Assembly (NCBI RefSeq): GCF_001704155.1
Contig: NZ_CP016294.1
Span: forward strand, 1,547,501-1,611,500
Direction: 5' to 3'
Source of the DNA: Stenotrophomonas rhizophila
Lineage (GTDB): Bacteria; Pseudomonadota; Gammaproteobacteria; Xanthomonadales; Xanthomonadaceae
Length of the DNA stretch: 64,000 nt
A program made the position numbers and the translations under genes. How positions within the stretch are numbered: position 1 is the stretch's first letter; the number at the start of each line of letters is the position of its first letter. The notes under the pieces are model-generated. The model ran no database searches, was not told the origin of the DNA, and saw nothing but the letters and a program-made list of their open reading frames with translations. This document shows positions 1-64,000 of the stretch, in pieces.

Positions 1-52
1 AATCACCGGGCCGTTTCCATATCACGTGCCGAACCGTGGCCGGCAACCACCA

Positions 53-1861
53 TCACTCGATCGGCTGGTCCAGCATCAGCTGGCGTGCGAAGCGCACCGG
101 CGGGGCGCCGTAGGACAGCATCTGGTCGTGGTAGGCCTTCAGGTTGAACTTGTCGCCCTGCTTTTCCTGCATCGCCTTGCGCGTGTCGAAGTGCTCCTGC
201 GCGCCGACGAAGTAGGTCGGCAGCTGCGCCGAGGTCAGCTGCGCGCGCACCCACTTGCCCGATGCTTCGCTTTCCTGCTGGAACGCATCGTGGGTCATCA
301 GCTGCATCGCCTGCTCGCGCGTCCAGTTGTCCACGTGCACGCCCTGGTCCAGGATCGCGTTGGAGATCGTGCGCAGGTAGAACTTCAGCTGCACCAGGTG
401 GAACAGCGGATCGTTGTCCAGGTAACCCTGCTCCTGCATCATCCGCTCGGTGTACACCGCCCAGCCTTCGGCGAACAGGCCCGAGCGCAGCACCGCACGC
501 AGCGTCGACGGGAACTTGCCCGAATGCCAGCCCTCCAGGTAGTGGCCCGGCGTGCCTTCGTGGATGCTCAGCAGGTGGATCATGCGGCTGTTGTATTCGC
601 GCAGGAACGAATCGACCTGCTTGTCGGTCCAGTCGTCCGGAATCGGCGACACCGCGTAGAAGGTCTTCAGGTTCTTGTCCAGCGGACCCGGCGAATCGCA
701 GTAGGCCACGGCCACGCCGCGCTGGAATTCGGGCATCAGGATGATGTCCACCGGCGCGTCGGGCAGGGTCATCAGGTCATGCTTGCGCACGAACTCGGTG
801 GACTGCGCCAGCGCCGCCTTGGCATCGTCGACCACCTTGTCGCGCGCCGGCTTGTCGGCGTAGGCCAGCTCCAGCGCCGCTTCGATCGCCGCCTGCTGCT
901 GTTCGTCGCTCGGATTGGCCGGCAGCGCCGGGGCGCCCGGCTTGCCGTTCAGCACCGTCTGCGCGATGCCGTACATGTCCTGGCGTACGCGCTTGAGTTC
1001 GGCGCGGGCACGTTCGCCGATCTCGGCGCGCGACAGCGACGAGTTCAGCGCGAACTTCAGCTTCTGATCGTACAGCTCGGCACCGATGCGGAAATCGCCC
1101 TTGGCGTTCGGCACCAGCGTCTTGTCCAGCCACGTCTGCTGATCGTCCACCGCCTTCTTCAGGCCGTCGATGGCGGCTTGCAGGCGCTTGCCGTCCTCGG
1201 CCGGCAGTTCGCCGATGTGGGGCGTGATGAAGGTATCGACGATGCTCAGGATGCCCTTGTTCTGCTTGGACACCGTTTCGGCGTGGATCTTCGGCACGCG
1301 GGCCGGGTCCAGGTTCTCGCGAGCCTGGGCGAAGATCTGCGGCAGCTTCTCCATCCGTGCGGTGGCCGACTTCAGGCGGTCGGGCAGCGGCGCGAACTCA
1401 CGCGCCATCAGGCCGTACAGGGCGCTGCCGGCGGTGCCGTTGTAGATCTGCGGATCCCACTTGGACGCCTGCAGCACTTCGGCGTTCCAGATTTCGGACT
1501 GCAGCTGGTTGCGCAGGATGGCCGCATCCACCTGGTTTTCGCGCGAGAGCTTGCCCACCTCGACCTTGTCCAGTTCGCCGAGCAGGCCCTTGTAAGCGGT
1601 CAGCATCTTCTGCTGGCCGGCCGCGCTCAGATCGTCGATCTCGCTGTCGTAACGGTGATCGCCGATCTGGGTGGCGCTGATCGGCGACAGCTGCATCCAG
1701 GTGTCCAGGGCACGCTTGGACAGGTCGGCGAAGGCGGCATCCACGGCCGCATCGGCGGCGGGGGCGGTGGCCGCGGTACCGGCCGGGGCGGTGGGGGCGT
1801 CGGCCTGCTGGCAGCCACCCAGGGCGGCGATCAGGGCAAGGGCAAGAAGATGCTGGCGCAT
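53..1861 (-). CDS. DUF885 family putative peptidase lipoprotein
   Basis: The 602-residue product opens with a short hydrophobic signal ending in a lipobox (ALGGC, Cys at about residue 17), so it is probably an outer or inner membrane lipoprotein facing the periplasm. Around residues 433-440 it carries HEGTPGH, the HExxPGH-type motif that marks the DUF885 family, a group resembling zinc-dependent peptidases. The start at 1861 was chosen because it puts the signal peptide at the N terminus; the frame stays open upstream to 2140 but that part is unlike protein. It diverges from the GFA gene across about 100 bases. Family membership is clear; the substrate is unknown and peptidase activity is inferred from the motif only. 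Confidence 0.85.
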   Translation of the reverse strand: MRQHLLALALIAALGGCQQADAPTAPAGTAATAPAADAAVDAAFADLSKRALDTWMQLSPISATQIGDHRYDSEIDDLSAAGQQKMLTAYKGLLGELDKVEVGKLSRENQVDAAILRNQLQSEIWNAEVLQASKWDPQIYNGTAGSALYGLMAREFAPLPDRLKSATARMEKLPQIFAQARENLDPARVPKIHAETVSKQNKGILSIVDTFITPHIGELPAEDGKRLQAAIDGLKKAVDDQQTWLDKTLVPNAKGDFRIGAELYDQKLKFALNSSLSRAEIGERARAELKRVRQDMYGIAQTVLNGKPGAPALPANPSDEQQQAAIEAALELAYADKPARDKVVDDAKAALAQSTEFVRKHDLMTLPDAPVDIILMPEFQRGVAVAYCDSPGPLDKNLKTFYAVSPIPDDWTDKQVDSFLREYNSRMIHLLSIHEGTPGHYLEGWHSGKFPSTLRAVLRSGLFAEGWAVYTERMMQEQGYLDNDPLFHLVQLKFYLRTISNAILDQGVHVDNWTREQAMQLMTHDAFQQESEASGKWVRAQLTSAQLPTYFVGAQEHFDTRKAMQEKQGDKFNLKAYHDQMLSYGAPPVRFARQLMLDQPIE

Positions 1862-1964
1862 CGGCGATCCTGTGCTGTGGACAATCGCCCAGCATAGGCG
1901 CTGCTGACGGGCGACCGCCCGTGCCATTGGATTACCATGGACCTTTCCCGCCGGGAGGTGTGCC

Positions 1965-2321
1965 ATGCAGTACGAAGGAAGCTGCCATTGCGGGCAGATC
2001 GCGTTCGTGGTCCAGGCCGAGGCCCCCATCACCGACGTGGTGGACTGCAACTGTTCGCTGTGCCGGCGGCGCGGTGGTCTGCTGTGGTTCGGCCCGCGCG
2101 CGGCGCTGAGCCTGAACACGGACCCTGCGCAGCTGGCCACCTACCAGTTCAACAAGCACCACCTGCAGCATCATTACTGCCGTGAGTGCGGCATTGCCCC
2201 GTTCAGCGAGGGCGTGGACCCGCGCAGCGGCCAGGCGATGGTGGCGGTGAACGTGCGCTGCCTGCCCGGGCTGGAACTGGGTGGGCTGAAGATCAATTTT
2301 TACGATGGAGCCAGCGTGTGA
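1965..2321 (+). CDS. GFA family zinc-binding protein
   Basis: This 118-residue protein has the cysteine layout of the glutathione-dependent formaldehyde-activating (GFA/CENP-V) fold: a CxC at residues 7-9, CNCSLC at 28-33 and CxxC at 72-75, which together bind two zinc ions in characterised members. The family was named for an enzyme said to speed formaldehyde-glutathione adduct formation, but most members are uncharacterised and no substrate can be assigned here. The length matches compact family members. Its TGA stop overlaps the GTG start of the next gene (GTGTGA at 2316-2321), suggesting co-translation with the DUF4349 lipoprotein, although the two families have no obvious functional link. 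Confidence 0.85.
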   Translation: MQYEGSCHCGQIAFVVQAEAPITDVVDCNCSLCRRRGGLLWFGPRAALSLNTDPAQLATYQFNKHHLQHHYCRECGIAPFSEGVDPRSGQAMVAVNVRCLPGLELGGLKINFYDGASV

Positions 2322-3124
2322 CGACAGGGACGAGGTGGCGCAGCGGCGCTTGGGCAGGGATGCTGCTGGTGGCGCTTGCCGGATGCAGTGGCAAGCAGCA
2401 TGCGGAGATGGCCAGTGCCGGTGCGGCCGGTGCGGTGGCCTCGCCGGAAGGTGCGGCGCTGGCGTATGAGCACGAGGTGGACATCCAGCTCGATGCCGCG
2501 CAGATCGGGCCGCGGGTGAAGCAGATCAGCGAAGCCTGCCAGTCCAGCAGGTTCGGCGACTGCGCCGTGCTGCAGGTTGGGCAGCAGGGGGGCGAGTATC
2601 CGTCCGGCTCGATCCGGGTACGGATCGCGCCCAAGGGCGTGGAGCCGTTGATCGGGCTGGCCGGGCAGGGCGGCGACGTCGCCTCGCGCAACACCCAGGC
2701 CGAAGACCTCGCCCAGCAGGTCGCGGACACCGCGCTGACCAAGGCCCGCCTGCAGAAGGAACACGAACGCCTGCTCGCCTACCAGGACGACAAGGGCATC
2801 AAGGTCGCCGACCTGCTGGTCATCACCCAGCGCCTGTCCGAAATCGAGGCAGGGCTGGAGCAGGCCAACAAGGACGCCGCCAACCAGCGGCGGCGGATCG
2901 ACACCCAGTTGCTCACGCTGCGCTTCCAGACGCCCGCAGGACAGCGCAGCCGCAGCGAGATCGGCGAGGCGCTGGGCGACTTCGGCGCGACCGTCACCAG
3001 CAGCGTGGCCTTCGTGATCCGCGCGGTGGCCGCGCTGCTGCCGGTGACGTTGGTGCTGTGGCTGCTGGGCTGGGTTGGGCTGAAGCTGTGGCGTCGGCGC
3101 CGCCGGGCTTCTTCCATGCCGTAA
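2318..3124 (+). CDS. DUF4349 domain lipoprotein
   Basis: A 268-residue product with an N-terminal hydrophobic segment and lipobox (VALAGC), a central region predicted to be largely helical and coiled-coil (about residues 125-190, rich in Lys, Glu and Gln heptads), and a C-terminal membrane segment (about 225-255) followed by an Arg-rich cytoplasmic tail. This arrangement is typical of DUF4349 proteins, whose function is not known. I chose GTG 2318 because GGAG lies eight bases upstream and it overlaps the preceding stop; ATG 2360 is an alternative that would shorten the signal to its hydrophobic core. A protein with both a lipid anchor and a C-terminal membrane helix would be unusual, so one of the two may be misread. 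Confidence 0.8.
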   Translation: MTTGTRWRSGAWAGMLLVALAGCSGKQHAEMASAGAAGAVASPEGAALAYEHEVDIQLDAAQIGPRVKQISEACQSSRFGDCAVLQVGQQGGEYPSGSIRVRIAPKGVEPLIGLAGQGGDVASRNTQAEDLAQQVADTALTKARLQKEHERLLAYQDDKGIKVADLLVITQRLSEIEAGLEQANKDAANQRRRIDTQLLTLRFQTPAGQRSRSEIGEALGDFGATVTSSVAFVIRAVAALLPVTLVLWLLGWVGLKLWRRRRRASSMP

Positions 3125-3167
3125 CGCGTATGCACCAACGGTGCATACCTACCGGTGGGCTGCCACG

Positions 3168-3461
3168 TCAGCCTTCGTCGGTTTCGTACTCGACGAACAC
3201 GTCCAGTTCCAGCGCCAGCTCCTGCACGGCATCGCGCACCTTCTGCGCGGTGCTGTCATTGCCGACCTCGACCTCCAGCTCATGCGTGCCCGGCCCGATG
3301 TCATCGGACAGGCCGGCCGAGCTGGAATCGTCATCGTCCATGTGTGGCATCAGGTCGTCGGTTTCCTCGACGTGCTCGATGCCCTCGATGCTCTGGAGCA
3401 GGTCGCTGATGGCGCGCGCATCGTCTTCGGTACCGGTGATCCTGAGTCGCAGCATGGCCAT
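3168..3461 (-). CDS. hypothetical acidic protein, 97 aa
   Basis: I do not recognise this protein. It is 97 residues, strongly acidic, with no signal peptide or membrane segment. The N-terminal half begins with a beta strand (MLRLRITG) followed by a helix, then an Asp/Ser-rich linker (MDDDDSSS, about residues 42-49), then a second strand-helix-strand unit (HELEVEVGND, then a helix, then LDVFVEYE). The pattern resembles a small ferredoxin-like or ACT-like alpha/beta sandwich, but that is a guess from secondary structure. The start at 3461 was preferred because residues before it are not protein-like. It lies downstream of the LysR gene on the same strand, separated by strong hairpins. Confidence 0.6.
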   Translation of the reverse strand: MAMLRLRITGTEDDARAISDLLQSIEGIEHVEETDDLMPHMDDDDSSSAGLSDDIGPGTHELEVEVGNDSTAQKVRDAVQELALELDVFVEYETDEG

Positions 3462-3513
3462 GGGAAGGTCTCGTGGGAGTGGGGATTCCACCGTAGCGAT
3501 GCGCCGGGCAAAA

Positions 3514-3585
3514 GCGGGTGAATGTTGCCGGGCCGGTGGTTGGGCGACATTCACCCGCCGGTAGCTCACGACCGGTGGTCGTGAG
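3514..3585. repeat. two adjacent stem-loops at the 3' end of the LysR gene
   Basis: Bases 3514-3529 and 3543-3558 form a 16-base inverted repeat (GCGGGTGAATGTTGCC against its complement, one G-T wobble). Immediately beside it, 3565-3573 and 3577-3585 form a perfect 9-base arm hairpin (CTCACGACC, loop GGT) that contains the LysR stop codon. Neither has a U-tract, so they may act as mRNA 3' stabilisers or a factor-dependent termination region between the LysR gene and the 97-residue gene. Confidence 0.6.
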
Positions 3586-4540
3586 GCGTTAGGTCGTGAG
3601 GCGTTTGATCGTGAGGGCGGTTCAACAATTCATCCGGCAACGCCGGCACGGGCGTGCGCTCATCCTGGGCTTCGCGCTTGAGCCAGTCCATGAACGCCAC
3701 CGCCGTCGGGCTGAGCGGCCGGTGTTCGGCGTGCACGATGTAATACGCATAACGCGCCTTCAGCGCCGGCCCGGGCAGGCGCACCAGTTCATAGCGCTGC
3801 AGGTACGGCTGGGCGATGTGTTTGCGCGCCAGCACCGCGCCGATGCCATACACCGCCGCGCGCATGGCATCGGTGCTGTCGCTGAAGATGTGCTGCGCGG
3901 TCAGGTCCAGTCCACGCACGCCGGCGGCCCGGAACCAGTCGCGCCAGCCCTGCGGCGACATGTCGCTGACCAGCGGCAGCGTGGCGATCTGCGCGGGCTC
4001 ACGCAGCGCCGACACCCCCGGCAGGGCCGGTGACGCCACCGGGCACAGTTCGTCGTCCATCAGGTGGTGGGCGGCCAGGCCCGGCCACTGGCCCAGTCCG
4101 TAACGGATGCCCAGTTCCGGACCGTTCTCGTCGAAGCGGACCAGTTCGCTGCTGGTCTGCAGCTCGATGCGCATGCGCGGATGCAGGCGAGTGAAACGCG
4201 GCAGGCGCGGCACCAGCCAGCAGTACGACAGCGAGCGCAGGGTGGTGATCCGCAGCGGCACCACATCGGCCTGCGGGTGCAGGTTGCCGGCCACTGCGTT
4301 GATGTCGCTCAGGGCGGCGGCGGCGGCGTCAGCCAGCTGGCGGCCTTCGGCGGTCAGGCGCACGCCACGGGCATGGCGCTGGAACAGCACCGTGCCCAGC
4401 AGTGCTTCCAGCCGCCGCACGTGGTGGCTGACCGCGCTGGCGGTGAGGTGCAGCTCCTCGGCGGCATGGGCGAAATTCTGGTGGCGCGCGGCGACCGCGA
4501 ACACCCCCAGCGCGGGCAGCAGGGCAGGGCGCAGGATCAT
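3566..4540 (-). CDS. LysR family transcriptional regulator
   Basis: A 324-residue LysR-type regulator: winged helix-turn-helix at residues about 5-62 (AAEELHLTASAVSHHVRRLE) followed by a periplasmic-binding-like effector domain from about 90 to 295. The N-terminal sequence is of the GcvA/AmpR-like branch. It is divergent from an EamA permease (160-base shared region at 4541-4700), so the permease is the likely target, as LysR regulators usually control the gene they face. The C terminus is extended by a short repeat in which PHD recurs three times at four- to five-residue spacing (RPHDQTPHDLTPHD), produced by a tandem DNA repeat of about 15 bases. No ligand can be inferred. Confidence 0.9.
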   Translation of the reverse strand: MILRPALLPALGVFAVAARHQNFAHAAEELHLTASAVSHHVRRLEALLGTVLFQRHARGVRLTAEGRQLADAAAAALSDINAVAGNLHPQADVVPLRITTLRSLSYCWLVPRLPRFTRLHPRMRIELQTSSELVRFDENGPELGIRYGLGQWPGLAAHHLMDDELCPVASPALPGVSALREPAQIATLPLVSDMSPQGWRDWFRAAGVRGLDLTAQHIFSDSTDAMRAAVYGIGAVLARKHIAQPYLQRYELVRLPGPALKARYAYYIVHAEHRPLSPTAVAFMDWLKREAQDERTPVPALPDELLNRPHDQTPHDLTPHDHRS

Positions 4541-4641
4541 GGCGAGACCCAAATCATATTTGTGGCTTGCAGGGATACTACGCGCTTGTCGAGGCCCCGC
4601 GGCAGGTAGATGCTGCGTGTCTGATCCCTGGAGCCCGCGCC

Positions 4642-4704
4642 ATGTTGCTGCCCGTCCCCGCTGCCGTCGCTGCCAGTTCCTGCCGTGCCGGGAGCCGCCC
4701 GTGA
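4642..4704 (+). CDS. possible 20-residue upstream ORF of the EamA gene
   Basis: An ATG with GGAG ten bases upstream opens a 20-codon frame (MLLPVPAAVAASSCRAGSRP) whose TGA overlaps the GTG start of the permease (GTGA at 4701-4704). The overlap would couple the two. There is no homology evidence and codon bias is weak, so it may be chance. Confidence 0.3.
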   Translation: MLLPVPAAVAASSCRAGSRP

Positions 4705-5582
4705 GCGGCGCGCCGGTGAGTGCGGGGGCGATCGAGCGCGATTGGCGCACCCCGCTGGAGCTGACCGTGCTCGGCGCGATCTGGGGCTGCTCGTTTCTGT
4801 TCATGCGCGTGGCGGTGCCGTCGTTCGGGCCGTATGCGCTGGTGGAAGTGCGGCTGCTGCTGGGCGCGCTGGTGCTGCTGCCGTTCCTCTGGCAGGCGCG
4901 CGCGCAGTTCCCGGCCCGGCGGTGGTTGTGGCTGGTGCCGATCGGCCTGATCAACTCCGCCATTCCGTTCGTGCTGTTCGCCTGGGCCGCGCAGCGCGCA
5001 CCGGCCGCGATCGGCGCGATCTGCAACGCGATGACCGTGCTGTTTGCCGCGCTGATTGCGTTCCTGTTCTTCGGCGAGAAGATCGGCATGCGTCGCGCGA
5101 TTGCGCTGCTGGTCGGCTTCGGCGGCGTGGTGGTGCTGGCCACGGCCAAGGTGTCCGGGCTGAGCATCGGCGCGGCGGTGATTGCCGGTTCGCTGGCTGC
5201 GCTGCTGTACGGCCTGGGCGTCAACCTGGTCAAGCGCCACATGACCGGCCTGCCGCCAGCGGCGTCGGCCGGCGCTACGCTGGGCAGCGCGGCGCTGCTG
5301 ATGCTGCCGATGGCGCTGACCCACTGGCCGGACGCGTCGATTCCGGCTGTGTCGTGGGCGTGCGCGATCGCGCTGGGGGTGGTCTGCACCGGCTTTGCGT
5401 TCCTGATGTTCTACCGCCTCATCGCGCGGATCGGCCCGGCGCGCGCCTCCACCGTGACCTACCTGGTGCCGATGTTCGGCGCGTTGTTTGCCTGGCTGTT
5501 CCTGGGCGAGCCGGTGACCTGGGCGATGGTGGTCGCCGGCGCGTTGATCCTCGGCAGCGTCGCCGCCAGCCAGAAACGTTGA
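4701..5582 (+). CDS. EamA/RhaT-type drug/metabolite transporter
   Basis: A 293-residue inner-membrane permease with about ten hydrophobic segments arranged as two EamA repeats (residues about 20-145 and 160-290), the layout of the drug/metabolite transporter superfamily. The second repeat carries the usual TVTYLVPMFGALFAWLFLGEP ending. The start is GTG 4701, with GGGAG six bases upstream; longer frames upstream are not membrane-like. Members export amino acids, metabolites or drugs and the substrate cannot be read from sequence. The divergent LysR regulator at 3566-4540 probably controls it. Confidence 0.88.
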   Translation: MSGAPVSAGAIERDWRTPLELTVLGAIWGCSFLFMRVAVPSFGPYALVEVRLLLGALVLLPFLWQARAQFPARRWLWLVPIGLINSAIPFVLFAWAAQRAPAAIGAICNAMTVLFAALIAFLFFGEKIGMRRAIALLVGFGGVVVLATAKVSGLSIGAAVIAGSLAALLYGLGVNLVKRHMTGLPPAASAGATLGSAALLMLPMALTHWPDASIPAVSWACAIALGVVCTGFAFLMFYRLIARIGPARASTVTYLVPMFGALFAWLFLGEPVTWAMVVAGALILGSVAASQKR

Positions 5583-5598
5583 CGCGACGCGGCATCCC

Positions 5599-6498
5599 TT
5601 ACCGCACGGGCACGGGAATGTTGCACAGGTCGATATGCCCGGCGGCGCGCTTGTAGAAGTCATCCACGCGGTTGCGCCGCGCTTCGACCGTATCGGCGAA
5701 GGTCTTTGAATCGGTGCGCAGCACCTGCAGCGTCGGTCGCTGCGCTTCGGGCAGATCGCTCACCCGCTGTATCGAGCGGATCGCGGTGCGCTGCGAAGCG
5801 TCGGCGTAGAAGCCCATCGGGGCCGGTCCGCGCGGTAGCGCGCTGAGCAGCTCCATGCCCTTGAGCACCCGGCCGACCACGGTGATGTTGCGGTCCAGCT
5901 GGCGCGGCGACTGGCCGGTGACCACATACAGCTCGGCGCCAATGCTGCTGTCTTCGTCGTTGTTGCGGCCGGCACCCAGCGCGCCGTAGCAGTGCGCCAG
6001 CCAGGTCTTGCCGTCCTGCCGGTCCTGGCCCACCGCGAAGCCGTCGACGAAGCCGGTCTGGTCGGCCCAGCCGTCGCGATCGGGCAGCACGCTGACCTTC
6101 AACCCTTTGCTGTCGCGCTGGAACTCCGCCGGCAACTTGCGCTTGGCCGAGCCCAGCGGCTTGGCCTTGGCCACGTCATCGGCATCGGCATCGCCGAACT
6201 GCACCACGAAGTTGTCCTGCGCGCGGTAGATGCTCTCGCCATCCCAGAAATGCTCATGCGCCAGGGTCTGGATGTTGGCCACGTGCTGCGGCGCGAAGGC
6301 CGGGGCCAGCTCGATCAGGACCTCACCGGCATCCAGCTTCATCACCAGCAGGTTGGCCGGATCCGGCGTGCGCCAGTCGCTCGCGGGCGAGGCCTCCAGG
6401 ATCTGCTGCGCGCTGCGGTAGGGCGTGGCTGCGGTGGCCAGGCCAGGCAGCAGGCAGGAGAGGGCAAGCGCAAGCAGGGCGGGACGGCGTGGCGACAT
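5599..6498 (-). CDS. secreted cyclophilin-type peptidyl-prolyl isomerase
   Basis: The 299-residue product has a Sec signal peptide (residues 1-23, cleavage after ATA) and a cyclophilin-like domain: [21 protein letters not shown] near residue 60 and the [15 protein letters not shown] block near residue 215 match the conserved strands of the family. Cyclophilins isomerise X-Pro bonds; this one would act in the periplasm. The domain is longer than in PpiA, with insertions between strands and a C-terminal tail of about 60 residues. Some active-site residues (for example the FHR and GMAR patches) are not intact, so isomerase activity is less certain than the fold. The gene faces away from the PadR gene. 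Confidence 0.82.
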
Positions 6499-6613
6499 GG
6501 TGGACCCCGGGATGAACGATCCCCGATTCTGCGCGAAGCCCGGCTCCGGCCGCCAGCCCACCCTGTCCCCCGGCAGGGTGACTAACGGCACGTTCGCTAT
6601 AGCTGACTTCGCA

Positions 6614-6634
6614 CTAGTGTTGACTCCACGCTAG
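6614..6634 (+). promoter_or_regulatory. candidate PadR operator
   Basis: A 21-base imperfect palindrome with half sites CTAGTGTTGA and TCCACGCTAG (8 of 10 positions match) ends 12 bases before the PadR start codon. A -10-like CTATAG lies at 6597-6602. PadR proteins commonly bind dyads over their own promoter, so autoregulation of the padR-membrane protein pair is likely. Confidence 0.5.
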
Positions 6635-6646
6635 CTGGAGATCGTC

Positions 6647-7012
6647 ATGAGCGACCACGAGGTCCACCTGAAGAAGTTCCAGAAGGAGCTCAGTGCCGGC
6701 ACCGTGTCGCTGGCCCTGCTGGCGGTGCTGGCCAAGGCCGGGGAGCCGCTGTACGGCTACCTGATCGCCAAGGAACTGGAACGGACCGGCGAGGGCGTGC
6801 TGAGCGGCAAGCAGAGCGCGCTGTACCCGGTGCTGCGCAACCTCGAAGGGGCCGGGCTGCTGGAAAGCCAGATCGAACCGTCGGTGGCCGGGCCACCGCG
6901 GCGCTACTACCGCATCAATGAACGCGGCCGCGAGGTGCTGGCGTTGTGGAGCCAGGCCTGGCGTGCCACCCGAGATTCCGTTGATTCCGTGCTGGAAGGG
7001 GTACTGCAATGA
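6647..7012 (+). CDS. PadR family transcriptional regulator
   Basis: A 121-residue winged-helix regulator. Residues about 20-95 show the PadR pattern: a hydrophobic first helix, LYGYLIAKELER, then SGKQSALYPVLRNLEGAGLLES, then the wing GPPRRYYRINERGRE. It belongs to the short PadR-s1 class with only a brief C-terminal dimerisation helix. GGAG lies eight bases before the ATG. Its last codons overlap the start of the next gene (ATGA at 7009-7012); PadR regulators are often coupled to a membrane protein gene of this kind. It probably represses its own two-gene operon through the palindrome at 6614-6634. Confidence 0.92.
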   Translation: MSDHEVHLKKFQKELSAGTVSLALLAVLAKAGEPLYGYLIAKELERTGEGVLSGKQSALYPVLRNLEGAGLLESQIEPSVAGPPRRYYRINERGREVLALWSQAWRATRDSVDSVLEGVLQ

Positions 7013-8031
7013 ACGAACAGAACAGGGCGGGCGGGGGCCTGCCGACCACCATCGGGGAATACCTGGCACAACTACGCGCCGCGCTGCACGACGCCGATCC
7101 GGCGATGGTGCAGGACGCGCTGTACGACGCCGAGGAATACCTGCGTTCGGAACTGGCCGCCCAGCCGGGCCGCAGCGAGGCGGAGGTGATCGCCGACGTC
7201 GCCGGCAGCTACGGTGCGCCGGAGGAAGTGGCCGAGATCTACCGCGAAACCGAAATCACCGTGAACCGCGCGCTGCGCACGCCCAGTGCCAGTGTGCGGC
7301 CGATTGCCCGCGTGGTGCCGGCGCAGGTGGCCGGCGCATCGGTCGCCGCAGCCGCAGCGGCCGCACCCGGCGGCGACGCACCGCGCGTGGAGCCTGTGGC
7401 CGCGCCGCACCGCTCGGCGCTGGCGCGCTTCTTCGGCGTGGCACTGGAACCGCGGACCTACGGCGCGCTGTTCTACATGCTGCTGTCGTTGGCGACCGGC
7501 ATCTTCTTCTTCACCTGGGTAATCACCGGCCTGTCGATGTCGCTGGGCCTGATTGTGCTGATCATCGGCATTCCGATGACGGTGCTCTTCTTCGGTTCGG
7601 TGCGCGGCCTGGCGCTGCTGGAAGGGCGGCTGATCGAAGCACTGCTCGGCGAGCGGATGCCGCGTCGGCCGCGCTATGCCGACCGCAGCCGCAGCTGGCT
7701 GCAGCGCATCGGCGACATGTTCACCGATGGACGCACCTGGCTGACGATGCTGTACTTCATGCTGATGCTGCCGCTGGGCATCATCTACTTCACCATCGCG
7801 GTCACGCTGCTGACGGTGGCGCTGGTCTTCATCTGGGCGCCGGTGGCCTCGATGTTCGCGCTGGGCGCCCCGAGCCTGTACTTCGAAAGCGAACTGGTCG
7901 TGCTGCCGCTGTGGGCCACCCCCGCGCTGGCGGTACTGGGCGTGGTGATCCTGTTCTGCACCATGCACCTGGCGCGCTTCATCGGCCACCTGCACGGCCA
8001 GATGGCGAAACACCTGCTGGTACGCCTCTAA
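7009..8031 (+). CDS. membrane protein with DUF1700-like N terminus and sensor domain
   Basis: A 340-residue protein coupled to the PadR gene by a 4-base overlap. Residues 1-90 form a soluble helical region (IGEYLAQLRAALHDAD, then LYDAEEYLRSELA) like the cytoplasmic start of DUF1700/HAAS proteins that accompany PadR regulators. An Ala-rich linker follows (about 100-130), then four hydrophobic segments in two pairs (about 150-205 and 245-330) separated by a basic cytoplasmic loop. The membrane part resembles the putative sensor domain found beside PadR and two-component proteins. A role in sensing envelope or lipid state is plausible but inferred from neighbours only. Confidence 0.8.
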   Translation: MNEQNRAGGGLPTTIGEYLAQLRAALHDADPAMVQDALYDAEEYLRSELAAQPGRSEAEVIADVAGSYGAPEEVAEIYRETEITVNRALRTPSASVRPIARVVPAQVAGASVAAAAAAAPGGDAPRVEPVAAPHRSALARFFGVALEPRTYGALFYMLLSLATGIFFFTWVITGLSMSLGLIVLIIGIPMTVLFFGSVRGLALLEGRLIEALLGERMPRRPRYADRSRSWLQRIGDMFTDGRTWLTMLYFMLMLPLGIIYFTIAVTLLTVALVFIWAPVASMFALGAPSLYFESELVVLPLWATPALAVLGVVILFCTMHLARFIGHLHGQMAKHLLVRL

Positions 8032-8036
8032 GTCTA

Positions 8037-8064
8037 CCGACGGCCGGCCAACGGCCGGCGCTAC
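8037..8064 (-). repeat. GTAG-headed REP palindrome
   Basis: Read on the minus strand this is GTAGCGCCGGCCGTTGGCCGG, the GTAG head followed by a GC stem, as in Stenotrophomonas SMAG/REP elements. It begins six bases after the stop of the membrane protein gene. Confidence 0.75.
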
Positions 8065-8124
8065 CGCCAGGCATCCGGAGCCCTTGGTTGATTGACCATG
8101 ATCCGGATGGGCCCGTAGCAATTC

Positions 8125-8150
8125 GTAGGTCCGGCCGTTGGCCGGACACC
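8125..8150 (+). repeat. GTAG-headed REP palindrome
   Basis: GTAGGTCCGGCCGTTGGCCGGAC: a second copy in the opposite orientation to 8037-8064, with TCCGGCC/GGCCGGA arms. Between the two, CATCCGG (about 8071) and CCGGATG (about 8103) form a further imperfect dyad, so the pair makes a BIME-like block in the 259 bases between the membrane protein gene and phaZ. Nothing else is evident there. Confidence 0.75.
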
Positions 8151-8290
8151 GCGCGCAGCGCGGCGCAAGCATCCGAAGTCGTCGAGATCAGGCCACGGTG
8201 ATCCGACCGGAGTTTAGCCCCAATCGAAACCGCCCGTCAGACGTTCATGATCCGGATCGAAGCGCCGACAACCGTCGGCGCAACCGGTCG

Positions 8291-9604
8291 TCAACCCGCT
8301 TTCTTACGGATCGGGGTGACGTTGCTGGCGGCCTTGGCTGCCTTCTTCGGCTTCGCCGCAGCCTGCGCGTTGGCGGCGAAGAAATCGCGCACCTTGGGGT
8401 ACACGGTTTCGCGCCAACGACGGCCGCTGAAGATGCCGTAGTGGCCGGCGCCCTCGACCACGAAGTGCTCACGGCGCGCGGCCGGAATGCCGGTGCACAG
8501 TTCCTGCGCCGCTTCGGTCTGGCCCAGGCCGGCGATGTCGTCCAGCTCGCCTTCGATGCTCAGCAGCGCGGTGCCGGTGATCGCACCGGGATCCACAAGC
8601 TCACCCTGCACATACCACTCGCCGCGCGGCAGCAGGAATTCCTGGAACACCACGCGGATGGTATCCAGGTAGTAGCGCGCCGGCATGTCCAGCACTGCGT
8701 TGTATTCGTCGTAGAAGCGGCGGTGCGCATCGGCATCTTCCATGTCGCCCTTGACCAGGTCGGCATAGAAATCCCAATGCGAACTGAAGTGCCGGCTCGG
8801 GTTCATCGACAGGAACCCGGCGTGCTGCAGGAAGCCCGGATACACGCGGCGACCGGCGCCCGGATAACCCGGCGGCACGGTGTGGATCACGTTGTTCTCG
8901 AACCACGACAGCGGGTTCTGGGTGGCCAGGTTGTTCACCGCGGTCGGGCTGCAGCGCGCATCGATCGGGCCGCCCATCATCACCAGCGAACGCGGCGTGG
9001 TTTCGCCACGGCTGGCCATCAGCGAAACGGCGGCCAGCACCGGTACGGTCGGCTGGCACACGCTGACCACGTGCAGTTTCTCGGCACCGAGGTGTCGGAT
9101 GAATTCCTGCACGTAGGCGATGTAATCGTCCAGGCTGAACTCGCCTTCGCTGCCGGGCACCATGCGCGCGTCGACCCAGTCGGTGACGTACACGCGGTGG
9201 TCGCGCAGCAGGGTGCGCACGGTGTCGCGCAGCAGCGTGGCGTGGTGGCCCGACAGCGGCGCCACCACCAGCACGAACGGCTGGTTGAGCATGGTGTTGA
9301 GCTGGTCGGCTTCGTTGCTGTGGCGCTTGAAGCGCAGCAGCTTGCAGAACGGCTTGACGACTTCTTCGTGCACCACGATCGGCACGCGCTCGCCGTCGAC
9401 CTCGATTTCGTTGATGCCCCACTCGGGCTTCTCGTAATCCTTGCCGATGCGATGGAACAGCTCGTTCACCGCGGACAGGCGGTCGGCACCGGGCATCTGC
9501 GACCACCAATGGCCCTGGTTGGCGAAGAACTTGGCGTTGGCCTGGGCCTGGTGCACCCACGGGGCGAGCAGGTTGCGGGTCAATTCATGCAGCTGATAGA
9601 GCAT
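8291..9604 (-). CDS. phaZ: intracellular polyhydroxyalkanoate depolymerase
   Basis: A 437-residue alpha/beta hydrolase of the intracellular PHA depolymerase family, which breaks stored polyhydroxybutyrate granules to oligomers and monomers. The nucleophile is cysteine, not serine: VVSVCQPT places it at residue 183, the same number as the active-site Cys of the Cupriavidus necator enzyme PhaZa1. HYGIFSGRRW near residue 395 carries the catalytic His, and an Asp lies in the intervening strand-loop (SIEGELDDIAG). The C terminus ends in a Lys/Ala-rich tail (AAAKPKKAAKAA). No signal peptide is present, fitting a cytoplasmic granule enzyme. No PHA synthase or phasin gene is in the window. Confidence 0.9.
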   Translation of the reverse strand: MLYQLHELTRNLLAPWVHQAQANAKFFANQGHWWSQMPGADRLSAVNELFHRIGKDYEKPEWGINEIEVDGERVPIVVHEEVVKPFCKLLRFKRHSNEADQLNTMLNQPFVLVVAPLSGHHATLLRDTVRTLLRDHRVYVTDWVDARMVPGSEGEFSLDDYIAYVQEFIRHLGAEKLHVVSVCQPTVPVLAAVSLMASRGETTPRSLVMMGGPIDARCSPTAVNNLATQNPLSWFENNVIHTVPPGYPGAGRRVYPGFLQHAGFLSMNPSRHFSSHWDFYADLVKGDMEDADAHRRFYDEYNAVLDMPARYYLDTIRVVFQEFLLPRGEWYVQGELVDPGAITGTALLSIEGELDDIAGLGQTEAAQELCTGIPAARREHFVVEGAGHYGIFSGRRWRETVYPKVRDFFAANAQAAAKPKKAAKAASNVTPIRKKAG

Positions 9605-9701
9605 GACGTCCGAATATGTATGGTCTTATGTTGCCGCGCAGCATACCTCACCCGGGTCGGGAACGCCTTAATAGGCAGATCCGTCGCAACCGGTCATGAG
9701 A

Positions 9702-10298
9702 TCAACGGCCACTGCGTTCCAGGGCGGCGGCGTGGCCCGCCAGTGCGGGCGACAGCCAGCAGTGCGAACCGAGCGCGGTGAAGCCTTCGGCCGTCAGCTG
9801 GCGCCGGTACCAGGCCGCCGGGCGGGCCTGGAATCCTTCATGGTCACCTTCGAACTCGTCCTCGGCGGTGAACGCCTCCAGGAACGCCACGCCACCGGTG
9901 AGCTCGGCGAAACCGGCCAGGGCGGGGCGCAGCTCGCGGGTGGGCACGTAGTGCATCACGTCCGAACAGACCAGCAGGTCCACCGGCGCGCACGGGCGCA
10001 GCCAGGCGAAATCGCCAACCCGGGCCGGGTGCAGGTTGCGGCTGCGGCCGTAGCGCTGCACCGCATAGTCGCTGCTGTCGAAGCCCATGTACTGCACGCG
10101 CGGGCGCAGCTTGAGCAGCGGCGCGCGCCAGGCGCCTTCACCGGCGCCGATGTCCAGCACGCTGCGGATCGGGCGCTCCAGGTAGTACTCGGCACTGGCG
10201 ACGGCCAGTGCGACCTTGCGCGCCAGGCGCGCCGCGCCGCCGGTCTGGTCGGGCTGGTACCAGCGCTGGAAGTAGGCCTGGTCGTAGGTCTTCTGCAT
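9702..10298 (-). CDS. class I SAM-dependent methyltransferase
   Basis: A 198-residue protein with the Rossmann-type methyltransferase motifs: motif I VLDIGAGEGAW (about residues 47-57, SAM-binding glycine loop), an acidic strand end GFDSSDYA, and DLLVCSDVMHYV as motif IV/post-II. The substrate is unknown; it resembles small methyltransferases seen only in Xanthomonadaceae and relatives. The start at 10298 (MQKTYDQAYF) was chosen because upstream residues are not conserved-looking; 10334 is an alternative. It diverges from hemJ. Confidence 0.8.
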   Translation of the reverse strand: MQKTYDQAYFQRWYQPDQTGGAARLARKVALAVASAEYYLERPIRSVLDIGAGEGAWRAPLLKLRPRVQYMGFDSSDYAVQRYGRSRNLHPARVGDFAWLRPCAPVDLLVCSDVMHYVPTRELRPALAGFAELTGGVAFLEAFTAEDEFEGDHEGFQARPAAWYRRQLTAEGFTALGSHCWLSPALAGHAAALERSGR

Positions 10299-10431
10299 GC
10301 GGGGACAGGGATCGAGGACGGGGTGGGTGCACATGGTAGCCGAGCCCGCTGCGTCGATCTGCCGCGCATGCGCAGCCCGCGTGAATCGGCCAGAATGAAC
10401 AACATCCCAAGCCAGCCGCCGGAGCAAGTGC

Positions 10432-10887
10432 ATGCAGTCCTACTACTGGGTCAAGACCTTCCACCTGCTGTTCGTGGTGGCGTGGATGGCGGCGGTGTTC
10501 TACCTGCCGCGGATCCTGGTGAACCTGAGTGAGACCGCCGGGCAGCTGCCCGTCGTGGAGCGCCTGCAGCTGATGGGCCTGCGCCTGTACAAGTTCGGCC
10601 ACATGATGTTCGGCCTCGCGCTGATCCTGGGGCTGGTGCTGTGGTTGGGCTACCGGGTGATTCCGGACTTCCCCACCATGGTCGCGCCAGGTGCGGCAGG
10701 CTGGCTGCACGCCAAACTGGGGCTGGTGGTGCTGCTGCTGGTGTACTACTCGTGGACCGGGCGGCTGCTGAAGGGCGCGGTGAAGGGCAAGGTGCTGCCG
10801 TCGTCGCGCGCGCTGCGCTGGTTCAATGAACTGCCGCTGGTGCTGTTCATCGGCGTGGTCTGGCTGGTGTTGGCCAAGCCGTTCTGA
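10432..10887 (+). CDS. hemJ: HemJ/CopD-like membrane protein, probable protoporphyrinogen oxidase
   Basis: A 151-residue four-helix membrane protein. The first helix carries YYWVKTFHLLFVVAWMAAVFYLPRI, with the conserved His (residue 11) and Trp, followed by LYKFGHMMFG and WLHAKLGLVVLLLVYYSW, the blocks that define HemJ (UPF0093). HemJ catalyses protoporphyrinogen IX oxidation in many proteobacteria lacking HemG/HemY. The length fits (about 140-150). A different CopD-family role is possible because the two groups are related. A bidirectional terminator follows, separating it from accA on the other strand. Confidence 0.75.
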   Translation: MQSYYWVKTFHLLFVVAWMAAVFYLPRILVNLSETAGQLPVVERLQLMGLRLYKFGHMMFGLALILGLVLWLGYRVIPDFPTMVAPGAAGWLHAKLGLVVLLLVYYSWTGRLLKGAVKGKVLPSSRALRWFNELPLVLFIGVVWLVLAKPF

Positions 10888-10892
10888 GGGAC

Positions 10893-10924
10893 AAAAAAAC
10901 CGGGCGCATGGCCCGGTTCTTCTT
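10893..10924. terminator. bidirectional Rho-independent terminator (hemJ / accA)
   Basis: AACCGGGC at 10898-10905 pairs with GCCCGGTT at 10911-10918. An A-tract precedes and a T-rich run follows, so it can stop transcription from hemJ (+) and from accA (-). Confidence 0.85.
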
Positions 10925-10944
10925 GCCGCAACCGCAACGGCCGA

Positions 10945-11904
10945 TCAGGCCGTTTCGTAGGCGCCGTAGCTGCGCAGGCGCTCGTAACGCTTCTGCAGCA
11001 GGTCTTCGGTGGACAGCTTCTCCAGCGCGTCCAGCTCGTTGAGCAGCACGGCCTTCAGGCGCTTGGCCATCTGGTTCGGATTGCGGTGCGCGCCGCCGGT
11101 CGGCTCGCGCACGACCTTGTCGACCAGGCCCAGGCTCTTCAGGCGCGGCGCGGTCAGGCCCAGCTGTTCGGCGGCATCCTTGGCCTTGCCCGCATCCTTC
11201 CACAGGATCGAGGCGCAGCCTTCCGGGCTGATGGTGGAATACACGCTGTATTCCAGCATCACGGTGCGGTCGCCCACGCCCAGCGCCAGCGCGCCGCCGG
11301 AGCCGCCTTCGCCGATCACGGTGCAGATCACCGGCACCTTCAGTTCGGCCATTTCCATCAGGTTGCGCGCGATCGCTTCGGACTGGCCACGCGATTCGGC
11401 ATCGATGCCCGGCCAGGCACCGGCGGTGTCGATCAGGGTCAGCACCGGCAGGCCGAAGCGCTCGGCCATCTTCATCAGGCGCAGCGCCTTGCGGTAGCCC
11501 TCCGGCTTGGGCATGCCGAAGTTGCGCTTGATCTTTTCCTTGGTGTCGCGGCCCTTCTGGTGGCCGATCAGCATCACCGACCGGCCGCCGATGCGGGCCA
11601 GGCCGCCCATGATGGCCTTGTCGTCGGCGAAGGCGCGGTCGCCGGCCAGTTCCTGGAACTCATCGCAGAAGATGCGGATGTAGTCGGCGGTGTAGGGGCG
11701 CGAAGGGTGGCGGGCCAGCTGCAGCACCTGCCACGAGGTCAGGTTGCGGAAGATCTGCGCGGTACGCAGCCGCAGCTTGTCCTGCAGGGTGCGCACTTCG
11801 GCCTCGACATTGACCGCCGGGCCGGCGCTTGCGCTGCGCAGCTCCTGGATCTTTGCCTCCAGATCAGCGATGGGTTGCTCGAAGTCGAGGTAGTTCGGAT
11901 TCAT
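10945..11904 (-). CDS. accA: acetyl-CoA carboxylase carboxyltransferase subunit alpha
   Basis: A 319-residue protein matching AccA along its whole length: N-terminal coiled region ([18 protein letters not shown]), [20 protein letters not shown], the CoA/biotin-site glycine motif [12 protein letters not shown] (about residues 204-215) and the C-terminal [15 protein letters not shown]. With AccD it transfers carboxyl from biotin to acetyl-CoA to give malonyl-CoA, the first step of fatty acid synthesis. It is the last gene of the leftward block, 79 bases after dnaE, the order known from E. coli. Confidence 0.97.
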
Positions 11905-11983
11905 CGGAAGCCGTCGTGAAGAAAAGAGGGAAAGTGTAGCCGAATGCGTCTAAATGCCCCGTACGCCGTCGTCTGGTCGGGGG

Positions 11984-14900
11984 CTAGTTCGCCCATGGCG
12001 GGCTGTACCGGACTTTCAGCGTCCGGACTGCCGGGTCGGCCCGCAGGGCGTCCACCAGCTGGCTGTCCACGCGCACGGCGGTGTCGCCGGCCACGTCCAA
12101 CATGCCGGCTACCGGGCCCTGCTCGGTGCCCAGCAGCAGGTCCAGGCGCAGGGGGGTGCGGCCGGGCCGGTGGCGGTCGAGCAGGCCGTTCACCCGCGCC
12201 CAGACCGGGTCGCCCTGGCGCAGGTCCAGGCGCAGCGACAGGCGGGTGGCGTAATTGGCGCAGATTTCCTCGAAGTCCCAGCACTGGCGGATGCGCAGGG
12301 CATAGCCGCCGTTGAACTCGTCCTCGCGCAGGCCGCCCTTGACCACCAGGATGCGGTCCTTGGTCATCAGGTGGCCGAACTCGGCCAGGCCATCGGTGAA
12401 CGCGCTGCATTCGACCCGGCCCTTGCCGTCTTCGAGCTGCATGAACACCTGGCTTTCGCCCTTGCGGCGCACGCCGACCACCAGGCCGGCCAGGATCACC
12501 GGGGTTTCCTGGCGCCAGGCGCGCTTTTCGCCATCCTTGCTGGGCCGGGCAGGGGGAATCAGTTTTTCCAGCATGCCCAGGTCGGTGCCGACCAGTTCCT
12601 TGACGTCGTCGGCGTGCGGGTCGAACGGATGGCCACTGAGGTAGAACCCCAGCGTTTCGCGTTCGCCGTCCAGCAGTTGGCCCAGCCCCCATTCCTTGGC
12701 TTCAGGCAGGTCCAGCTGCAGCGCGGTGCTGACCGGGTCCGGCGCGCCGAACAGCGAGTTCTGGCCGGAGGCCTTCTCGCGCGACATCTGGTCGGTGGCC
12801 TTGAGCACTTCAGGCAGCTGCAGCATCAACGAAGCGCGGTTCTTGCCGAGGCCATCGAGCGCGCCGCAGTTGATCATCGCTTCAAGCGTGCGCCGATTGA
12901 GCTTGCCCGATTCGATGCGCATGCAGAAATCCAGCAGCGAGGCGTAGCGGCCCTTGGCGAGGCGCTCGTCGACCACCGCTTCGCAGGCACCCTGGCCCAC
13001 GCCCTTGATGGCGCCCAGGCCGTACTGGATGGTGTCGGCGCTGGAGGCTTCGAACATGTACGCCGATTCGTTCACGCGCGGCGGCAGCACGGTCAGGCCG
13101 AGGTTGCGCACTTCGGCCAGGAAGCCCACCACCTTGTCGGTGTTGTCCATGTCCGAGGACAGCGTGGCCGCCATGAACTCGGCCGGGTAATGACGCTTGA
13201 GCCAGGCGGTCTGGTAGCTGACCAGCGCGTAGGCGGCAGCGTGCGATTTGTTGAAGCCGTAGCCGGCGAACTTCTCCATCAGGTCGAAGATTTCGTCGGC
13301 CTTGGGGCCGTCCACGCCGCCCTTGGCCGCACCCTCGCGGAAGATCTCGCGGTGCTTGGCCATTTCGGCCGGCACCTTCTTGCCCATCGCGCGGCGCAGC
13401 AGGTCGGCGCCGCCGAGCGAGTAACCGCCGACGATCTGCGCCATCTGCATCACCTGCTCCTGGTACACCATGATGCCGTAGGTGTCTTTCAGGATCGCTT
13501 CGGTACGCGGATCGGGATAGATGATCTCTTCCTGGCCGTGCTTACGCGCGTTGAAGGAGGGAATCAGGTCCATCGGGCCGGGGCGATACAGCGACACCAG
13601 CGCGATGAGGTCTTCGAAGCGGTCGGGGCGCGCGTCCTTCAGCAGGCGGCGCATGCCCGAGGATTCGAACTGGAAGACCGCGCCGGTGTTGCCGTTGGCG
13701 AAGATGTCCTTGTAGGTGGGCGCATCGTCCAGCGGCAGCGCGGTGATGTCGATCGGCGGAATGCCGGCGCGGGCATGGCGCTTGTTGATCGCCTTGACCG
13801 CCCAGTCGATGATCGTCAGCGTGCGCAGGCCGAGGAAGTCGAACTTCACCAGGCCGATTTCTTCGACGTCGTTCTTGTCGAACTGGGTGACCGGGTTGCG
13901 GCCACGGCCGCCTTCATCGTGTTCGGCGAACAGCGGGCAGAATTCGGCCAGCGGTTCCGGCGCGATCACCACGCCGCCGGCATGCTTGCCGGCGTTGCGG
14001 GTAAGGTCTTCGAGCTGGCGCGCCAGGTCGATCAGGTCGCGCACGTCGTCTTCGTTCTGGTAGCGCTGGATCAACTCCGGCGATGCCATTTCCGAATCCT
14101 TGCCTTCGCCCATCGCATCCTTGAGCGAAATGCCCAGGATGTTGGGAATCAGCTTGGAAACCCCATCGACCAGGCCATACGGGAAACCGAGCACGCGCCC
14201 GGAATCGCGCACCACGGCCTTGGCGGCCATGGTGCCGTAGGTGATGATCTGGCTGACGCGTTCGCGGCCGTACTTGCGCGCGACGTAGTCGATGACTTCG
14301 TCGCGGCGGTCCATGCAGAAGTCGATGTCGAAGTCGGGCATCGACACGCGTTCGGGGTTGAGGAACCGCTCGAACAGCAGGTTGTACGGAATCGGATCCA
14401 GATCGGTGATCTGCAGCGCCCAGGCCACCAGCGAACCGGCACCGGAACCACGGCCGGGGCCGATTGGAATACCCTGGTTCTTACCCCACTGGATGAAGTC
14501 GGCCACGATCAGGAAGTAGCCGGGGAACCCCATCTTGATGATGGTGGCCAGCTCGAATTCCAGCCGTTCGAAATAGTCCTCGCGGGTTTTGCCTTCAGCC
14601 AGCGGATTCTTTTCCAGGCGGGCTTCCAGGCCCTTGCGCGATTCGCTGCAGATCCAGCTGTCCAGCGTTTCGTTTTCCGGCACCGGGTAGTTGGGCAGGA
14701 AGTAGGTACCCAGCCGCATTTCGATGTTGCAGCGTTCGGCCAGCGCCAACGTGTTGTCGATCGCATCGGGGATGTCGGCGAACAGCGCGCACATCTCTTC
14801 GGGCGATTTGAGGTACTGCTGGTCGCTGTAGTCGCGCGGGCGCTTGGGATCGTCCAGCACGCGGCCGGAGGAAATGCACACGCGGGCTTCGTGCGCGCTG

Positions 14901-15565
14901 AAATCGTCCGGGCGCAGGAAGCGCACGTCGTTGCTGGCCACCACGGGCAGGCCACGCTGGCCGGCGGCCACCAGGGCAAACTGGTTGAACGCTTCTTCGC
15001 CTTCGCGACCGGTACGGGTCAGCTCCAGATGCAGGCCATCGCCGAACACGCGCTGCCAGTCGGCGAGCTGCTGCTCGGCCAGGTCATGCCGGCCTTCGCC
15101 GGCCAGACGCCCGGCCAGGCTGTCGCGGCCAGCCAGGGCAAACAGGTTGTGGCAACCGCCCTTGAGCCAGTCGGGGTGCACCGCCACGCCGCCTTCAGGG
15201 CGGTGGCCTTCCATCCAGGCACGAGTGAGCAGGCGCGACAGGCTGAGATAGCCTTCGCGGTCGCGGCAGAGCAGGGTCATGCGCCAGGGGGTCATGCCCT
15301 CTTCGGCGATCATGATGTCGGCACCGGCGATCGGCTTGATGCCGACCGTTTCAGCGGCCTTGTAGAACTTGACCAGCGCGAACAGGTTGTTCAGGTCGGT
15401 CACTGCCAACGCGGGCAGGTTCAGTTCGACGGCGCGGCTGAGCAGGTTGGCCTGCTTGGCCTTTTTCGGGTCAGCCTGATCCGGTTTCGCCGGGACACGG
15501 ATGGTCGAATCCGCCAGCGAAAACTCGGTGTGGACGTGCAGATGTACGAAACGGGAAGTGGACAT
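11984..15565 (-). CDS. dnaE: DNA polymerase III subunit alpha
   Basis: A 1193-residue replicative polymerase. The N-terminal PHP domain opens with FVHLHVHTEFSLADSTIR. The palm contains PDFDIDFCMDRRDEV, the two catalytic aspartates of the DnaE1 class, and the third lies downstream near GLVKFDFLGLRTL. The C-terminal OB fold (VILAGLVVGVRRKGE) and the tail complete the E. coli-type architecture; the length is slightly above E. coli DnaE (1160). There is a long non-coding stretch (593 bases) of large palindromes between rnhB and this gene, so dnaE probably has its own promoter rather than being read only from the lpx operon. Confidence 0.97.
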   Translation of the reverse strand: MSTSRFVHLHVHTEFSLADSTIRVPAKPDQADPKKAKQANLLSRAVELNLPALAVTDLNNLFALVKFYKAAETVGIKPIAGADIMIAEEGMTPWRMTLLCRDREGYLSLSRLLTRAWMEGHRPEGGVAVHPDWLKGGCHNLFALAGRDSLAGRLAGEGRHDLAEQQLADWQRVFGDGLHLELTRTGREGEEAFNQFALVAAGQRGLPVVASNDVRFLRPDDFSAHEARVCISSGRVLDDPKRPRDYSDQQYLKSPEEMCALFADIPDAIDNTLALAERCNIEMRLGTYFLPNYPVPENETLDSWICSESRKGLEARLEKNPLAEGKTREDYFERLEFELATIIKMGFPGYFLIVADFIQWGKNQGIPIGPGRGSGAGSLVAWALQITDLDPIPYNLLFERFLNPERVSMPDFDIDFCMDRRDEVIDYVARKYGRERVSQIITYGTMAAKAVVRDSGRVLGFPYGLVDGVSKLIPNILGISLKDAMGEGKDSEMASPELIQRYQNEDDVRDLIDLARQLEDLTRNAGKHAGGVVIAPEPLAEFCPLFAEHDEGGRGRNPVTQFDKNDVEEIGLVKFDFLGLRTLTIIDWAVKAINKRHARAGIPPIDITALPLDDAPTYKDIFANGNTGAVFQFESSGMRRLLKDARPDRFEDLIALVSLYRPGPMDLIPSFNARKHGQEEIIYPDPRTEAILKDTYGIMVYQEQVMQMAQIVGGYSLGGADLLRRAMGKKVPAEMAKHREIFREGAAKGGVDGPKADEIFDLMEKFAGYGFNKSHAAAYALVSYQTAWLKRHYPAEFMAATLSSDMDNTDKVVGFLAEVRNLGLTVLPPRVNESAYMFEASSADTIQYGLGAIKGVGQGACEAVVDERLAKGRYASLLDFCMRIESGKLNRRTLEAMINCGALDGLGKNRASLMLQLPEVLKATDQMSREKASGQNSLFGAPDPVSTALQLDLPEAKEWGLGQLLDGERETLGFYLSGHPFDPHADDVKELVGTDLGMLEKLIPPARPSKDGEKRAWRQETPVILAGLVVGVRRKGESQVFMQLEDGKGRVECSAFTDGLAEFGHLMTKDRILVVKGGLREDEFNGGYALRIRQCWDFEEICANYATRLSLRLDLRQGDPVWARVNGLLDRHRPGRTPLRLDLLLGTEQGPVAGMLDVAGDTAVRVDSQLVDALRADPAVRTLKVRYSPPWAN

Positions 15566-15648
15566 GCCGGGCCAATGTAATGCCCGGTCAGGGTAGCCGC
15601 GCGGGGCAGCCCGAACAAGGCTTGACAGGGCGTTGGGTTAAGGCGGAA

Positions 15649-15686
15649 GCCGAGCCAAAGCCAAAGCCGAAGCCAAAGCCAAAGCG
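15649..15686 (+). repeat. hexanucleotide tandem repeat (GCCAAA/GCCGAA)
   Basis: Six units of GCC(A/G)A(A/G), mostly GCCAAA, stand directly before the left flank (GGCGGTTGGGC) of the palindromic element at 15710-15904. A related tract in reverse orientation lies at 16112-16141. Confidence 0.75.
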
Positions 15687-15709
15687 CTTGGGCGGTTGGG
15701 CTATCGGCT

Positions 15710-15904
15710 GGGGCGGCGCCGGGGGCAGGGGTACGGGACGCGCCGTAAACCGCCCTCCGGGCCCCGGCCCAACCGCCAGCGGTTGGGCGTTCAGTCGCAC
15801 GCGAGGCAGTGCCTCGCAAGCAGTGCGGCTTCACCCCTGGGGGCTCTCTTGCAACATCCATGTTGCAAGGAAAGGTCCCGTACCCCTGCCCCCGGCGCCG
15901 CCCC
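15710..15904 (+). repeat. large palindromic element, copy A1
   Basis: Outer arms 15710-15739 and 15875-15904 are a perfect 30-base inverted repeat. The inner hairpin has arms 15848-15857 and 15860-15869 (CTTGCAACAT-CC-ATGTTGCAAG). After the left arm comes the family segment CGCCGTAAACC, and before the hairpin CCCCTGGGGGCTC. In this copy the two halves are separated by about 80 extra bases that hold two more hairpins (15767-15775 with 15780-15788, and GCGAGGC/GCCTCGC near 15800). Any open frame through it is an accident of composition. Confidence 0.85.
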
Positions 15905-15985
15905 CAACGGAAGGTCGGCTCGCACGGAAAAGCGGGAGCAAGGGCTCCGCCTTTGACCTCCGTTGGGCACCAGCCAACTGTCAAA

Positions 15986-16090
15986 GGGCGGCGGGGGTGG
16001 GTTTGCGGGACCGTAGAGCGCCATGGATGGCGCGAACGAGCTTACATGGACGTACTTGCAGCGTGTCCCGCAAACCCACACCCGCCGCCC
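15986..16090 (-). repeat. large palindromic element, copy A2
   Basis: Outer arms 15986-16011 and 16065-16090 match at 25 of 26 positions as an inverted repeat. The inner hairpin is GCGCCAT-GG-ATGGCGC at 16018-16033. It lies in the opposite orientation to A1, 81 bases away. Its arm sequence (GGGTTTGCGGGAC) differs from A1 yet remains self-complementary. Confidence 0.85.
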
Positions 16091-16111
16091 AAGCCAGCCG
16101 AACCGGAAGTG

Positions 16112-16141
16112 CCGCTTTTGCTTTTGCTTTTGCTTTGGCTG
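16112..16141 (-). repeat. hexanucleotide tandem repeat (AAAAGC/AAAGCC)
   Basis: Four units of GCTTTT/GCTTTG next to the outer end of copy A2, mirroring the tract at 15649-15686. Together they bracket the rnhB-dnaE intergenic block. Confidence 0.7.
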
Positions 16142-16158
16142 TTGCGGTTGCTGTTGCG

Positions 16159-16818
16159 TCAGACAGCAGCAACCAACGCGCTGTCCAGGCAATCACGCAC
16201 GGGCGCGAAGCTGCGGCGGTGGTGGGGGCAGGGGCCGTGGGTGCGCAGGGCGGCGAGGTGGGCCGGGGTGCCGTAGCCCTTGTGCTGGTCGAAGCCGTAT
16301 TCGGGGTGCTGCTCGTGCAGCTGGAGCATGTAGCGGTCGCGGCTGACCTTGGCCAGGATCGAGGCCGCCATGATCGCGCGGTCGAGCGCGTCGCCACCGA
16401 CCAGCGCCTGCGCGGGGCAGGGCAGGCCCTTGGGTACCACGTTGCCGTCGATGCGCGCGAACTGCGCCACGTGCGCGACCGCCTCGACCGCCCGGCGCAT
16501 GCCCAGCATCGTGGCCTGGTAGATGTTGAGCGTGTCGATCTCCGTCACGTCCACCATCACCACCTGGAAGGCCAGCGCACGCTGCTGGATCCTGTCGAAC
16601 AGCTGGTCGCGGCGGATCGCCGTGAGCTGCTTGGAATCGTCCAGCCCGTTCAGACGCGGGCGGTCCGGGCAGAACACCACCGCCGCTACCGCCACCGGGC
16701 CGGCCAGCGGCCCGCGACCGGCTTCGTCCACCCCCGCCACATAGCGCGGCGCGACCGTCGCCAGCGCCGCCCCGTCGAACAGCGCCAGCGAGGCCGCCGC
16801 AGCGTGGCGGCGGCTCAT
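16159..16818 (-). CDS. rnhB: ribonuclease HII
   Basis: A 219-residue RNase [20 protein letters not shown] (about residues 26-42) holds the first catalytic Asp-Glu pair; [20 protein letters not shown] and [22 protein letters not shown] supply the remaining acidic residues and the GRG/substrate loop, and [10 protein letters not shown] is the C-terminal signature. It removes ribonucleotides from DNA and RNA-DNA hybrids. The start at 16818 overlaps the lpxB stop by ATGA (16815-16818), indicating translational coupling in the lpx operon. Confidence 0.96.
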
Positions 16819-18008
16819 GCCGGCGCGTTCCCGCGCGGCTTGCGTGCCAGCAGTTCCGCCACCGCGTCGGCCGCGCGCGCCGACGCGTCCTGGCGCAACT
16901 GCAGGTGCAGCTTTTCGTACGTGTCCTGGATCTCGATGGCGCGTTGCGGCTGATCGAACCACTGCATGATCGCCTCGGCCAGCTTGTCCGGCACGCAGTC
17001 GTGCTGGATCAGCTCCGGCGCCAGGTCCTTGCCAGCCAGGATGTTCGGCAGCGCGAAGCGGTCCACCTTGATCAGGCCGAGCGCCTTCACGATCCGGTAG
17101 GTCAGCTCCGCCACGCGGTAACCCACCACCATCGGCCGCTTCACCAGCATCGTTTCCAGCGTGGCCGTGCCCGAGGCGAGTACCACTACGTCGGCGGCGA
17201 TCATCGCCGTGCGCGCCTGGCCGTCCAGCAGGTGCGAGTAGGCCACCGGCAGCGCCGAGCGCGACAGCTGCTCCTGGATCAGTGCACGGCAGGCCGGGTT
17301 GGCTGCCGGCACCACCACGTGCAGGCCCGGAATGCGTTCGGACACCTGCCAGGCCGCTTCGAAGAACGCGCCGCCCAGCTTGCTGATCTCGCCCAGCCGG
17401 CTGCCCGGCAGCACAGCCAGCACCTTGGCGTTGACCGGCAGGCCCAAGGCCACGCGGGCCGCTTCGCGGTCGCTGTGCAGCGGGATGTCATCGGCCATCG
17501 GGTGGCCGACGAAGCGCGCGTCGATGCCATGGCGGGCGTAGATGGGCGGTTCCATCGGGAACAGGCACAGCACCAGGTCGGCGCTGGCACCGATCTTCTC
17601 CGCACGCTTCTCGCGCCACGCCCAGACCGACGGGCTGACGTAGTGCACCGTGGTGATGCCGCGCTCTTTCAGCCAGCGCTCCACGCCCAGGTTGAAGTCC
17701 GGGGCGTCGATGCCGATGAACACATCCGGCTGCCACTCCAGCACCCGCGCACGGAACTCACTGCGCAGCTTCAGCAGGCGCGGCAGGTGGCGCAGGATTT
17801 CGGTCAGGCCCATCACCGCCAGCTCGCTGGCATCGAACCAGGTCAGGCAGCCGGCGCTGCGCATCGCATCGCCGCCAATCCCGGCGAACTCGGCGTCCGG
17901 GAACCGCTGCTGCAGTTCGCGCACCAGGCCGGCGCCAAGCAGGTCGCCGGAGGCTTCACCGGCAACCAGCGCAATCCGCAGCGGTCGCGAAGAGCCGGGC
18001 GCCGTCAT
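16815..18008 (-). CDS. lpxB: lipid-A-disaccharide synthase
   Basis: A 397-residue GT-B glycosyltransferase that joins UDP-2,3-diacylglucosamine and lipid X to form the lipid A disaccharide at the inner membrane face. [18 protein letters not shown] (about residues 10-27) is the LpxB N-terminal signature, and [12 protein letters not shown] with [13 protein letters not shown] are the nucleotide-sugar region. The length is close to E. coli LpxB (382). Start ATG 18008 overlaps the lpxA stop by four bases; upstream extension of the frame is discounted because it lies over lpxA. Confidence 0.96.
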
Positions 18009-18790
18009 CGCAGCAGGGGCCTCTCGGCGTGCTCGATGAAGTCCAGCATGTCCTTGACGTCGGCGCTGTGCGCGGCCTGTTCGGCCAGCTGCACCTTGGC
18101 TTCGGCCAGCGGCAGGCCGGCCACGTACAACGTGCGGTAGGCGCGTTTGATGCTGGCGATGCGCTCGGCATCGAAGCCGCGGCGCTTGAGGCCTTCGCTG
18201 TTGATGCCGCGCGGGCGGCCCAGCGAATCGCTGCCGACCATGGTGAACGGTGGCACGTCGCCATTGGTCAGTGCACCCATGCCCAGGAAGGCGTGCGCAC
18301 CGATCCGGCAGAACTGGTGGGCCCCGGCGAAACCGCTGATGATCACGTAGTCGCCCACGGTCACGTGGCCGGCCAGGGTGGTGTTGTTGGAGAACACGCA
18401 CTGGTTGCCGACGTGGCAGTCGTGCGCCACGTGCGTGTAGGCCAGCATCCAGTTGCCGTTGCCGATGGTGGTGACGCCACCGCCGCCGCCGGTACCGCGG
18501 TTGAGGGTGACGAACTCGCGGAACACGTTGTCATCGCCGATCACCAGTTCGGTGCGCTCGCCGGCGTACTTCTTGTCCTGCGGTTCGCCGCCCACGGCAA
18601 CGTGGCCGATGAAACGGTTGTTGCGGCCGATCCGGGTCGGGCCGTGGATCGAGCAGTGCGGGCCGACTTCGGTGCCTTCGCCGATCTCGACATCGGCACC
18701 GATCAGGCAGAACGCACCGATACGTACATCCGCCGCCAGTTTCGCCGACGGGTCGATGACCGCGGTGGGGTGGATGAGCGGCCCGTTCAT
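18005..18790 (-). CDS. lpxA: UDP-N-acetylglucosamine O-acyltransferase
   Basis: A 261-residue left-handed beta-helix acyltransferase, the first step of lipid A synthesis. Hexapeptide repeats (I/L/V-G-x4) run from residue 3 to about 190, with [20 protein letters not shown] carrying the catalytic His (E. coli His125 equivalent) in [11 protein letters not shown]. The C-terminal helical domain ([18 protein letters not shown]-like) completes the family length of about 262. It overlaps fabZ upstream and lpxB downstream by ATGA, so the four lpx/fab genes are coupled. Confidence 0.97.
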
Positions 18791-19242
18791 TCGCGGGTGC
18801 CGGCGCAGAGTACTTCGGCGCAGGCGACGATCTCGCCGTCGACCTTGGCCACGCAGTCGTACACCGCCATGTTGCGGATCACGCGCTTGATCTCGACATG
18901 CATTTCCAGCACGTCGCCCGGCACCACCTGCTTGCTGAAGCGGGCCTTGTCCACCTTGACCATGTAGAACAGCTTGGACTGCGCGTCGCGGCCCAGGGTG
19001 AGCTGGGTCAGCACGCCGCCGGCCTGGGCCATGGCTTCGATGATCAGCACGCCGGGCATGATCGGCTGGCTGGGGAAGTGGCCCTGGAAGAACGGTTCGT
19101 TGATGCTGACGTTCTTGGTGGCAACGATGGTGCGCTTCTCGTAATCGATCGCGACGACCTTGTCGACCAGCAGGAAGGGATAACGGTGCGGGATCAACGC
19201 CTGGATCTGGGTGATGTCCGGCAGCTTCTGTTCGTGGCTCAT
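18787..19242 (-). CDS. fabZ: 3-hydroxyacyl-ACP dehydratase FabZ
   Basis: A 151-residue hot-dog fold dehydratase of type II fatty acid synthesis. [13 protein letters not shown] is followed by [23 protein letters not shown], with the catalytic His in GHFP and Glu in IEAMAQ. Start 19242 ([10 protein letters not shown]) is four bases into the lpxD stop (ATGA). Its place between lpxD and lpxA balances the 3-hydroxyacyl-ACP pool between phospholipid and lipid A synthesis, as in other gammaproteobacteria. Confidence 0.97.
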
Positions 19243-20261
19243 TCCTTCTCCTTGCTCACAGACAGGATGCGACGGGCCAGTGCATCGAGCTGCTTGAAGC
19301 GCGCGGCGTTCTTGCGCCACGTGCGGTTGTCGGTCAACGGGGTCCCGGACGAGTATTCGCCCGGTTCGGTAATGGAGTTGCGCACCACGGACTTGCCGGT
19401 GATCACCACCTTGTCGCAGATCTCGAGGTGGCCGACGACGCCGACGGCGCCGCCGAGCAGGCAGTAACGGCCGATCTTGGCGCTGCCGGCAATGCCGGTG
19501 CAGCCGGCGATGGCCGAGTGGGCGCCGATCTGGACGTTGTGGGCGATCTGGACGAGGTTGTCCAGGCGCACGTCGTTGTCGAGCACGGTATCTTCGAGGG
19601 CGCCGCGGTCGACGCAGGTATTGGCGCCGATCTCGCAGTCGTCGCCGATGCGCACGCCACCCAGCTGGGGCACTTTGATCCAGCTGCCGGCGTCCATCGC
19701 CAGGCCGAAGCCATCGGCGCCGAGCACGGCACCGGGATGGATGCGCACGCGCTTGCCGATGCGGACGCGGGTGACCAGGGTGACGCGGGCGATCAGTTCG
19801 CAGCCGCTGTCCAGGCTGCAGTCTTCGCCGATGATGCTGCCGGCGCCGATGATGCAGTTCTCGCCGATCACGCTGCGCGCGCCGATGGTGACGAACGGGC
19901 CGATGTGGGCGCTGGCGGCGACCTGGGCCTCGGGATCGATGACGGCGCTGGGGTGGATGCCCGGCGGCCGGGTCGGGGCGATGTCGAACAGCGCGCCGAT
20001 CTTGGCGAAGGTGGTGTAGGGATCCTTGGCGATCAGCGCGGTACCGGGCGCGGCTTCGGCGTCGTCGGCGCGCAGCACCACGATCCCGGCCTGGCTGTCG
20101 GCCAGCTGGGCGCGGTAGCGCGGGTTGGCCAGGAAGGTCAGCTGGCCAGGGCCGGCATGGGCGAGCGTGGCCACGCCACGGATGGCGGTGCTGCCATCAC
20201 CATGGACCTGCAGGCCAAACTGCTCGGCGAGTTGCTGGGCGGTATAGGTAGGAGTGTTCAC
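19239..20261 (-). CDS. lpxD: UDP-3-O-(3-hydroxyacyl)glucosamine N-acyltransferase
   Basis: A 340-residue lipid A enzyme acting after LpxA/LpxC. The N-terminal UDP-binding domain (residues about 5-100) ends in [14 protein letters not shown], and hexapeptide repeats of the beta-helix follow to about residue 310, including [20 protein letters not shown] with the catalytic His. The length equals E. coli LpxD (341). Upstream, the chaperone gene skp that usually sits between bamA and lpxD is absent; a 323-base gap with a large palindrome is found instead. Confidence 0.97.
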
Positions 20262-20314
20262 GCCGGGAGTTTACCGTGTGGCGTGACTTCGGTCATGTTC
20301 GGGGGTGTTCATGG

Positions 20315-20500
20315 GGCTGCGCCTGATGGCGGTTGGATTCAGGCGAACAGCCTGAGGGTTGCCGGGTTCGCGCGCAGGGCCGGCGGGTGCGGGGGTACGG
20401 GGGGCGCCGTGAACCCATCCCTGGGGGCTCTTACCAAACATCCATGTTTGGTAAAGCCCCCGTACCCCCGCACCCGCCGGCCCTCTGACGGTGTGTCGGT
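20315..20500 (+). repeat. large palindromic element, copy B
   Basis: Outer arms 20377-20403 and 20457-20483 are a perfect 27-base inverted repeat (GGGTGCGGGGGTACGGGGG core). The inner hairpin is a perfect 11-base stem, TTACCAAACAT-CC-ATGTTTGGTAA, at 20431-20454. The segment between is GCGCCGTGAACCCATCCCTGG then GGGCTC. Sequence shared with copy D extends past the arms: GGCTGCGCC at 20315, GCGAACAGCC near 20345 and GACGGTGTGT near 20487. This element and the bamA terminator fill the 323 bases between lpxD and bamA. Confidence 0.85.
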
Positions 20501-20535
20501 TGCCAAGGGTGATCAAAAGCGGGCCAGTCCCCACA

Positions 20536-20566
20536 AACAAAAACGCCGGGCAATGCCCGGCGTTTC
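20536..20566 (-). terminator. Rho-independent terminator after bamA
   Basis: AACGCCGGGC (20542-20551) pairs perfectly with GCCCGGCGTT (20555-20564), with a T-rich run on the minus strand (ACAAACAAAAA on the plus strand). It follows bamA, so lpxD-rnhB probably depends on a separate promoter or on read-through. Confidence 0.8.
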
Positions 20567-20584
20567 TGCTGATGCGTCCAGCGC

Positions 20585-22951
20585 TTAGAACTGACCACCG
20601 AACGTGAACTGCAGGCGTTCGATTTCGTCGCCGTCTTCCTTCTTTAGCGGGAAGGCGTAGCTGATCGAGATCGGGCCGACCGGGGCGCGCCACAGCAGGG
20701 CGACACCGGCCGAGGCACGCAGTTCGTTGGCCTTGAAGTTGTCCACGCCGTTGTACACGTTGCCGACGTCGAAGAACGCCGAGACGCGGGCCGACGGGCT
20801 GTCGAACAGGCGCGGGAAGTAGGCTTCGACCGAACCCACGGTTTTCAGCGAACCACCCAGCGGCTGGCCACGGTTGTACGAAGCGGTCGGCTCCGAGCGC
20901 GGGCCAAGGGTGTTGTCTTCGAAACCGCGCACCGAGTTGGTACCGCCGGCGTAGAAGTTTTCGAAGAACGGCAGGCCCGAAGCGGTCACGGTGCGGGTGG
21001 TGCCATCCGGGTTGGTGATCACGCGGGTGACATCGTTGCCGTAGGAGTCGCCGTAGCCGACCTCGGCGCGGGTATTGATGACCAGCGACGGGATGATCGG
21101 CCAGTACTTGGAGACCTGGTAGTTCAGCTTGTAGTACTCGACCGTCGAACCCGGCAGGGTCGTTTCCAGGCCCACGCGCTGGTACATGCCGCGGGTGGGC
21201 ATGAAGTAATCGTTGCGGGTGTCGCGCGCCCAGCCCAGCTCCGTGCGCCAGGAGTGGAACGTGCGCTGGCCGATGGCATCGATGTAATCGATGATCGCCT
21301 GCGGCGTTGCACCCTGGTAGGTGGTGATCTGGTTGCTGTCGATGCCCACCATCAGCGAGACGGTGTCGTTCTCGGTGATCGGCACGCCGAACACCACCTG
21401 CGCCGCACCGTTGGTGCTGTTGTACTGCGCGGTGTTGAAGTCGGAGTAATCCAGCTCGCGCCAGGACAGGTTGTAGCCCAGCGACACGCCGTCGTCGGTG
21501 AAGTACGGGTTGGTGTAGGAGAAGCCGTAACGCTGCAGGTAGCTGCTGCGCGACGCTTCGACCGACACGCGGTTGCCGCCGCCCAGGAAGTTGTTCTGCG
21601 ACAGCTGCACCGAGGTGGTCATGCCGTAGGACTGCGAATAGCCCAGGCCGAACACGAAGCTGCCCGAGGTGGTTTCCTTGACGTTGTAGACCACGTCGAC
21701 CTGGTCGTTGCTGCCGGTGACCGGCGGCGTTTCGACATCCACCGATTCGAAGTAGCCCAGGCGCTGCAGGCGGATCTTGGAACGGTCGATCGCGGCCTGC
21801 GAGTACCAGCTGTTCTCGAACTGGCGCATTTCACGACGCAGCACTTCATCGGAGGTGCGGGTGTTGCCCTTGAACACGATGCGGCGCACGCCCACGCGGG
21901 GGCCCGGCACGACCTGCATGTTGATCGCCACGGTGCGTTCGGCGCGGTTGCTGGTCGGGATCGGGTTCACCTTGGCGAACGCGTAACCGATGTTGGACAG
22001 CGAATTGGTGATGGCGTCCGAGCTGAATTCCAGCAGGGCGCGCGAGAACGTATCGCCGGACTTCTGGATCAGCATGCGCTCCACGTCTTCCTGCGGAAGG
22101 ATGGTGTCGCCGGTGACCTTGATCTCGGAGATCTTGTACTGCTCACCTTCGGTCACGCCGGCGGTGATGAACATGTCGCGCTTGTCGGGGCTGATCGAGA
22201 CCTGGGTGGAATCGATGCTGAAGTCCACGTAACCGCGGTCCAGGTACCAGGCATTGAGCTTTTCCAGGTCGCCGGACAGCTTTTCCTTGGAGTACTGGTC
22301 GTCGCGGCGGTACCACGACGCCCAGTTGTGCTCCTTGGATTCCCAGGTTTCCAGGATGTCCTTGGACTCGAACTTTTCGGTGCCGACCAGGTTCACGTGC
22401 TGGATCTTGGCGGCCTTGCCTTCCTTGATCGCAATGGTGATGTCCACGCGGTTGCGGTCAAGCGGGCTGACGGTCGGGGTGATCTCGACGTTGTATTTGC
22501 CACGGTCGTTGTACTGGCGGCGCAGTTCCTGGGTCACCCGGTCCAGGCTCAGGCGATCGAAGGTGCCGCCTTCGCTCAGGCCGATGTCGCTCAGGCCCTT
22601 GAGCAGCTGGTCGCTCTTGATGTCCTTGTTGCCGGTGACGGTCAGCTTGTTGATCGCCGGGCGTTCCTTGACCGTGACCACCAGGATGTCGCCCTGCCGC
22701 TCAAGCTGGACGTCCTCGAAGAAGCCGGTCTTGTACAGGGCACGGATCGACTCGCCGACCTTGTTGTCGGTCAGGGTCTCGCCACGTTCCACCGGCAGGT
22801 AGGTGAACACGGTACCGGAGGTGATGCGCTGCAGACCATCGACACGGATGTCGCTGACGGTGAAGGGCTCGGCTGCCTGGGCCAGGGCGGGCGCGCCGAA
22901 ACCGGCGGCGAGTGCGAGGGCAAGCAGGCGGCGATTGGGGAGTCGCGTCAT
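20585..22951 (-). CDS. bamA: outer membrane protein assembly factor BamA
   Basis: A 788-residue Omp85 protein. A signal peptide (residues 1-26, cleaved near ALAQA) precedes five POTRA repeats (about 27-425), including GFFEDVQLERQGDILVVTVKERP in POTRA1 and ETPPVTGSNDQVDVVYNVKET in POTRA5, then a 16-strand barrel with the loop-6 motif VRGF (GTNSVRGFEDNTLGPR) and a terminal phenylalanine (FTFGGQF). BamA inserts beta-barrel proteins into the outer membrane. The start at 22951 gives the signal peptide. It lies downstream of rseP, as in most gammaproteobacteria. Confidence 0.98.
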   Translation of the reverse strand: MTRLPNRRLLALALAAGFGAPALAQAAEPFTVSDIRVDGLQRITSGTVFTYLPVERGETLTDNKVGESIRALYKTGFFEDVQLERQGDILVVTVKERPAINKLTVTGNKDIKSDQLLKGLSDIGLSEGGTFDRLSLDRVTQELRRQYNDRGKYNVEITPTVSPLDRNRVDITIAIKEGKAAKIQHVNLVGTEKFESKDILETWESKEHNWASWYRRDDQYSKEKLSGDLEKLNAWYLDRGYVDFSIDSTQVSISPDKRDMFITAGVTEGEQYKISEIKVTGDTILPQEDVERMLIQKSGDTFSRALLEFSSDAITNSLSNIGYAFAKVNPIPTSNRAERTVAINMQVVPGPRVGVRRIVFKGNTRTSDEVLRREMRQFENSWYSQAAIDRSKIRLQRLGYFESVDVETPPVTGSNDQVDVVYNVKETTSGSFVFGLGYSQSYGMTTSVQLSQNNFLGGGNRVSVEASRSSYLQRYGFSYTNPYFTDDGVSLGYNLSWRELDYSDFNTAQYNSTNGAAQVVFGVPITENDTVSLMVGIDSNQITTYQGATPQAIIDYIDAIGQRTFHSWRTELGWARDTRNDYFMPTRGMYQRVGLETTLPGSTVEYYKLNYQVSKYWPIIPSLVINTRAEVGYGDSYGNDVTRVITNPDGTTRTVTASGLPFFENFYAGGTNSVRGFEDNTLGPRSEPTASYNRGQPLGGSLKTVGSVEAYFPRLFDSPSARVSAFFDVGNVYNGVDNFKANELRASAGVALLWRAPVGPISISYAFPLKKEDGDEIERLQFTFGGQF

Positions 22952-23024
22952 GTCACGTCCGGTTGGAGTCGAATACGATGTTGCGGGATGCCGGCGCATA
23001 AGACGACGACAAAAGGGTAAAAGT

Positions 23025-24383
23025 TCATCGCGGGAACAGACCGAGGATGTCGTTGTAGAACGCCAGTCCCATCAGTCCGGCCAGCATGGCCAGGCCGATG
23101 TACTGGCCGGCCGCCATGGCACGCTCGCTGAGCGGGCTGCCCTTGACCAACTCGATAAGGTAATACAGCAGGTGCCCGCCGTCCAAGATGGGGATGGGCA
23201 ACAGGTTGATGATGCACAGGCTGAGCGAGAGTACGGCCAGGAACCAGAGGAACCAATCAAGGCCGCGCTGGGCGGTCTGGTTGGCTACCCGGGCGATGGT
23301 GACCGGGCCGGAAACGTTCTGCAGCGAGGCATTGCCGGTCACGATGCGGCGCATCATGCCGAGCGAATCGCCCGCCGCGCGCGCGGTTTCGCGCAGCGCC
23401 GCCGGGATGGCCGCCAGCGGGCCGTACTGCAGGGTGGTGTCATAGGCCGGCGCGCTGGCCTGCGGGAAGCCGATGCCGATCTGCCACGTGGGCTGGCCGC
23501 GGCCGTCCTTGCCCTGGCGCGGGGTGACTTCCAGCGCCAGCCGGTCGCCGTTGCGCAGCACCTCGATCATGCCCGGGCCGCCGCGCTTGCCCAGCGCGAG
23601 GATGGCCGGGGAGACCTGGTCGGCCGCATCGATGCGCTGGCCATCCACGGCCACCACCAGGTCGCCCGGCAACAGCACGCCCTGGGCGGCGGAATCGGGC
23701 AGCACCTGTTCGACCAATGCCGGCTGCAGGTGGAACTGCCAGGTCAGGCCGGCCAGCGAGGCCACCCAGCGCTCATCGAAGCCGGCCGGCAACTGCGACA
23801 GCGGCAGGGTGCGGGTGCGCACCTGCTCCTGCGCATCGACCACCTCCACCTTCGCATCGTGGCGGTCCATGGCGGCCGTGGTCAGGGCCATGGCGGCCTG
23901 GCCTGCGGTGACCACGCTGCGGTCATCCACGCTCAGCACGCGGTCACCGGCCTGCAGCCCGGCCACCTGGGCCATGCCGGTGGTGCGGCCGATGGTGGCC
24001 GAATAATCCTGCTTGCCCAGTACGAACATGGCCCACAGCAGGGCCACGCACAGCACCAGGTTGGCGATCGGGCCTGCCGCCACGATCGCGATGCGCTGCC
24101 AGACGCTCTTGTGGTTGAAGGCCAGGCCGCGTTCGGCCGGGTGTACCTCGACCTCGCGCTCGTCGAGCATCTTCACATAGCCGCCCAGTGGAATGGCGGC
24201 GATGGCGAATTCGGTACCGTTGCGGTTGCGGCGCATCCACAGCGGTTTGCCGAAGCCGACCGAGAAGCGCAGCACCTTCACGCCACAGCGCCGCGCGACC
24301 CAGTAGTGACCGAACTCATGGAACGTCACCAGCAGGCCAAGGCTGACGATCATCCACCAGACGGAGCCGATGAATTCACCCAT
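23025..24383 (-). CDS. rseP: site-2 protease RseP
   Basis: A 452-residue inner-membrane zinc metalloprotease. HEFGH at residues 22-26 in the first membrane helix and NLLPIPILDGGHLLYY near residue 395 provide the zinc ligands; two PDZ domains lie between (about 115-310). It makes the intramembrane cut in anti-sigma factor RseA that frees sigma E, and clears signal peptides. Its position between dxr and bamA links it with the outer-membrane assembly genes that the stress response serves. Confidence 0.97.
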   Translation of the reverse strand: MGEFIGSVWWMIVSLGLLVTFHEFGHYWVARRCGVKVLRFSVGFGKPLWMRRNRNGTEFAIAAIPLGGYVKMLDEREVEVHPAERGLAFNHKSVWQRIAIVAAGPIANLVLCVALLWAMFVLGKQDYSATIGRTTGMAQVAGLQAGDRVLSVDDRSVVTAGQAAMALTTAAMDRHDAKVEVVDAQEQVRTRTLPLSQLPAGFDERWVASLAGLTWQFHLQPALVEQVLPDSAAQGVLLPGDLVVAVDGQRIDAADQVSPAILALGKRGGPGMIEVLRNGDRLALEVTPRQGKDGRGQPTWQIGIGFPQASAPAYDTTLQYGPLAAIPAALRETARAAGDSLGMMRRIVTGNASLQNVSGPVTIARVANQTAQRGLDWFLWFLAVLSLSLCIINLLPIPILDGGHLLYYLIELVKGSPLSERAMAAGQYIGLAMLAGLMGLAFYNDILGLFPR

Positions 24384-24417
24384 GGTGGACGTCGCGGGAA
24401 AGGAGCGGGAAGGGCAT

Positions 24418-25608
24418 TCAGGCGTGGTCGATGGCGGCTTGGGTGATCTGGCGGGCGTGCTGGTCGGCGGCCAGCAGGCCCTCCAGTGTATCGGCGGACG
24501 CGGAAGGCAGTGTTGAAAGAGCGTTAGCCACCAGCCCTGGAATGGCTAGGAAAGCGATCCGCCCCTGAAGAAACGCTGAAACAGCCACTTCATTGGCCGC
24601 ATTGAGCACCGCCGGGGCAGTGCCGCCGGCGGCCATCGCCTGCCAGGCCAGGCGCAGGCAGGGGAAGGCGTCGGTGTCGGGGGCCTCGAAATCCAGCCGG
24701 CCCTGGCTCAGCAGGTCCAGCCCGCCAACCCCGGATTCGATGCGGTGCGGCCAGCCCAGGCCCACGGCCAGCGTGGTGCGCATGTCCGGCAGGCCCATCT
24801 GGGCCAGGGTGGAGCCGTCGACGAATTCGACCAGCGAATGCACCAGGCTCTGCGGGTGCACCAGCACTTCGATGCGCTCGCCGGGGATGTTGAACAGGTG
24901 GTGGGCCTCGATGACCTCCAGCCCCTTGTTCATCAACGTCGCCGAATCGACCGAGATCTTCGGGCCCATCGACCACTTCGGGTGGGCGACTGCCTGGGCC
25001 GGGGTGACCTCGGCCAGCTCGGCCCGGCTGCGCCCGCGGAAGGGGCCGCCGGAGGCGGTGAGCAGGATCCTGCGCACGCCGGCCTGGTCCAGGCTGGCGT
25101 CGCGCGAACGCAGGCACTGGAAGATGGCGCTGTGTTCGCTGTCGATCGGGATGATCTCGGCCCCGGCGGCGGTGGCGCGCTGCATCAGCAGCTCGCCGGC
25201 CAGGACCAGCGATTCCTTGTTGGCCAGCAGGATGCGCTTGCCAGCGCCTGCGGCGGCCAGGGTCGAGGACAGCCCGGCCGCGCCGACGATGGCGGCGACC
25301 AGGGTGTCGCATGCGTCGCTGGCGGCCAGCTGGTCCAGCGCGGCGGCGCCGGCATGCGCCTGGGTGTCCAGGCCGGCGGCGCGCAGGCCATCGCGCAGAT
25401 CCGCATACAGCGCTTCGCTGGCGATTACCGCATGCGCCGGCCGGTGGAGCGCGCACAGCGCGACCAGCGCCTGCACCTGGGTGCCGGCGGCCAGCACGGT
25501 GGCGCGGTAGCGGTCCGGGTGGCGCGCGATCACGTCCAGCGCGGATGCGCCGATCGAGCCGGTGGCACCGAACACGGCGACCCGGCGGGGGGCGGTAGTG
25601 CTCTGCAT
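24418..25608 (-). CDS. dxr: 1-deoxy-D-xylulose 5-phosphate reductoisomerase
   Basis: A 396-residue enzyme of the MEP isoprenoid pathway converting DXP to MEP with [27 protein letters not shown] is the NADPH-binding loop; [14 protein letters not shown] and [10 protein letters not shown] hold the metal-binding Asp/Glu and substrate Ser residues; [13 protein letters not shown] is the C-terminal signature. Here dxr follows cdsA (two bases apart), whereas in E. coli it lies before uppS. UppS downstream uses isoprenoids made through Dxr, so the grouping is functional. Confidence 0.97.
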
Positions 25609-25610
25609 GC

Positions 25611-26435
25611 TCAGAATCCGAAGATTTCCTTGCCCAGCGCGAACACCGGCAGCGCGGCCAGCACGCCGTCGATGCGGTCCAGCACGCCGCCGTGGCCCGG
25701 AATGATGTGGCCCGAGTCCTTGGCGCCGGCATGGCGCTTGAGCAGGCTTTCGTACAGGTCGCCAAGTACCGAGGCGAACACGGCGACCACCGTGGTGATG
25801 ACCAGGCCGACCACGTGCCCAGGCGCGACCCCGGCGATCCAGCCGAACACCAGGGCCACCAGCAGGCCGGCCAGCATGCCGCCGCCCAGCCCTTCCCAGG
25901 TCTTGTTGGGGCTGATGCGCGGGGCCAGCTTGGTGCGGCCCAGGGTGCGGCCGGCAAAGTAGGCGCCGGAATCGGCGGCCCAGACCACGGCCAGCGCGGT
26001 CAGCAGCCACAGGTGGCCCTTGTCGCCGCTGGCGTGGATCAGCACCAGCGAGGCCCAGGCGGGCACGATGGCCAGGGTGCCGGCCAGCAGTTTGAGCGAC
26101 CGCGCCGGGCTGCCGGGTTCGGCGCCGAAGGTGAAGAAGCGCAGCCACAGCAGGGCCAGCAGCCACCAGCCGATGCCGACCAGCGCGGCGATCTGGTACA
26201 GCACCAGGGTGCCAGCGTCGGCCCACACGATCAGCACCATCAGCACCAGGTTCAGCACCAGCAGCACGGTGCGGGCCAGTGTGTCGTCCACGTCGGCCAG
26301 CTTCAGCCATTCCCACAGGCCGATCAGGAACACGGCGGCGGCGGCGGCGGCCAGCCACTGGGTGGGCAGCAGCAGGATCGCGGCGATGGCGACCGGCGCC
26401 ATGATCAGCGCGGCGATGACTCGGGTTTTGGTCAT
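25611..26435 (-). CDS. cdsA: phosphatidate cytidylyltransferase
   Basis: A 274-residue inner-membrane enzyme making CDP-diacylglycerol from phosphatidate and CTP, with about eight hydrophobic helices. The C-terminal signature appears as [19 protein letters not shown] (about residues 236-254), whose acidic residues bind metal, with [13 protein letters not shown] upstream. It overlaps uppS by ATGA and precedes dxr by two bases. Confidence 0.96.
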
Positions 26436-27202
26436 GGGGTGGACGTCTCGGTGGCCAGGGCGGCGATCTGGGCGCTGGTCAGGCCGAAGCGGCGTTCACG
26501 TGCAGCGTAGGCGTCGAGCGCCTGCTGCAGGATGGCGGCGTCGAACTCGGGCCACAGCACCTCGGTGAACCACAGTTCGGTATAGGCCAGCTGCCACAGC
26601 AGGAAATTGCTGACGCGGGTGTCGCCACCGGTGCGGATGAACAGATCCGGGGGCGGCAGGTCGGCCAGGGCGACGCGGCTGCCCAGCAGCGCTTCGTCGA
26701 TCTGTTCGGGCAGCAGGCGCCCGGCCGCGACCTCGGCGGCCAGTTCGCGTGCGGCCCTGGCGATGTCCTGGCGGCCACCGTAGCTGGCGGCGATGCTCAG
26801 GGTCATGGCGGTATTGCCGGCGGTACGTTGCTCGGCCAGCTGCATGCGGCTGACCAGCCCGGCACCGAAGCGTTCACGCTCGCCGATGAAGCGCACGCGC
26901 ACGCCGCGGCGGTGGAGTTCATCCACCTCGCGGTCCAGTGCATTGAGGAACAGCTTCATCAGTGCGTCGACTTCATCGCTCGGCCGGCCCCAGTTTTCGC
27001 TGGAGAAGGCGAACAGCGTGAGCGCGGCAATGCCACGCTCCAGGCAGAAATCGATGGTGCGGTTGACCGCGCGCGCGCCGGCACGATGGCCGATCACGCG
27101 CGGACGACGGCGCTTCTGCGCCCAGCGTCCGTTGCCATCCATGATGATGGCAACGTGGCGGGGCACGGCGGCGGTGGAGCTGCTGGTCGGGGCCTGGGTC
27201 AT
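26432..27202 (-). CDS. uppS: undecaprenyl diphosphate synthase
   Basis: A 256-residue cis-prenyltransferase that makes the C55 carrier lipid for peptidoglycan and O-antigen. [24 protein letters not shown] (about residues 16-39) includes the catalytic Asp; [11 protein letters not shown] and [19 protein letters not shown] are conserved blocks IV-V. The length agrees with the E. coli enzyme (253). It is separated from frr by two bases and overlaps cdsA by four. Confidence 0.97.
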
Positions 27203-27204
27203 GC

Positions 27205-27762
27205 TCAGACCGCCATCAGTTCCTTTTCCTTTTCGGCAACCACACTGTCGACGTCCTTGATGGACTTGTCGGTCAGCTTCTGGATGTCGTCTTCGCCGCG
27301 CTTCTTGTCGTCTTCGCTGATCGACTTGTCCTTCAGCAGGGCGGCGATGGCCTTGTTCGCATCCTGGCGGATGTTGCGGATGGCGATCTTGGCGCCTTCG
27401 CCTTCCTTCTGCACCTGCTTGCCAAGCTCGCGGCGACGCTCTTCGGTCGGCGGCGGCAGGTTCAGGCGGATGACGGTGCCGGCCACGTTGGGGGTCAGGC
27501 CGAGGTCGGAGGCGTAGATCGCCTTTTCCACGTCCTTGATCATGCCCTTGTCGAACAGGGTGATGACCAGCGAGTGGCCTTCGGAAACGCTGATCGAGGC
27601 GACCTGGTTGAGCGGCGTGTCGGTGCCGTAGGCCTTGACCGTGATCCGGTCCAGCAGGGCCGGCGAAGCACGGCCGGTGCGGATGGAGGTCAGGGTTTGC
27701 TTCAGAGCATCGATGCTCTTTGCCATGCGCGTCTGCGCGTCCTGCTTGATTTCGTTGAGCAT
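27205..27762 (-). CDS. frr: ribosome recycling factor
   Basis: A 185-residue protein identical in length to E. coli RRF. MAKSIDALKQTLTSIRTGRASP forms the start of the three-helix domain, and LNLPPPTEERRRELGKQVQKEGEGAKIAIRNIR the hinge and second helix. With EF-G it splits post-termination ribosomes. The start at 27762 (MLNEIKQDAQ) follows the family alignment. It comes 105 bases after pyrH. Confidence 0.97.
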   Translation of the reverse strand: MLNEIKQDAQTRMAKSIDALKQTLTSIRTGRASPALLDRITVKAYGTDTPLNQVASISVSEGHSLVITLFDKGMIKDVEKAIYASDLGLTPNVAGTVIRLNLPPPTEERRRELGKQVQKEGEGAKIAIRNIRQDANKAIAALLKDKSISEDDKKRGEDDIQKLTDKSIKDVDSVVAEKEKELMAV

Positions 27763-27867
27763 CGCCCGAATCCTGGGTGTCACTGGGAATCGGGCGATTA
27801 TAGGCGAAATGGGGTGAACCAAGGTCCGCGCTGAACGGGCGGGTGCCGGCCGTGGCCGGCGCGCCGG

Positions 27868-28596
27868 TCAGGTGGCGTCGCGGCCGCGCACCAGGGTGCC
27901 GATGTTCTCGCCGTGCAGGATCTTCAGCAGTTCGCCCGGCTGGCCCATGTCGAACACGCGCAGCGGCAGGTCGCTGTCGCGGGCGAGGGCGAAGGCGGCG
28001 GTATCCATCACTTCCAGGCCACGGCGGATCACTTCGTCGTAGGTCAGGCTGTCGAAGCGGACCGCATCGCTGTGCTTGTTGGGGTCCTTGTCGTACACGC
28101 CGTCGACCTTGGTGGCCTTGAGCAGCAGGTCCGCGCCGATTTCGATGGCGCGCAGCGCGGCACCGGAATCGGTGGTGAAGAACGGGCTGCCGACGCCGGC
28201 GGCGAAGATCACCAGGCGACCCTTTTCAAGGTGGCGGATGGCGCGGCGGCGGATGTAGTCCTCGCACACGTCGTTGATCTTGATGGCACTCATCACCCGG
28301 GCCTTGGCGCCCAGCTTCTCCAGCGCGTCCTGCATGGCCAGCGCGTTGATCACGGTGGCCAGCATGCCCATCTGGTCGCCAGTGACGCGGTCCATGCCGC
28401 CGGCGGCCAGGCCGGCGCCGCGGAAGATGTTGCCGCCGCCGATGACCAGCGCCACTTCGGCTCCGGCCTGCTGCGCTTCGATCACTTCGCGCGCCAGGCG
28501 GTTGATGACCTTGGGGTCGATGCCGTAGTCCTCATCCCCCATCAGTGCCTCCCCGGAAACTTTCAGCAGGATGCGGCGATAGGAAAGATTGGACAT
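27868..28596 (-). CDS. pyrH: UMP kinase
   Basis: A 242-residue amino-acid-kinase-family enzyme phosphorylating UMP to [16 protein letters not shown] binds phosphate, [13 protein letters not shown] and [22 protein letters not shown] are the nucleotide and hexamer-interface regions, and [15 protein letters not shown] closes the site. A -10-like TAGAAT lies on the minus strand at 28628-28633, 32 bases upstream, suggesting an own promoter now that tsf is separated from pyrH. Confidence 0.97.
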
Positions 28597-28720
28597 GGTG
28601 GCCTCTGGATGCGTGGAAAACGCGGGAATTCTACTGGATGCGGCGGCACTCGGCGTGGAAAATCTGCTGCACTGCGGCGCAGCCCTGCCACAGCGGTGGA
28701 TCGCCGCTTCCTGACTCCAT

Positions 28721-30220
28721 TCAGGCCGTGGCGGTCCCCGGTGAACGCGCAATCACGCGGTTGCGCCCCAGGTTCTTGGAACGGTACAGCACGTCGTCGG
28801 CGGCCTTCAGCAGGTCCTGAACATCGGCGAAACGCTCATAGCCGCCTTGGGTGGCCACGCCGGCGGAGAAGGTGACGAACAGCGGGCCGTCGGCTACTTC
28901 GGCCATGGGGGTGTTGACGATGCTGGCCAGCACCCGGCGCACCACGTCCAGCGCCACCAGCTCGGTGGTGTTGGGCAGCAGGGCGATGAATTCCTCGCCG
29001 CCGAAGCGGGCCACGGTATCGCTGTTGCGCAGGTGTTCCTGCAGCTGGGTGGCGAACTCGCGCAGCACCTGGTCACCGAGCAGGTGGCCGTGGGCGTCGT
29101 TGATCTTCTTGAAATCGTCCAGGTCGATGAAGGCCACCGACAGCGGCCAGCCGTGCCGGGTGGCGCGCAGGAACTCCTGTTCCAGCACGGCCTCGAGCTG
29201 GCGGCGGTTGAGCACGCCGGTCAGGGCGTCGCGGTGGGCCTGTTCGGCCAGCCGGTTGGCGCGTGCCTCGAATTCGTCGGCGCGCTGGCGGGCCAGGGCG
29301 GCATCCTGCATTTCGCGCAGGTTGCGCAGCGTCGCCAGCTCCTGGGCATGGTCGATCAGCTGCTGCACGCGCGCAGGCGAAATCAGCGTGGTCTCGAACA
29401 GGGCGCTGATCTCGGGCAGGGCTTCGCCGATCCGGGCCAGCACCTGGTCGAACTGCGCGCTGTCCAGCTTGAGGGTCTCGTTGACCTGCTGCAGGGCATG
29501 TTCGCGGGCAGCATCGGCGTCGGCGCTGAGCCAGATGTCGGCGACCGCACCGGACAGGGCCACGCAGGCCTGGAAGTTGTCCTCGGCCGCGGCCGGCGAT
29601 TCGCTGCGGGCGATGGCGTCCACCAGGTAGCGCGGCAGGTCCCACTGTTCGGCCATCCACGCGCCCACCTCGGCATGGGTGCAGTCCAGGTGCTCACGTT
29701 CGAGGGCGATCAGGGCCTCGTTGTCGCGGGCCTGGCGCAGCAGCGGCAGGTAGCGCTCGGGCTCGCTCTGGGCCAGTACGAGCACGCCAATGTCCTGCAG
29801 CAGGCCGGCCAGCATCAGTTCCTCGGCCTTGCGCAGGCCGCGGGCCTGGCCGAGCAGGCTGGCCGCCAGCGCGCTGAGGATGCTGCGCCGCCAGGCGCGC
29901 TCGCGCACGTCCTGGCCCTGGCCGGGGGCGGTCAGGTCCTGGGTGACGGTGAAGCCCAGGGCGAGGCTGACGGTGGCGTTGAGCCCCAGCATGGTCAGTG
30001 CCTGGCCGAGGTTCTCGATCCGCCGGCGGCTGGCATACAGCGGCGAATTGGCAATGCGCAGCATGCGCGCGCTCAGCGCCATGTCGATGGCGATGACGTC
30101 GGCGGCCGTGGTGATGTCGGTTTCCGGATCCTGCGCCAGTTCGATGATGCGCAGGGCAATACCGGGCGGCGAGGGCAGGTTGCGGCAGAGCGCCAGGGCG
30201 GCTGTCAGCTCGGGAGGCAT
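28721..30220 (-). CDS. HDOD-GGDEF protein, probable diguanylate cyclase
   Basis: A 499-residue two-domain signalling protein. Residues about 10-205 form an HDOD domain ([19 protein letters not shown], then [16 protein letters not shown] and [11 protein letters not shown]). A coiled-coil linker (about 285-330) leads to a GGDEF domain (about 331-495). The active-site motif is GGEEF at 407-411, a catalytically competent form, preceded by [10 protein letters not shown], and an RxxD inhibitory site (RNSD, 398-401) lies six residues before it. Cyclic-di-GMP synthesis with product feedback is therefore likely. The gene sits between tsf and pyrH, genes that are adjacent in E. coli, with the AIM24 gene diverging from it. 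Confidence 0.9.
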
Positions 30221-30495
30221 GGCGGGAATACTGAGGTGATGTGGCAAGAATACATGGTGTGCGTCACAGATTTGAGTGTTGGTGCTTGCGTTGTGGGAAA
30301 TGTTGCCTGCGACAGGTGGGGGTCGAGGTGCCTTTCGATGCAAAACCAACGGGCAGATCGTGCGGCGGTGGGGCAATGAGCTCTTTGGTACCACATCCGC
30401 TGGCGGATGGGGGAGTGGCACGAGTGGCGTCCGCTGCTGCAATGCGGTGGGCGGCGCGGGTACCATGCGGCCTCCAATGAAAAAGGATGGACCCC

Positions 30496-31191
30496 ATGGC
30501 CGTAAAGTCGCTTCAGGAATTCCTCGCCAGCACGCACGAAAAAGATGTCAGTGCGGATGCATTCGAGCTTGAGAGCCCGCACATGCTGGAGATACGGGTG
30601 AACGGCATGGTCTGGGCCAAGGCCGGTTCGATGGTGGCGCGCAAGGGGGCGGTGAAGTTCACCCGCCAGGGGCTGCTGGAGCAGGGGCTGGGCACGCTGC
30701 TGAAGAAAATGGTGAGCGGTGAGGGGCTGCAGCTGATGAAGATCGAGGGGCAGGGGCGGGCCTACCTGGCCGATGCGGGCAAGCAGGTGACGCTGCTGCG
30801 GCTGGCGGGCGAGTCGATTTTCGTCAACGGCAACGATGTGTTGGCCTTTGAGACGGGCATCGAGTCCAAGATCACCATGATGCGCAAGGTGGCAGGCATG
30901 CTTTCGGGCGGGCTGTTCAACATGCGCCTGAGTGGGCACGGGATCGTGGCGATCACCTCGCATTACGAGCCGCTGACGCTGCCGGTGACGGCGCAGGGTG
31001 GCCCGGTGTTCACCGACCCGAACGCAACGGTGGCCTGGTCGGGCTCGTTGACGCCCGAGATCGTCACCGACATTTCGCTGGGTACGCTGGTCGGGCGCGG
31101 TTCGGGCGAAACCCTGCAGCTGCGCTTCGCCGGCGAAGGCTGGGTGGTGGTGCAGCCGTATGAGGAAGTTTCGTTCCAGGCGAAGGGCTGA
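30496..31191 (+). CDS. AIM24/TIGR00266 family protein
   Basis: A 231-residue beta-rich protein of the AIM24 family: FELESPHMLEIRVNGMVWAKAGSMVARKGAVKF at the N terminus and ITSHYEPLTLPV, FTDPNATVAWSG near residue 170. The fold is a double-stranded beta helix (related to TRAP-like structures); bacterial members have no settled role. I prefer ATG 30496 over ATG 30487, since AAAAAGGA ends eight bases before the former and abuts the latter. It diverges from the HDOD-GGDEF gene over 275 bases and shares a bidirectional terminator with tsf. Confidence 0.85.
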   Translation: MAVKSLQEFLASTHEKDVSADAFELESPHMLEIRVNGMVWAKAGSMVARKGAVKFTRQGLLEQGLGTLLKKMVSGEGLQLMKIEGQGRAYLADAGKQVTLLRLAGESIFVNGNDVLAFETGIESKITMMRKVAGMLSGGLFNMRLSGHGIVAITSHYEPLTLPVTAQGGPVFTDPNATVAWSGSLTPEIVTDISLGTLVGRGSGETLQLRFAGEGWVVVQPYEEVSFQAKG

Positions 31192-31204
31192 GGGTCGCCG
31201 GCCA

Positions 31205-31236
31205 CAAAAAAAAGCCCGGCTTGCGCCGGGCTTTTT
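31205..31236. terminator. bidirectional terminator (AIM24 / tsf)
   Basis: AAAAAGCCCGGC and GCCGGGCTTTTT flank a TTGC loop. A-tract and T-tract on either side make it work in both directions. Confidence 0.9.
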
Positions 31237-31260
31237 CGTGTCATCGCTTGAGGCGATGGA

Positions 31261-32139
31261 TCAGGCCAGGCCGGCCTGCTTCATCACTTCGGCGGCGTAG
31301 TCTTCCACCACCTTCTCGATGCCTTCGCCGACAGCCAGGCGCTTGAAGCCGATCACGTCGGCGCCGGCGGCCTTGACCACCTGCTCGACGGACTGATCGG
31401 TGTTCAGCACGTACGGCTGGCCGTACAGGGTGACTTCGTTGACGATCTTGGCGATCTTGCCGCTGATGATCTTCTCGAGGATGTCGGCCGGCTTGGACTT
31501 GTCCTTGTCGGACATCTTGGCCAGTTCGATTTCCTTTTCCTTGGCAACGAACTCGGCCGGCACGTCGGCAGCCTTGTTGTGCGGCGGGTTCATGGCAGCC
31601 ACATGCATGGCCAGGCCACGCGCCAGCTCGGCGTCGCCGCCGGCCAGTTCAACCAGCACGCCGATGCGGCCGCCGTGCACGTAGGCCGCGACGTTGTTCG
31701 ACGATTCCAGGCGGACGATGCGACGCACGTCGACCTTTTCGCCGACCTTGGCAATGACCGCAGCGCGGGATTCTTCGACGGTTTCGCCCGACGGCAGCTT
31801 GGCGGCCTTCAGCGCATCGATGTCGGCAGCGCCCGAGCTCAGCGCGACCGAGGCAACGGCCTTGGCGAAGTCCAGGAAGTTGCTGTCCTTGGCGACGAAG
31901 TCGGTTTCGGAGTTGATTTCGACCAGCACGGCCTTGTTGCCGTCCTGTGCCGACACGATGATGCCTTCGGCAGCAACGCGGTCAGCCTTCTTGTCGGCCT
32001 TGGCCAGGCCCGACTTGCGCAGCCACTCCGCCGAAGCGTCGATGTCGCCGCCGTTTTCGGTAAGTGCCTTCTTGCACTCCATCATGCCGGCGCCAGTGCG
32101 CTCGCGCAGTTCCTTGACCAGGGAAGCAGTGATTTCCAC
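31261..32139 (-). CDS. tsf: translation elongation factor Ts
   Basis: A 292-residue EF-Ts, the guanine nucleotide exchange factor for EF-Tu. [23 protein letters not shown] (about residues 10-32) is the family signature, followed by the TDFVA motif ([10 protein letters not shown]) that contacts EF-Tu. It lies 126 bases downstream of rpsB in the usual operon and ends at a strong terminator, so in this genome the rpsB-tsf unit is cut off from pyrH. Confidence 0.98.
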
Positions 32140-32265
32140 GGGAATTCCTCACGAAAGAAAGGGGTTGGGCCGGCATCGTGGCCGGCCCATGTGACAGCAT
32201 CCTGTCATCGCGCCAGTGGCAGCGGACAGGAGCGGTGGACGCCAGGCGCCCACCGCGGGCCTGGA

Positions 32266-33072
32266 TCAGGCCTGGGCTTCGCCCTTGTCGGCAGCAGCCT
32301 TCTTGGCCGGAGCGCGGCGGGCCGGCTTGGCTTCTTCGGCAGCCGGGGCGTCGGCGAACTCTTCTTCACGGACGGTGGCAGCGTGCGGAGCAGCAGCCTT
32401 GCCTTCCAGCACGGCGTCGGCAGCGGCGCGGGCGTACAGCTGCACGGCACGGATGGCGTCGTCGTTGCCCGGGATCGCGTAATCGACCAGTTCCGGGTTG
32501 TAGTTGGTATCGACGACAGCGATCACCGGGATGCCGAGCTTCTTGGCTTCCTTGATGGCGATGTCTTCGTGGCCGATGTCGATGACGAAGATCGCGTCCG
32601 GCAGGCGGTTCATTTCCTTGATGCCGCCCAGCGAGGCTTCCAGCTTGTCACGCTCGCGACGCAGGCCCAGCACTTCGTGCTTGACCAGCTTGTCGAAGGT
32701 GCCGTCGGTTTCGCCGGCTTCCAGTTCCTTCAGGCGGGCAACCGACTGCTTCACGGTACGGAAGTTGGTCAGGGTGCCGCCCAGCCAACGCTGGTTCATG
32801 AACGGCATGCCGCAACGCTCGGCTTCTTCGCGGATCGACTCGCGGGCGCTGCGCTTGGTGCCCAGGAACAGGATGGTGCCGCGCTTCTGCGCGACGCTGG
32901 AAATGAAGTTCATCGCGTCATTGAAGAGCGGAACGGTCTTTTCCAGGTTGATGATGTGGATCTTGCCGCGGGCGCCGAAGATGTACTGGCCCATCTTGGG
33001 GTTCCAGTAACGGGTCTGGTGGCCGAAATGGACGCCGGCTTCCAGCATCTGACGCATGGTGACCTGGGGCAT
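32266..33072 (-). CDS. rpsB: 30S ribosomal protein S2
   Basis: A 268-residue S2. [22 protein letters not shown] is the N-terminal signature and [33 protein letters not shown] the central one. The C terminus carries a Lys/Ala/Glu-rich tail of about 40 residues (ending [13 protein letters not shown]) beyond the E. coli length of 241. The start at 33072 is preceded by AGGAGT. A leader of about 205 bases runs from the promoter at 33285-33314. Confidence 0.98.
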
Positions 33073-33284
33073 TGCAATACTCCTGATAGGGAACCGGCCG
33101 CCGCGGGTAATAGTGGGCGGTCCGCCGCAAGGCGGGGGGTTCCGGGGTTTGGCTTCCCTGTCGCTTCCGTGTCCGAACTCCTCGCGGAGCACCCCGGCAC
33201 GGATATGGGCGGCAGGTGTGGATTCACCGGTGACGTCCGGTGTTGACGGGTTTCCTGCGCACAGGGCGCGAAGAAATCCGGTCG

Positions 33285-33314
33285 ATTATAGCCCGGGCCG
33301 GCGGTCCGGCGCAA
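33285..33314 (-). promoter_or_regulatory. rpsB promoter overlapping the fimbrial chaperone stop codon
   Basis: On the minus strand a perfect TATAAT (33285-33290) lies 18 bases from TTGCGC (33309-33314). The TAA stop of the upstream chaperone gene (33286-33288) is part of the -10 box. Transcription would begin near 33278, giving rpsB a 5' leader of about 205 nucleotides, long enough for S2-mediated autoregulation. Confidence 0.65.
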
Positions 33315-34002
33315 TTGGCGGGCTGGCGGCCGGGATGTCGGCCGGTTCCGCGTCGCCGATCCGGGCCCGGAAACGGCCCCCGGCATAGGCTGTGGCGGGG
33401 CCGGGCAGGGCCCATAGGCGGGTGCTGCCGGCCAGAACATAGCCGGCCAGCTCGGGGAGCAGCAGCGTGGCGCGTCCGTCGGGGCCAATGAAGGTCAGGT
33501 CCGCCAGCCGCGCGTGGCCGGTGCCGCCATTGTAAAGCGCCAGCAGGGCGTGGCCGGCAGCGTCGCGAAGGTCGGCGGACAGGGCGGGCGCCGGGCGCGG
33601 CTGCGGCCCGGCCACGAACACCGGCAGCGACACCTGCAGCGGCGGGCTGCCGGGGCCGGCCCGGAGCACCAGCCGGTAGCCCTGTTCAGCGGTGGGGGCG
33701 GCGCCGATCCGGACCACCCGTACCCGCTGCCGGGCGTTTGGTGCCAGCGCCAGCCGGGTCGGGCTCACCACCACGTCCTGCGCCGGGGTCAGGCGTTCGG
33801 CGTCGGCGCTCTGTTCCCACCGGTACAACCGCGCCTGGCCCGACCACGGCTGGGCCGTCTCGTTGTGCAGCCACAGTTCGGCGTCCTGCTGGTCCGGGCG
33901 CAGCGCAACCCGCAGCGGGGAAATGTCCAGCGCCTGCGCGGCGGCCGGAGCAAGCAGCGCCAGCAGCAGGCAGGCGCGGATCAGAAGGTCAGGGTGAGCC
34001 AT
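33286..34002 (-). CDS. second fimbrial (Csu-type) periplasmic chaperone
   Basis: A 238-residue PapD-like chaperone: signal peptide (residues 1-22, AAAQA), then the N-terminal Ig domain with LDISPLRVALRPDQQDAELWLHN, VVVSPTRLALAPNARQRVRVVRIG (G1-strand-like motif) and GYRLVLRAGPGS. The C-terminal Ig domain is short. It is the last gene of the pilus cluster, overlapping the 89-residue gene by 22 bases. It is more divergent and more GC-rich than the first chaperone (37732-38487), so it may be dedicated to a particular subunit, such as the tip or the small protein encoded just before it. Confidence 0.8.
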   Translation of the reverse strand: MAHPDLLIRACLLLALLAPAAAQALDISPLRVALRPDQQDAELWLHNETAQPWSGQARLYRWEQSADAERLTPAQDVVVSPTRLALAPNARQRVRVVRIGAAPTAEQGYRLVLRAGPGSPPLQVSLPVFVAGPQPRPAPALSADLRDAAGHALLALYNGGTGHARLADLTFIGPDGRATLLLPELAGYVLAGSTRLWALPGPATAYAGGRFRARIGDAEPADIPAASPPIAPDRRPGL

Positions 34003-34250
34003 GGCCGGCGGGCGTCTTCGTCGTCTTCGTCCGCCGGGGTCAGCTGCTGCACCTGGGGCGGGGCCGGGATTTCCTCGTCGCTGCGTCGGTGTGCGCTGCG
34101 GCAGCTGGCACGCGCTGCGTCTGCGTCCAGTGCGCACGCCTCCACGATCCGCAGGCGGACCTGCAGCGGCGCATTGGCCGCGTTGGCGGCAGACAGCAGG
34201 GTGGTCAGCGCCACGCAGGTGGCCAGGCGGGCGCGGCGGCGTCGGTTCAT
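33981..34250 (-). CDS. small secreted protein with minimal spore-coat-U features
   Basis: An 89-residue product with a clear signal peptide (MNRRRRARLATCVALTTLLSA, cleavage after ANA). The mature part of about 62 residues starts with LQVRLRIVEACAL, resembling the first strand and Cys of SCPU pilins, and ends WLTLTF, resembling their last strand, but the middle is a short Asp/Glu-rich spacer in place of the usual domain core. A second Cys (CRS) could pair with the first. It lies between the two-domain tip protein and the second chaperone and overlaps the latter. I do not recognise a described family; a degenerate or miniature pilin is the working guess. Confidence 0.6.
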   Translation of the reverse strand: MNRRRRARLATCVALTTLLSAANAANAPLQVRLRIVEACALDADAARASCRSAHRRSDEEIPAPPQVQQLTPADEDDEDARRPWLTLTF

Positions 34251-34314
34251 CCGGATCGGCAGCGGGGGGTCGTTGGGATATCGGCCCGGCGCTGGCGGTC
34301 TTGAGGGGTGCGAC

Positions 34315-35355
34315 TCAGTAGGTGATCGTCACCTTGATCTGGTCGCTGTAGCTGCCGGCGGCCACTGCGCCGACCGTGGGCGGTGCACGCCCATATACGG
34401 TCAGGGTCTGGGCGCTGCCGGTCCCCGTGCCCGAGACCAGGTCCACGTTGGCGGTGCTGCCCCAGCGCTGGGTGCGGGTGCTTTCGCGGTACAGCGCATA
34501 GGGAATGAAAAAGGCCGGGTTGGTGGTGTGCCGCATGCGCCGCACGCTGCCGTTCGCGTACAGGCCGTTGTCCAGCGCGATGGTGTAGGCGGTGCGGTTG
34601 AGGCAGGTCAGGCCGATGGTCGACGTGCGGTCGATGTTGGCGGTGATCGTGCCGGCACTGGTGCCGAAGTCCATGTCGGTAGTGACATAGGCACTGCACT
34701 GCGGCAGCACGGTGGCGGTGACCGTGAACGGGAAGCCGCCGGTGGCGGTCTTGTGCCCGCTGACGCCGGTGGCCGTGGTGCACGCCGCCGGCGCGGTGGC
34801 CGTGCCCAGCAGGACCTCGTTGTAGGCATATTCCAGGCGGACGTCGGCACCGCTGAACGCGGTGCTGTAACTGCCGGCCGCCAGCGTCTGGCTGGCTGGG
34901 ATGCGACCGTAGATGGTCACGGTGACCGCGCCGCTGCCGCCGGTGAGCAGGGGCACCGAGTAGTTCAGGTCCACCACCTGCGGCCCGGGCGAGGTGCCGG
35001 GGGTCAGACCCCATATGGTGCTGTAGGCGGCGCTGGTGAACAGCTGGAAGCTGAGCGGATCCGCGGTGGTGTTGGTCATCCGCCGCAGCGGTGAAATGGC
35101 CACGCCGGTGCTGCCCACGCCGATGCCGATGCAGGCGCGTACCGACGCCGTTGCCAGCAGGCTCAGCGCGGCGGTGTTGCAGGTGATGGTGAACGTGGTG
35201 GTGGTGAAGCTGGGCGCAGCGGCGGCGTTTCCGACGTTGCCGAAGGCGGCCGTGACCGGGGTGGTGGTGGTGCAGGTGGTGTCGGCGCGGGCCACGCCGG
35301 CGCCCACTAGCCCGGCCAGTGCCAGCAACCCCCCCAGCAGCAGGCGCAGGCTCAT
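34315..35355 (-). CDS. two-domain spore coat U pilin, probable pilus tip adhesin (CsuE-like)
   Basis: A 346-residue secreted protein: signal peptide (1-24), then two SCPU domains (about 25-180 and 190-346). The first contains FTITCNTAALSLLATASVRACIGIG and IYGRIPASQTLAAGSYS, the second MDFGTSAGTITANI, LYRESTRTQRWGS and VYGRAPPTVGAVAAGSYSDQIKVTITY. Two-domain SCPU proteins cap archaic Csu pili, like Acinetobacter CsuE, with hydrophobic tip loops that bind surfaces. Its ATG overlaps the usher stop by four bases. The tip assignment rests on domain number and gene order. Confidence 0.85.
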   Translation of the reverse strand: MSLRLLLGGLLALAGLVGAGVARADTTCTTTTPVTAAFGNVGNAAAAPSFTTTTFTITCNTAALSLLATASVRACIGIGVGSTGVAISPLRRMTNTTADPLSFQLFTSAAYSTIWGLTPGTSPGPQVVDLNYSVPLLTGGSGAVTVTIYGRIPASQTLAAGSYSTAFSGADVRLEYAYNEVLLGTATAPAACTTATGVSGHKTATGGFPFTVTATVLPQCSAYVTTDMDFGTSAGTITANIDRTSTIGLTCLNRTAYTIALDNGLYANGSVRRMRHTTNPAFFIPYALYRESTRTQRWGSTANVDLVSGTGTGSAQTLTVYGRAPPTVGAVAAGSYSDQIKVTITY

Positions 35356-37781
35356 GGCCCGGCTCCGGCCACGCAGCGCAGCGGCCCCAGCCGCAGCGCG
35401 GCGCTGCCCGGCGCCGGGCTGACCGGCACGCGCACTTCGCAGCGCCCGTCATCGGTGTCCACCTGCAGCACTGCCTGGGCCGGCAGATCTTCCAGGTAGA
35501 CCTCGCCGTCGTAGCCCACCGTAGCGCTGCGCTGGTCCGACAGCCGCACCTGGCTGCCGGCGGGCACGGGCCGGTCCTGCGCGTCGTGCAGGACCAGTGT
35601 GATGGCGCGGGTGCGGCGCAGTCCGAAACTGACCCCCAGCCCGGCGCTCTGCCGCGGCGTCACCAGCGTGTCCACGCGGTCGGCACGCATGTCGGCCGGC
35701 AGCTCCAGGGTGTCGATCGAAATCCGGTTGCGCTGCCAGGACAGCAGCGGGGTGACCAGCAGCATGCCGTCGTCGTCGGTCACCCCGATCACCCGGTTTT
35801 CCAGGCGGACCGGTACGCCGCCCACGCCGTTGGTGGAGACCACCGCGAACGCGTCGGGTACCTCACGTGCGGCGAACAGGTGCCCGCCCATCCAGACCAC
35901 GCTGCCGCTGGCGTTGGCATAGGCGAAGTTGGCATCGCCCTGGCGCGCCGCGCCCAGCGAGTAGCGGCCCACGCGGTTCAACCAGCCGGCTTCGACCAGC
36001 CCGCCGGTGCCGTCGTCGCCCTGCCGGGCCTGCACGCGCCAGCCGTAACCGCCCTGGCTGCCATCGCCCGGCACCGGCTGGGATACATCCACCGTGTACA
36101 GATTGCGGTCGCCATTGCGCTGGGCGGCCAGGTTGCTCTGGCGGTTGTTGCCCAGGCTGGCCGACAGCGACAGGTACACGCTGCGGTCGGCGTTGTCGTC
36201 CAGGTTCTGGTTGAACGAGGCGTAGGCCGACCAGCGTTCGGAGAACGTGCGGTTCCAGAACACGCTCGCGTAGCGGCGGTCGTCGCCATCGGGGTAAGAC
36301 AGGCGCAGGTAGCTGGCGCTCAGCGAGCCCAGCCGGCCCAGGCTGGCACCGGCGGTGACCTGGTCGGTCACGTCCGGTGGCAGCGCACCCTGCAGGCTGC
36401 CCAGGTCCTGGAAGTCGCCATGCGTGCGGCGGGTGGCGGCGTTGAGGTTGAACACCCGGTTGTTCCAGCTGTACCCCAGCGCCCACTGGCCTCCCTGCAG
36501 ACCGTCGCGGCGGCTGTGCGCATAGGACGCGTTGACGACGCCGGCCTGGCCCAGCTGCCACCAGCCGCCCGCGCCGGCGCTGGCCACGCCGCCGCCGCCT
36601 TCGGCATGCAGTTCGGCGGTGAAGCGGTTGCTGACCCCGCGCCGCCAGGTGGCGCTGCCCACGATGGCACTGTCGTAGGCGAACGAGCGGATGCCGTAAT
36701 CGCGACGCATCCGGCCCACGCCAGCGGACCAGTCCGAGAGGCCTTCAGCCAGCAGCTGCTGCGTGCCATAGAAGGCAAAATCCAGGGTCTGCATGCGGCC
36801 GTAGGCATCGGTGATCACCACCTGCGCATTGCCGGTGCCGCTGATGCCCGGCTGCGCGGCCAGCTGGAACGGCCCCACCGGTACCTCGCCGTTGTACTGG
36901 CGCAGGCCATCGACATAGAGCTCGACGTTGGAGGGCACCACGGCCTCGCCCAGGAAGCTCGGGGTGGGGGTGAGCACGCGGTAGGGCTGCAGGCCGTAGT
37001 TGCGCCCGATCTGGATGCCGCCCATCCGCACCGGGCGGCTCCAGTCAACGAAGCCGCTGAAGAAGTCACCGACGGTCAGGGTCAATGCGTTGTCGGGAAA
37101 ATCCAGCTGCCACGCACTGTCCAGGCGCACGCTTTCACCGCGCCAGTCGCTCCGTCCATCCTGGTAGGTGCGCAGCAGCTGGCTGCTGCGCAGCACGCCG
37201 CGGCCCATGCCGAACACCCGCCATTCGGTGGTGAGCGCCAGGTTGCCGGCGTCCTGGTTGTGGCTGGCATAGACGTCGTAGTTGAGCAGGGCGCCAGGCG
37301 AGGCGCTGGCCGTCGGGGTGCTCTGCGTGGCGGCCCCCACTTCGGTGACCGGCAGGTTGAGCTGTTCCAGCGGGATTTCCAGCGCCAGGGTCTGCAGGGA
37401 GGCGTCGTAGCGCATCACCAGGCCGCTGAGCTGGTCCAGTGCAACCGGCGCGCCGTCGGGCGCGGCGAAGCCGAGCTGGCGCAGCACGGGCGGATCGGCG
37501 CGCAGCTGGCCCGCCAGTTCCGTGAACGGCAGCAGGCCGCGGGGGCTGCCGTTGAGGGTGACGTCCAGGTACAGGGTCTGCGGTGCGGTCAAGGGCGTGG
37601 GCGCCGGCAGCATCACATCATCGGCGGCCCCCAGTTCGGCGCTGGCGGCAGGCAGTTCGGCCGCCCATGCCGGTGCGCCCGGCATTCCAGACGAGACCGC
37701 GCCGGCAGCCAGGGCGACGCGCACGCAGGCCTCAGCGAGCCGGTGGCGTCGGGGACAGGGGCGTGGCTTGCGCGCCGCCAT
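35352..37781 (-). CDS. archaic fimbrial outer membrane usher (CsuD-like)
   Basis: An 809-residue usher. After a signal peptide (cut near PAWA, residue 39) comes the N-terminal chaperone-binding domain (LYLDVTLNGSPRGLLPFTELAG), then the barrel region with SNVELYVDGLRQYNGEVPVGPFQL and DAYGRMQTLDFAFYGTQQLLAEGLSDWSAGVG (family signatures), and C-terminal plug-like domains (VDTLVTPRQSAGLGVSFGLRRTRA). Ushers thread subunit-chaperone complexes through the outer membrane. It begins inside the chaperone gene (50-base overlap), so expression of the two is coupled. Confidence 0.92.
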   Translation of the reverse strand: MAARKPRPCPRRHRLAEACVRVALAAGAVSSGMPGAPAWAAELPAASAELGAADDVMLPAPTPLTAPQTLYLDVTLNGSPRGLLPFTELAGQLRADPPVLRQLGFAAPDGAPVALDQLSGLVMRYDASLQTLALEIPLEQLNLPVTEVGAATQSTPTASASPGALLNYDVYASHNQDAGNLALTTEWRVFGMGRGVLRSSQLLRTYQDGRSDWRGESVRLDSAWQLDFPDNALTLTVGDFFSGFVDWSRPVRMGGIQIGRNYGLQPYRVLTPTPSFLGEAVVPSNVELYVDGLRQYNGEVPVGPFQLAAQPGISGTGNAQVVITDAYGRMQTLDFAFYGTQQLLAEGLSDWSAGVGRMRRDYGIRSFAYDSAIVGSATWRRGVSNRFTAELHAEGGGGVASAGAGGWWQLGQAGVVNASYAHSRRDGLQGGQWALGYSWNNRVFNLNAATRRTHGDFQDLGSLQGALPPDVTDQVTAGASLGRLGSLSASYLRLSYPDGDDRRYASVFWNRTFSERWSAYASFNQNLDDNADRSVYLSLSASLGNNRQSNLAAQRNGDRNLYTVDVSQPVPGDGSQGGYGWRVQARQGDDGTGGLVEAGWLNRVGRYSLGAARQGDANFAYANASGSVVWMGGHLFAAREVPDAFAVVSTNGVGGVPVRLENRVIGVTDDDGMLLVTPLLSWQRNRISIDTLELPADMRADRVDTLVTPRQSAGLGVSFGLRRTRAITLVLHDAQDRPVPAGSQVRLSDQRSATVGYDGEVYLEDLPAQAVLQVDTDDGRCEVRVPVSPAPGSAALRLGPLRCVAGAGP

Positions 37782-38487
37782 TGATCTTCGCCGATAGCGT
37801 GGCCCCGGCCAGCCGCGTCGCAGGAATATCCAGCGGCCAACGCATGGTCTGGCCGCTGAGCACGTAGCCGATCAGGCCGGGCTGGAAGACCTGCGGGCGA
37901 TCCAGCGGACCTACCGCCAGATCGGCCAGTTGCGCATAGCCATCGCCACGGTTGTGCACTTCCAGCACCACCTTGCCATCGGGCTGGACACGCACGCTGC
38001 TCTGCAGCTCGGGCTTGCCTGCGGCGCTGCCATCGGGCTGGATGAACACCGGCAGCGAGTAGCGCAGCACGAACTGCATGCCCTGGCGGTTGGGGTCCAG
38101 CGTGGGCACCTCGTCGACGATGACCCGGTACGACAGCTGTGCGTCGGGCGCTTCCGGCTGGGCGCGCACGACGCGGATCAGCTGCTGCTGTCCGGCCGCG
38201 AGCGACTGCATGGGCGGGCTGACCACCAGGTCTGAGGTGGGGTCGAGCTGGTCGCGGCCGTCGCGCTGGGTCCAGCGGAATACGCGGGCCTGCACGCTTA
38301 CCGGGGCCGACCCGCTGTTGCTGACCCACAGCGCTTCGGCGTTCTGGCGGGCGCTGAGCTGCAGCGAGGTAGGCGCAACCTGCAGGCTGGCGGCCCGCAG
38401 GCCAGGCATGCCAAGCACGACCAGCAATGCACAGGCGCAGACAGCCGCCGTGGAGCGCGGTACGCGCCCCCGTTCGAGTGCTGACAT
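37732..38487 (-). CDS. fimbrial periplasmic chaperone (CsuC-like)
   Basis: A 251-residue PapD-type chaperone: signal peptide (1-33), N-terminal Ig domain SLQVAPTSLQLSARQNAEALWVSN, DLVVSPPMQSLAAGQQQLIRVVRA (the G1 donor strand and basic residue region), SYRVIVDEVPT, and FVLRYSLPVFI before the second domain. It lies 7 bases after the major pilin and overlaps the usher, the usual order of Csu systems. It is the canonical chaperone of this cluster; the second one is at 33286-34002. Confidence 0.92.
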   Translation of the reverse strand: MSALERGRVPRSTAAVCACALLVVLGMPGLRAASLQVAPTSLQLSARQNAEALWVSNSGSAPVSVQARVFRWTQRDGRDQLDPTSDLVVSPPMQSLAAGQQQLIRVVRAQPEAPDAQLSYRVIVDEVPTLDPNRQGMQFVLRYSLPVFIQPDGSAAGKPELQSSVRVQPDGKVVLEVHNRGDGYAQLADLAVGPLDRPQVFQPGLIGYVLSGQTMRWPLDIPATRLAGATLSAKINGGAQATPLSPTPPAR

Positions 38488-38494
38488 GGCGGCC

Positions 38495-39028
38495 TCAGTA
38501 CGAGATGGTGGCGGTGACCGTGTCCTGATAGGTACCGGTGGCGGCGTTGTTCACGCTGGGATTGGCCACCTGGCCATAGATCGGGTACGCCTGCGCCAGG
38601 CCGGTCCCGGTGCCGGCCACCGTGTTGGTGCCGGTGGTGGCGCCCCAGACGTTTGCACGGCCCGCATCGGAGTACAGCTGGTAGCCGACGAAGTTGTTGG
38701 TGGTCACCGCCGCATCGGTGTTGCGCATGCGCCGGGTGGTGACGTCATTGGCGGTCGCGGCGTTGGAGCCGGCATTCAGCGCGATGGTGTACGGCGTCAG
38801 CGCCGAGCACTGCGCGGTGACCGATCCCTGGGCGTTGGACGGGGTGGTGGCGGTGGACAGCGCCGTGCCGAAATCGACATCGGTCGCGGCGGCCGCGGTG
38901 ATCGTGCAGGCCTTGGTGATGATGATGCGCACGTTGAAGGTGGTGGTGTCGGCCGCCATGGCGGGCGAGGCCAGGGCCACCAGGCCAAGGCTGAACAGCA
39001 GGGGACGCGGGGCGCGAAGGAATCGCAT
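38495..39028 (-). CDS. spore coat U major pilin (CsuA/B-like)
   Basis: A 177-residue secreted SCPU subunit: signal peptide (residues 1-25, SPAMA), then the single domain with TFNVRIIITKACTITAAAATDVDFGTAL, VTAQCSALTPYTIALNAG and the C-terminal strand TGTYQDTVTATISY. Two cysteines in the mature part likely pair. It has the best ribosome-binding site in the cluster (AAGGAG, six bases before ATG), in keeping with a highly made shaft subunit. It opens the leftward pilus operon and diverges from map. Confidence 0.9.
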   Translation of the reverse strand: MRFLRAPRPLLFSLGLVALASPAMAADTTTFNVRIIITKACTITAAAATDVDFGTALSTATTPSNAQGSVTAQCSALTPYTIALNAGSNAATANDVTTRRMRNTDAAVTTNNFVGYQLYSDAGRANVWGATTGTNTVAGTGTGLAQAYPIYGQVANPSVNNAATGTYQDTVTATISY

Positions 39029-39287
39029 GGTCTTCTCCTTGGACGGGGGTCCTGGATGAACGAATCGATGCCGGCGTACTGCAGGGGGAGGGCGCCAGGG
39101 GCGGCGCTGACCCCCTTATAAAAGCGATGTTGTAGGGGGGGTGTGAGGAAAACTGGCCGGTTTTCACAGTTTTTCCGTTCCCAGCCCGCCCAAGCCCTGC
39201 CGCTGTGGGGCTTCGACCCGAACGTGGGCTGTCAGCGTTCCAGCCCTTCCCGTTCAGAATGGCCGCGGATCAGCGATAATGGGCGCC
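39029..39287. other. divergent regulatory region between the pilus cluster and map
   Basis: These 259 bases hold the outward promoters of the pilin gene (minus) and map (plus). On the minus strand TTATAA near 39117 is a possible -10 for the pilus operon but has no good -35. AAAACTGGCCGGTTTT (about 39148-39163) is a perfect palindrome that might be a regulator site. No small gene is evident. Confidence 0.45.
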
Positions 39288-40061
39288 ATGAGCGTGAATC
39301 TGAAAACCCCCGAGGAAATCGAACTGATGCGCGTCGCCGGCCGCCTGGCCAGCGAAGTGCTCGACATCGTCACCCCGTACGTCAAGCCGGGCGTGACGAC
39401 CGAAGAGCTGGACCGCATCTGCCACGACCACATCATCAACGTGCAGAAGGCCACGCCGGCCAACGTCGGCTACCGTGGCTTCCCGAAGACGGTCTGCACA
39501 TCGGTCAACAACGTCATCTGCCACGGCATCCCCAGCGAAGCCAAGGTCCTGAAGGACGGCGACATCGTCAACATCGATGTCACCGTGATCAAGGACGGCT
39601 GGCACGGCGATACCAGCCGCATGTACTACGCCGGCACGCCGTCGACGATGGCCAAGCGCCTGGTCGACACGACCTACGCGGCCATGTGGGCCGGTATCCG
39701 TGCGGTGAAGCCGGGCGCGACGCTGGGCGACATCGGCCACGCGATCCAGTCGCTGGCCGAAGCCGAGCGCTTCAGCGTGGTCCGCGAGTACTGCGGGCAT
39801 GGCATCGGCAAGGTCTACCACGACGAACCGCAGGTGGTGCACTACGGGCGTCCGGGCGAAGGCCTGGTGCTGCAGCCGGGCATGACCTTCACCATCGAGC
39901 CGATGATCAATGAAGGCACCCGCTACAATAAGGTGCTTCCCGACGGCTGGACCGTGGTCACCAAGGACCGCAAGCTGTCGGCGCAGTGGGAGCACATGAT
40001 CGCGGTCACCGAGACCGGCGTGGATGTGCTGACCCTCTCGCCCGGCGAATCGCAGGTCTGA
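39288..40061 (+). CDS. map: methionine aminopeptidase type I
   Basis: A 257-residue MetAP that removes the initiator methionine. All metal ligands fall at the E. coli positions: Asp97, Asp108, His171, Glu204 and Glu235, with His79 conserved. Numbering from ATG 39288 (MSVNLKTPEE) gives that exact match, so I prefer it to ATG 39279, three codons earlier. It is 2 bases from glnD, forming a map-glnD-dapD operon. Confidence 0.97.
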   Translation: MSVNLKTPEEIELMRVAGRLASEVLDIVTPYVKPGVTTEELDRICHDHIINVQKATPANVGYRGFPKTVCTSVNNVICHGIPSEAKVLKDGDIVNIDVTVIKDGWHGDTSRMYYAGTPSTMAKRLVDTTYAAMWAGIRAVKPGATLGDIGHAIQSLAEAERFSVVREYCGHGIGKVYHDEPQVVHYGRPGEGLVLQPGMTFTIEPMINEGTRYNKVLPDGWTVVTKDRKLSAQWEHMIAVTETGVDVLTLSPGESQV

Positions 40062-40063
40062 GC

Positions 40064-42703
40064 ATGTTGCCGGCGAGCCCGACCCTGGACGCGCCGGCCG
40101 ACGCCGTCGCCGACCCCGAGTGGGCGGCGGAGGCTCGCCAGACCCTGCAGCAGGCCGACGCGCGCCTGTACCGGCGCTTCGACCAGAACGACAACATCGA
40201 GCGGCTGCTGGCGCTGCGCGCCCGCGCTGCCGACCATCTCATCCGGCTGGCCTGGCAGCGCTGCGTGCCGCCCGATGCCGGGCTGGCGCTGTTTGCGGTG
40301 GGCGGCTACGGGCGCGGTGAACTGTTCCCGCGCTCGGACATCGACCTGCTGGTGCTGGGCGCGCCCGAGGCGCAGCGTCGGCATGAAGCGGCCTTGGCCC
40401 GCCTGTTCGCGCTGCTGTGGGATTGCGGCCTGCCGGTCAGTCATGCAGTGCGGTCGGCGCAGGAATGCGTGCAGGCCAGCGCAGACCAGACCGTGCTCAC
40501 CGCCTTGATCGAATCGCGCCCGCTGGTGGCCGACGAAGCGGCGCGCCAGGCGCTGAAACAGGCCGTCAACCGCGAGGGCCTGTGGCCGCCGCGCGAATTC
40601 TTCCTGGCCAAGCGCGACGAACTGCTGGCCCGCCACCAGCGATTCGGCGACACCGCCGACAACCTGGAACCGGACATCAAGGATGGCCCGGGCGGGTTGC
40701 GCGATCTCAATACGCTGGGCTGGATGGCACTGCGCGCGTTCGGCGTGCGCGAGCTGGAAGCGCTGGTCGGGCTGGGACACCTGGGCCCCGATGAAGCCGC
40801 TGCACTGCGCCGTGAGCGCTGCGCGCTGGCGCAGCTGCGGTTCGGCCTGCACCTGGTGGCCAACCGCCCGGAAGAGCGCCTGCGCTTCGATTACCAGAAG
40901 ACCCTGGCCGCGCGGCTCGGCTTTGCCGACGACGTGGAGAGCCTGGCGGTCGAAAAGATGATGCAGGGCTTCTACCGCAGCGCCACCGTGGTGCGGCGGA
41001 TCAGCGACCGCCTGCTGCAGCGCTTTGAAGAACAGTTCGACGGGGAGGCCGTGCCCGAACCGGTCAGCGTGGGCTTTTCCTTGCGCCGCGGCTACCTGGC
41101 CGCCAACGACCCGCAGTGGCCGCAGGGCGATATCGAGCAGGTGTTCGCGCTGTTCTCCAGCTGGGCCTACAACCCCGACGTGCGCGGCCTGCACTCGCTC
41201 ACCGCGCGGGCCTTGGCCGAAGCGCTGGCCGAGCTGCCGGCGTACACCGAGGCCAGCACTGCCGCGCGCGAACAGTTCATGACCCTGCTGCGCAGCCCGC
41301 GCGCGGTGGATACGCTGGCGCGCATGGCCCGCCTGGGCGTACTGGGGCAATGGATTCCCGCCTTCGCGCAGGTGTCCGGGCGCATGCAGTTCGACCTGTT
41401 CCATGTCTACACCGTCGACCAGCACACCTTGATGGTGCTGCGGAACATCGGCCTGTTCGCCACCAGCCGGGCGGACGAGCGTTTCTCCATTGCCCACGAG
41501 GTCTGGCCGCGGCTGCGCAAGCCGGAACTGCTGCTGCTGGCCGGGCTGTTCCATGACATCGCCAAGGGCCGCGGCGGCGACCATTCCGAACTCGGCGCGG
41601 TGGATGCCCGCGACTTCTGCCAGGCGCATGCGCTGAGCGGTTCCGATACCGAACTGGTGGCCTGGCTGGTCGAGCAGCACCTGCGCATGTCGGTCACCGC
41701 GCAGAAGCAGGACATCTCCGACCCGGACGTGATCCACCGCTTCGCCACGCTGGTGGCCAGCCGCGACCGCCTCGACTACCTGTACCTGCTGACCTGCGCC
41801 GACATCGCCGGCACCAGCCCGAAGCTGTGGAATGCGTGGAAGGATCGGCTGCTGGCCGACCTGTACTTCGCCGCGCGCCGGGCGCTGCGCGATGGCCTGG
41901 AAAACCAGATGCCGGCCGCCGAGCGCGTGCTGGAGGCGCGCGAGAGCGTGCGCGCGCTGGTGCGCGAGCGCGGCTACGACGACGCCACCATCGACCGCCA
42001 GTTCACCGTCATGCCGGATGAGAGCTTCATCCGCCTGCGCCCCGAGCAGCTGGCCTGGCAGGCCGCCGCGCTGGTGCCGGTCAAGCAGGGCCAGACCCTG
42101 GTCAAGGTGCGCCGGATCACCGCCGACGACGACGCGCTGGAAGTGTTCGTGCACTCGCCCGACCGCGACGGCCTGTTCGCTGCGATCGTGATGACCCTGG
42201 ACCGCAAGGGCTATGGCATCCACCGGGCGCGCGTGCTGGATGGCCCGGTTGACACCATTTTCGATACCTTCGAAGTGACCCCGGCCGACAGCTTCGCCGA
42301 TGGCGATGCACCGCGGCTGGAAGCGGCGCTGCGCGAGGCGCTGGCCGGCGACCTGTCGCGGCTGCGCCCCTCGCGGCGGGTAGTGCCACGCCAGCTGCGC
42401 CATTTCCGCTTCGCCCCGCGCATCGAATTCCGCGATGCCAATGACAACGACACCGGCGGCACCCGCTTCAGCCTGGTCGCACCCGACCGCCCCGGGCTGC
42501 TGGCCGATGTCGCCTTCGTACTGCGCAACCAGGGCCTGCGCGTGCATGACGCGCGCATTGCCACCTTTGGCGAACGCGCCGAAGACATGTTCGTGATCAG
42601 CGATGAGCACGACCACCCCCTGACCGAAACCGCCCGGCAGCAGCTGCATGACGCCATGCTGCGCTGCCTGGACCCTGATCGAAACGCCGGAGACCCCCAC
42701 TGA
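40064..42703 (+). CDS. glnD: bifunctional uridylyltransferase/uridylyl-removing enzyme GlnD
   Basis: An 879-residue nitrogen sensor that adds or removes UMP on PII proteins according to glutamine. The nucleotidyltransferase motif [20 protein letters not shown] begins at residue 80; the HD hydrolase domain has [15 protein letters not shown] (His-Asp at about 497-498); two ACT domains follow ([17 protein letters not shown] and [17 protein letters not shown]). It ends in TGATG, its stop sharing a base with the dapD start. The C terminus and length match E. coli GlnD (890). Confidence 0.96.
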
Positions 42704-43755
42704 TGGCCACCAAGCCTGCCAAGAAGACTGCCGCCAAGACCGCGGCGGCCAAGAAGACCGTTGCCGCTGCCCCGGCCGTGAAGAAGACCGCTGCGAAGAA
42801 AGCCGCGCCGGCCGTGAAGAAGGCGCCGGTCAAGAAGACCGCGGCCAGCAGCGCCGCGGAAACGGCGGCCAAGCGCGCCGAGAACATCGCGCGCAAGTCG
42901 CTGCGCAAGCCGGCCACCCCGGGCGTGGAAGAACTCAAGTTCGGCATCGAAAGCGCCTTCGAGCGCCGCGCCACGCTGACCCTGCATGAAATCGAAGGCT
43001 CGACCAAGCCGCTGGTCGGTCGCGTCATCGACGGGCTGGAAACCGGTGAATTCCGCGTGGCCGAGCCCGATGGGCACGGTGGCTGGAAGGTCAACGAGTG
43101 GCTGAAGAAGGCGGTGCTGCTGTACTTCCGCGTGAATGACATGGCGGTGGTCGACGCGCGCCCGGCGCCGTTCTGGGACAAGGTGGAATCGCGTTTCGCC
43201 GGCTTCGACGAAGCGAAGTTCCGCCGGGCTGGCGTGCGCGTGGTGCCCGGTGCGATCGCGCGCCGCGGCAGCTACTTCGGCAAGGACGTGGTGCTGATGC
43301 CCAGCTTCACCAACATCGGCGCCTACGTCGGCGAAGGCACCATGGTCGATACCTGGGCCACCGTGGGCTCGTGCGCGCAGATCGGCAAGCACTGCCACCT
43401 GTCCGGCGGCGCCGGCATCGGCGGCGTGCTCGAACCGCTGCAGGCCAGCCCGACCATCATCGAAGACCACTGCTTCATCGGTGCACGTTCGGAAGTGGTG
43501 GAAGGCTTCGTGGTCGGCCACCACAGCGTGATCGGCATGGGCGTGTTCCTGGGCCAGAGCACCCGCGTGTACAACCGCGCCACCGGCGAGATCAGCTACG
43601 GCTCGGTGCCGCCGTACAGCGTGGTGGTGTCCGGCCAGCTGCCGTCAAAGGATGGTTCGCACTCGCTGTACTGCGCGGTCATCGTCAAGCAGGTCGACGC
43701 CAAGACCCGCAGCAAGACCAGCGTCAACGAGCTGCTGCGCGGCCTGGCCGACTGA
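42703..43755 (+). CDS. dapD: tetrahydrodipicolinate N-succinyltransferase with histone H1-like N-terminal tail
   Basis: A 350-residue protein whose residues from about 75 on match DapD (E. coli 274 aa): [22 protein letters not shown], and the left-handed beta-helix [53 protein letters not shown]. It catalyses the succinylation step of lysine and diaminopimelate synthesis. The first 70 residues are an Ala/Lys/Pro low-complexity tail with many PAKK-, AVKK- and TAAKK-like units, resembling bacterial histone H1-like tails. ATG 42703 overlaps the glnD stop and has GGAG nine bases upstream, so the tail is probably translated; an internal GTG near 42926 is the alternative start. Confidence 0.93.
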
Positions 43756-43767
43756 TGCGGTGACGCA

Positions 43768-43794
43768 ATCGGGGCATCGCCACGATGCCCCGAT
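43768..43794. terminator. perfect 12-base stem after dapD
   Basis: ATCGGGGCATCG pairs with CGATGCCCCGAT around a CCA loop. The U-run is weak (CTTTC further on), so termination may be partial. It separates dapD from the unknown gene at 43915. Confidence 0.5.
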
Positions 43795-43914
43795 GACGCT
43801 TTCACCGCGCGCTGTGGTGCGGCTTCGCAAAACCGGTCACAGCTTGACGCACGCATTGCCCACCGCCCGTGCTCGCGTGCCTATGCTGCGCTTCCCCAGG
43901 CAGAAGGCGCTTCC

Positions 43915-45573
43915 GTGGAAAACGTCAGCAATGCGGTGTCGGTGATCCGCTATCCGATTCAACCGCTGCCGCAGGTCGCTGCGGATCGTGCAACGGTCGA
44001 CAACGCGATTCTACCGATTGGCATTTACAACCTTCCGGGCTTCGCCGGCATGCCCAACGTGCCTGCCGGCGAATATGGCGTGCGCCTGACGCAGGCCGAC
44101 TACGTCATTTCAGCGCTGTATCAGAAGATCGTGAAGCACGGTGATCTGTCCACGATCGACGCGGACCTGGATACGATCGCGCGCGTGATGTCCGGCAGCG
44201 TCGGCTTTGGCGACACCGAAGACGAACAACGCGCCTCCAACATCTACATCGGCAAGGCGCTCAACATCCTGTGCCAGCAGGTGCGCCGTACGTCCGGGCC
44301 GCCCTGCGATGGAAATCGTCTGCTGCGCGCGACCCAGCGCTGCGTTGAAACGATCCGGGCCCGCCAGGAGTTCACCCTGGAAAACGCCAGTGTGATGATG
44401 TTCCACCTGGGTGAGCTCATCAACCATCCTCCTCTGCAACGCTGCTGCAGCGCGACGATCACCGAGCACCTGGCCCCGATCTTCGAAACCCTGCTGCGGC
44501 AGCATCCGATCCACGCCATCGAGGGTGCGACGCTGGCCTTCGGTCTGGTCAGCGCGCTGCGCGCGTCCGAGCATCTGATGACGCGACCGCAGGGCGCGAC
44601 CCTGCCACGCCCCGCCGCCGACAGCCTGTTGTTGACCGTGCCGTCGCTGCTGGAGGCGCAGCCGGATCTTCTGCTGGGGTGGGAAAGCCGGACCCTGGCC
44701 CTGGTGGCCAAATACGGTGTGCAGTACCTGCGGCGGCTGGCGCAGCTGAGCCGGGGCCGCGGGCGCCTGGTCCAGGGCAACGCGCTGCAGATCAACGCAG
44801 CGCGCGTGCTCAAGCCGATCATCGAGGAAGCCCGCCAGCCGTCGCGGCGGATATGGGACCAGCGCGATGGCGATTACCGCGGCCTTGGCCAGGACAAGCA
44901 GCTCCGGGACTACCTGGCCTATGCCACGCATTACTACTGCCGGTGGCTGACGCAGCAGCCGGAATGGGTGCAGTCGCGGTTGACGCTGCAGGAGGCGCCG
45001 CGCCAGGTCGCCGACAACCCGGCCAATGGCCGCAGCTTTGCCAACGTGGTGCAGCGGGGCAGCGGCGTGGCGCCATTCACAGAGCAGGCGTATCCCGTCC
45101 CCGCACCGTTCGTCGCAACACCAGTGCGCCGGCCGCGGTCCACCGAGATTACCCACTTGGAACCCCCCAGTGCGCTGGCCCGGTTCAGCCAGGCCGCCGG
45201 CGATCTTGTCCGGCTCGCCGAGGACGCAGACCGCTTCGACCGCGAAGACGCGGTATCGGCCACCAACGCATTGATCGTTTCGATCGAGGCGGGGCGGACC
45301 GCCTTGAACGACGCCTACCGCGTGCAGATGCTGCTGGACATGGACGCGGTGTGCATGCGCCTGTACGCGGCCGATCCGTGGGATGCGCCGCAGTACCAGT
45401 GGCAGCTGTCGAGCATGCGCGGCTTCATGACCTCGCAGCTGGCGCTGCTGGTCGACGCGAAGGGCAGGCCACTGCTGGGCGGGGACGTGCCGTCTGCAAC
45501 CGGACTGTCCTCCTGGCAGCGCACGCTGCTGCTGGAGCTCACCGACCACGCCGAAAAATCGGCCGCGTCATGA
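43915..45573 (+). CDS. unrecognised 552-residue protein
   Basis: I cannot place this protein. It starts at GTG 43915 (AGAAGG seven bases upstream), has no signal peptide or membrane helix, and looks largely alpha-helical, with Leu-rich helices of the kind found in helical-repeat proteins (for example LARFSQAAGDLVRLAEDADRF and MLLDMDAVCMRLYAADPW). A Pro/Arg-rich linker (about residues 385-415) separates two helical parts. Cysteines are more common than in neighbours (C-x-x-C-C in LQRCCSA). Base composition appears lower in GC than flanking genes. It interrupts dapD and the arsC-dapE pair, so it is probably an acquired gene. A secreted effector or a toxin-like protein is possible, but nothing proves it. 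Confidence 0.7.
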   Translation: MENVSNAVSVIRYPIQPLPQVAADRATVDNAILPIGIYNLPGFAGMPNVPAGEYGVRLTQADYVISALYQKIVKHGDLSTIDADLDTIARVMSGSVGFGDTEDEQRASNIYIGKALNILCQQVRRTSGPPCDGNRLLRATQRCVETIRARQEFTLENASVMMFHLGELINHPPLQRCCSATITEHLAPIFETLLRQHPIHAIEGATLAFGLVSALRASEHLMTRPQGATLPRPAADSLLLTVPSLLEAQPDLLLGWESRTLALVAKYGVQYLRRLAQLSRGRGRLVQGNALQINAARVLKPIIEEARQPSRRIWDQRDGDYRGLGQDKQLRDYLAYATHYYCRWLTQQPEWVQSRLTLQEAPRQVADNPANGRSFANVVQRGSGVAPFTEQAYPVPAPFVATPVRRPRSTEITHLEPPSALARFSQAAGDLVRLAEDADRFDREDAVSATNALIVSIEAGRTALNDAYRVQMLLDMDAVCMRLYAADPWDAPQYQWQLSSMRGFMTSQLALLVDAKGRPLLGGDVPSATGLSSWQRTLLLELTDHAEKSAAS

Positions 45574-45638
45574 TCGGTGCGGCACTATACTGGCGCGTCC
45601 TGCCTGTCCGTTCAATCCAAGCCAGAGTACCCGCGGCA

Positions 45639-46001
45639 ATGACCACCACCGTTTACGGATTGAAGAACTGCGATACCTGCAAGAAGGCCAGCAAGTGGCT
45701 GGACCGCTTCCAGGTGCCGTACACCTTCGTCGACTACCGCGACGTCAAACCCAGCCCGGAAACGCTGCTGGACTGGGCGGCCCAGGCCGGTGGATTCCCG
45801 GCGCTGGTCAACCGTTCCTCCACGACCTGGCGGCAGCTGCCTGAGAACCGCAAGGCGGCAGCCTCCGACGCCGAATGGAAGCTGCTGCTGCGCGAGTACC
45901 CGCAGCTGATCAGGCGTCCGGTAGTCGTGAGCGCGGACGGCGTGATGACCCAGGGCTTTTCCGACAACGGGTTCAAGCAGCGGTTCGGAGTGGGCGCGTG
46001 A
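45639..46001 (+). CDS. ArsC/Spx family protein (YffB-like)
   Basis: A 120-residue thioredoxin-fold protein of the ArsC/Spx superfamily. [20 protein letters not shown] has the CxxC pair at residues 11 and 14; [19 protein letters not shown] and [12 protein letters not shown] are family blocks. It is like E. coli YffB, which lies next to dapE there also. YffB-type proteins bind glutathione and are not arsenate reductases of the classical kind; the cell role is unknown. Its stop overlaps the dapE start (GTGA). Confidence 0.85.
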
Positions 46002-47143
46002 ACGACGTTGTTGCACTGACCTGCGACCTGATCGCCCGGCCGTCGGTGACGCCCGAGGATGCCGGCTGCCAGGCACTGCTGGCCGGTCGCCTGCAGCAGG
46101 CCGGCTTCACCTGCGAACACCTGCGCCTGGGCGAGGTCGACAACCTGTGGGCCACGCACGGGCAGGGCGCACCGGTGCTGGTGCTGCTGGGCCATACCGA
46201 CGTGGTGCCGAGTGGACCGGTCGAGGCGTGGACCAGTGAACCGTTCGATCCGCAGATCCGCGACGGCGTGCTGTATGGGCGCGGCGCGGCCGACATGAAA
46301 GGCAGCGTGGCCGCGTTCGTGGTGGCCGCGGAGCAGTTCGTGGCCGCCCATCCGGACCACTCCGGCACGCTGGCAGTGCTGCTGACCAGCGATGAAGAAG
46401 GCGATGCCATCGACGGCGTGCGCCGGGTCGCAGACCTGTTCCGCGAGCGCGGCCAGAAGATCGACTGGTGCATCACCGGCGAGCCGTCCTCCACCGCCGT
46501 GCTCGGCGACCTGCTGCGGGTTGGCCGGCGCGGCAGCCTGTCGGGCACGCTGACCGTTCAGGGCGTGCAGGGTCACGTGGCGTACCCGCACAAGGCGCGC
46601 AATCCGATCCACCTCGCCGCTGCGGCGCTGTCCGAGTTGACCGCGCGGCACTGGGACGATGGCTTCGAAAGCTTCCCACCGACCAGCCTGCAGGTGTCCA
46701 ACATCCACGCCGGCACCGGCGCCAACAACGTGATTCCCGGCGAGCTGCAGGTGCTGTTCAACCTGCGCTACAACCCGCTCTGGAACGCGCCGAAACTGGA
46801 GCAGGAGATCACCGCGCTGCTGGACCGCCATGGCCTGGAGTACCGGCTGAAATGGCACCGCAGCGGGGAACCGTTCTACACCCCCGAAGGTACCCTGCGC
46901 CGGGTGGCACGCGAGGTGCTGGGCGAATTCGCCGGCGCCGCGCCGGAGGAGAGCACCGGCGGCGGCACCTCGGACGCGCGCTTCATCGCACCGCTGGGCG
47001 CACAGTGCATCGAAGTGGGGCCGGTCAACGCCAGCATCCACCAGGTGGATGAGAACGTGTCGGTGGCCGACCTGGAGAAGCTGCCGGAACTGTACCGGTG
47101 CCTGATCGAGCGCCTTCTCGCCGAAGGTAGAGCCAACTGTTAG
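45998..47143 (+). CDS. dapE: succinyl-diaminopimelate desuccinylase
   Basis: A 381-residue M20-family di-zinc hydrolase that cleaves N-succinyl-diaminopimelate, two steps after Dap[30 protein letters not shown] and [13 protein letters not shown] carry the His, Asp and Glu zinc ligands and catalytic Glu; [13 protein letters not shown] is the C-terminal zinc site. GTG 45998 with GGAG eight bases upstream is the start, overlapping the ArsC-like gene. The last few codons (GRANC) and the TAG stop are inside a GTAG-headed REP element. Confidence 0.96.
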
Positions 47144-47292
47144 TCGGCTGCTCTACGCGCACCGATGGTAGAGCCGACTGTCAGTCGGCTGCTCTACACG
47201 CGCCGAAGGTAGAGCCGACTGTTAGTCGGCTGCTCTACGCGCAGACCCAAGGTCCCCGCGGCGGCCGGCAGCCGACTAACAGTCGGCTCTAC
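47127..47292. repeat. cluster of four GTAG REP palindromes
   Basis: Three direct copies of a 30-base unit GTAGAGCC(A/G)ACTGT, then (T/C)AGTCGGCTGCTCTAC, lie at 47127-47156, 47168-47197 and 47209-47238, and an inverted copy at 47267-47292. They differ by single bases. These are Stenotrophomonas SMAG-type REPs; the block lies between the 3' ends of dapE and the pentapeptide gene and can fold as a transcript-end structure. The dapE stop codon is in the first copy. Confidence 0.9.
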
Positions 47293-47313
47293 CTTCGGCT
47301 CCGCCGGCCCGGA

Positions 47314-47997
47314 TCAGGCCACGATCAAGCCAAACGCGGCCAGCGCTGCGCCTGCCTGGCGCGGTGAAATCACCGCCTTCTTGAAGTGTTTGCTGTCCAT
47401 CACGTTGAGCCCGGTGATATCAGCACCGCGCAGGTCGGCGCCGTCGAAGCGGGTCAGGCGAATCTGCGCGTTGCGCAGGCTGCCGCCTTCGAACACGGCA
47501 TCGCGGAAATCGCAGCCGGACAGCTCCGCATCGGAAAAATCCATTCCCTGCAGCGTGGCCTTGCGGAACGACAGCCCACGCAGGTCCGCACTGACCAGCA
47601 GGCAGTCGCGGAACTCCAGCGCCCAGCCGGTCACTTCCTGCAGGTGCGCGCCGGTCAGCTTGCAATCCTCGAACCGTACCGATGACAGCGTGGCGCGGCG
47701 CCAGTGGCTGTTATTCAGATCGCAGTGCGAAAACACCGCATCGCTGAGCAGCGCCGAGCTGAAATCGCACTCGCCGCCCCGGCATTTTTCCCAGCGGCTT
47801 TCCTCCAGCGAGGCGGCCAGCCAGGACGTGCCCGCTACCGAGCAGCGCGTGAACTGGAAACCGTCCATGTCCAGCCGCGAGAAATCGGCATTGTCGAAGC
47901 GGCAGTCCTCGAACACGGCCGCACGCGGATGCGCGGCGACGATGGCCTGCATGCGGGCGCGGGAGAGGGTTTCATCACGGAACGTGGCGGTACTCAT
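47314..47997 (-). CDS. pentapeptide repeat protein
   Basis: A 227-residue protein made mostly of A(D/N)(L/F)xx-type repeats (FDNADFSRLDMDGFQF, ATLQGMDFSDAELSGCDF, FDGADLRGADITGL), which fold as a right-handed quadrilateral beta helix. Such proteins include Qnr/MfpA, DNA mimics that protect gyrase from quinolones, but this one is not close to the chromosomal Smqnr sequence I know, and many pentapeptide proteins have other roles. The start 47997 (MSTATFRDE) was chosen; 48006 is equally open. Confidence 0.85.
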   Translation of the reverse strand: MSTATFRDETLSRARMQAIVAAHPRAAVFEDCRFDNADFSRLDMDGFQFTRCSVAGTSWLAASLEESRWEKCRGGECDFSSALLSDAVFSHCDLNNSHWRRATLSSVRFEDCKLTGAHLQEVTGWALEFRDCLLVSADLRGLSFRKATLQGMDFSDAELSGCDFRDAVFEGGSLRNAQIRLTRFDGADLRGADITGLNVMDSKHFKKAVISPRQAGAALAAFGLIVA

Positions 47998-48069
47998 GCC
48001 GCCCATTCTGGGCGAAGCGCGCGCCCGCCGGCAGACTTGAAGGTCGCCGGCGAGTGTGTACAGCCCGGT

Positions 48070-48942
48070 TCAATCAAACGTCCAGAACGCCGGTTGGATG
48101 CCCTTGCGCCAATACGATTCACCGGCAAGGAAGAACTTCTGTGCCTCGGCCTTGGCAAACCATCCGGCGGCCGCCGCCTCATCCCGCGGCACCCCCGGCG
48201 GCGCACGGCCCAGGAGCAGGCCCGTGAAGTACTGGCCGAACACGTTGCCCTGCAGGGCGGCCTTGCGGTACCACTGCAGCGCCATCGCAGGGTCGCGTTC
48301 GATCCCCAGGCCCATGCCCCTTTCGTAAAGCGCGCCGAGGTCCACCTGGGCCTGCGCATCGCCGCGCGCAGCGCGCCGCTGGATATCGACCACCAGCGGG
48401 TGCAGTGCACCGGCTTGCGGGGCAATCGCGGCGGGCAGGCCCGAACTGCTGGTCGAATAGCGCTGGTAAACCGTGGCGCGCAGGTCCCAGCGCAGTGCTG
48501 CGGCCGCGTGGCCACGTTCGCGTTCGAATTTTGCAAGCGACAGCATCGCGCCCGGACTGCCGTGGTTGGCTGCGGCGAGGTACCAGCGCCCGGCCTTGCG
48601 CGGCGACGCACGCAGCACCGGGGGCGGCGTGTCTTCAGGGCGACGGCCGGTATACATCGCACCGCTGGCCCAGATCCGCCCCAGCGCTTCTTCCGCAATG
48701 GTATTGCGGAAACTCCAGGGCGTGGCGGCCGCAGCGCGCTCATACCAGTCCAGCGCCCGGCGGTCGTTCCAGCGTTCGTAACGTTCGGCCAGCTCCAGCA
48801 TGCCCTCGATGTCGCCGCGCTCGGCGGCGGTGAGCCACTTCACTTCGGTATCGCTGGTCGGGCGGTTGGGGGCGGTGGTGCACGCGGCCAGAGCCAGCAG
48901 CGCCAGCGCGGAAAGCGACAGGCGGAAACGAAGGGGATTCAT
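48070..48942 (-). CDS. Sel1-like repeat lipoprotein
   Basis: A 290-residue lipoprotein: signal with lipobox LALAAC (Cys21), then helical Sel1/TPR-like repeats (AERGDIEGMLELAERYERWNDRRALDWYERAA near residue 40, AARGDAQAQVDLGALYERGMGLGIERDPAMALQWYRKAA near 205, and GNVFGQYFTGLLLGRAPPGV). Sel1 proteins are scaffolds for protein contacts; no partner is evident. The next gene upstream is the divergent asnB leader. Confidence 0.85.
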   Translation of the reverse strand: MNPLRFRLSLSALALLALAACTTAPNRPTSDTEVKWLTAAERGDIEGMLELAERYERWNDRRALDWYERAAAATPWSFRNTIAEEALGRIWASGAMYTGRRPEDTPPPVLRASPRKAGRWYLAAANHGSPGAMLSLAKFERERGHAAAALRWDLRATVYQRYSTSSSGLPAAIAPQAGALHPLVVDIQRRAARGDAQAQVDLGALYERGMGLGIERDPAMALQWYRKAALQGNVFGQYFTGLLLGRAPPGVPRDEAAAAGWFAKAEAQKFFLAGESYWRKGIQPAFWTFD

Positions 48943-49019
48943 CCGTGAGTTCCATGAGGCAGGCGTGGATTATCCGGGATGGGGCACGTCAGGGGCTGAA
49001 TCGGTTGCGCCCGCAACAG

Positions 49020-49048
49020 TTGCGCCACGGCCAGAACAGCGGTACGGT
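49020..49048 (+). promoter_or_regulatory. candidate promoter of the asnB leader
   Basis: TTGCGC (49020-49025), a 17-base spacer and TACGGT (49043-49048). The predicted start site is within a base or two of the leader ATG at 49055, and no Shine-Dalgarno sequence precedes that ATG, so the leader peptide may be read from a leaderless mRNA. Confidence 0.4.
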
Positions 49049-49054
49049 CGATCC

Positions 49055-49153
49055 ATGTCCACGCTCCTGGCCACCGCCGTCACCACCAACAACCGCAATA
49101 ACCTGCGCGCGAATAATCGTGCGCGGCCAATGCGGGACTGCGACCAGGGCTAG
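49055..49153 (+). CDS. asparagine-rich leader peptide of asnB
   Basis: A 32-codon ORF, MSTLLATAVTTNNRNNLRA continuing NNRARP, with six asparagine codons in three pairs (codons 12-13, 15-16 and 20-21) and an Asp and Gln near the end. It stops at TAG 49151-49153, 27 bases before a Rho-independent terminator. Short leaders enriched for the end-product amino acid are the hallmark of translational attenuation (trp, his, leu, thr). Stalling at Asn codons when charged Asn-tRNA is short would favour expression of asparagine synthetase. Confidence 0.85.
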   Translation: MSTLLATAVTTNNRNNLRANNRARPMRDCDQG

Positions 49154-49211
49154 AACAAGCAACATACGCCCGGACCCCAGAAAACCCGCATCGGCCGATG
49201 CGGGTTTTTTT
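49093..49211 (+). promoter_or_regulatory. asnB: asnB attenuator: antiterminator and terminator
   Basis: Terminator: AAAACCCGCATC (49181-49192) pairs perfectly with GATGCGGGTTTT (49197-49208), loop GGCC, followed by a T-run to 49211. Antiterminator: GGCCAATGCGGG (49125-49136) pairs with CCCGCATCGGCC (49185-49196) with one mismatch, destroying the terminator's 5' arm. Protector: CCGCA (49093-49097, within Asn-Arg-Asn codons) can pair with TGCGG (49131-49135), around hairpin 49105-49112/49117-49124. A ribosome stalled on Asn codons blocks the protector and lets the antiterminator form; free translation gives termination. Confidence 0.8.
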
Positions 49212-49272
49212 GTTTTGTGGCCGGTCGAATGCAGGCATTACGTGTATTCCCCCATCATCAGGAGCTGTTCCC

Positions 49273-50967
49273 ATGTGTTCGATCTTCGGAATGTTCGGCC
49301 TGCAGGCCGGCGATGACCTCACCGCGCTGCGCCGCCACGCGCTGGACCTGTCGCAACGCCAGCGCCATCGCGGCCCGGACTGGAGCGGGGTATACGTCGA
49401 TGACGGCGCCATCCTGGTCCATGAGCGGCTGGCCATCGTCGACCCGGCCGGCGGCTCGCAGCCGCTGCTGTCCGACGACGGCAGCCTGGCGCTGGCGGTC
49501 AACGGCGAGATCTACAACCACCGCGAACTCAAGGCCGAACTGGCGCAGCCGTATGCGTTCCAGACCGGCTCGGACTGCGAGGTGATCAACGCGCTGTACC
49601 AGCAGGATACCCCGGCGTCGTACCTGAACCGCCTCAACGGCATTTTCGCATTCGCGCTGTGGGATCGGACCCAGAAGCGCGTGCTTATCGCGCGCGATCC
49701 GATCGGCGTGGTGCCGCTGTACTGGGGCCACGACAACGACGGCCGCCTGCTGGTGGCCTCCGAACTGAAATCGCTGGTGGATACCTGCGCCGACGCCGCG
49801 CAGTTCCCGCCCGGCCACTGGTATGACAGCGCCACCGACACGCTCACCCGCTACTACGAGCGCCCGTGGCGCGACTATGACGCGGTGGAAGGCGTCGACG
49901 CTGATCGCGTGGCTCTGCGTGAAGCGTTCGAGCGCGCCGTGCACCGGCAGCTGATGACCGACGTGCCCTACGGCGTGCTGCTGTCCGGCGGTCTTGATTC
50001 CTCGCTGGTCGCCGCCGTGGCTGCACGCTATGCCCGCCACCGCATCGAAGATGGCGACCAGAGCGAGGCCTGGTGGCCGCGCCTGCATTCGTTCGCCATC
50101 GGCCTGAAGGGTTCGCCCGACCTGGCCGCCGCTGCCATCGCCGCCGAAGCGCTCGGCACCGTCCACCACGGTTTCGAGTACACCTTCGAAGAAGGGCTGG
50201 ATGCACTGCCCGACGTGATCCGCCACGTGGAAACCTACGACGTCACCACCATCCGCGCCTCCACCCCGATGTTCCTGCTGGCGAGACGGATCAAGGCGAT
50301 GGGCGTAAAGATGGTGCTCTCCGGTGAGGGCAGCGACGAAATCTTCGGCGGCTACCTGTACTTCCACAAAGCGCCCAACGCCCGCGAGTTCCACGAAGAG
50401 CTGGTGCGCAAGCTGGATGCGCTGAACAACTACGACTGCCTGCGCGCCAACAAATCGATGATGGCCTGGGGCGTGGAGCCGCGCGTGCCGTTCCTGGACC
50501 GCGAATTCCTCGACGTGGCGATGCGCATCGATGCGAAGCACAAGATGGTCGGGCAGGGCGCCGCTGGCGCGCGCCGGATCGAGAAAGCGGTGCTGCGCGA
50601 GGCGTTCGAAGGCTACCTGCCGGATTCGATCCTCTGGCGGCAGAAGGAGCAGTTCAGCGATGGCGTGGGCTATGGCTGGATCGATGGGCTCAAGGCGCAC
50701 GCCGAAGCCCAGATCAGCGACCGGGTGATGGCCGCAGCGGACAAGCGCTTCGTGCACAACCCGCCGCAGACCAAGGAGGCGTATTACTACCGCCACGTGT
50801 TCGAGCAGTACTTCCCGACCCAGGCCGCGGCTGAAACCGTGCCCGGCGGCAAGTCGATCGCCTGTTCGTCGCCGGCCGCGATCGCTTGGGACGCCAGTTT
50901 CGCCAGCATGGCCGACCCGTCCGGCCGCGCCGTTGCCGGTGTGCATGAGCAAGCCTTGGCCGGGTAG
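49273..50967 (+). CDS. asnB: glutamine-hydrolysing asparagine synthetase B
   Basis: A 564-residue enzyme making asparagine from aspartate, glutamine and ATP. Cys2 (MCSIFGMFG) is the glutaminase nucleophile of the N-terminal class II amidotransferase domain (to about residue 205), with RHRGPDWSG and NGEIYNHRELK. The synthetase domain has the ATP-binding LSGGLDSSL (about 237-245) and LSGEGSDEIFGGYLYFH. The start is ATG 49273, with CAGGAG before it, 61 bases after the attenuator. The TAG stop lies in a GTAG REP element. The gene is under the Asn-leader attenuator. Confidence 0.97.
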   Translation: MCSIFGMFGLQAGDDLTALRRHALDLSQRQRHRGPDWSGVYVDDGAILVHERLAIVDPAGGSQPLLSDDGSLALAVNGEIYNHRELKAELAQPYAFQTGSDCEVINALYQQDTPASYLNRLNGIFAFALWDRTQKRVLIARDPIGVVPLYWGHDNDGRLLVASELKSLVDTCADAAQFPPGHWYDSATDTLTRYYERPWRDYDAVEGVDADRVALREAFERAVHRQLMTDVPYGVLLSGGLDSSLVAAVAARYARHRIEDGDQSEAWWPRLHSFAIGLKGSPDLAAAAIAAEALGTVHHGFEYTFEEGLDALPDVIRHVETYDVTTIRASTPMFLLARRIKAMGVKMVLSGEGSDEIFGGYLYFHKAPNAREFHEELVRKLDALNNYDCLRANKSMMAWGVEPRVPFLDREFLDVAMRIDAKHKMVGQGAAGARRIEKAVLREAFEGYLPDSILWRQKEQFSDGVGYGWIDGLKAHAEAQISDRVMAAADKRFVHNPPQTKEAYYYRHVFEQYFPTQAAAETVPGGKSIACSSPAAIAWDASFASMADPSGRAVAGVHEQALAG

Positions 50968-51035
50968 CGCCGGCCGTTGGCCGGCCCTGGCAACGGTCGC
51001 AGCGTTCATGTCGGCCGGCCAACGGCCGGCGCTAC
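50964..51035. repeat. inverted pair of GTAG REPs after asnB
   Basis: GTAGCGCCGGCCGTTGGCCGG at 50964-50984 and its reverse complement at 51012-51035 (ending GCTAC) form a large inverted pair. The first contains the asnB stop (TAG, 50965-50967). They fold as a BIME-like structure before the antiporter gene. Confidence 0.85.
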
Positions 51036-51073
51036 CGGGTTAACATTCCCCCTTCATGCATTGGGGAATGTTC

Positions 51074-52462
51074 ATGGACGTACAGACCGGAGGCAGCGTG
51101 CCGCGGATGAAGTGGGGTTGGCATTACCTGGCCTGGGCCGGGATTCCGCTGGTCATCGGCCTGGCGCTGGCACGTTACGCCGGACCCGAGATGCCGGCCG
51201 TGGCCGCCAAGGCCGAACCGGTGGTGGGCAGCGACTGGGCCCACCACCTGGCCTCGCCGTTGGGCCTGTTCCTGCTGCAGCTGCTGGTGCTGCTGGTGGT
51301 TGCCAAGGGCGCGGGCGAGCTGTTGAAGCGGCTGGGCCAGCCGGCGGTGATCGGCGAAATGGCCGCCGGCCTGATGATGGGCCCGCTGGTGCTCGGCAGC
51401 CTGCTGCCGGGCCTGCACGGGGCGCTGTTCCCGGCCAGCTCGCTCGGCCCGCTGGGCATGCTCAGCCAGCTGGGCGTGCTGATGTTCCTGCTGGTGGCGG
51501 GCGCCGAGCTCGACCTGGGCGGGCTGCGCGGCCGCCGCCGTTTCGCCTTCACCGTCAGCCATGCCGGCATTGCCGTGCCGTTCGTGCTGGGCGTGCTGCT
51601 GGCGATCTGGCTGTATCCCGAACACGGGCCGCAGGGCGTGGGCTTCACCGCCTTCGCGCTGTTCGTGGGTATTTCGCTGAGCATCACCGCGTTCCCGGTG
51701 CTGCTGCGCATCCTCGCGGACCGTGGCATCACCCAGACCCCGCTGGGACAGACCGCGATTGCCTGCGCGGCGCTCGGCGATGCCACCGCATGGTGCCTGC
51801 TGGCCTTGATCGTGGCCGCCGCCCAGGCCACCGGCTGGGTGCCGGCCAGCCTGAGCCTGCTGTGCGTGGTGGTGTTCATCGCGCTGATGCTGGGCGTGGT
51901 CAAACCGTGGTTCTCGCGCCAGGTCATCCAACCGGGCAGCGAAGGCCGCTGGCTGCTGGGCATGCTGCTGCTGTCGCTGGGCAGTGCACTGGTCACCGAA
52001 GTGCTGGGCATCCATGCGCTGTTCGGTGCGTTCGCGGCCGGCGTCGCCGTTTCGTCGAACGCGCAGCTGCGCGGGTTGTTGATCGCCCGGGTCGAGCCGT
52101 TCGCGGTCACCCTGCTGCTGCCGTTGTTCTTCGCCATGACCGGCCTGCGCATGCGCGCCGATGCGCTGCAGGGCAGCGACCTGCTGCTGTGCGCGGTGGT
52201 GATCGCGGTGGCCACGCTGGGCAAGCTGTTCGGCACCTGGAGCGCCGCGCGCAGCGCAGGCATGGGCAACCACGAGGCCTGGAAGCTGGGCGCGCTGATG
52301 AACACGCGCGGCCTGATGGAGCTGATCGTGCTCAACCTGGGCTACGAGCTGGGCTTCCTCGGCGACCGCCTGTTCGCGGTGCTGGTGATCATGGCGCTGG
52401 TGACCACCGCCATGACCGGCCCGTTGCTGAGCTGGATGGAGCGCTGGAAGGTACGCGCGTAA
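51074..52462 (+). CDS. CPA2-family cation:proton antiporter
   Basis: A 462-residue membrane protein with about 13 hydrophobic helices, matching Na+/H+ exchanger-like CPA2 proteins: GQPAVIGEMAAGLMMGPLVLG, LLVAGAELDLG, LSITAFPVLLRILADRG (discontinuous-helix region), CAALGDATAWCLLAL and the C-terminal MNTRGLMELIVLNLGYELG. It lacks the RCK/TrkA-N cytosolic domain of KefB/C. ATG 51074 has GGGGA six bases upstream; ATGs at 51056 and 51068 are worse placed. The ion exchanged (Na+ or K+ for H+) cannot be told. Confidence 0.88.
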   Translation: MDVQTGGSVPRMKWGWHYLAWAGIPLVIGLALARYAGPEMPAVAAKAEPVVGSDWAHHLASPLGLFLLQLLVLLVVAKGAGELLKRLGQPAVIGEMAAGLMMGPLVLGSLLPGLHGALFPASSLGPLGMLSQLGVLMFLLVAGAELDLGGLRGRRRFAFTVSHAGIAVPFVLGVLLAIWLYPEHGPQGVGFTAFALFVGISLSITAFPVLLRILADRGITQTPLGQTAIACAALGDATAWCLLALIVAAAQATGWVPASLSLLCVVVFIALMLGVVKPWFSRQVIQPGSEGRWLLGMLLLSLGSALVTEVLGIHALFGAFAAGVAVSSNAQLRGLLIARVEPFAVTLLLPLFFAMTGLRMRADALQGSDLLLCAVVIAVATLGKLFGTWSAARSAGMGNHEAWKLGALMNTRGLMELIVLNLGYELGFLGDRLFAVLVIMALVTTAMTGPLLSWMERWKVRA

Positions 52463-52501
52463 CCACCGGATGGCGGTACGCGCGACGGCGTGCGCGACGG
52501 T

Positions 52502-52551
52502 GTAGAGCGGACTGTCAGTCCGCTGCCCTGCGGACTGTCAGTCCGCTTCCC
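52502..52551. repeat. GTAG REP with duplicated stem, overlapping the acylase stop
   Basis: GTAGAGCGGACTGTCAGTCCGC is followed after 8 bases by a second GCGGACTGTCAGTCCGC stem. The second stem gives the final two codons and the TGA stop of the acylase gene on the minus strand. Confidence 0.85.
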
Positions 52552-54907
52552 TGCCAGGCTCCAGCACCAGCGTGTAACGGGCCTTGCCCGGCAGGAACGG
52601 CGTCGGCCTGCCGTGCACCCAATCCTCGTGGCCTGCGCCCCAGAACGGCGACAGCGGATGGCCGCTCTGGCCGCCGGGCATGTGGATGATCCCGTCGGCT
52701 TCGTGTCCGGGCGATACCACCATGCGTTGCGAGGCGCCAAATGACGGGCCCTGCACGCGCGGCAGGTTGCTGTCACCGGGCAGCGCATCGGCCGGCATGC
52801 ACAGCCACGGCCGGGCGAAGGCGGGCAGGGCGCGGCTGATCGGATGGCAGATGGCCGCCGTGTTGCGCTCACCCCAAGTGCGCCTGGAGAGGTCCGCTCC
52901 CTTTTCCGCCAGCTCGGTCTCCGCCTGCCGCGCCGCATCGGCCAGCAGCGCGTTCCAGTCCGGGTACGGTGCCGGCAGGAGATGCGTGGGCTGTTCGCTC
53001 ACCAGCGGCCACAGCACACCCTCGATCTGCGCCAGCTTCGGCTCCAGGTAGTCTTCGCCCAGCGATTGCTTCGCCGGCGCGAGCAGCGCAGTGCTCATGA
53101 TGTCCTGCACCTTGCTGCGGAAGCTGCGTGCGATCCGGTAACTCACCGCCTCGGCCGACGCGTGGCCTTCCCACTGCCGGCTGGCTGCCTCCAGGCGCTT
53201 CAATGCCGGGTCATCGCTGTATTCGACCACCTGCCGCAGCAGGGTCCACCAGCGTTCAAGGAATACCGCGCGGTCGTCCAGCTGGATCGCCAGCAGGTCG
53301 CGTTCGTTGAAACGCTGCTTCGCGTTGAGGTCGTCGCGGATCTGCCGCCCACGCGCGCCCAGGTCGTAGCCGGCGTTGCCGGCCACTGCCAGGTCGGCGC
53401 CATCCAGCACACGGCCGTTGGCGGTCCACAGCCGCTGGCTGGGCGGATCTACCAGGGCGGGCGACTGGTCGCTGCGGATCGCCCACGGCGCGCAATGGGC
53501 CGGTGCGACGGTGGTGAAGCCGCTGGGCGGGCAGTCCGCCGCGCGATCCGGGCGGGCGCCGATCAACCGCCAGGCGATGCGGCCCTTCGCGTCGGCCAGC
53601 AACAGGTTCTGGGTGGGAATGCCGGCGCGGTCGGCGATCTTCAGCGCATCGTCGAGGTCGCCGGCCCGCGCCATGTCGGCGAACGCCATGCTGACCGCGC
53701 CCGGCAGCTGTGCGGTCCAGCGCAGCGCTTCGCCGCTGCCATCGGCGCGCTCGTGCAGGATCGGGCCCCACGCGGTTTCGCGCACGCGCAGGCTGACGTC
53801 GGCCCCGCCGGCCACCCGGATGCGCTCTTCGTGCACCTGGACGCCTTCCGCGCCTGCGGGGACGGGCATGAAGTCGGCGTTGTCGATGTAGCTGTTGGTG
53901 AAGCCCCAGGCCACATGGCCGTTGCTGCCGACCACGATCGCCGGCAGTCCGGGCAGCGAGAAGCCGCTGACATCCACCTGCCCGTCCGGTGCGGCGGGGT
54001 CGGGGTAGCGCAGGCGTACCCGGAACCACAGGTTCGGCGCGCGCAGGCCCAGGTGCATGTCGTCGGCGAGGATCGCGCGGCCATCGGCAGTCAATGCGCC
54101 GGCCACCGCGAAGTTGTTGCTGCCATGCACGTCCTGCCCGGCGCGTTCGCTGCTGCCTTCATGCGCAGAGGGTGACGGCTGTTGGCCGTTGCGCAATTGG
54201 AGCGCGTCGGCGGGCGGCAACAGCGCATTCCCGCGCGCCTCGCCAAACAAGGACGCATCCCATTCGCTGCCGTCGTGGCTGAGCAGCGCGTACAGCGCCG
54301 GTGGTGCCACCGCGCGGATCCGGCGCATGGCCAGCTCGTTCTCGTTGGTGGGGTCCTGCAGGTCCGCGTACATGGCCAGCCCGGCCAGCACCGAATCGGT
54401 GGCGGTCCAGGCGGTCGGCTGCTGGCGCAGCAGCAGGTACGGCCAGGGGCGCACGCGCAGGCTGCCCAGGCTGCGGTTGACGCCTTCCACGTAGGCCTGC
54501 ACCACCTGCGGGCGCTCGCCCAGCGCCTGCGCAAGGTGCGCATCGGTGCGGGCACGCAGGCGATGCACCCGCATGCGCTGGTCGGTGGGCACGGCAGCCT
54601 GACCGAACAGCTCGGACAGCTCGCCCGCTGCCGCGCGGCGCATCAGGTCCATCTCGAAATAGCGCTCCTGCGCATGCACCAACCCGAGTACCCGCATCGC
54701 ATCGGCCTCGCTGCCGGCATCGATGGTGACCACGCCCAGCGCATCGCGGCTGACGCTGACCCTGGCCTGCAACCCGGCCACGGACTGTTCGCCTTCCAAC
54801 GCCGGCAGGCTGCCGCGCAGCAGGAACCAGGCCACGCCGATCACGACGACCACGATCCCGACCAGCATCCCGAACGCCCACGCACCCCGTTTCAGCCAAC
54901 GACGCAT
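52538..54907 (-). CDS. penicillin acylase family protein
   Basis: A 789-residue Ntn-hydrolase precursor. The N-terminal hydrophobic segment (about residues 8-30) is an export signal or membrane anchor. The alpha chain ends before the linker; the autoprocessing site is at HGSNNFAVAG, making Ser263 (numbering from 54907) the new N-terminal nucleophile. Conserved DMHLGLRAPNLWFRVRL and GLPAIVVGSNGHVAWGFTN follow in the beta chain. Relatives cleave penicillin side chains or acyl-homoserine lactones, so quorum quenching is possible but unproved. ATG 54907 has GGGGAG six bases before it; 54931 is an alternative. The last residues come from a REP sequence. Confidence 0.88.
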   Translation of the reverse strand: MRRWLKRGAWAFGMLVGIVVVVIGVAWFLLRGSLPALEGEQSVAGLQARVSVSRDALGVVTIDAGSEADAMRVLGLVHAQERYFEMDLMRRAAAGELSELFGQAAVPTDQRMRVHRLRARTDAHLAQALGERPQVVQAYVEGVNRSLGSLRVRPWPYLLLRQQPTAWTATDSVLAGLAMYADLQDPTNENELAMRRIRAVAPPALYALLSHDGSEWDASLFGEARGNALLPPADALQLRNGQQPSPSAHEGSSERAGQDVHGSNNFAVAGALTADGRAILADDMHLGLRAPNLWFRVRLRYPDPAAPDGQVDVSGFSLPGLPAIVVGSNGHVAWGFTNSYIDNADFMPVPAGAEGVQVHEERIRVAGGADVSLRVRETAWGPILHERADGSGEALRWTAQLPGAVSMAFADMARAGDLDDALKIADRAGIPTQNLLLADAKGRIAWRLIGARPDRAADCPPSGFTTVAPAHCAPWAIRSDQSPALVDPPSQRLWTANGRVLDGADLAVAGNAGYDLGARGRQIRDDLNAKQRFNERDLLAIQLDDRAVFLERWWTLLRQVVEYSDDPALKRLEAASRQWEGHASAEAVSYRIARSFRSKVQDIMSTALLAPAKQSLGEDYLEPKLAQIEGVLWPLVSEQPTHLLPAPYPDWNALLADAARQAETELAEKGADLSRRTWGERNTAAICHPISRALPAFARPWLCMPADALPGDSNLPRVQGPSFGASQRMVVSPGHEADGIIHMPGGQSGHPLSPFWGAGHEDWVHGRPTPFLPGKARYTLVLEPGREAD

Positions 54908-55035
54908 CCCACGCTCCCCGAAGAAGGTCATGCAGGCCGACCCCACCTGCGCCTGCGCATGCAACTGATTCCGATTAGATCACGGCGATCCGGGATAGGG
55001 CACCATGGCTCCCATCGATTCACAGGAGCTCCCCC

Positions 55036-55524
55036 ATGAAAGGCCATCCCGACGTCATTGAATGCCTGAAGGAACTGCTGCGCGGCGAACTTGCCGCGCG
55101 CGACCAGTACTTCATCCACTCGCGCCGCTACGAGGACCAGGGTCTGTTCGCGCTGTACGAGCGCCTCAACCACGAGATGGAGGAGGAGACCCAGCACGCC
55201 GACGCGCTGCTGCGCCGCATCCTGTTCCTGGGCGGCAACCCGGACATGCGTCCGCACGGCTTCGAGCCGGGCGTGACCGTGGAGGACATGCTGCAGAAGG
55301 ACCTGGACACCGAATACAGCGTGCGCAACAACCTGGCGGCCGGCATGAAGCTGTGCGAACAGCACCAGGATTACGTGAGCCGCGACATGCTGCTGGTCCA
55401 GCTCAAGGACACCGAAGAGGACCACGCCTGGTGGCTGGAACAGCAGCTGGGCCTGATCAAGCGCATCGGCCTGGCCCTGTACCAGACCAGCAAGATGGAC
55501 GCGAAGGGCACCGCCGCGCATTGA
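55036..55524 (+). CDS. bacterioferritin-family ferritin lacking the haem ligand (FtnA/BfrA type)
   Basis: A 162-residue four-helix ferritin subunit for iron storage. The ferroxidase ligands are intact: Glu18, Glu51, His54, Glu93 (E. coli Glu94), Glu127 and His130. The axial haem ligand Met52 of E. coli Bfr is replaced by Thr (ETQHAD). The sequence, with [21 protein letters not shown], resembles Pseudomonas aeruginosa FtnA (first called BfrA), which is a ferritin without haem. The start is ATG 55036, after CAGGAG. A REP and a bidirectional terminator follow. Confidence 0.9.
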
Positions 55525-55531
55525 GGTGCCG

Positions 55532-55557
55532 GTAGCGCCCGACCGTGGGTCGGGCGG
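55532..55557 (+). repeat. GTAG REP after the bacterioferritin gene
   Basis: GTAG followed by CGCCCGACC-GTG-GGTCGGGCG, a perfect 9-base stem, 7 bases after the stop. Confidence 0.8.
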
Positions 55558-55599
55558 AACCCACTGCCAGCCAGCCAGAAGCCAGCCAGCGATGGATAC

Positions 55600-55632
55600 A
55601 AAAAAAACCGGGGAAATCCCCGGTTTTTTCTT
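55600..55632. terminator. bidirectional terminator (ferritin / parC)
   Basis: AAAAAACCGGGGA and CCCCGGTTTTTT around a short AAT-type loop. A-run and T-run on the two sides serve both converging genes. Confidence 0.9.
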
Positions 55633-55638
55633 GGGCGA

Positions 55639-57882
55639 TCATTCCACCGACAACCCTTCCACCTTCTGCCACCCACGCGGCAGCAGGTGCCCGCGGCTGG
55701 CGCGGCTGCCGAGGTAGGCCTCCAGGTCCTTGTACGACAGGTTCATCGTGCGCTGCCCGCTGCGCACCAGCAGCGTGTTGCCCGGGCCCACCGCCACCAC
55801 CGCGACCACGCGCTCGGTGGCCAGCTTGGCCTTGGGGATTTCGATGATCTTGTTGCCCTTGCCCTTGTCCAGTTCCGGCAGGTCGCTGGCGGGGATGGCC
55901 AGCAGGTTGCCCGAGCTGGTCACCGCCACGATGCGGTCGGTGTCCGGGTTGGCGACCACAGACGGGGTCAGCACCTTCGAACCGGAGGTGAGGTTGAGCA
56001 TCGCCTTGCCGGCCTTGTTGCGCCCGGTCAGGTTCTCGAAGCGGGTCACGAAGCCATAGCCATGCGTGGAGGCCAGCACGAAGCGGGTGGCGTTTTCGCC
56101 GCTGGCCAGGGTCATGAAGGCACTGCCCGGCGCCGGCGAGAAGCGGCCGGTGAGTGGCTCGCCGTTGCCACGTGCCGAGGGCAGGGTATGCACCAGCGTG
56201 GAGTAGGCACGGCCTTCGCTGTCCAGGAACGCCACCTGCTGCGTGCTGCGCGCGCGCACCGAACCCAGCAGGGCATCGCCGTCGCGGTAGGACAGGGTGG
56301 ACGGATCCATGTCGTGGCCCTTGGCCGCGCGGATCCAGCCCTTTTCGGACAGCACCACGGTCATCGGCTCGCTCGGCACCAGCTCGGTTTCGTCGATCGC
56401 CTGCGCCGCGCCACGCTGCACCAGCGGCGAACGGCGCGCGTCGCCGAACTTCTTCGCATCGGCCACCAGCTCGTCGCGGATCAGCTTGCGCAGCTTGGCC
56501 TTGCTGTCCAGGATCGACTGGATCTTGTCGCGTTCCTTGGCCAGCTCGTCCTGCTCGCCGCGGATCTTCATTTCCTCCAGGCGCGCCAGCTGCTTGAGCT
56601 TGGTTTCCAGGATGTATTCGGCCTGGTCGTCGCTCAGGCCAAAGCGCGCGATCAGCGCCCGCTTGGGTTCGTCCTCGGTGCGGATGATGTGGATCACTTC
56701 ATCCAGGTTGAGGAACGCCACCAGCAGGCCTTCCAACAGGTGCAGGCGACGCTCGACCTTTTCCAGGCGATGGGTGAGGCGGCGGGTCACGGTGGTACCG
56801 CGGAACTGCAGCCACTCGCTGAGCAGCATCTTCAGGTTCTTCACCTGCGGACGCCCGTCCAGCCCGATCACGTTGAGGTTGACCCGGTAGCTGCGCTCCA
56901 GGTCGGTGGTGGCGAACAGGTGGCCCATCAGCTGTTCGGCATCGACGCGGTTGGAACGCGGCACCAGCACCACCCGCACCGGGTTGGCATGGTCGGATTC
57001 GTCGCGGATGTCTTCCAGCCACGGCAGCTTCTTGGCGCGCATCTGCGCCGCGATCTGCTCGATCACCTTCGACGGCGAGACCTGGAACGGCAGCGCGTTG
57101 ATGACGATGTTGGTGCCGTCCTTGAAGAACGTCGAGCGCGCGCGCACGCTGCCGTAGCCGGTTTCGTACATGGTGCGCAGGTCGGCGGCCGGGGTGATGA
57201 TCTCGGCCGCGCTCGGGTAATCCGGACCCTTCACGTATTCGAGCAGGTCGCCGATGCTGGCCTCGGGATCATCCAGCAGGTGCAGCAGCGCGCTGACGAT
57301 CTCGTTGAGGTTGTGCGGCGGTACGTCGGTGGCCATGCCGACGGCAATGCCGGTGGTGCCGTTGAGCAGCAGGTGCGGCAGGCGTGCCGGCATCCAGGTC
57401 GGCTCTTCCAGGGTGCCATCGAAGTTCGGGGTCCAGTCGGTGGTGCCCTGGTTGATTTCGCCCAGCAGCACTTCGGCGATCGGGGTCAGCTTGGATTCGG
57501 TGTAGCGCATCGCCGCGAACGACTTGGGATCGTCGGTGGAACCAAAGTTGCCCTGGCCTTCGATCAGCGGGTAGCGGTACGAGAACGGCTGGGCCATCAG
57601 CACCAGCGCTTCGTAGCAGGCGCTGTCGCCGTGCGGGTGGTACTTACCAATGACGTCGCCGACGGTACGCGCGGACTTCTTCGGCTTGGCGGCGGCGTTC
57701 AGCCCCAGCTCGCTCATCGCGTAGATGATGCGGCGCTGCACCGGCTTGAGGCCGTCGCCGATGAACGGCAGCGCACGGTCGAGCACCACGTACATCGAGT
57801 AGTCCAGGTACGCCCGTTCAGCGTATTCACGCAGGGGCAGCTGTTCAAAGCCGTGGAAAGCGGGGCGGGCTAGATCGGTCAT
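55639..57882 (-). CDS. parC: DNA topoisomerase IV subunit A
   Basis: A 747-residue type IIA topoisomerase subunit that unlinks replicated chromosomes. [27 protein letters not shown] (about residues 74-100) is the DNA-gate region and AAMRYTES holds the catalytic tyrosine (Tyr127). The quinolone-resistance positions equal to E. coli Ser80 and Glu84 are Ser87 and Glu91, so wild type. The C-terminal beta-pinwheel repeats ([22 protein letters not shown]) are those of ParC. parE is not next to it. Confidence 0.96.
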
Positions 57883-58036
57883 GCGGGATTGTTACCTGTG
57901 GCAAGGGACGGCGACGGCTGTCGCCCTCGCAGGCGGTCGATTATCCGGATGCGGCGTGGGATGCCAAGCGATGTGAAGGAATCGGGGCCGGGCCGTTGTC
58001 CTGAATGGGGCAACACTGCATTTCCTTCCAGATTAA

Positions 58037-58074
58037 ATATTTCCATTGAGAAATATATTTTCCGGAAGTAAAGT
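58037..58074 (+). promoter_or_regulatory. emrR operator and promoter
   Basis: A 20-base dyad ATATTTC-N6-GAAATAT (58037-58056) has perfect 7-base arms and is notably AT-rich. It covers a -35 (TTGAGA, 58046-58051) that stands 17 bases from a -10 (TAAAGT, 58069-58074). Transcription would start near 58081, two bases before the emrR ATG. Binding of EmrR here would block the promoter, giving autorepression of emrRCAB. Confidence 0.65.
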
Positions 58075-58082
58075 GCGTCCCC

Positions 58083-58529
58083 ATGATGATCTGCCCCGAT
58101 ACCACGCCGCCCAGCCTGGGCCTGCTGCTGCGCCAGGTGCGTGACGGCCTGATGCGCCAGCTGGACGTTTCCATGGCCGAGGAAAACCTCGATATCGGCT
58201 TCACCCACTACCTGGGGCTGAAGGTGCTGTCGTTCCGCGCGCCCTGTACCGCCAACGAACTGGCCCAGGCCTTGGACCAGGTGCCCAGCGCGGTCACCCG
58301 CCTGCTGGACAAGCTGGAAGCGCTGGGTTGTGTACGCCGCGAACCGCATGCGCAGGACCGGCGTGCGCTGCAGATCGTACTGACCGACGAGGGCCGCCAG
58401 CTGTGGGCCCGCCTGAAGCAACGCGGCGACGCGGTGATGGACGACGCCATGCGCGACCTGTCCGCCGACGAGCGCGCGCTGCTGCTTTCCCTGTTGACCC
58501 GTGTCCGCGACTCTCTGATTACGCCATGA
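58083..58529 (+). CDS. emrR: MarR-family repressor EmrR
   Basis: A 148-residue winged-helix regulator of the MarR family. ANELAQALDQVPSAVTRLLDKLEALGCVRREPHAQDRRALQIVLTDEG (about residues 58-106) is the DNA-binding helix-turn-helix and wing. It heads the efflux operon and its stop overlaps emrC by ATGA. In S. maltophilia the equivalent EmrRsm represses emrCABsm and is released by hydrophobic compounds and uncouplers. The promoter dyad is at 58037-58056. ATG 58086 is an alternative start. Confidence 0.9.
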   Translation: MMICPDTTPPSLGLLLRQVRDGLMRQLDVSMAEENLDIGFTHYLGLKVLSFRAPCTANELAQALDQVPSAVTRLLDKLEALGCVRREPHAQDRRALQIVLTDEGRQLWARLKQRGDAVMDDAMRDLSADERALLLSLLTRVRDSLITP

Positions 58530-60019
58530 CTTCCATACCTGATCGCACCTCATCGCTGCGCCCGCTGCGGCCGGCGCTGCTGTCCGTGCTGGCGCTGGCA
58601 CTGGCTGCCTGTGCCAGCACCGGCGGCCTGCAACCGCACGGCCAGCTGCTCGACGCCGACAGCCTGCAGACCCAGCGCACCCTGACCGGCCACACCCTGA
58701 GCCCGTCGGCATTCCCCGCCACCGACTGGTGGCGGGCGCTGAACGACCCGCAGCTGGACGCCCTGATTGCCGAAGGCCTGCAGCGCAACCCGGGCCTGGA
58801 GGCGGCCGATGCGCGCCTGCGCCAGGCGCGTGCCCAGATCGGCACCGCGCATGCCGACCGCCTGCCCAGCGTGTCCGCTTCCGGCGGCTACACCGGCGTG
58901 CGCCTGCCCGAATCGATGGTCGGTGACGAGCTCGGCGGCAGCTATGCCGGCAGCGGCCAGGCCTACCTCAGCGTCAGCTACGGGGTGGACCTGTGGGGCG
59001 GCAAGCGTGCTGCGTGGGAGGCGGCGGTGGACAGCGGGCATGCCGCGGCCGTCGATGCGCAGGCCGCGCGCCTGAACCTGTCGGCCGGCATCGCCGAAGC
59101 CTACGCGCAGCTCGGCTATGCCTGGCAGCTGCACGATGTGGCCAGCGAAGAGCTGGACCGCTCGCAGAAGACGCTTGACCTGACCCGCCAGCGTCGCGCG
59201 GCGGGCATCGACAGCGACCTGCAGACCCGCCAGGCCGAAGCCCGCATTCCGGCCGCGCAGCAGCAGCTGCAGGCCGCGCAGCAGCAGATCGACGAGGCCC
59301 GCACCGCGCTGGCCGCGCTGGTCGGGCAGGGCCCGGACCGTGGCCTGCAGATCGAACGCCCGCAGCTGCTCAACCCTCTGGCACTGCAGCTGCCGGGCGT
59401 GCTGCCCAGCGAACTGCTGGGCCGTCGCCCGGACATCGTGGCCGCGCGCTGGCGCGTCGAAGCGGCCGGTCGTGAGATCGACGCGGCCAAGGCGAAGTTC
59501 TATCCCAGCCTCAACCTCACCGCGCTCGGCGGCGTGGTCGCCAGCGAAGTGGACCAGCTGCTCAAGAGCGGCTCGACCTTCGCCTTCATCGGCCCGGCGC
59601 TGAGCCTGCCGATCTTCGACGGCGGCCGCCTGCGTGCCAACCTGGACAAGACCGACGCGCAGTACGACCTGGCCGTGGCCGACTACAACCAGTCGGTGGT
59701 CACCGCACTGCGCGAAGTGGCCGACCAGGTCAATGCGGTGCGTTCGCTGGCCGACCAGGCCGCCTCGCAGGCGCAGGCGGTCAATACCGCGCGAGCCGCC
59801 CACGCGTTGGCGCAGCAGCGGTACAAGGCCGGCATCGGCAGCTACCTGGACGTGCTCAGCGTGGAAGCGCAGCTGCTGCAGTCGCAGCAGCAGCTGGCGT
59901 CGCTGCAGTCGCGCCAGATCCTTGTTTCGGTTCGGCTGAGCCAGGCGCTGGGCGGGGGCTTCACCCCGTCCGGCGACACCGCCACGCTCGCCACCGCCCC
60001 CGAATCCACGCATTCCTGA
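58526..60019 (+). CDS. emrC: outer membrane efflux lipoprotein EmrC (NodT family)
   Basis: A 497-residue TolC-like outer-membrane factor with a lipobox (ALAAC, Cys29). The NodT-family repeats are seen as WWRALNDPQLDALIAEGLQRNPGLEAADARLRQARAQ, SYGVDLWGGKRAAW and the second-half LGRRPDIVAARWRVEAAGREIDAAKAKFYPSLNL. It forms the outer membrane channel of the tripartite pump. It overlaps emrR by four bases and is followed by emrA after 10 bases. In E. coli the emr locus lacks an own outer membrane gene, so this order is the Stenotrophomonas type. Confidence 0.92.
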   Translation: MTSIPDRTSSLRPLRPALLSVLALALAACASTGGLQPHGQLLDADSLQTQRTLTGHTLSPSAFPATDWWRALNDPQLDALIAEGLQRNPGLEAADARLRQARAQIGTAHADRLPSVSASGGYTGVRLPESMVGDELGGSYAGSGQAYLSVSYGVDLWGGKRAAWEAAVDSGHAAAVDAQAARLNLSAGIAEAYAQLGYAWQLHDVASEELDRSQKTLDLTRQRRAAGIDSDLQTRQAEARIPAAQQQLQAAQQQIDEARTALAALVGQGPDRGLQIERPQLLNPLALQLPGVLPSELLGRRPDIVAARWRVEAAGREIDAAKAKFYPSLNLTALGGVVASEVDQLLKSGSTFAFIGPALSLPIFDGGRLRANLDKTDAQYDLAVADYNQSVVTALREVADQVNAVRSLADQAASQAQAVNTARAAHALAQQRYKAGIGSYLDVLSVEAQLLQSQQQLASLQSRQILVSVRLSQALGGGFTPSGDTATLATAPESTHS

Positions 60020-60029
60020 GAGTCCTTCC

Positions 60030-61211
60030 ATGAGCCAGACTTCCGCTCCTGCTGCCGCACCGGCAGCCCCCTCCCGCCGTGGCAAGCTGCTGCGTGGCCT
60101 GTTGGCCATCGTGGTGCTGCTGCTTGCCGCCGCGGCACTGTGGTACTTCATGTTCGGCCGCTGGTTCGAAGAAACCGACGACGCCTACGTGCAGGGCAAC
60201 CAGGTCCAGATCACCCCGCTGGTGACCGGTACCGTGGTGGCGATCAACGCCGATGACGGCATGCGCGTGGAGCGCGGCCAGCTGCTGGTGCAGCTGGACC
60301 CGGCCGACACCGAGGTGGCGCTGCAGCAGGCGCAGGCCAACCTGGCCAAGACGGTGCGCCAGACCCGCGGCCTGTACCGCAGCGTCGAAGGTGCGCAGGC
60401 GGAATTGAACGCACGCCAGGTCACCCTCAACCGCGTCCGCGAGGACTTCGCGCGCCGCAAGGGGCTGGCCTCGACCGGTGCCATTTCGGATGAAGAACTG
60501 GCCCACGCGCGTACCGAACTGGCGGCGGCCGAAGCAGCGGTGGCCGGTTCGCGCGAGACCTTCGAGCGCAGCAATGCGCTGGTCGACGACACCGTGATCG
60601 CGACCCAGCCGGACGTGCAGGCGGCTGCCGCGCAGCTGCGCCAGGCCTACCTCAACAACGCCCGTGCGGGCATCGTGGCGCCGGTCAGCGGCTACGTGGC
60701 GCGCCGCTCGGTGCAGGTGGGCCAGCGCGTGCAGCCGGGTACCGCGCTGATGGCGGTGGTGCCGACCGAACAGATGTGGGTGGAAGCCAACTTCAAGGAA
60801 ACCCAGCTGCGCCACATGCGCCTGGGCCAGGAAGTGGAGCTGCGCTCGGACCTGTACGGCGGTGAGGTGAAGTACAAGGGCCGCATCGACAGCCTGGGCC
60901 TGGGCACCGGTTCGGCGTTCTCGCTGCTGCCGGCGCAGAACGCCAGCGGCAACTGGATCAAGATCGTGCAGCGCGTTCCGGTGCGCATCGCCATCGATGC
61001 AAAGCAGCTGGCCGACAATCCGCTGCGCATCGGCCTGTCGATGAAGGCGGAAGTGAGCCTGCGCGACCAGAAGGGCACGGTGCTGCCGACCACCACGGCC
61101 AAGGGCCAGGTGTTCGACACCGACGTGTATGCCAAGCAGCTGCACAGCGCCGACGACGTGATCCACGAGATCATCCAGAGCAACCTGCCGCGCACGGCAA
61201 AGGCAAGCTGA
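60030..61211 (+). CDS. emrA: periplasmic adaptor EmrA
   Basis: A 393-residue membrane fusion protein: N-terminal membrane anchor (about residues 21-42), ETDDAYVQGNQVQI start of the lipoyl half-motif, coiled-coil hairpin (about 95-200, with Leu/Ala/Gln-rich heptads), second lipoyl half IVAPVSGYVARRSVQVGQRVQPGTALMAVVP, and a beta-barrel domain. It bridges EmrB in the inner membrane and EmrC. It starts 10 bases after emrC. Confidence 0.94.
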   Translation: MSQTSAPAAAPAAPSRRGKLLRGLLAIVVLLLAAAALWYFMFGRWFEETDDAYVQGNQVQITPLVTGTVVAINADDGMRVERGQLLVQLDPADTEVALQQAQANLAKTVRQTRGLYRSVEGAQAELNARQVTLNRVREDFARRKGLASTGAISDEELAHARTELAAAEAAVAGSRETFERSNALVDDTVIATQPDVQAAAAQLRQAYLNNARAGIVAPVSGYVARRSVQVGQRVQPGTALMAVVPTEQMWVEANFKETQLRHMRLGQEVELRSDLYGGEVKYKGRIDSLGLGTGSAFSLLPAQNASGNWIKIVQRVPVRIAIDAKQLADNPLRIGLSMKAEVSLRDQKGTVLPTTTAKGQVFDTDVYAKQLHSADDVIHEIIQSNLPRTAKAS

Positions 61212-61218
61212 GGCCACC

Positions 61219-62805
61219 ATGTCCGCACAAGCTCCCGCCGCGCCCGGCCTGCCGGGCGCGCCGTCGGCGCCAGGTGCGACCGGCGCGTTCCGGCCGGCCA
61301 ACGTGGCGTTGTGTACGGCAGGCCTGGCCATGGCCTCGTTCATGCAGGTGCTCGACACCACCATCGCCAACGTTTCGCTGCCGACCATTGCCGGCAACCT
61401 CGGCGCCAGTTCGCAGCAGGCCACCTGGGTCATCACCTCGTTCGCGGTCAGCACGGCCATCGCGCTGCCGCTGACCGGCTGGCTGAGCCGCCGCTTCGGT
61501 GAAACCAAGCTGTTCATCTGGGCCACGCTGTCGTTCGTGATCGCCTCGCTGCTGTGTGGCCTGGCGCAGAGCATGGGCATGCTGGTGGTGTCGCGCGCGC
61601 TGCAGGGGTTCGTGGCCGGTCCGATGTACCCGATCACGCAGTCGCTGCTGGTCTCGATCTACCCCCGCGAGAAACGCGGGCAGGCGCTGGCGCTGCTGGC
61701 GATGATCACGGTGGTGGCGCCGATCTGCGGCCCGATCCTGGGCGGCTGGATCACCGACAACTACAGCTGGGAATGGATCTTCCTGATCAATGTGCCGCTG
61801 GGCATCTTCGCGGCGCTGGTGGTGGGCAACCAGCTGAAGGGCCGTCCGGAGCAGATCGAAAAGCCGAAGATGGACTACGTGGGCCTGATCACGCTGGTCA
61901 TCGGCGTGGGTGCGCTGCAGCTGGTGCTGGATCTGGGCAACGACGAGGACTGGTTCAGTTCGCCGACGATCGTGGTGCTGGCCTGCATTTCAGTGGTGGC
62001 GCTGGCGGTGTTCCTGATCTGGGAACTGACCGACAAGGATCCGATCGTGGACCTGCGGCTGTTCCGCCACCGCAACTTCCGCGCCGGCACGCTGGCGATG
62101 GTGGTGGCGTACGCGGCGTTCTTCAGCGTGTCGCTGCTGATCCCGCAGTGGCTGCAGCGTGACATGGGCTACACGGCGATCTGGGCGGGCCTGGCGACGG
62201 CGCCGATCGGCATCCTGCCGGTGATCATGACGCCGTTCGTAGGCAAGTACGCATCGCGGTTCGACATGCGCTGGATCGCATCGTTCGCGTTCGTGTTCCT
62301 GTCGTTCACCAGCTTCCTGCGTTCGGGCTTCAACCTGCAGGTGGACTTCGCGCACGTGGCGGGGGTGCAGCTGATCATGGGCATCGGCGTGGCATTGTTC
62401 TTCATGCCGGTGCTGCAGATCCTGCTGTCGGACCTGGACGGCCGCGAGATCGCCGCAGGTTCGGGCCTGGCCACCTTCCTGCGTACGCTGGGCGGCAGTT
62501 TCGCGGCATCGCTGACCACGTGGCTGTGGGCGCGCCGCACCCAGGAACACCATGCGCACCTGACCGAAAGCATTTCCGGCTACACGCCGGGCATGCAGGA
62601 GAAGGTGGCGGCAATGGGGCAGGGCGACCTGCAACATGGTGCAGCGGCGTTGAACAACATCATCAACCACCAGGCATCGCAGATGGGCTTCAACGACATC
62701 TTCTTCCTGCTGGGCTGGATCTTCCTGGCCATCATCGCCTTCCTGTGGCTGGCCAAGCCGCCGTTCGGCGCCGGTGCCGGCGCGGCGTCTGCCGGCGGGC
62801 ATTGA
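61219..62805 (+). CDS. emrB: MFS multidrug transporter EmrB
   Basis: A 528-residue DHA2-type major facilitator with 14 membrane helices. MQVLDTTIANVSLPTIAGNLGAS is the N-terminal motif (D1), GWLSRRFGETKLF motif A, and AMITVVAPICGPILGGWI motif C of antiporters. It exports hydrophobic drugs and uncouplers using the proton gradient with EmrA and EmrC. An Ala/Gly-rich prefix of about 25 residues comes before the first helix. A terminator follows at 62824. Confidence 0.94.
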   Translation: MSAQAPAAPGLPGAPSAPGATGAFRPANVALCTAGLAMASFMQVLDTTIANVSLPTIAGNLGASSQQATWVITSFAVSTAIALPLTGWLSRRFGETKLFIWATLSFVIASLLCGLAQSMGMLVVSRALQGFVAGPMYPITQSLLVSIYPREKRGQALALLAMITVVAPICGPILGGWITDNYSWEWIFLINVPLGIFAALVVGNQLKGRPEQIEKPKMDYVGLITLVIGVGALQLVLDLGNDEDWFSSPTIVVLACISVVALAVFLIWELTDKDPIVDLRLFRHRNFRAGTLAMVVAYAAFFSVSLLIPQWLQRDMGYTAIWAGLATAPIGILPVIMTPFVGKYASRFDMRWIASFAFVFLSFTSFLRSGFNLQVDFAHVAGVQLIMGIGVALFFMPVLQILLSDLDGREIAAGSGLATFLRTLGGSFAASLTTWLWARRTQEHHAHLTESISGYTPGMQEKVAAMGQGDLQHGAAALNNIINHQASQMGFNDIFFLLGWIFLAIIAFLWLAKPPFGAGAGAASAGGH

Positions 62806-62823
62806 TGCTCTGAGCTGATGGAC

Positions 62824-62853
62824 CGAAAACCCCGCTGAAAAGCGGGGTTTTTG
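62824..62853 (+). terminator. Rho-independent terminator of emrRCAB
   Basis: AAACCCCGCT (62827-62836), GAAA loop, AGCGGGGTTT (62841-62850) and a T-run. Perfect 10-base stem. Confidence 0.9.
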
Positions 62854-62869
62854 TTGTGTACTGTTGATG

Positions 62870-62903
62870 GCGAACAGCTAACAGCTAACAGCGAACAGCT
62901 AAA
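62870..62903 (+). repeat. short tandem repeat of (G)CGAACAGCTAA/AACAGCTA
   Basis: Four near-identical units based on AACAGCT occur in about 34 bases, just before palindromic copy C. GCGAACAGC recurs in the left flank of copies B and D, so this looks like an amplified piece of the element's own flank. Confidence 0.65.
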
Positions 62904-62928
62904 GGCAGCGTTTCAGTTCTTCCCGGCT

Positions 62929-63042
62929 GGGGAGGCCGACGGGCAGCCCCTTACGGGACACGCCGTAAACCCATCCATGGGGGCTTGGCAAAAACATCCA
63001 TGTTTTTGACAGTCCCTACAGGGGCTGCCCGCCGGCCTCCCC
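62929..63042 (+). repeat. large palindromic element, copy C
   Basis: Outer arms 62929-62959 and 63012-63042 pair at 27 or so of 31 positions. The inner hairpin is CAAAAACAT-CC-ATGTTTTTG (62989-63008). The intervening segment ACGCCGTAAACCCATCCATGG then GGGCT matches the family. It forms part of the 683 bases without a protein gene between emrB and the tRNA genes, together with copy D; the ~190 bases between C and D show no other feature. Confidence 0.85.
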
Positions 63043-63204
63043 CGACAGATGGTCGCGTGCGGATGGGCACGGCAGACACGAAGGGCGTGTCCGTACCCGG
63101 CGGGCATGCCGAATGTGCCTGGGGTCGGTAGCGTCGGTTCCCGAACGACGGCACGGAACGCCACCGCGTCCGGTAACGCACGAAAATGATCGGCGCTGCC
63201 GTTG

Positions 63205-63400
63205 ATCTTCCACGGCCACCAACACACCGTCGAGGGTCGGCGGGGGCGGGGGTACGGGGGCTTTGCGAAACATGGATGTTTCGCAAGAGCCTCCAGGGAT
63301 GGATTCACGGCGCCCCCCGTACCCCCGCACCCGCCGGCCCAGCTCAGGCCAAGCGATGGCCACCGGCTGTTCGCCAGGATGCATGAAACCGGGCGCAGCC
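63205..63400 (-). repeat. large palindromic element, copy D
   Basis: Outer arms 63236-63260 and 63314-63338 pair at 23 of 25 positions. The inner hairpin is TTGCGAAACAT-GG-ATGTTTCGCAA (63263-63286), a perfect 11-base stem. Read on the minus strand it is nearly the same as copy B and shares flanks outside the arms: GGCGCAGCC (63392-63400), GGCTGTTCGCC (about 63365) and the complement of GACGGTGTGT near 63226. It is inverted relative to copy C. Confidence 0.85.
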
Positions 63401-63447
63401 CGGCGCAACGGAATCGCGTGCAATCCCCACCACCAAACCCCGGAAAC

Positions 63448-63471
63448 GAAAAAACCCGCTTTCGCGGGTTT
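63448..63471 (-). terminator. terminator of tRNA-Leu copy 1
   Basis: On the minus strand AAACCCGC-GAAA-GCGGGTTTTTT, 17 bases after the tRNA CCA end. Confidence 0.9.
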
Positions 63472-63488
63472 GATCATTTACTGAGTCA

Positions 63489-63575
63489 TGGTGCCCAGGA
63501 GAGGACTCGAACCTCCACGAAGTTGCCCCCGCTAGCACCTGAAGCTAGTGCGTCTACCAATTCCGCCACCTGGGC
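63489..63575 (-). tRNA. tRNA-Leu (anticodon CAG), copy 1
   Basis: An 87-base class II tRNA with encoded CCA. The acceptor stem is GCCCAGG/CCTGGGC and the D arm GGCGGAATTGGTAGACGC. The anticodon stem-loop CTAGC-TTCAGGT-GCTAG reads CAG, for codon CUG. A long variable arm is present (GCGGGGGCAACTTCGT) and the T arm GGAGGTTCGAGTCCTC. It is one of two tandem copies about 216 bases apart. Confidence 0.97.
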
Positions 63576-63589
63576 GACTCAGGAGGAGA

Positions 63590-63618
63590 ATTTTGCGGGA
63601 GAACCGCGAATGTGTCAA
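63590..63618 (-). promoter_or_regulatory. promoter of tRNA-Leu copy 1
   Basis: Minus strand: TTGACA (63613-63618), a 17-base spacer, CAAAAT (63590-63595). Near-consensus and 14 bases before the tRNA 5' end. Confidence 0.8.
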
Positions 63619-63664
63619 CAGGATGTCGAAGAAAAATTCCCGCGCAATCCCTGCCGCAGAAACG

Positions 63665-63687
63665 AAAAAACCCGCTTGCGCGGGTTT
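63665..63687 (-). terminator. terminator of tRNA-Leu copy 2
   Basis: On the minus strand AAACCCGC-GCAA-GCGGGTTTTTT, 18 bases past the CCA end. It differs from the copy 1 terminator only in the loop. Confidence 0.88.
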
Positions 63688-63704
63688 GATCATTTACCGA
63701 GTCG

Positions 63705-63791
63705 TGGTGCCCAGAAGAGGACTCGAACCTCCACGAAGTTGCCCCCGCTAGCACCTGAAGCTAGTGCGTCTACCAATTCCGCCATCTGGGC
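63705..63791 (-). tRNA. tRNA-Leu (anticodon CAG), copy 2
   Basis: Same 87-base gene as copy 1 except for acceptor pair 7-66, which is A-T here (GCCCAGA/TCTGGGC) and G-C there, a compensated change. It has its own promoter (63806-63834) and terminator. Confidence 0.97.
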
Positions 63792-63805
63792 GACTCAGGG
63801 GGCGA

Positions 63806-63834
63806 ATTATGCGGAAGCCGCCGGAGGCTGTCAA
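63806..63834 (-). promoter_or_regulatory. promoter of tRNA-Leu copy 2
   Basis: Minus strand: TTGACA (63829-63834), 17-base spacer, CATAAT (63806-63811). A near-perfect sigma-70 promoter; GC-rich bases follow the -10 as in stringently controlled promoters. Confidence 0.85.
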
Positions 63835-63890
63835 TGCATGCGCGAACGCCGATTGGCATACTCGGCCCACACCGACTCCCTGGAGTTTCC

Positions 63891-64000
63891 ATGGCACTGC
63901 CGATCCTGCACGCCCACCCGCTGTCGTCCTGTTGCCAGAAGGTACTGATTGCCGCCCGCGTGCTCGGCGTGGCCTTGGACGAGCGCATGGTGAACTTGGG
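63891..64000 (+). CDS. glutathione S-transferase N-terminal part (runs off the window)
   Basis: The first 36 codons, MALPILHAHPLSSCCQKVLI followed by AARVLGVALDERMVNLG, resemble the thioredoxin-like N-terminal domain of bacterial glutathione S-transferases, with a Ser/Cys pair (SSCCQK) at the catalytic helix start. GGAG lies five bases before the ATG. The gene continues beyond position 64000, so the class cannot be settled. Confidence 0.65.
   Translation, partial: MALPILHAHPLSSCCQKVLIAARVLGVALDERMVNL

Follow-up and report, generated by a model that had tools for sequence, protein, structure and literature searches.

A candidate asparagine-sensing transcription attenuator upstream of asnB in Stenotrophomonas and related bacteria

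The asnB gene of Stenotrophomonas rhizophila is very probably controlled by a trp/his-type, ribosome-mediated transcription attenuator, which would sense charged tRNA-Asn. The gene lies in the window analysed here, a stretch of 64,000 nucleotides from a host genome of 4.2 Mb in a single contig. The leader, its Asn codons, the terminator, the alternative pairings, their conservation, a partial recoding and an AsnRS without detectable GatB all come from the sequence and from comparison with relatives. A preliminary description of this DNA had recognised the parts of a classical trp/his-type attenuator sensing Asn-tRNA, and conservation, pairings and folding support that reading.

The proposed course of events is as follows. 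RNA polymerase would start at or beside the leader AUG, and a ribosome, loading probably on a leaderless transcript, would follow it. The supply of charged tRNA-Asn would then decide between two outcomes: i) when Asn-tRNA is ample, the ribosome would reach the stop codon and cover strand 2, so that the terminator would form and termination would release a leader RNA of about 157 nt, and ii) when Asn-tRNA is scarce, the ribosome would stall on the Asn codons and cover strand 1, and strand 2, left free, would pair with strand 3 ahead of the synthesis of strand 4. In the second case no terminator would form and asnB would be transcribed. Start site, stalling, termination and response to asparagine are the steps that we infer in this reading.

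The leader reading frame and its conservation

The features are collected in Table 1. The preliminary description had claimed a 32-codon leader with six Asn codons in pairs, and this is borne out at 49055-49153. Among the 611 short ORFs of the window (15-45 amino acids, both strands) the asnB leader is the single case with at least five Asn, and 40 dinucleotide shuffles of the window gave 0.075 short ORFs per window with at least five Asn and none with at least six. Given these shuffles and the conservation described below, the leader is beyond chance. One might suspect a chance ORF next to an ordinary terminator that ends some transcription unit further upstream, since other weak model matches in the genome include plain terminators behind genes; both the shuffles and the conservation of the Asn codons contradict it, the long ORF upstream of the leader (48070-48942, a putative gene) lies on the minus strand and reads away, and we take its probability to be practically nil.

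Table 1. Features of the asnB upstream region, in window coordinates
Feature	Position	Strand	Basis or remarks
Palindrome GTTGC-N4-GCAAC then GTTGC	49004-49023	+	second GTTGC overlaps the -35-like box; candidate regulator site
-35-like box TTGCGC, 17-nt spacer	49020-49025	+	predicted; -36 to -33 relative to the leader ATG conserved (107 loci)
-10-like box TACGGT	49043-49048	+	predicted; ends 6 nt before the leader ATG
Leader ORF MSTLLATAVTTNNRNNLRANNRARPMRDCDQG	49055-49153	+	32 codons, Asn at 12, 13, 15, 16, 20, 21; without Shine-Dalgarno
Strand 1, putative protector CCGCA	49093-49097	+	pairs with TGCGG 49131-49135; would be covered by a ribosome halted on any one of the Asn codons
7-bp hairpin	49105-49111/49118-49124	+	the third Asn pair AATAAT makes up exactly the loop; belongs to the putative 1:2 (pause/protector) structure
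Strand 2, antiterminator 5' strand GGCCAATGCGGG	49125-49136	+	pairing, alignment, duplex energies
Small hairpin CC-GGGC / GCCC-GG over the leader stop codon	49144-49173	+	within the antiterminator loop
Intrinsic terminator (3:4) with T-run	49181-49211	+	terminator scan, fold, alignment
Strand 3, terminator 5' arm and loop	49185-49196	+	alternative partner of strand 2
Shine-Dalgarno-like AGGAGC of asnB	49260-49265	+	sequence
asnB, glutamine-hydrolysing asparagine synthase B	49273-50967	+	NCBIfam NF006949 PRK09431, 869 bits, cut-off 499

A full-length AsnB match was found in 87 of 91 genomes of the genus, and the nearest named relatives of the protein, among the best 80 of 513 listed, belong to Stenotrophomonas (isolate UBA4619, 99%; S. 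rhizophila DE0483, 97%). We compared 167 asnB upstream regions, made up of 30 genus loci, 57 fetched genus regions and the best 80 of the 513 named loci, with some genomes counted twice. Within this sample, those best 80 of 513 included, a leader with at least four Asn stands in 165 of the 167 regions, and a terminator follows the leader in 164 by script and in one more (L166) by eye. The two regions without a leader (L044 and L048) come from contigs labelled as Alphaproteobacteria, namely Tardiphaga (a metagenome-assembled genome, MAG) and Rhodopseudomonas, where an AsnB 91-92% identical to that of the window lies behind another coding frame; this is an apparent transfer of asnB minus its attenuator, with misbinning possible for the MAG. 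On a contig titled Bacillus subtilis SK7B5 (L040), a Stenotrophomonas-type asnB with its leader was seen at 96% identity, probably a contamination or a mislabelled record.

For the family and order, 220 upstream regions were gathered, 217 of them with a leader, and 17 regions of divergent AsnB were kept outside the 220. Dropping 90% redundancy, starts within 60 bases of a region edge and N stretches left 107 non-redundant loci, whose leaders carry 3-12 Asn each (mean 6.5). At a closer range, 164 segments were reduced to 122 distinct ones and then to an alignment of 75 non-redundant sequences, the window included. In this alignment Asn is kept at N20 in 74 of 75 sequences (AAT 53, AAC 21) and at N15 in 67 of 75 (AAT 37, AAC 30). 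The third base thus swaps between C and T with the amino acid unchanged, and Asn has been kept through synonymous change. Two leaders (L141 and L160) contain a duplicated RARNRARP, which gives a longer peptide with one extra Asn codon downstream of the usual pairs.

RNA pairings and the modelled ribosome

The preliminary description had further claimed a perfect terminator hairpin with T-run at 49181-49211, an 11 of 12 pairing of 49125-49136 with 49185-49196, and a protector pairing where an Asn-stalled ribosome sits. All three are found. The stem of the hairpin has 12 Watson-Crick pairs (49181-49192/49197-49208) around a GGCC loop; the G-T pair 49180/49209 brings it to 13 pairs and -20.3 kcal/mol, and the terminator scan counts 14 pairs. 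The pairing of GGCCAATGCGGG with strand 3 is interrupted by a single mismatch, A49129-C49192, a position that is G-C in 68 of the 75 aligned sequences, so that the window is a slightly weaker case of the antiterminator. The protector forms 5 of 5 pairs around the 7-bp hairpin and lies under the ribosome at all six Asn codons for an assumed footprint of 30 nt. The fold z-score of 49050-49215 is -4.2.

Across the alignment of 75 sequences, paired cells make up 93% of the antiterminator helix, 98% of the terminator, 98% of the CCGCA/TGCGG protector and 85% of its inner stem; at equilibrium the protector is weaker than the antiterminator. Two pairs of protector and terminator are changed on both sides, a number reached by 52 of 500 shuffles, and the covariation of the protector-terminator structure (0.059 vs 0.056 in shuffles, 36 of 500) hardly exceeds the shuffles. 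Protector and terminator pairs show too little variation for more than weak covariation. For the antiterminator structure it is 0.094 vs 0.055 shuffled (0 of 500), chiefly through the helix over the stop codon, where one pair reads C-G in 36 of the 75 sequences and T-A in 31; the local fold z-score of this small hairpin is -0.44 over 106 loci, which gives it little fold-energy support. Conservation in relatives of the Asn codons, and of the pairings through base changes, had been set beforehand as the test of the attenuator, and their loss in close relatives would have refuted it. The leader (165 of 167 regions, the best 80 of 513 among them) and the pairings are indeed kept; in protector and terminator the base-changed pairs are few and the covariation is weak.

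In the full-length window transcript, protector plus terminator (-64.9) is preferred over the antiterminator (-54.3). The truncated transcript without a ribosome slightly favours the antiterminator (-47.8 against -45.2 for the protector), so that the untranslated state would depend on the order of folding. Translation was modelled crudely: the transcript was cut at the terminator loop and folded while the 30 nt under the ribosome were barred from pairing. In the window, a stall at codons 2-20 then leaves 12-13 antiterminator nt, one at codon 21 leaves 7.1, stalls at codons 22-32 leave 0.1-3.2, and 0.2 remain with the ribosome at the stop. The same fold was applied to 106 loci, the 107 less L288. 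A breakpoint was present in 101 and absent in 5, and in 71 of the 101 the last Asn codon lay 0-3 codons ahead of the first blocking one; in 20 the block came before the last Asn codon and in 10 more than 3 codons after it. Both strict limits hold in 45 of the 106 loci, since 60 of the 106 keep more than 3 antiterminator nt with the ribosome at the stop. In this model, the antiterminator would form for a ribosome stalled no further along than about the last Asn codon.

The model also bears on the Asp and Gln codons near the end of the leader, which the preliminary description had pointed out as those of the two substrates of AsnB. After the last Asn, Asp occurs in 75, Gln in 30 and both in 24 of the 107 leaders. 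Stalls at D28, D30 or Q31 of the window give 0.3-0.4 antiterminator nt, so starvation for Asp or Gln would not relieve termination, and we reject the sensing of substrates by these codons.

Might any stalled ribosome cause read-through, the leader being a general sensor of translation without Asn specificity? The modelled stalls leave room for this, as one anywhere before about the last Asn codon permits the antiterminator, and codons for Ala and Arg are frequent (18% and 16% of the residues in the 107 leaders). Asn is nevertheless the commonest leader residue (21%), and adjacent Asn are found in 103 of the 107 leaders. In addition, several leaders of a second family of the order read NNANN or NNANTN where the first family has NNRNN, so the Arg between the Asn pairs is not kept. 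We consider a general sensor improbable and retain the attenuator specific for Asn.

Deeper relatives, promoter side and tRNA charging

A leader with at least three Asn is present in all of twenty loci from the same family whose AsnB is about 80-85% identical and which were picked mostly for having no strong covariance-model match; most of these leaders have other endings (ASLPRAGD, TSLHGAGD, ARPPQAGD) and other terminators (CCCGCGC, GGCCTGCAC). Of 53 genomes selected from the family and order, 36 gave an AsnB match, and the upstream region was inspected in all 36. At an AsnB identity of at least 69%, a leader with at least four Asn was found in 18 of 19 regions, 16 of them from the second family of the order (f12), and one genome (G093, AsnB 76% identical) is without it. 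Within f12 the leader is present in 16 of 17 regions, the 17th genome having an AsnB of 66% identity and no leader, and six further f12 genomes of the 53 gave no AsnB match. At 68% identity or less, none of the ORFs listed upstream in 17 loci has at least four Asn, and two of the 17 have scattered three-Asn ORFs. In the class-wide search, 4 of 274 genomes gave an AsnB match at E 1e-150. Three of the four belong to the genome of the window itself, its genus or its family, so that hardly any comparison with other orders was possible; upstream of the fourth match there is no Asn cluster.

Leader end and terminator appear to have been recoded together in some of the deeper clades. A terminator was found by script in 106 of the 107 non-redundant loci, the script missing L288 though a long stem is listed there. 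In the remaining 106, leader and terminator 5' arm form a duplex with a mean energy of -21.7 kcal/mol for cognate partners, -16.1 with the terminators of other clades and -13.1 with shuffled leaders, and the cognate duplex is better in 93% of the loci. The CCCGCAT and GGCCCGC groups show this effect clearly; in the other two of the four groups, CCCGCGC and GCCYGCAC, own terminators paired no better than some others'. These clades also bear on the idea that a functional small protein or a nascent-chain arrest peptide is what is conserved, the RNA pairings being secondary. The NNRARPMR stretch, nearly invariant in the 75 aligned sequences, would suit such a peptide. In other clades, however, the peptide ends are wholly different (SLPRAGD, PPQAGD, GWAGV) and the terminators differ too, as expected if RNA pairing and not peptide sequence is selected, and we hold a peptide function of this kind to be very unlikely beside the attenuator.

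Tallies of covariance-model matches (229 of 297 family draws, 175 of 299 order draws) were set aside as evidence because the weak matches include plain terminators. Two of 20 matches inspected (L222 and L236) lie away from asnB and have no clustered-Asn leader, and double elements in two genomes (G357 and G119) look like assembly artefacts (an N run between the copies; two contigs of one draft genome). The best match outside the asnB region in the same genome (L173, G000:C1:3518300-3518408) joins a short ORF with LLVLVLI to a terminator, in front of a gene that, judged from its start, we take to be IlvC-like; this Leu/Val/Ile-codon leader is likely to be another attenuator.

On the promoter side, a strict sigma-70 consensus scan found no promoter upstream of the leader. 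Because the -10-like box ends 6 nt before the ATG, the transcript is predicted to begin at or beside the AUG. A TANNNT ending 5-8 nt before the ATG is present in 66 of the 107 loci vs 0-2 of 107 in four control windows, and a looser -10 pattern in 87 of 107 vs 1-22 in the controls. By clade, the TANNNT box occurs in 59 of 61 CCCGCAT-clade loci and in 7 of the other 46, which may have boxes of a different form or a misassigned start. In the same 107 loci, the leader ATG shows no Shine-Dalgarno (median -3.2 vs -3.5 kcal/mol in shuffles), and the asnB start has a strong one (median -6.6 kcal/mol, 96% at -4.5 or better). The absent Shine-Dalgarno and the TANNNT box 6-8 nt before the ATG suggest that leader translation is probably leaderless in the CCCGCAT clade of the window. 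The palindrome beside the -35 box is perhaps the binding site of a regulator. With at most one mismatch it occurs a single time in the whole genome; 54 of the 61 non-redundant CCCGCAT-clade leaders have it with 0-1 mismatches of 15, and one of the other 46 with fewer than three.

For the attenuator to respond to asparagine, the charging of tRNA-Asn matters. AsnRS (asnS) scores above the cut-off in 58 of 60 family genomes, and GatB was found in none of the 60 by a search that detects gatB in 12 of 14 control genomes. With AsnRS present and GatB undetected, charging should depend on free asparagine, which is the product of the AsnB encoded downstream of the leader. Gram-positive bacteria have Asn-specific T-boxes, and a T-box or another RNA that binds tRNA-Asn or asparagine directly could in principle serve the same end. 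Rfam at the gathering threshold gave no leader family or T-box near asnB, and a sensitive search of 48950-49290 gave ten sub-threshold matches with no T-box among them; Thr_leader, Leu_leader, isrK and others of these overlap the terminator, where Thr_leader scores 20.9 bits against a gathering score of 55. As the conserved element is moreover a reading frame with synonymous variation, we give a direct RNA sensor hardly any credence. The sole Rfam matches of the window at gathering level are two tRNA genes on the minus strand (63492-63575 and 63708-63791). A list of genes down-regulated by DSF quorum sensing in X. citri contains asnB along with his and thr genes (PMC6337780), which is neither a test of the attenuator nor a contradiction.

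Comparison with known attenuators

Peptide-leader transcription attenuators are known for the trp, his, leu, thr, ilv and phe operons of Proteobacteria. The asnB leader resembles them in its tandem codons for the product amino acid, its set of putative protector, antiterminator and terminator and the biosynthetic gene behind it, and differs in its proposed Asn specificity, in its asnB target and in having no Rfam match at gathering score. Vitreschak (2004) and the group of Seliverstov and Lyubetsky reportedly carried out comparative work on attenuation. Our literature search, of partial coverage, found no Asn-sensing peptide leader, and an earlier prediction is possible. The mechanism would be a textbook one; what appears new is Asn as the sensed amino acid, with a probably leaderless start. 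If this is true, ribosome-mediated attenuation would extend to asparagine as a sensed amino acid, and a concrete, testable control mechanism would be at hand for asnB in Stenotrophomonas, Xanthomonas and relatives. Since the leader spans two families and its end and the terminator have changed together in some clades, it also offers a natural data set for joint constraints of coding and RNA pairing.

Several published accounts are close to parts of this proposal. The genome-wide survey of premature terminators by Naville and Gautheret (2010), leader peptides included, has no mention of the word asparagine in its main text (PMC2965389). The same is true of the main text on Streptomyces lividans, where several leader peptides are leaderless and the eight leaders listed concern Leu, Trp, Ala, Ile, Met and Thr (PMC8079986). 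The transcript of Sinorhizobium meliloti trpL is described as starting at the leader AUG (PMC7298713). A start at the leader AUG is thus reported for S. meliloti trpL and the S. lividans leaders and predicted for the asnB leader, the amino acids being different. One may go further and imagine an old leaderless Asn-tRNA attenuator, spread over two or more families of the order. Its leader RNA (about 157 nt, from the AUG) and Asn-rich peptide would also act in trans like the reported rnTrpL and peTrpL, with the -35 palindrome as a second layer of control; we find this extended picture unlikely. As regards translation, the predicted leaderless start would tie the asnB leader to the leaderless leaders of Streptomyces and Sinorhizobium.
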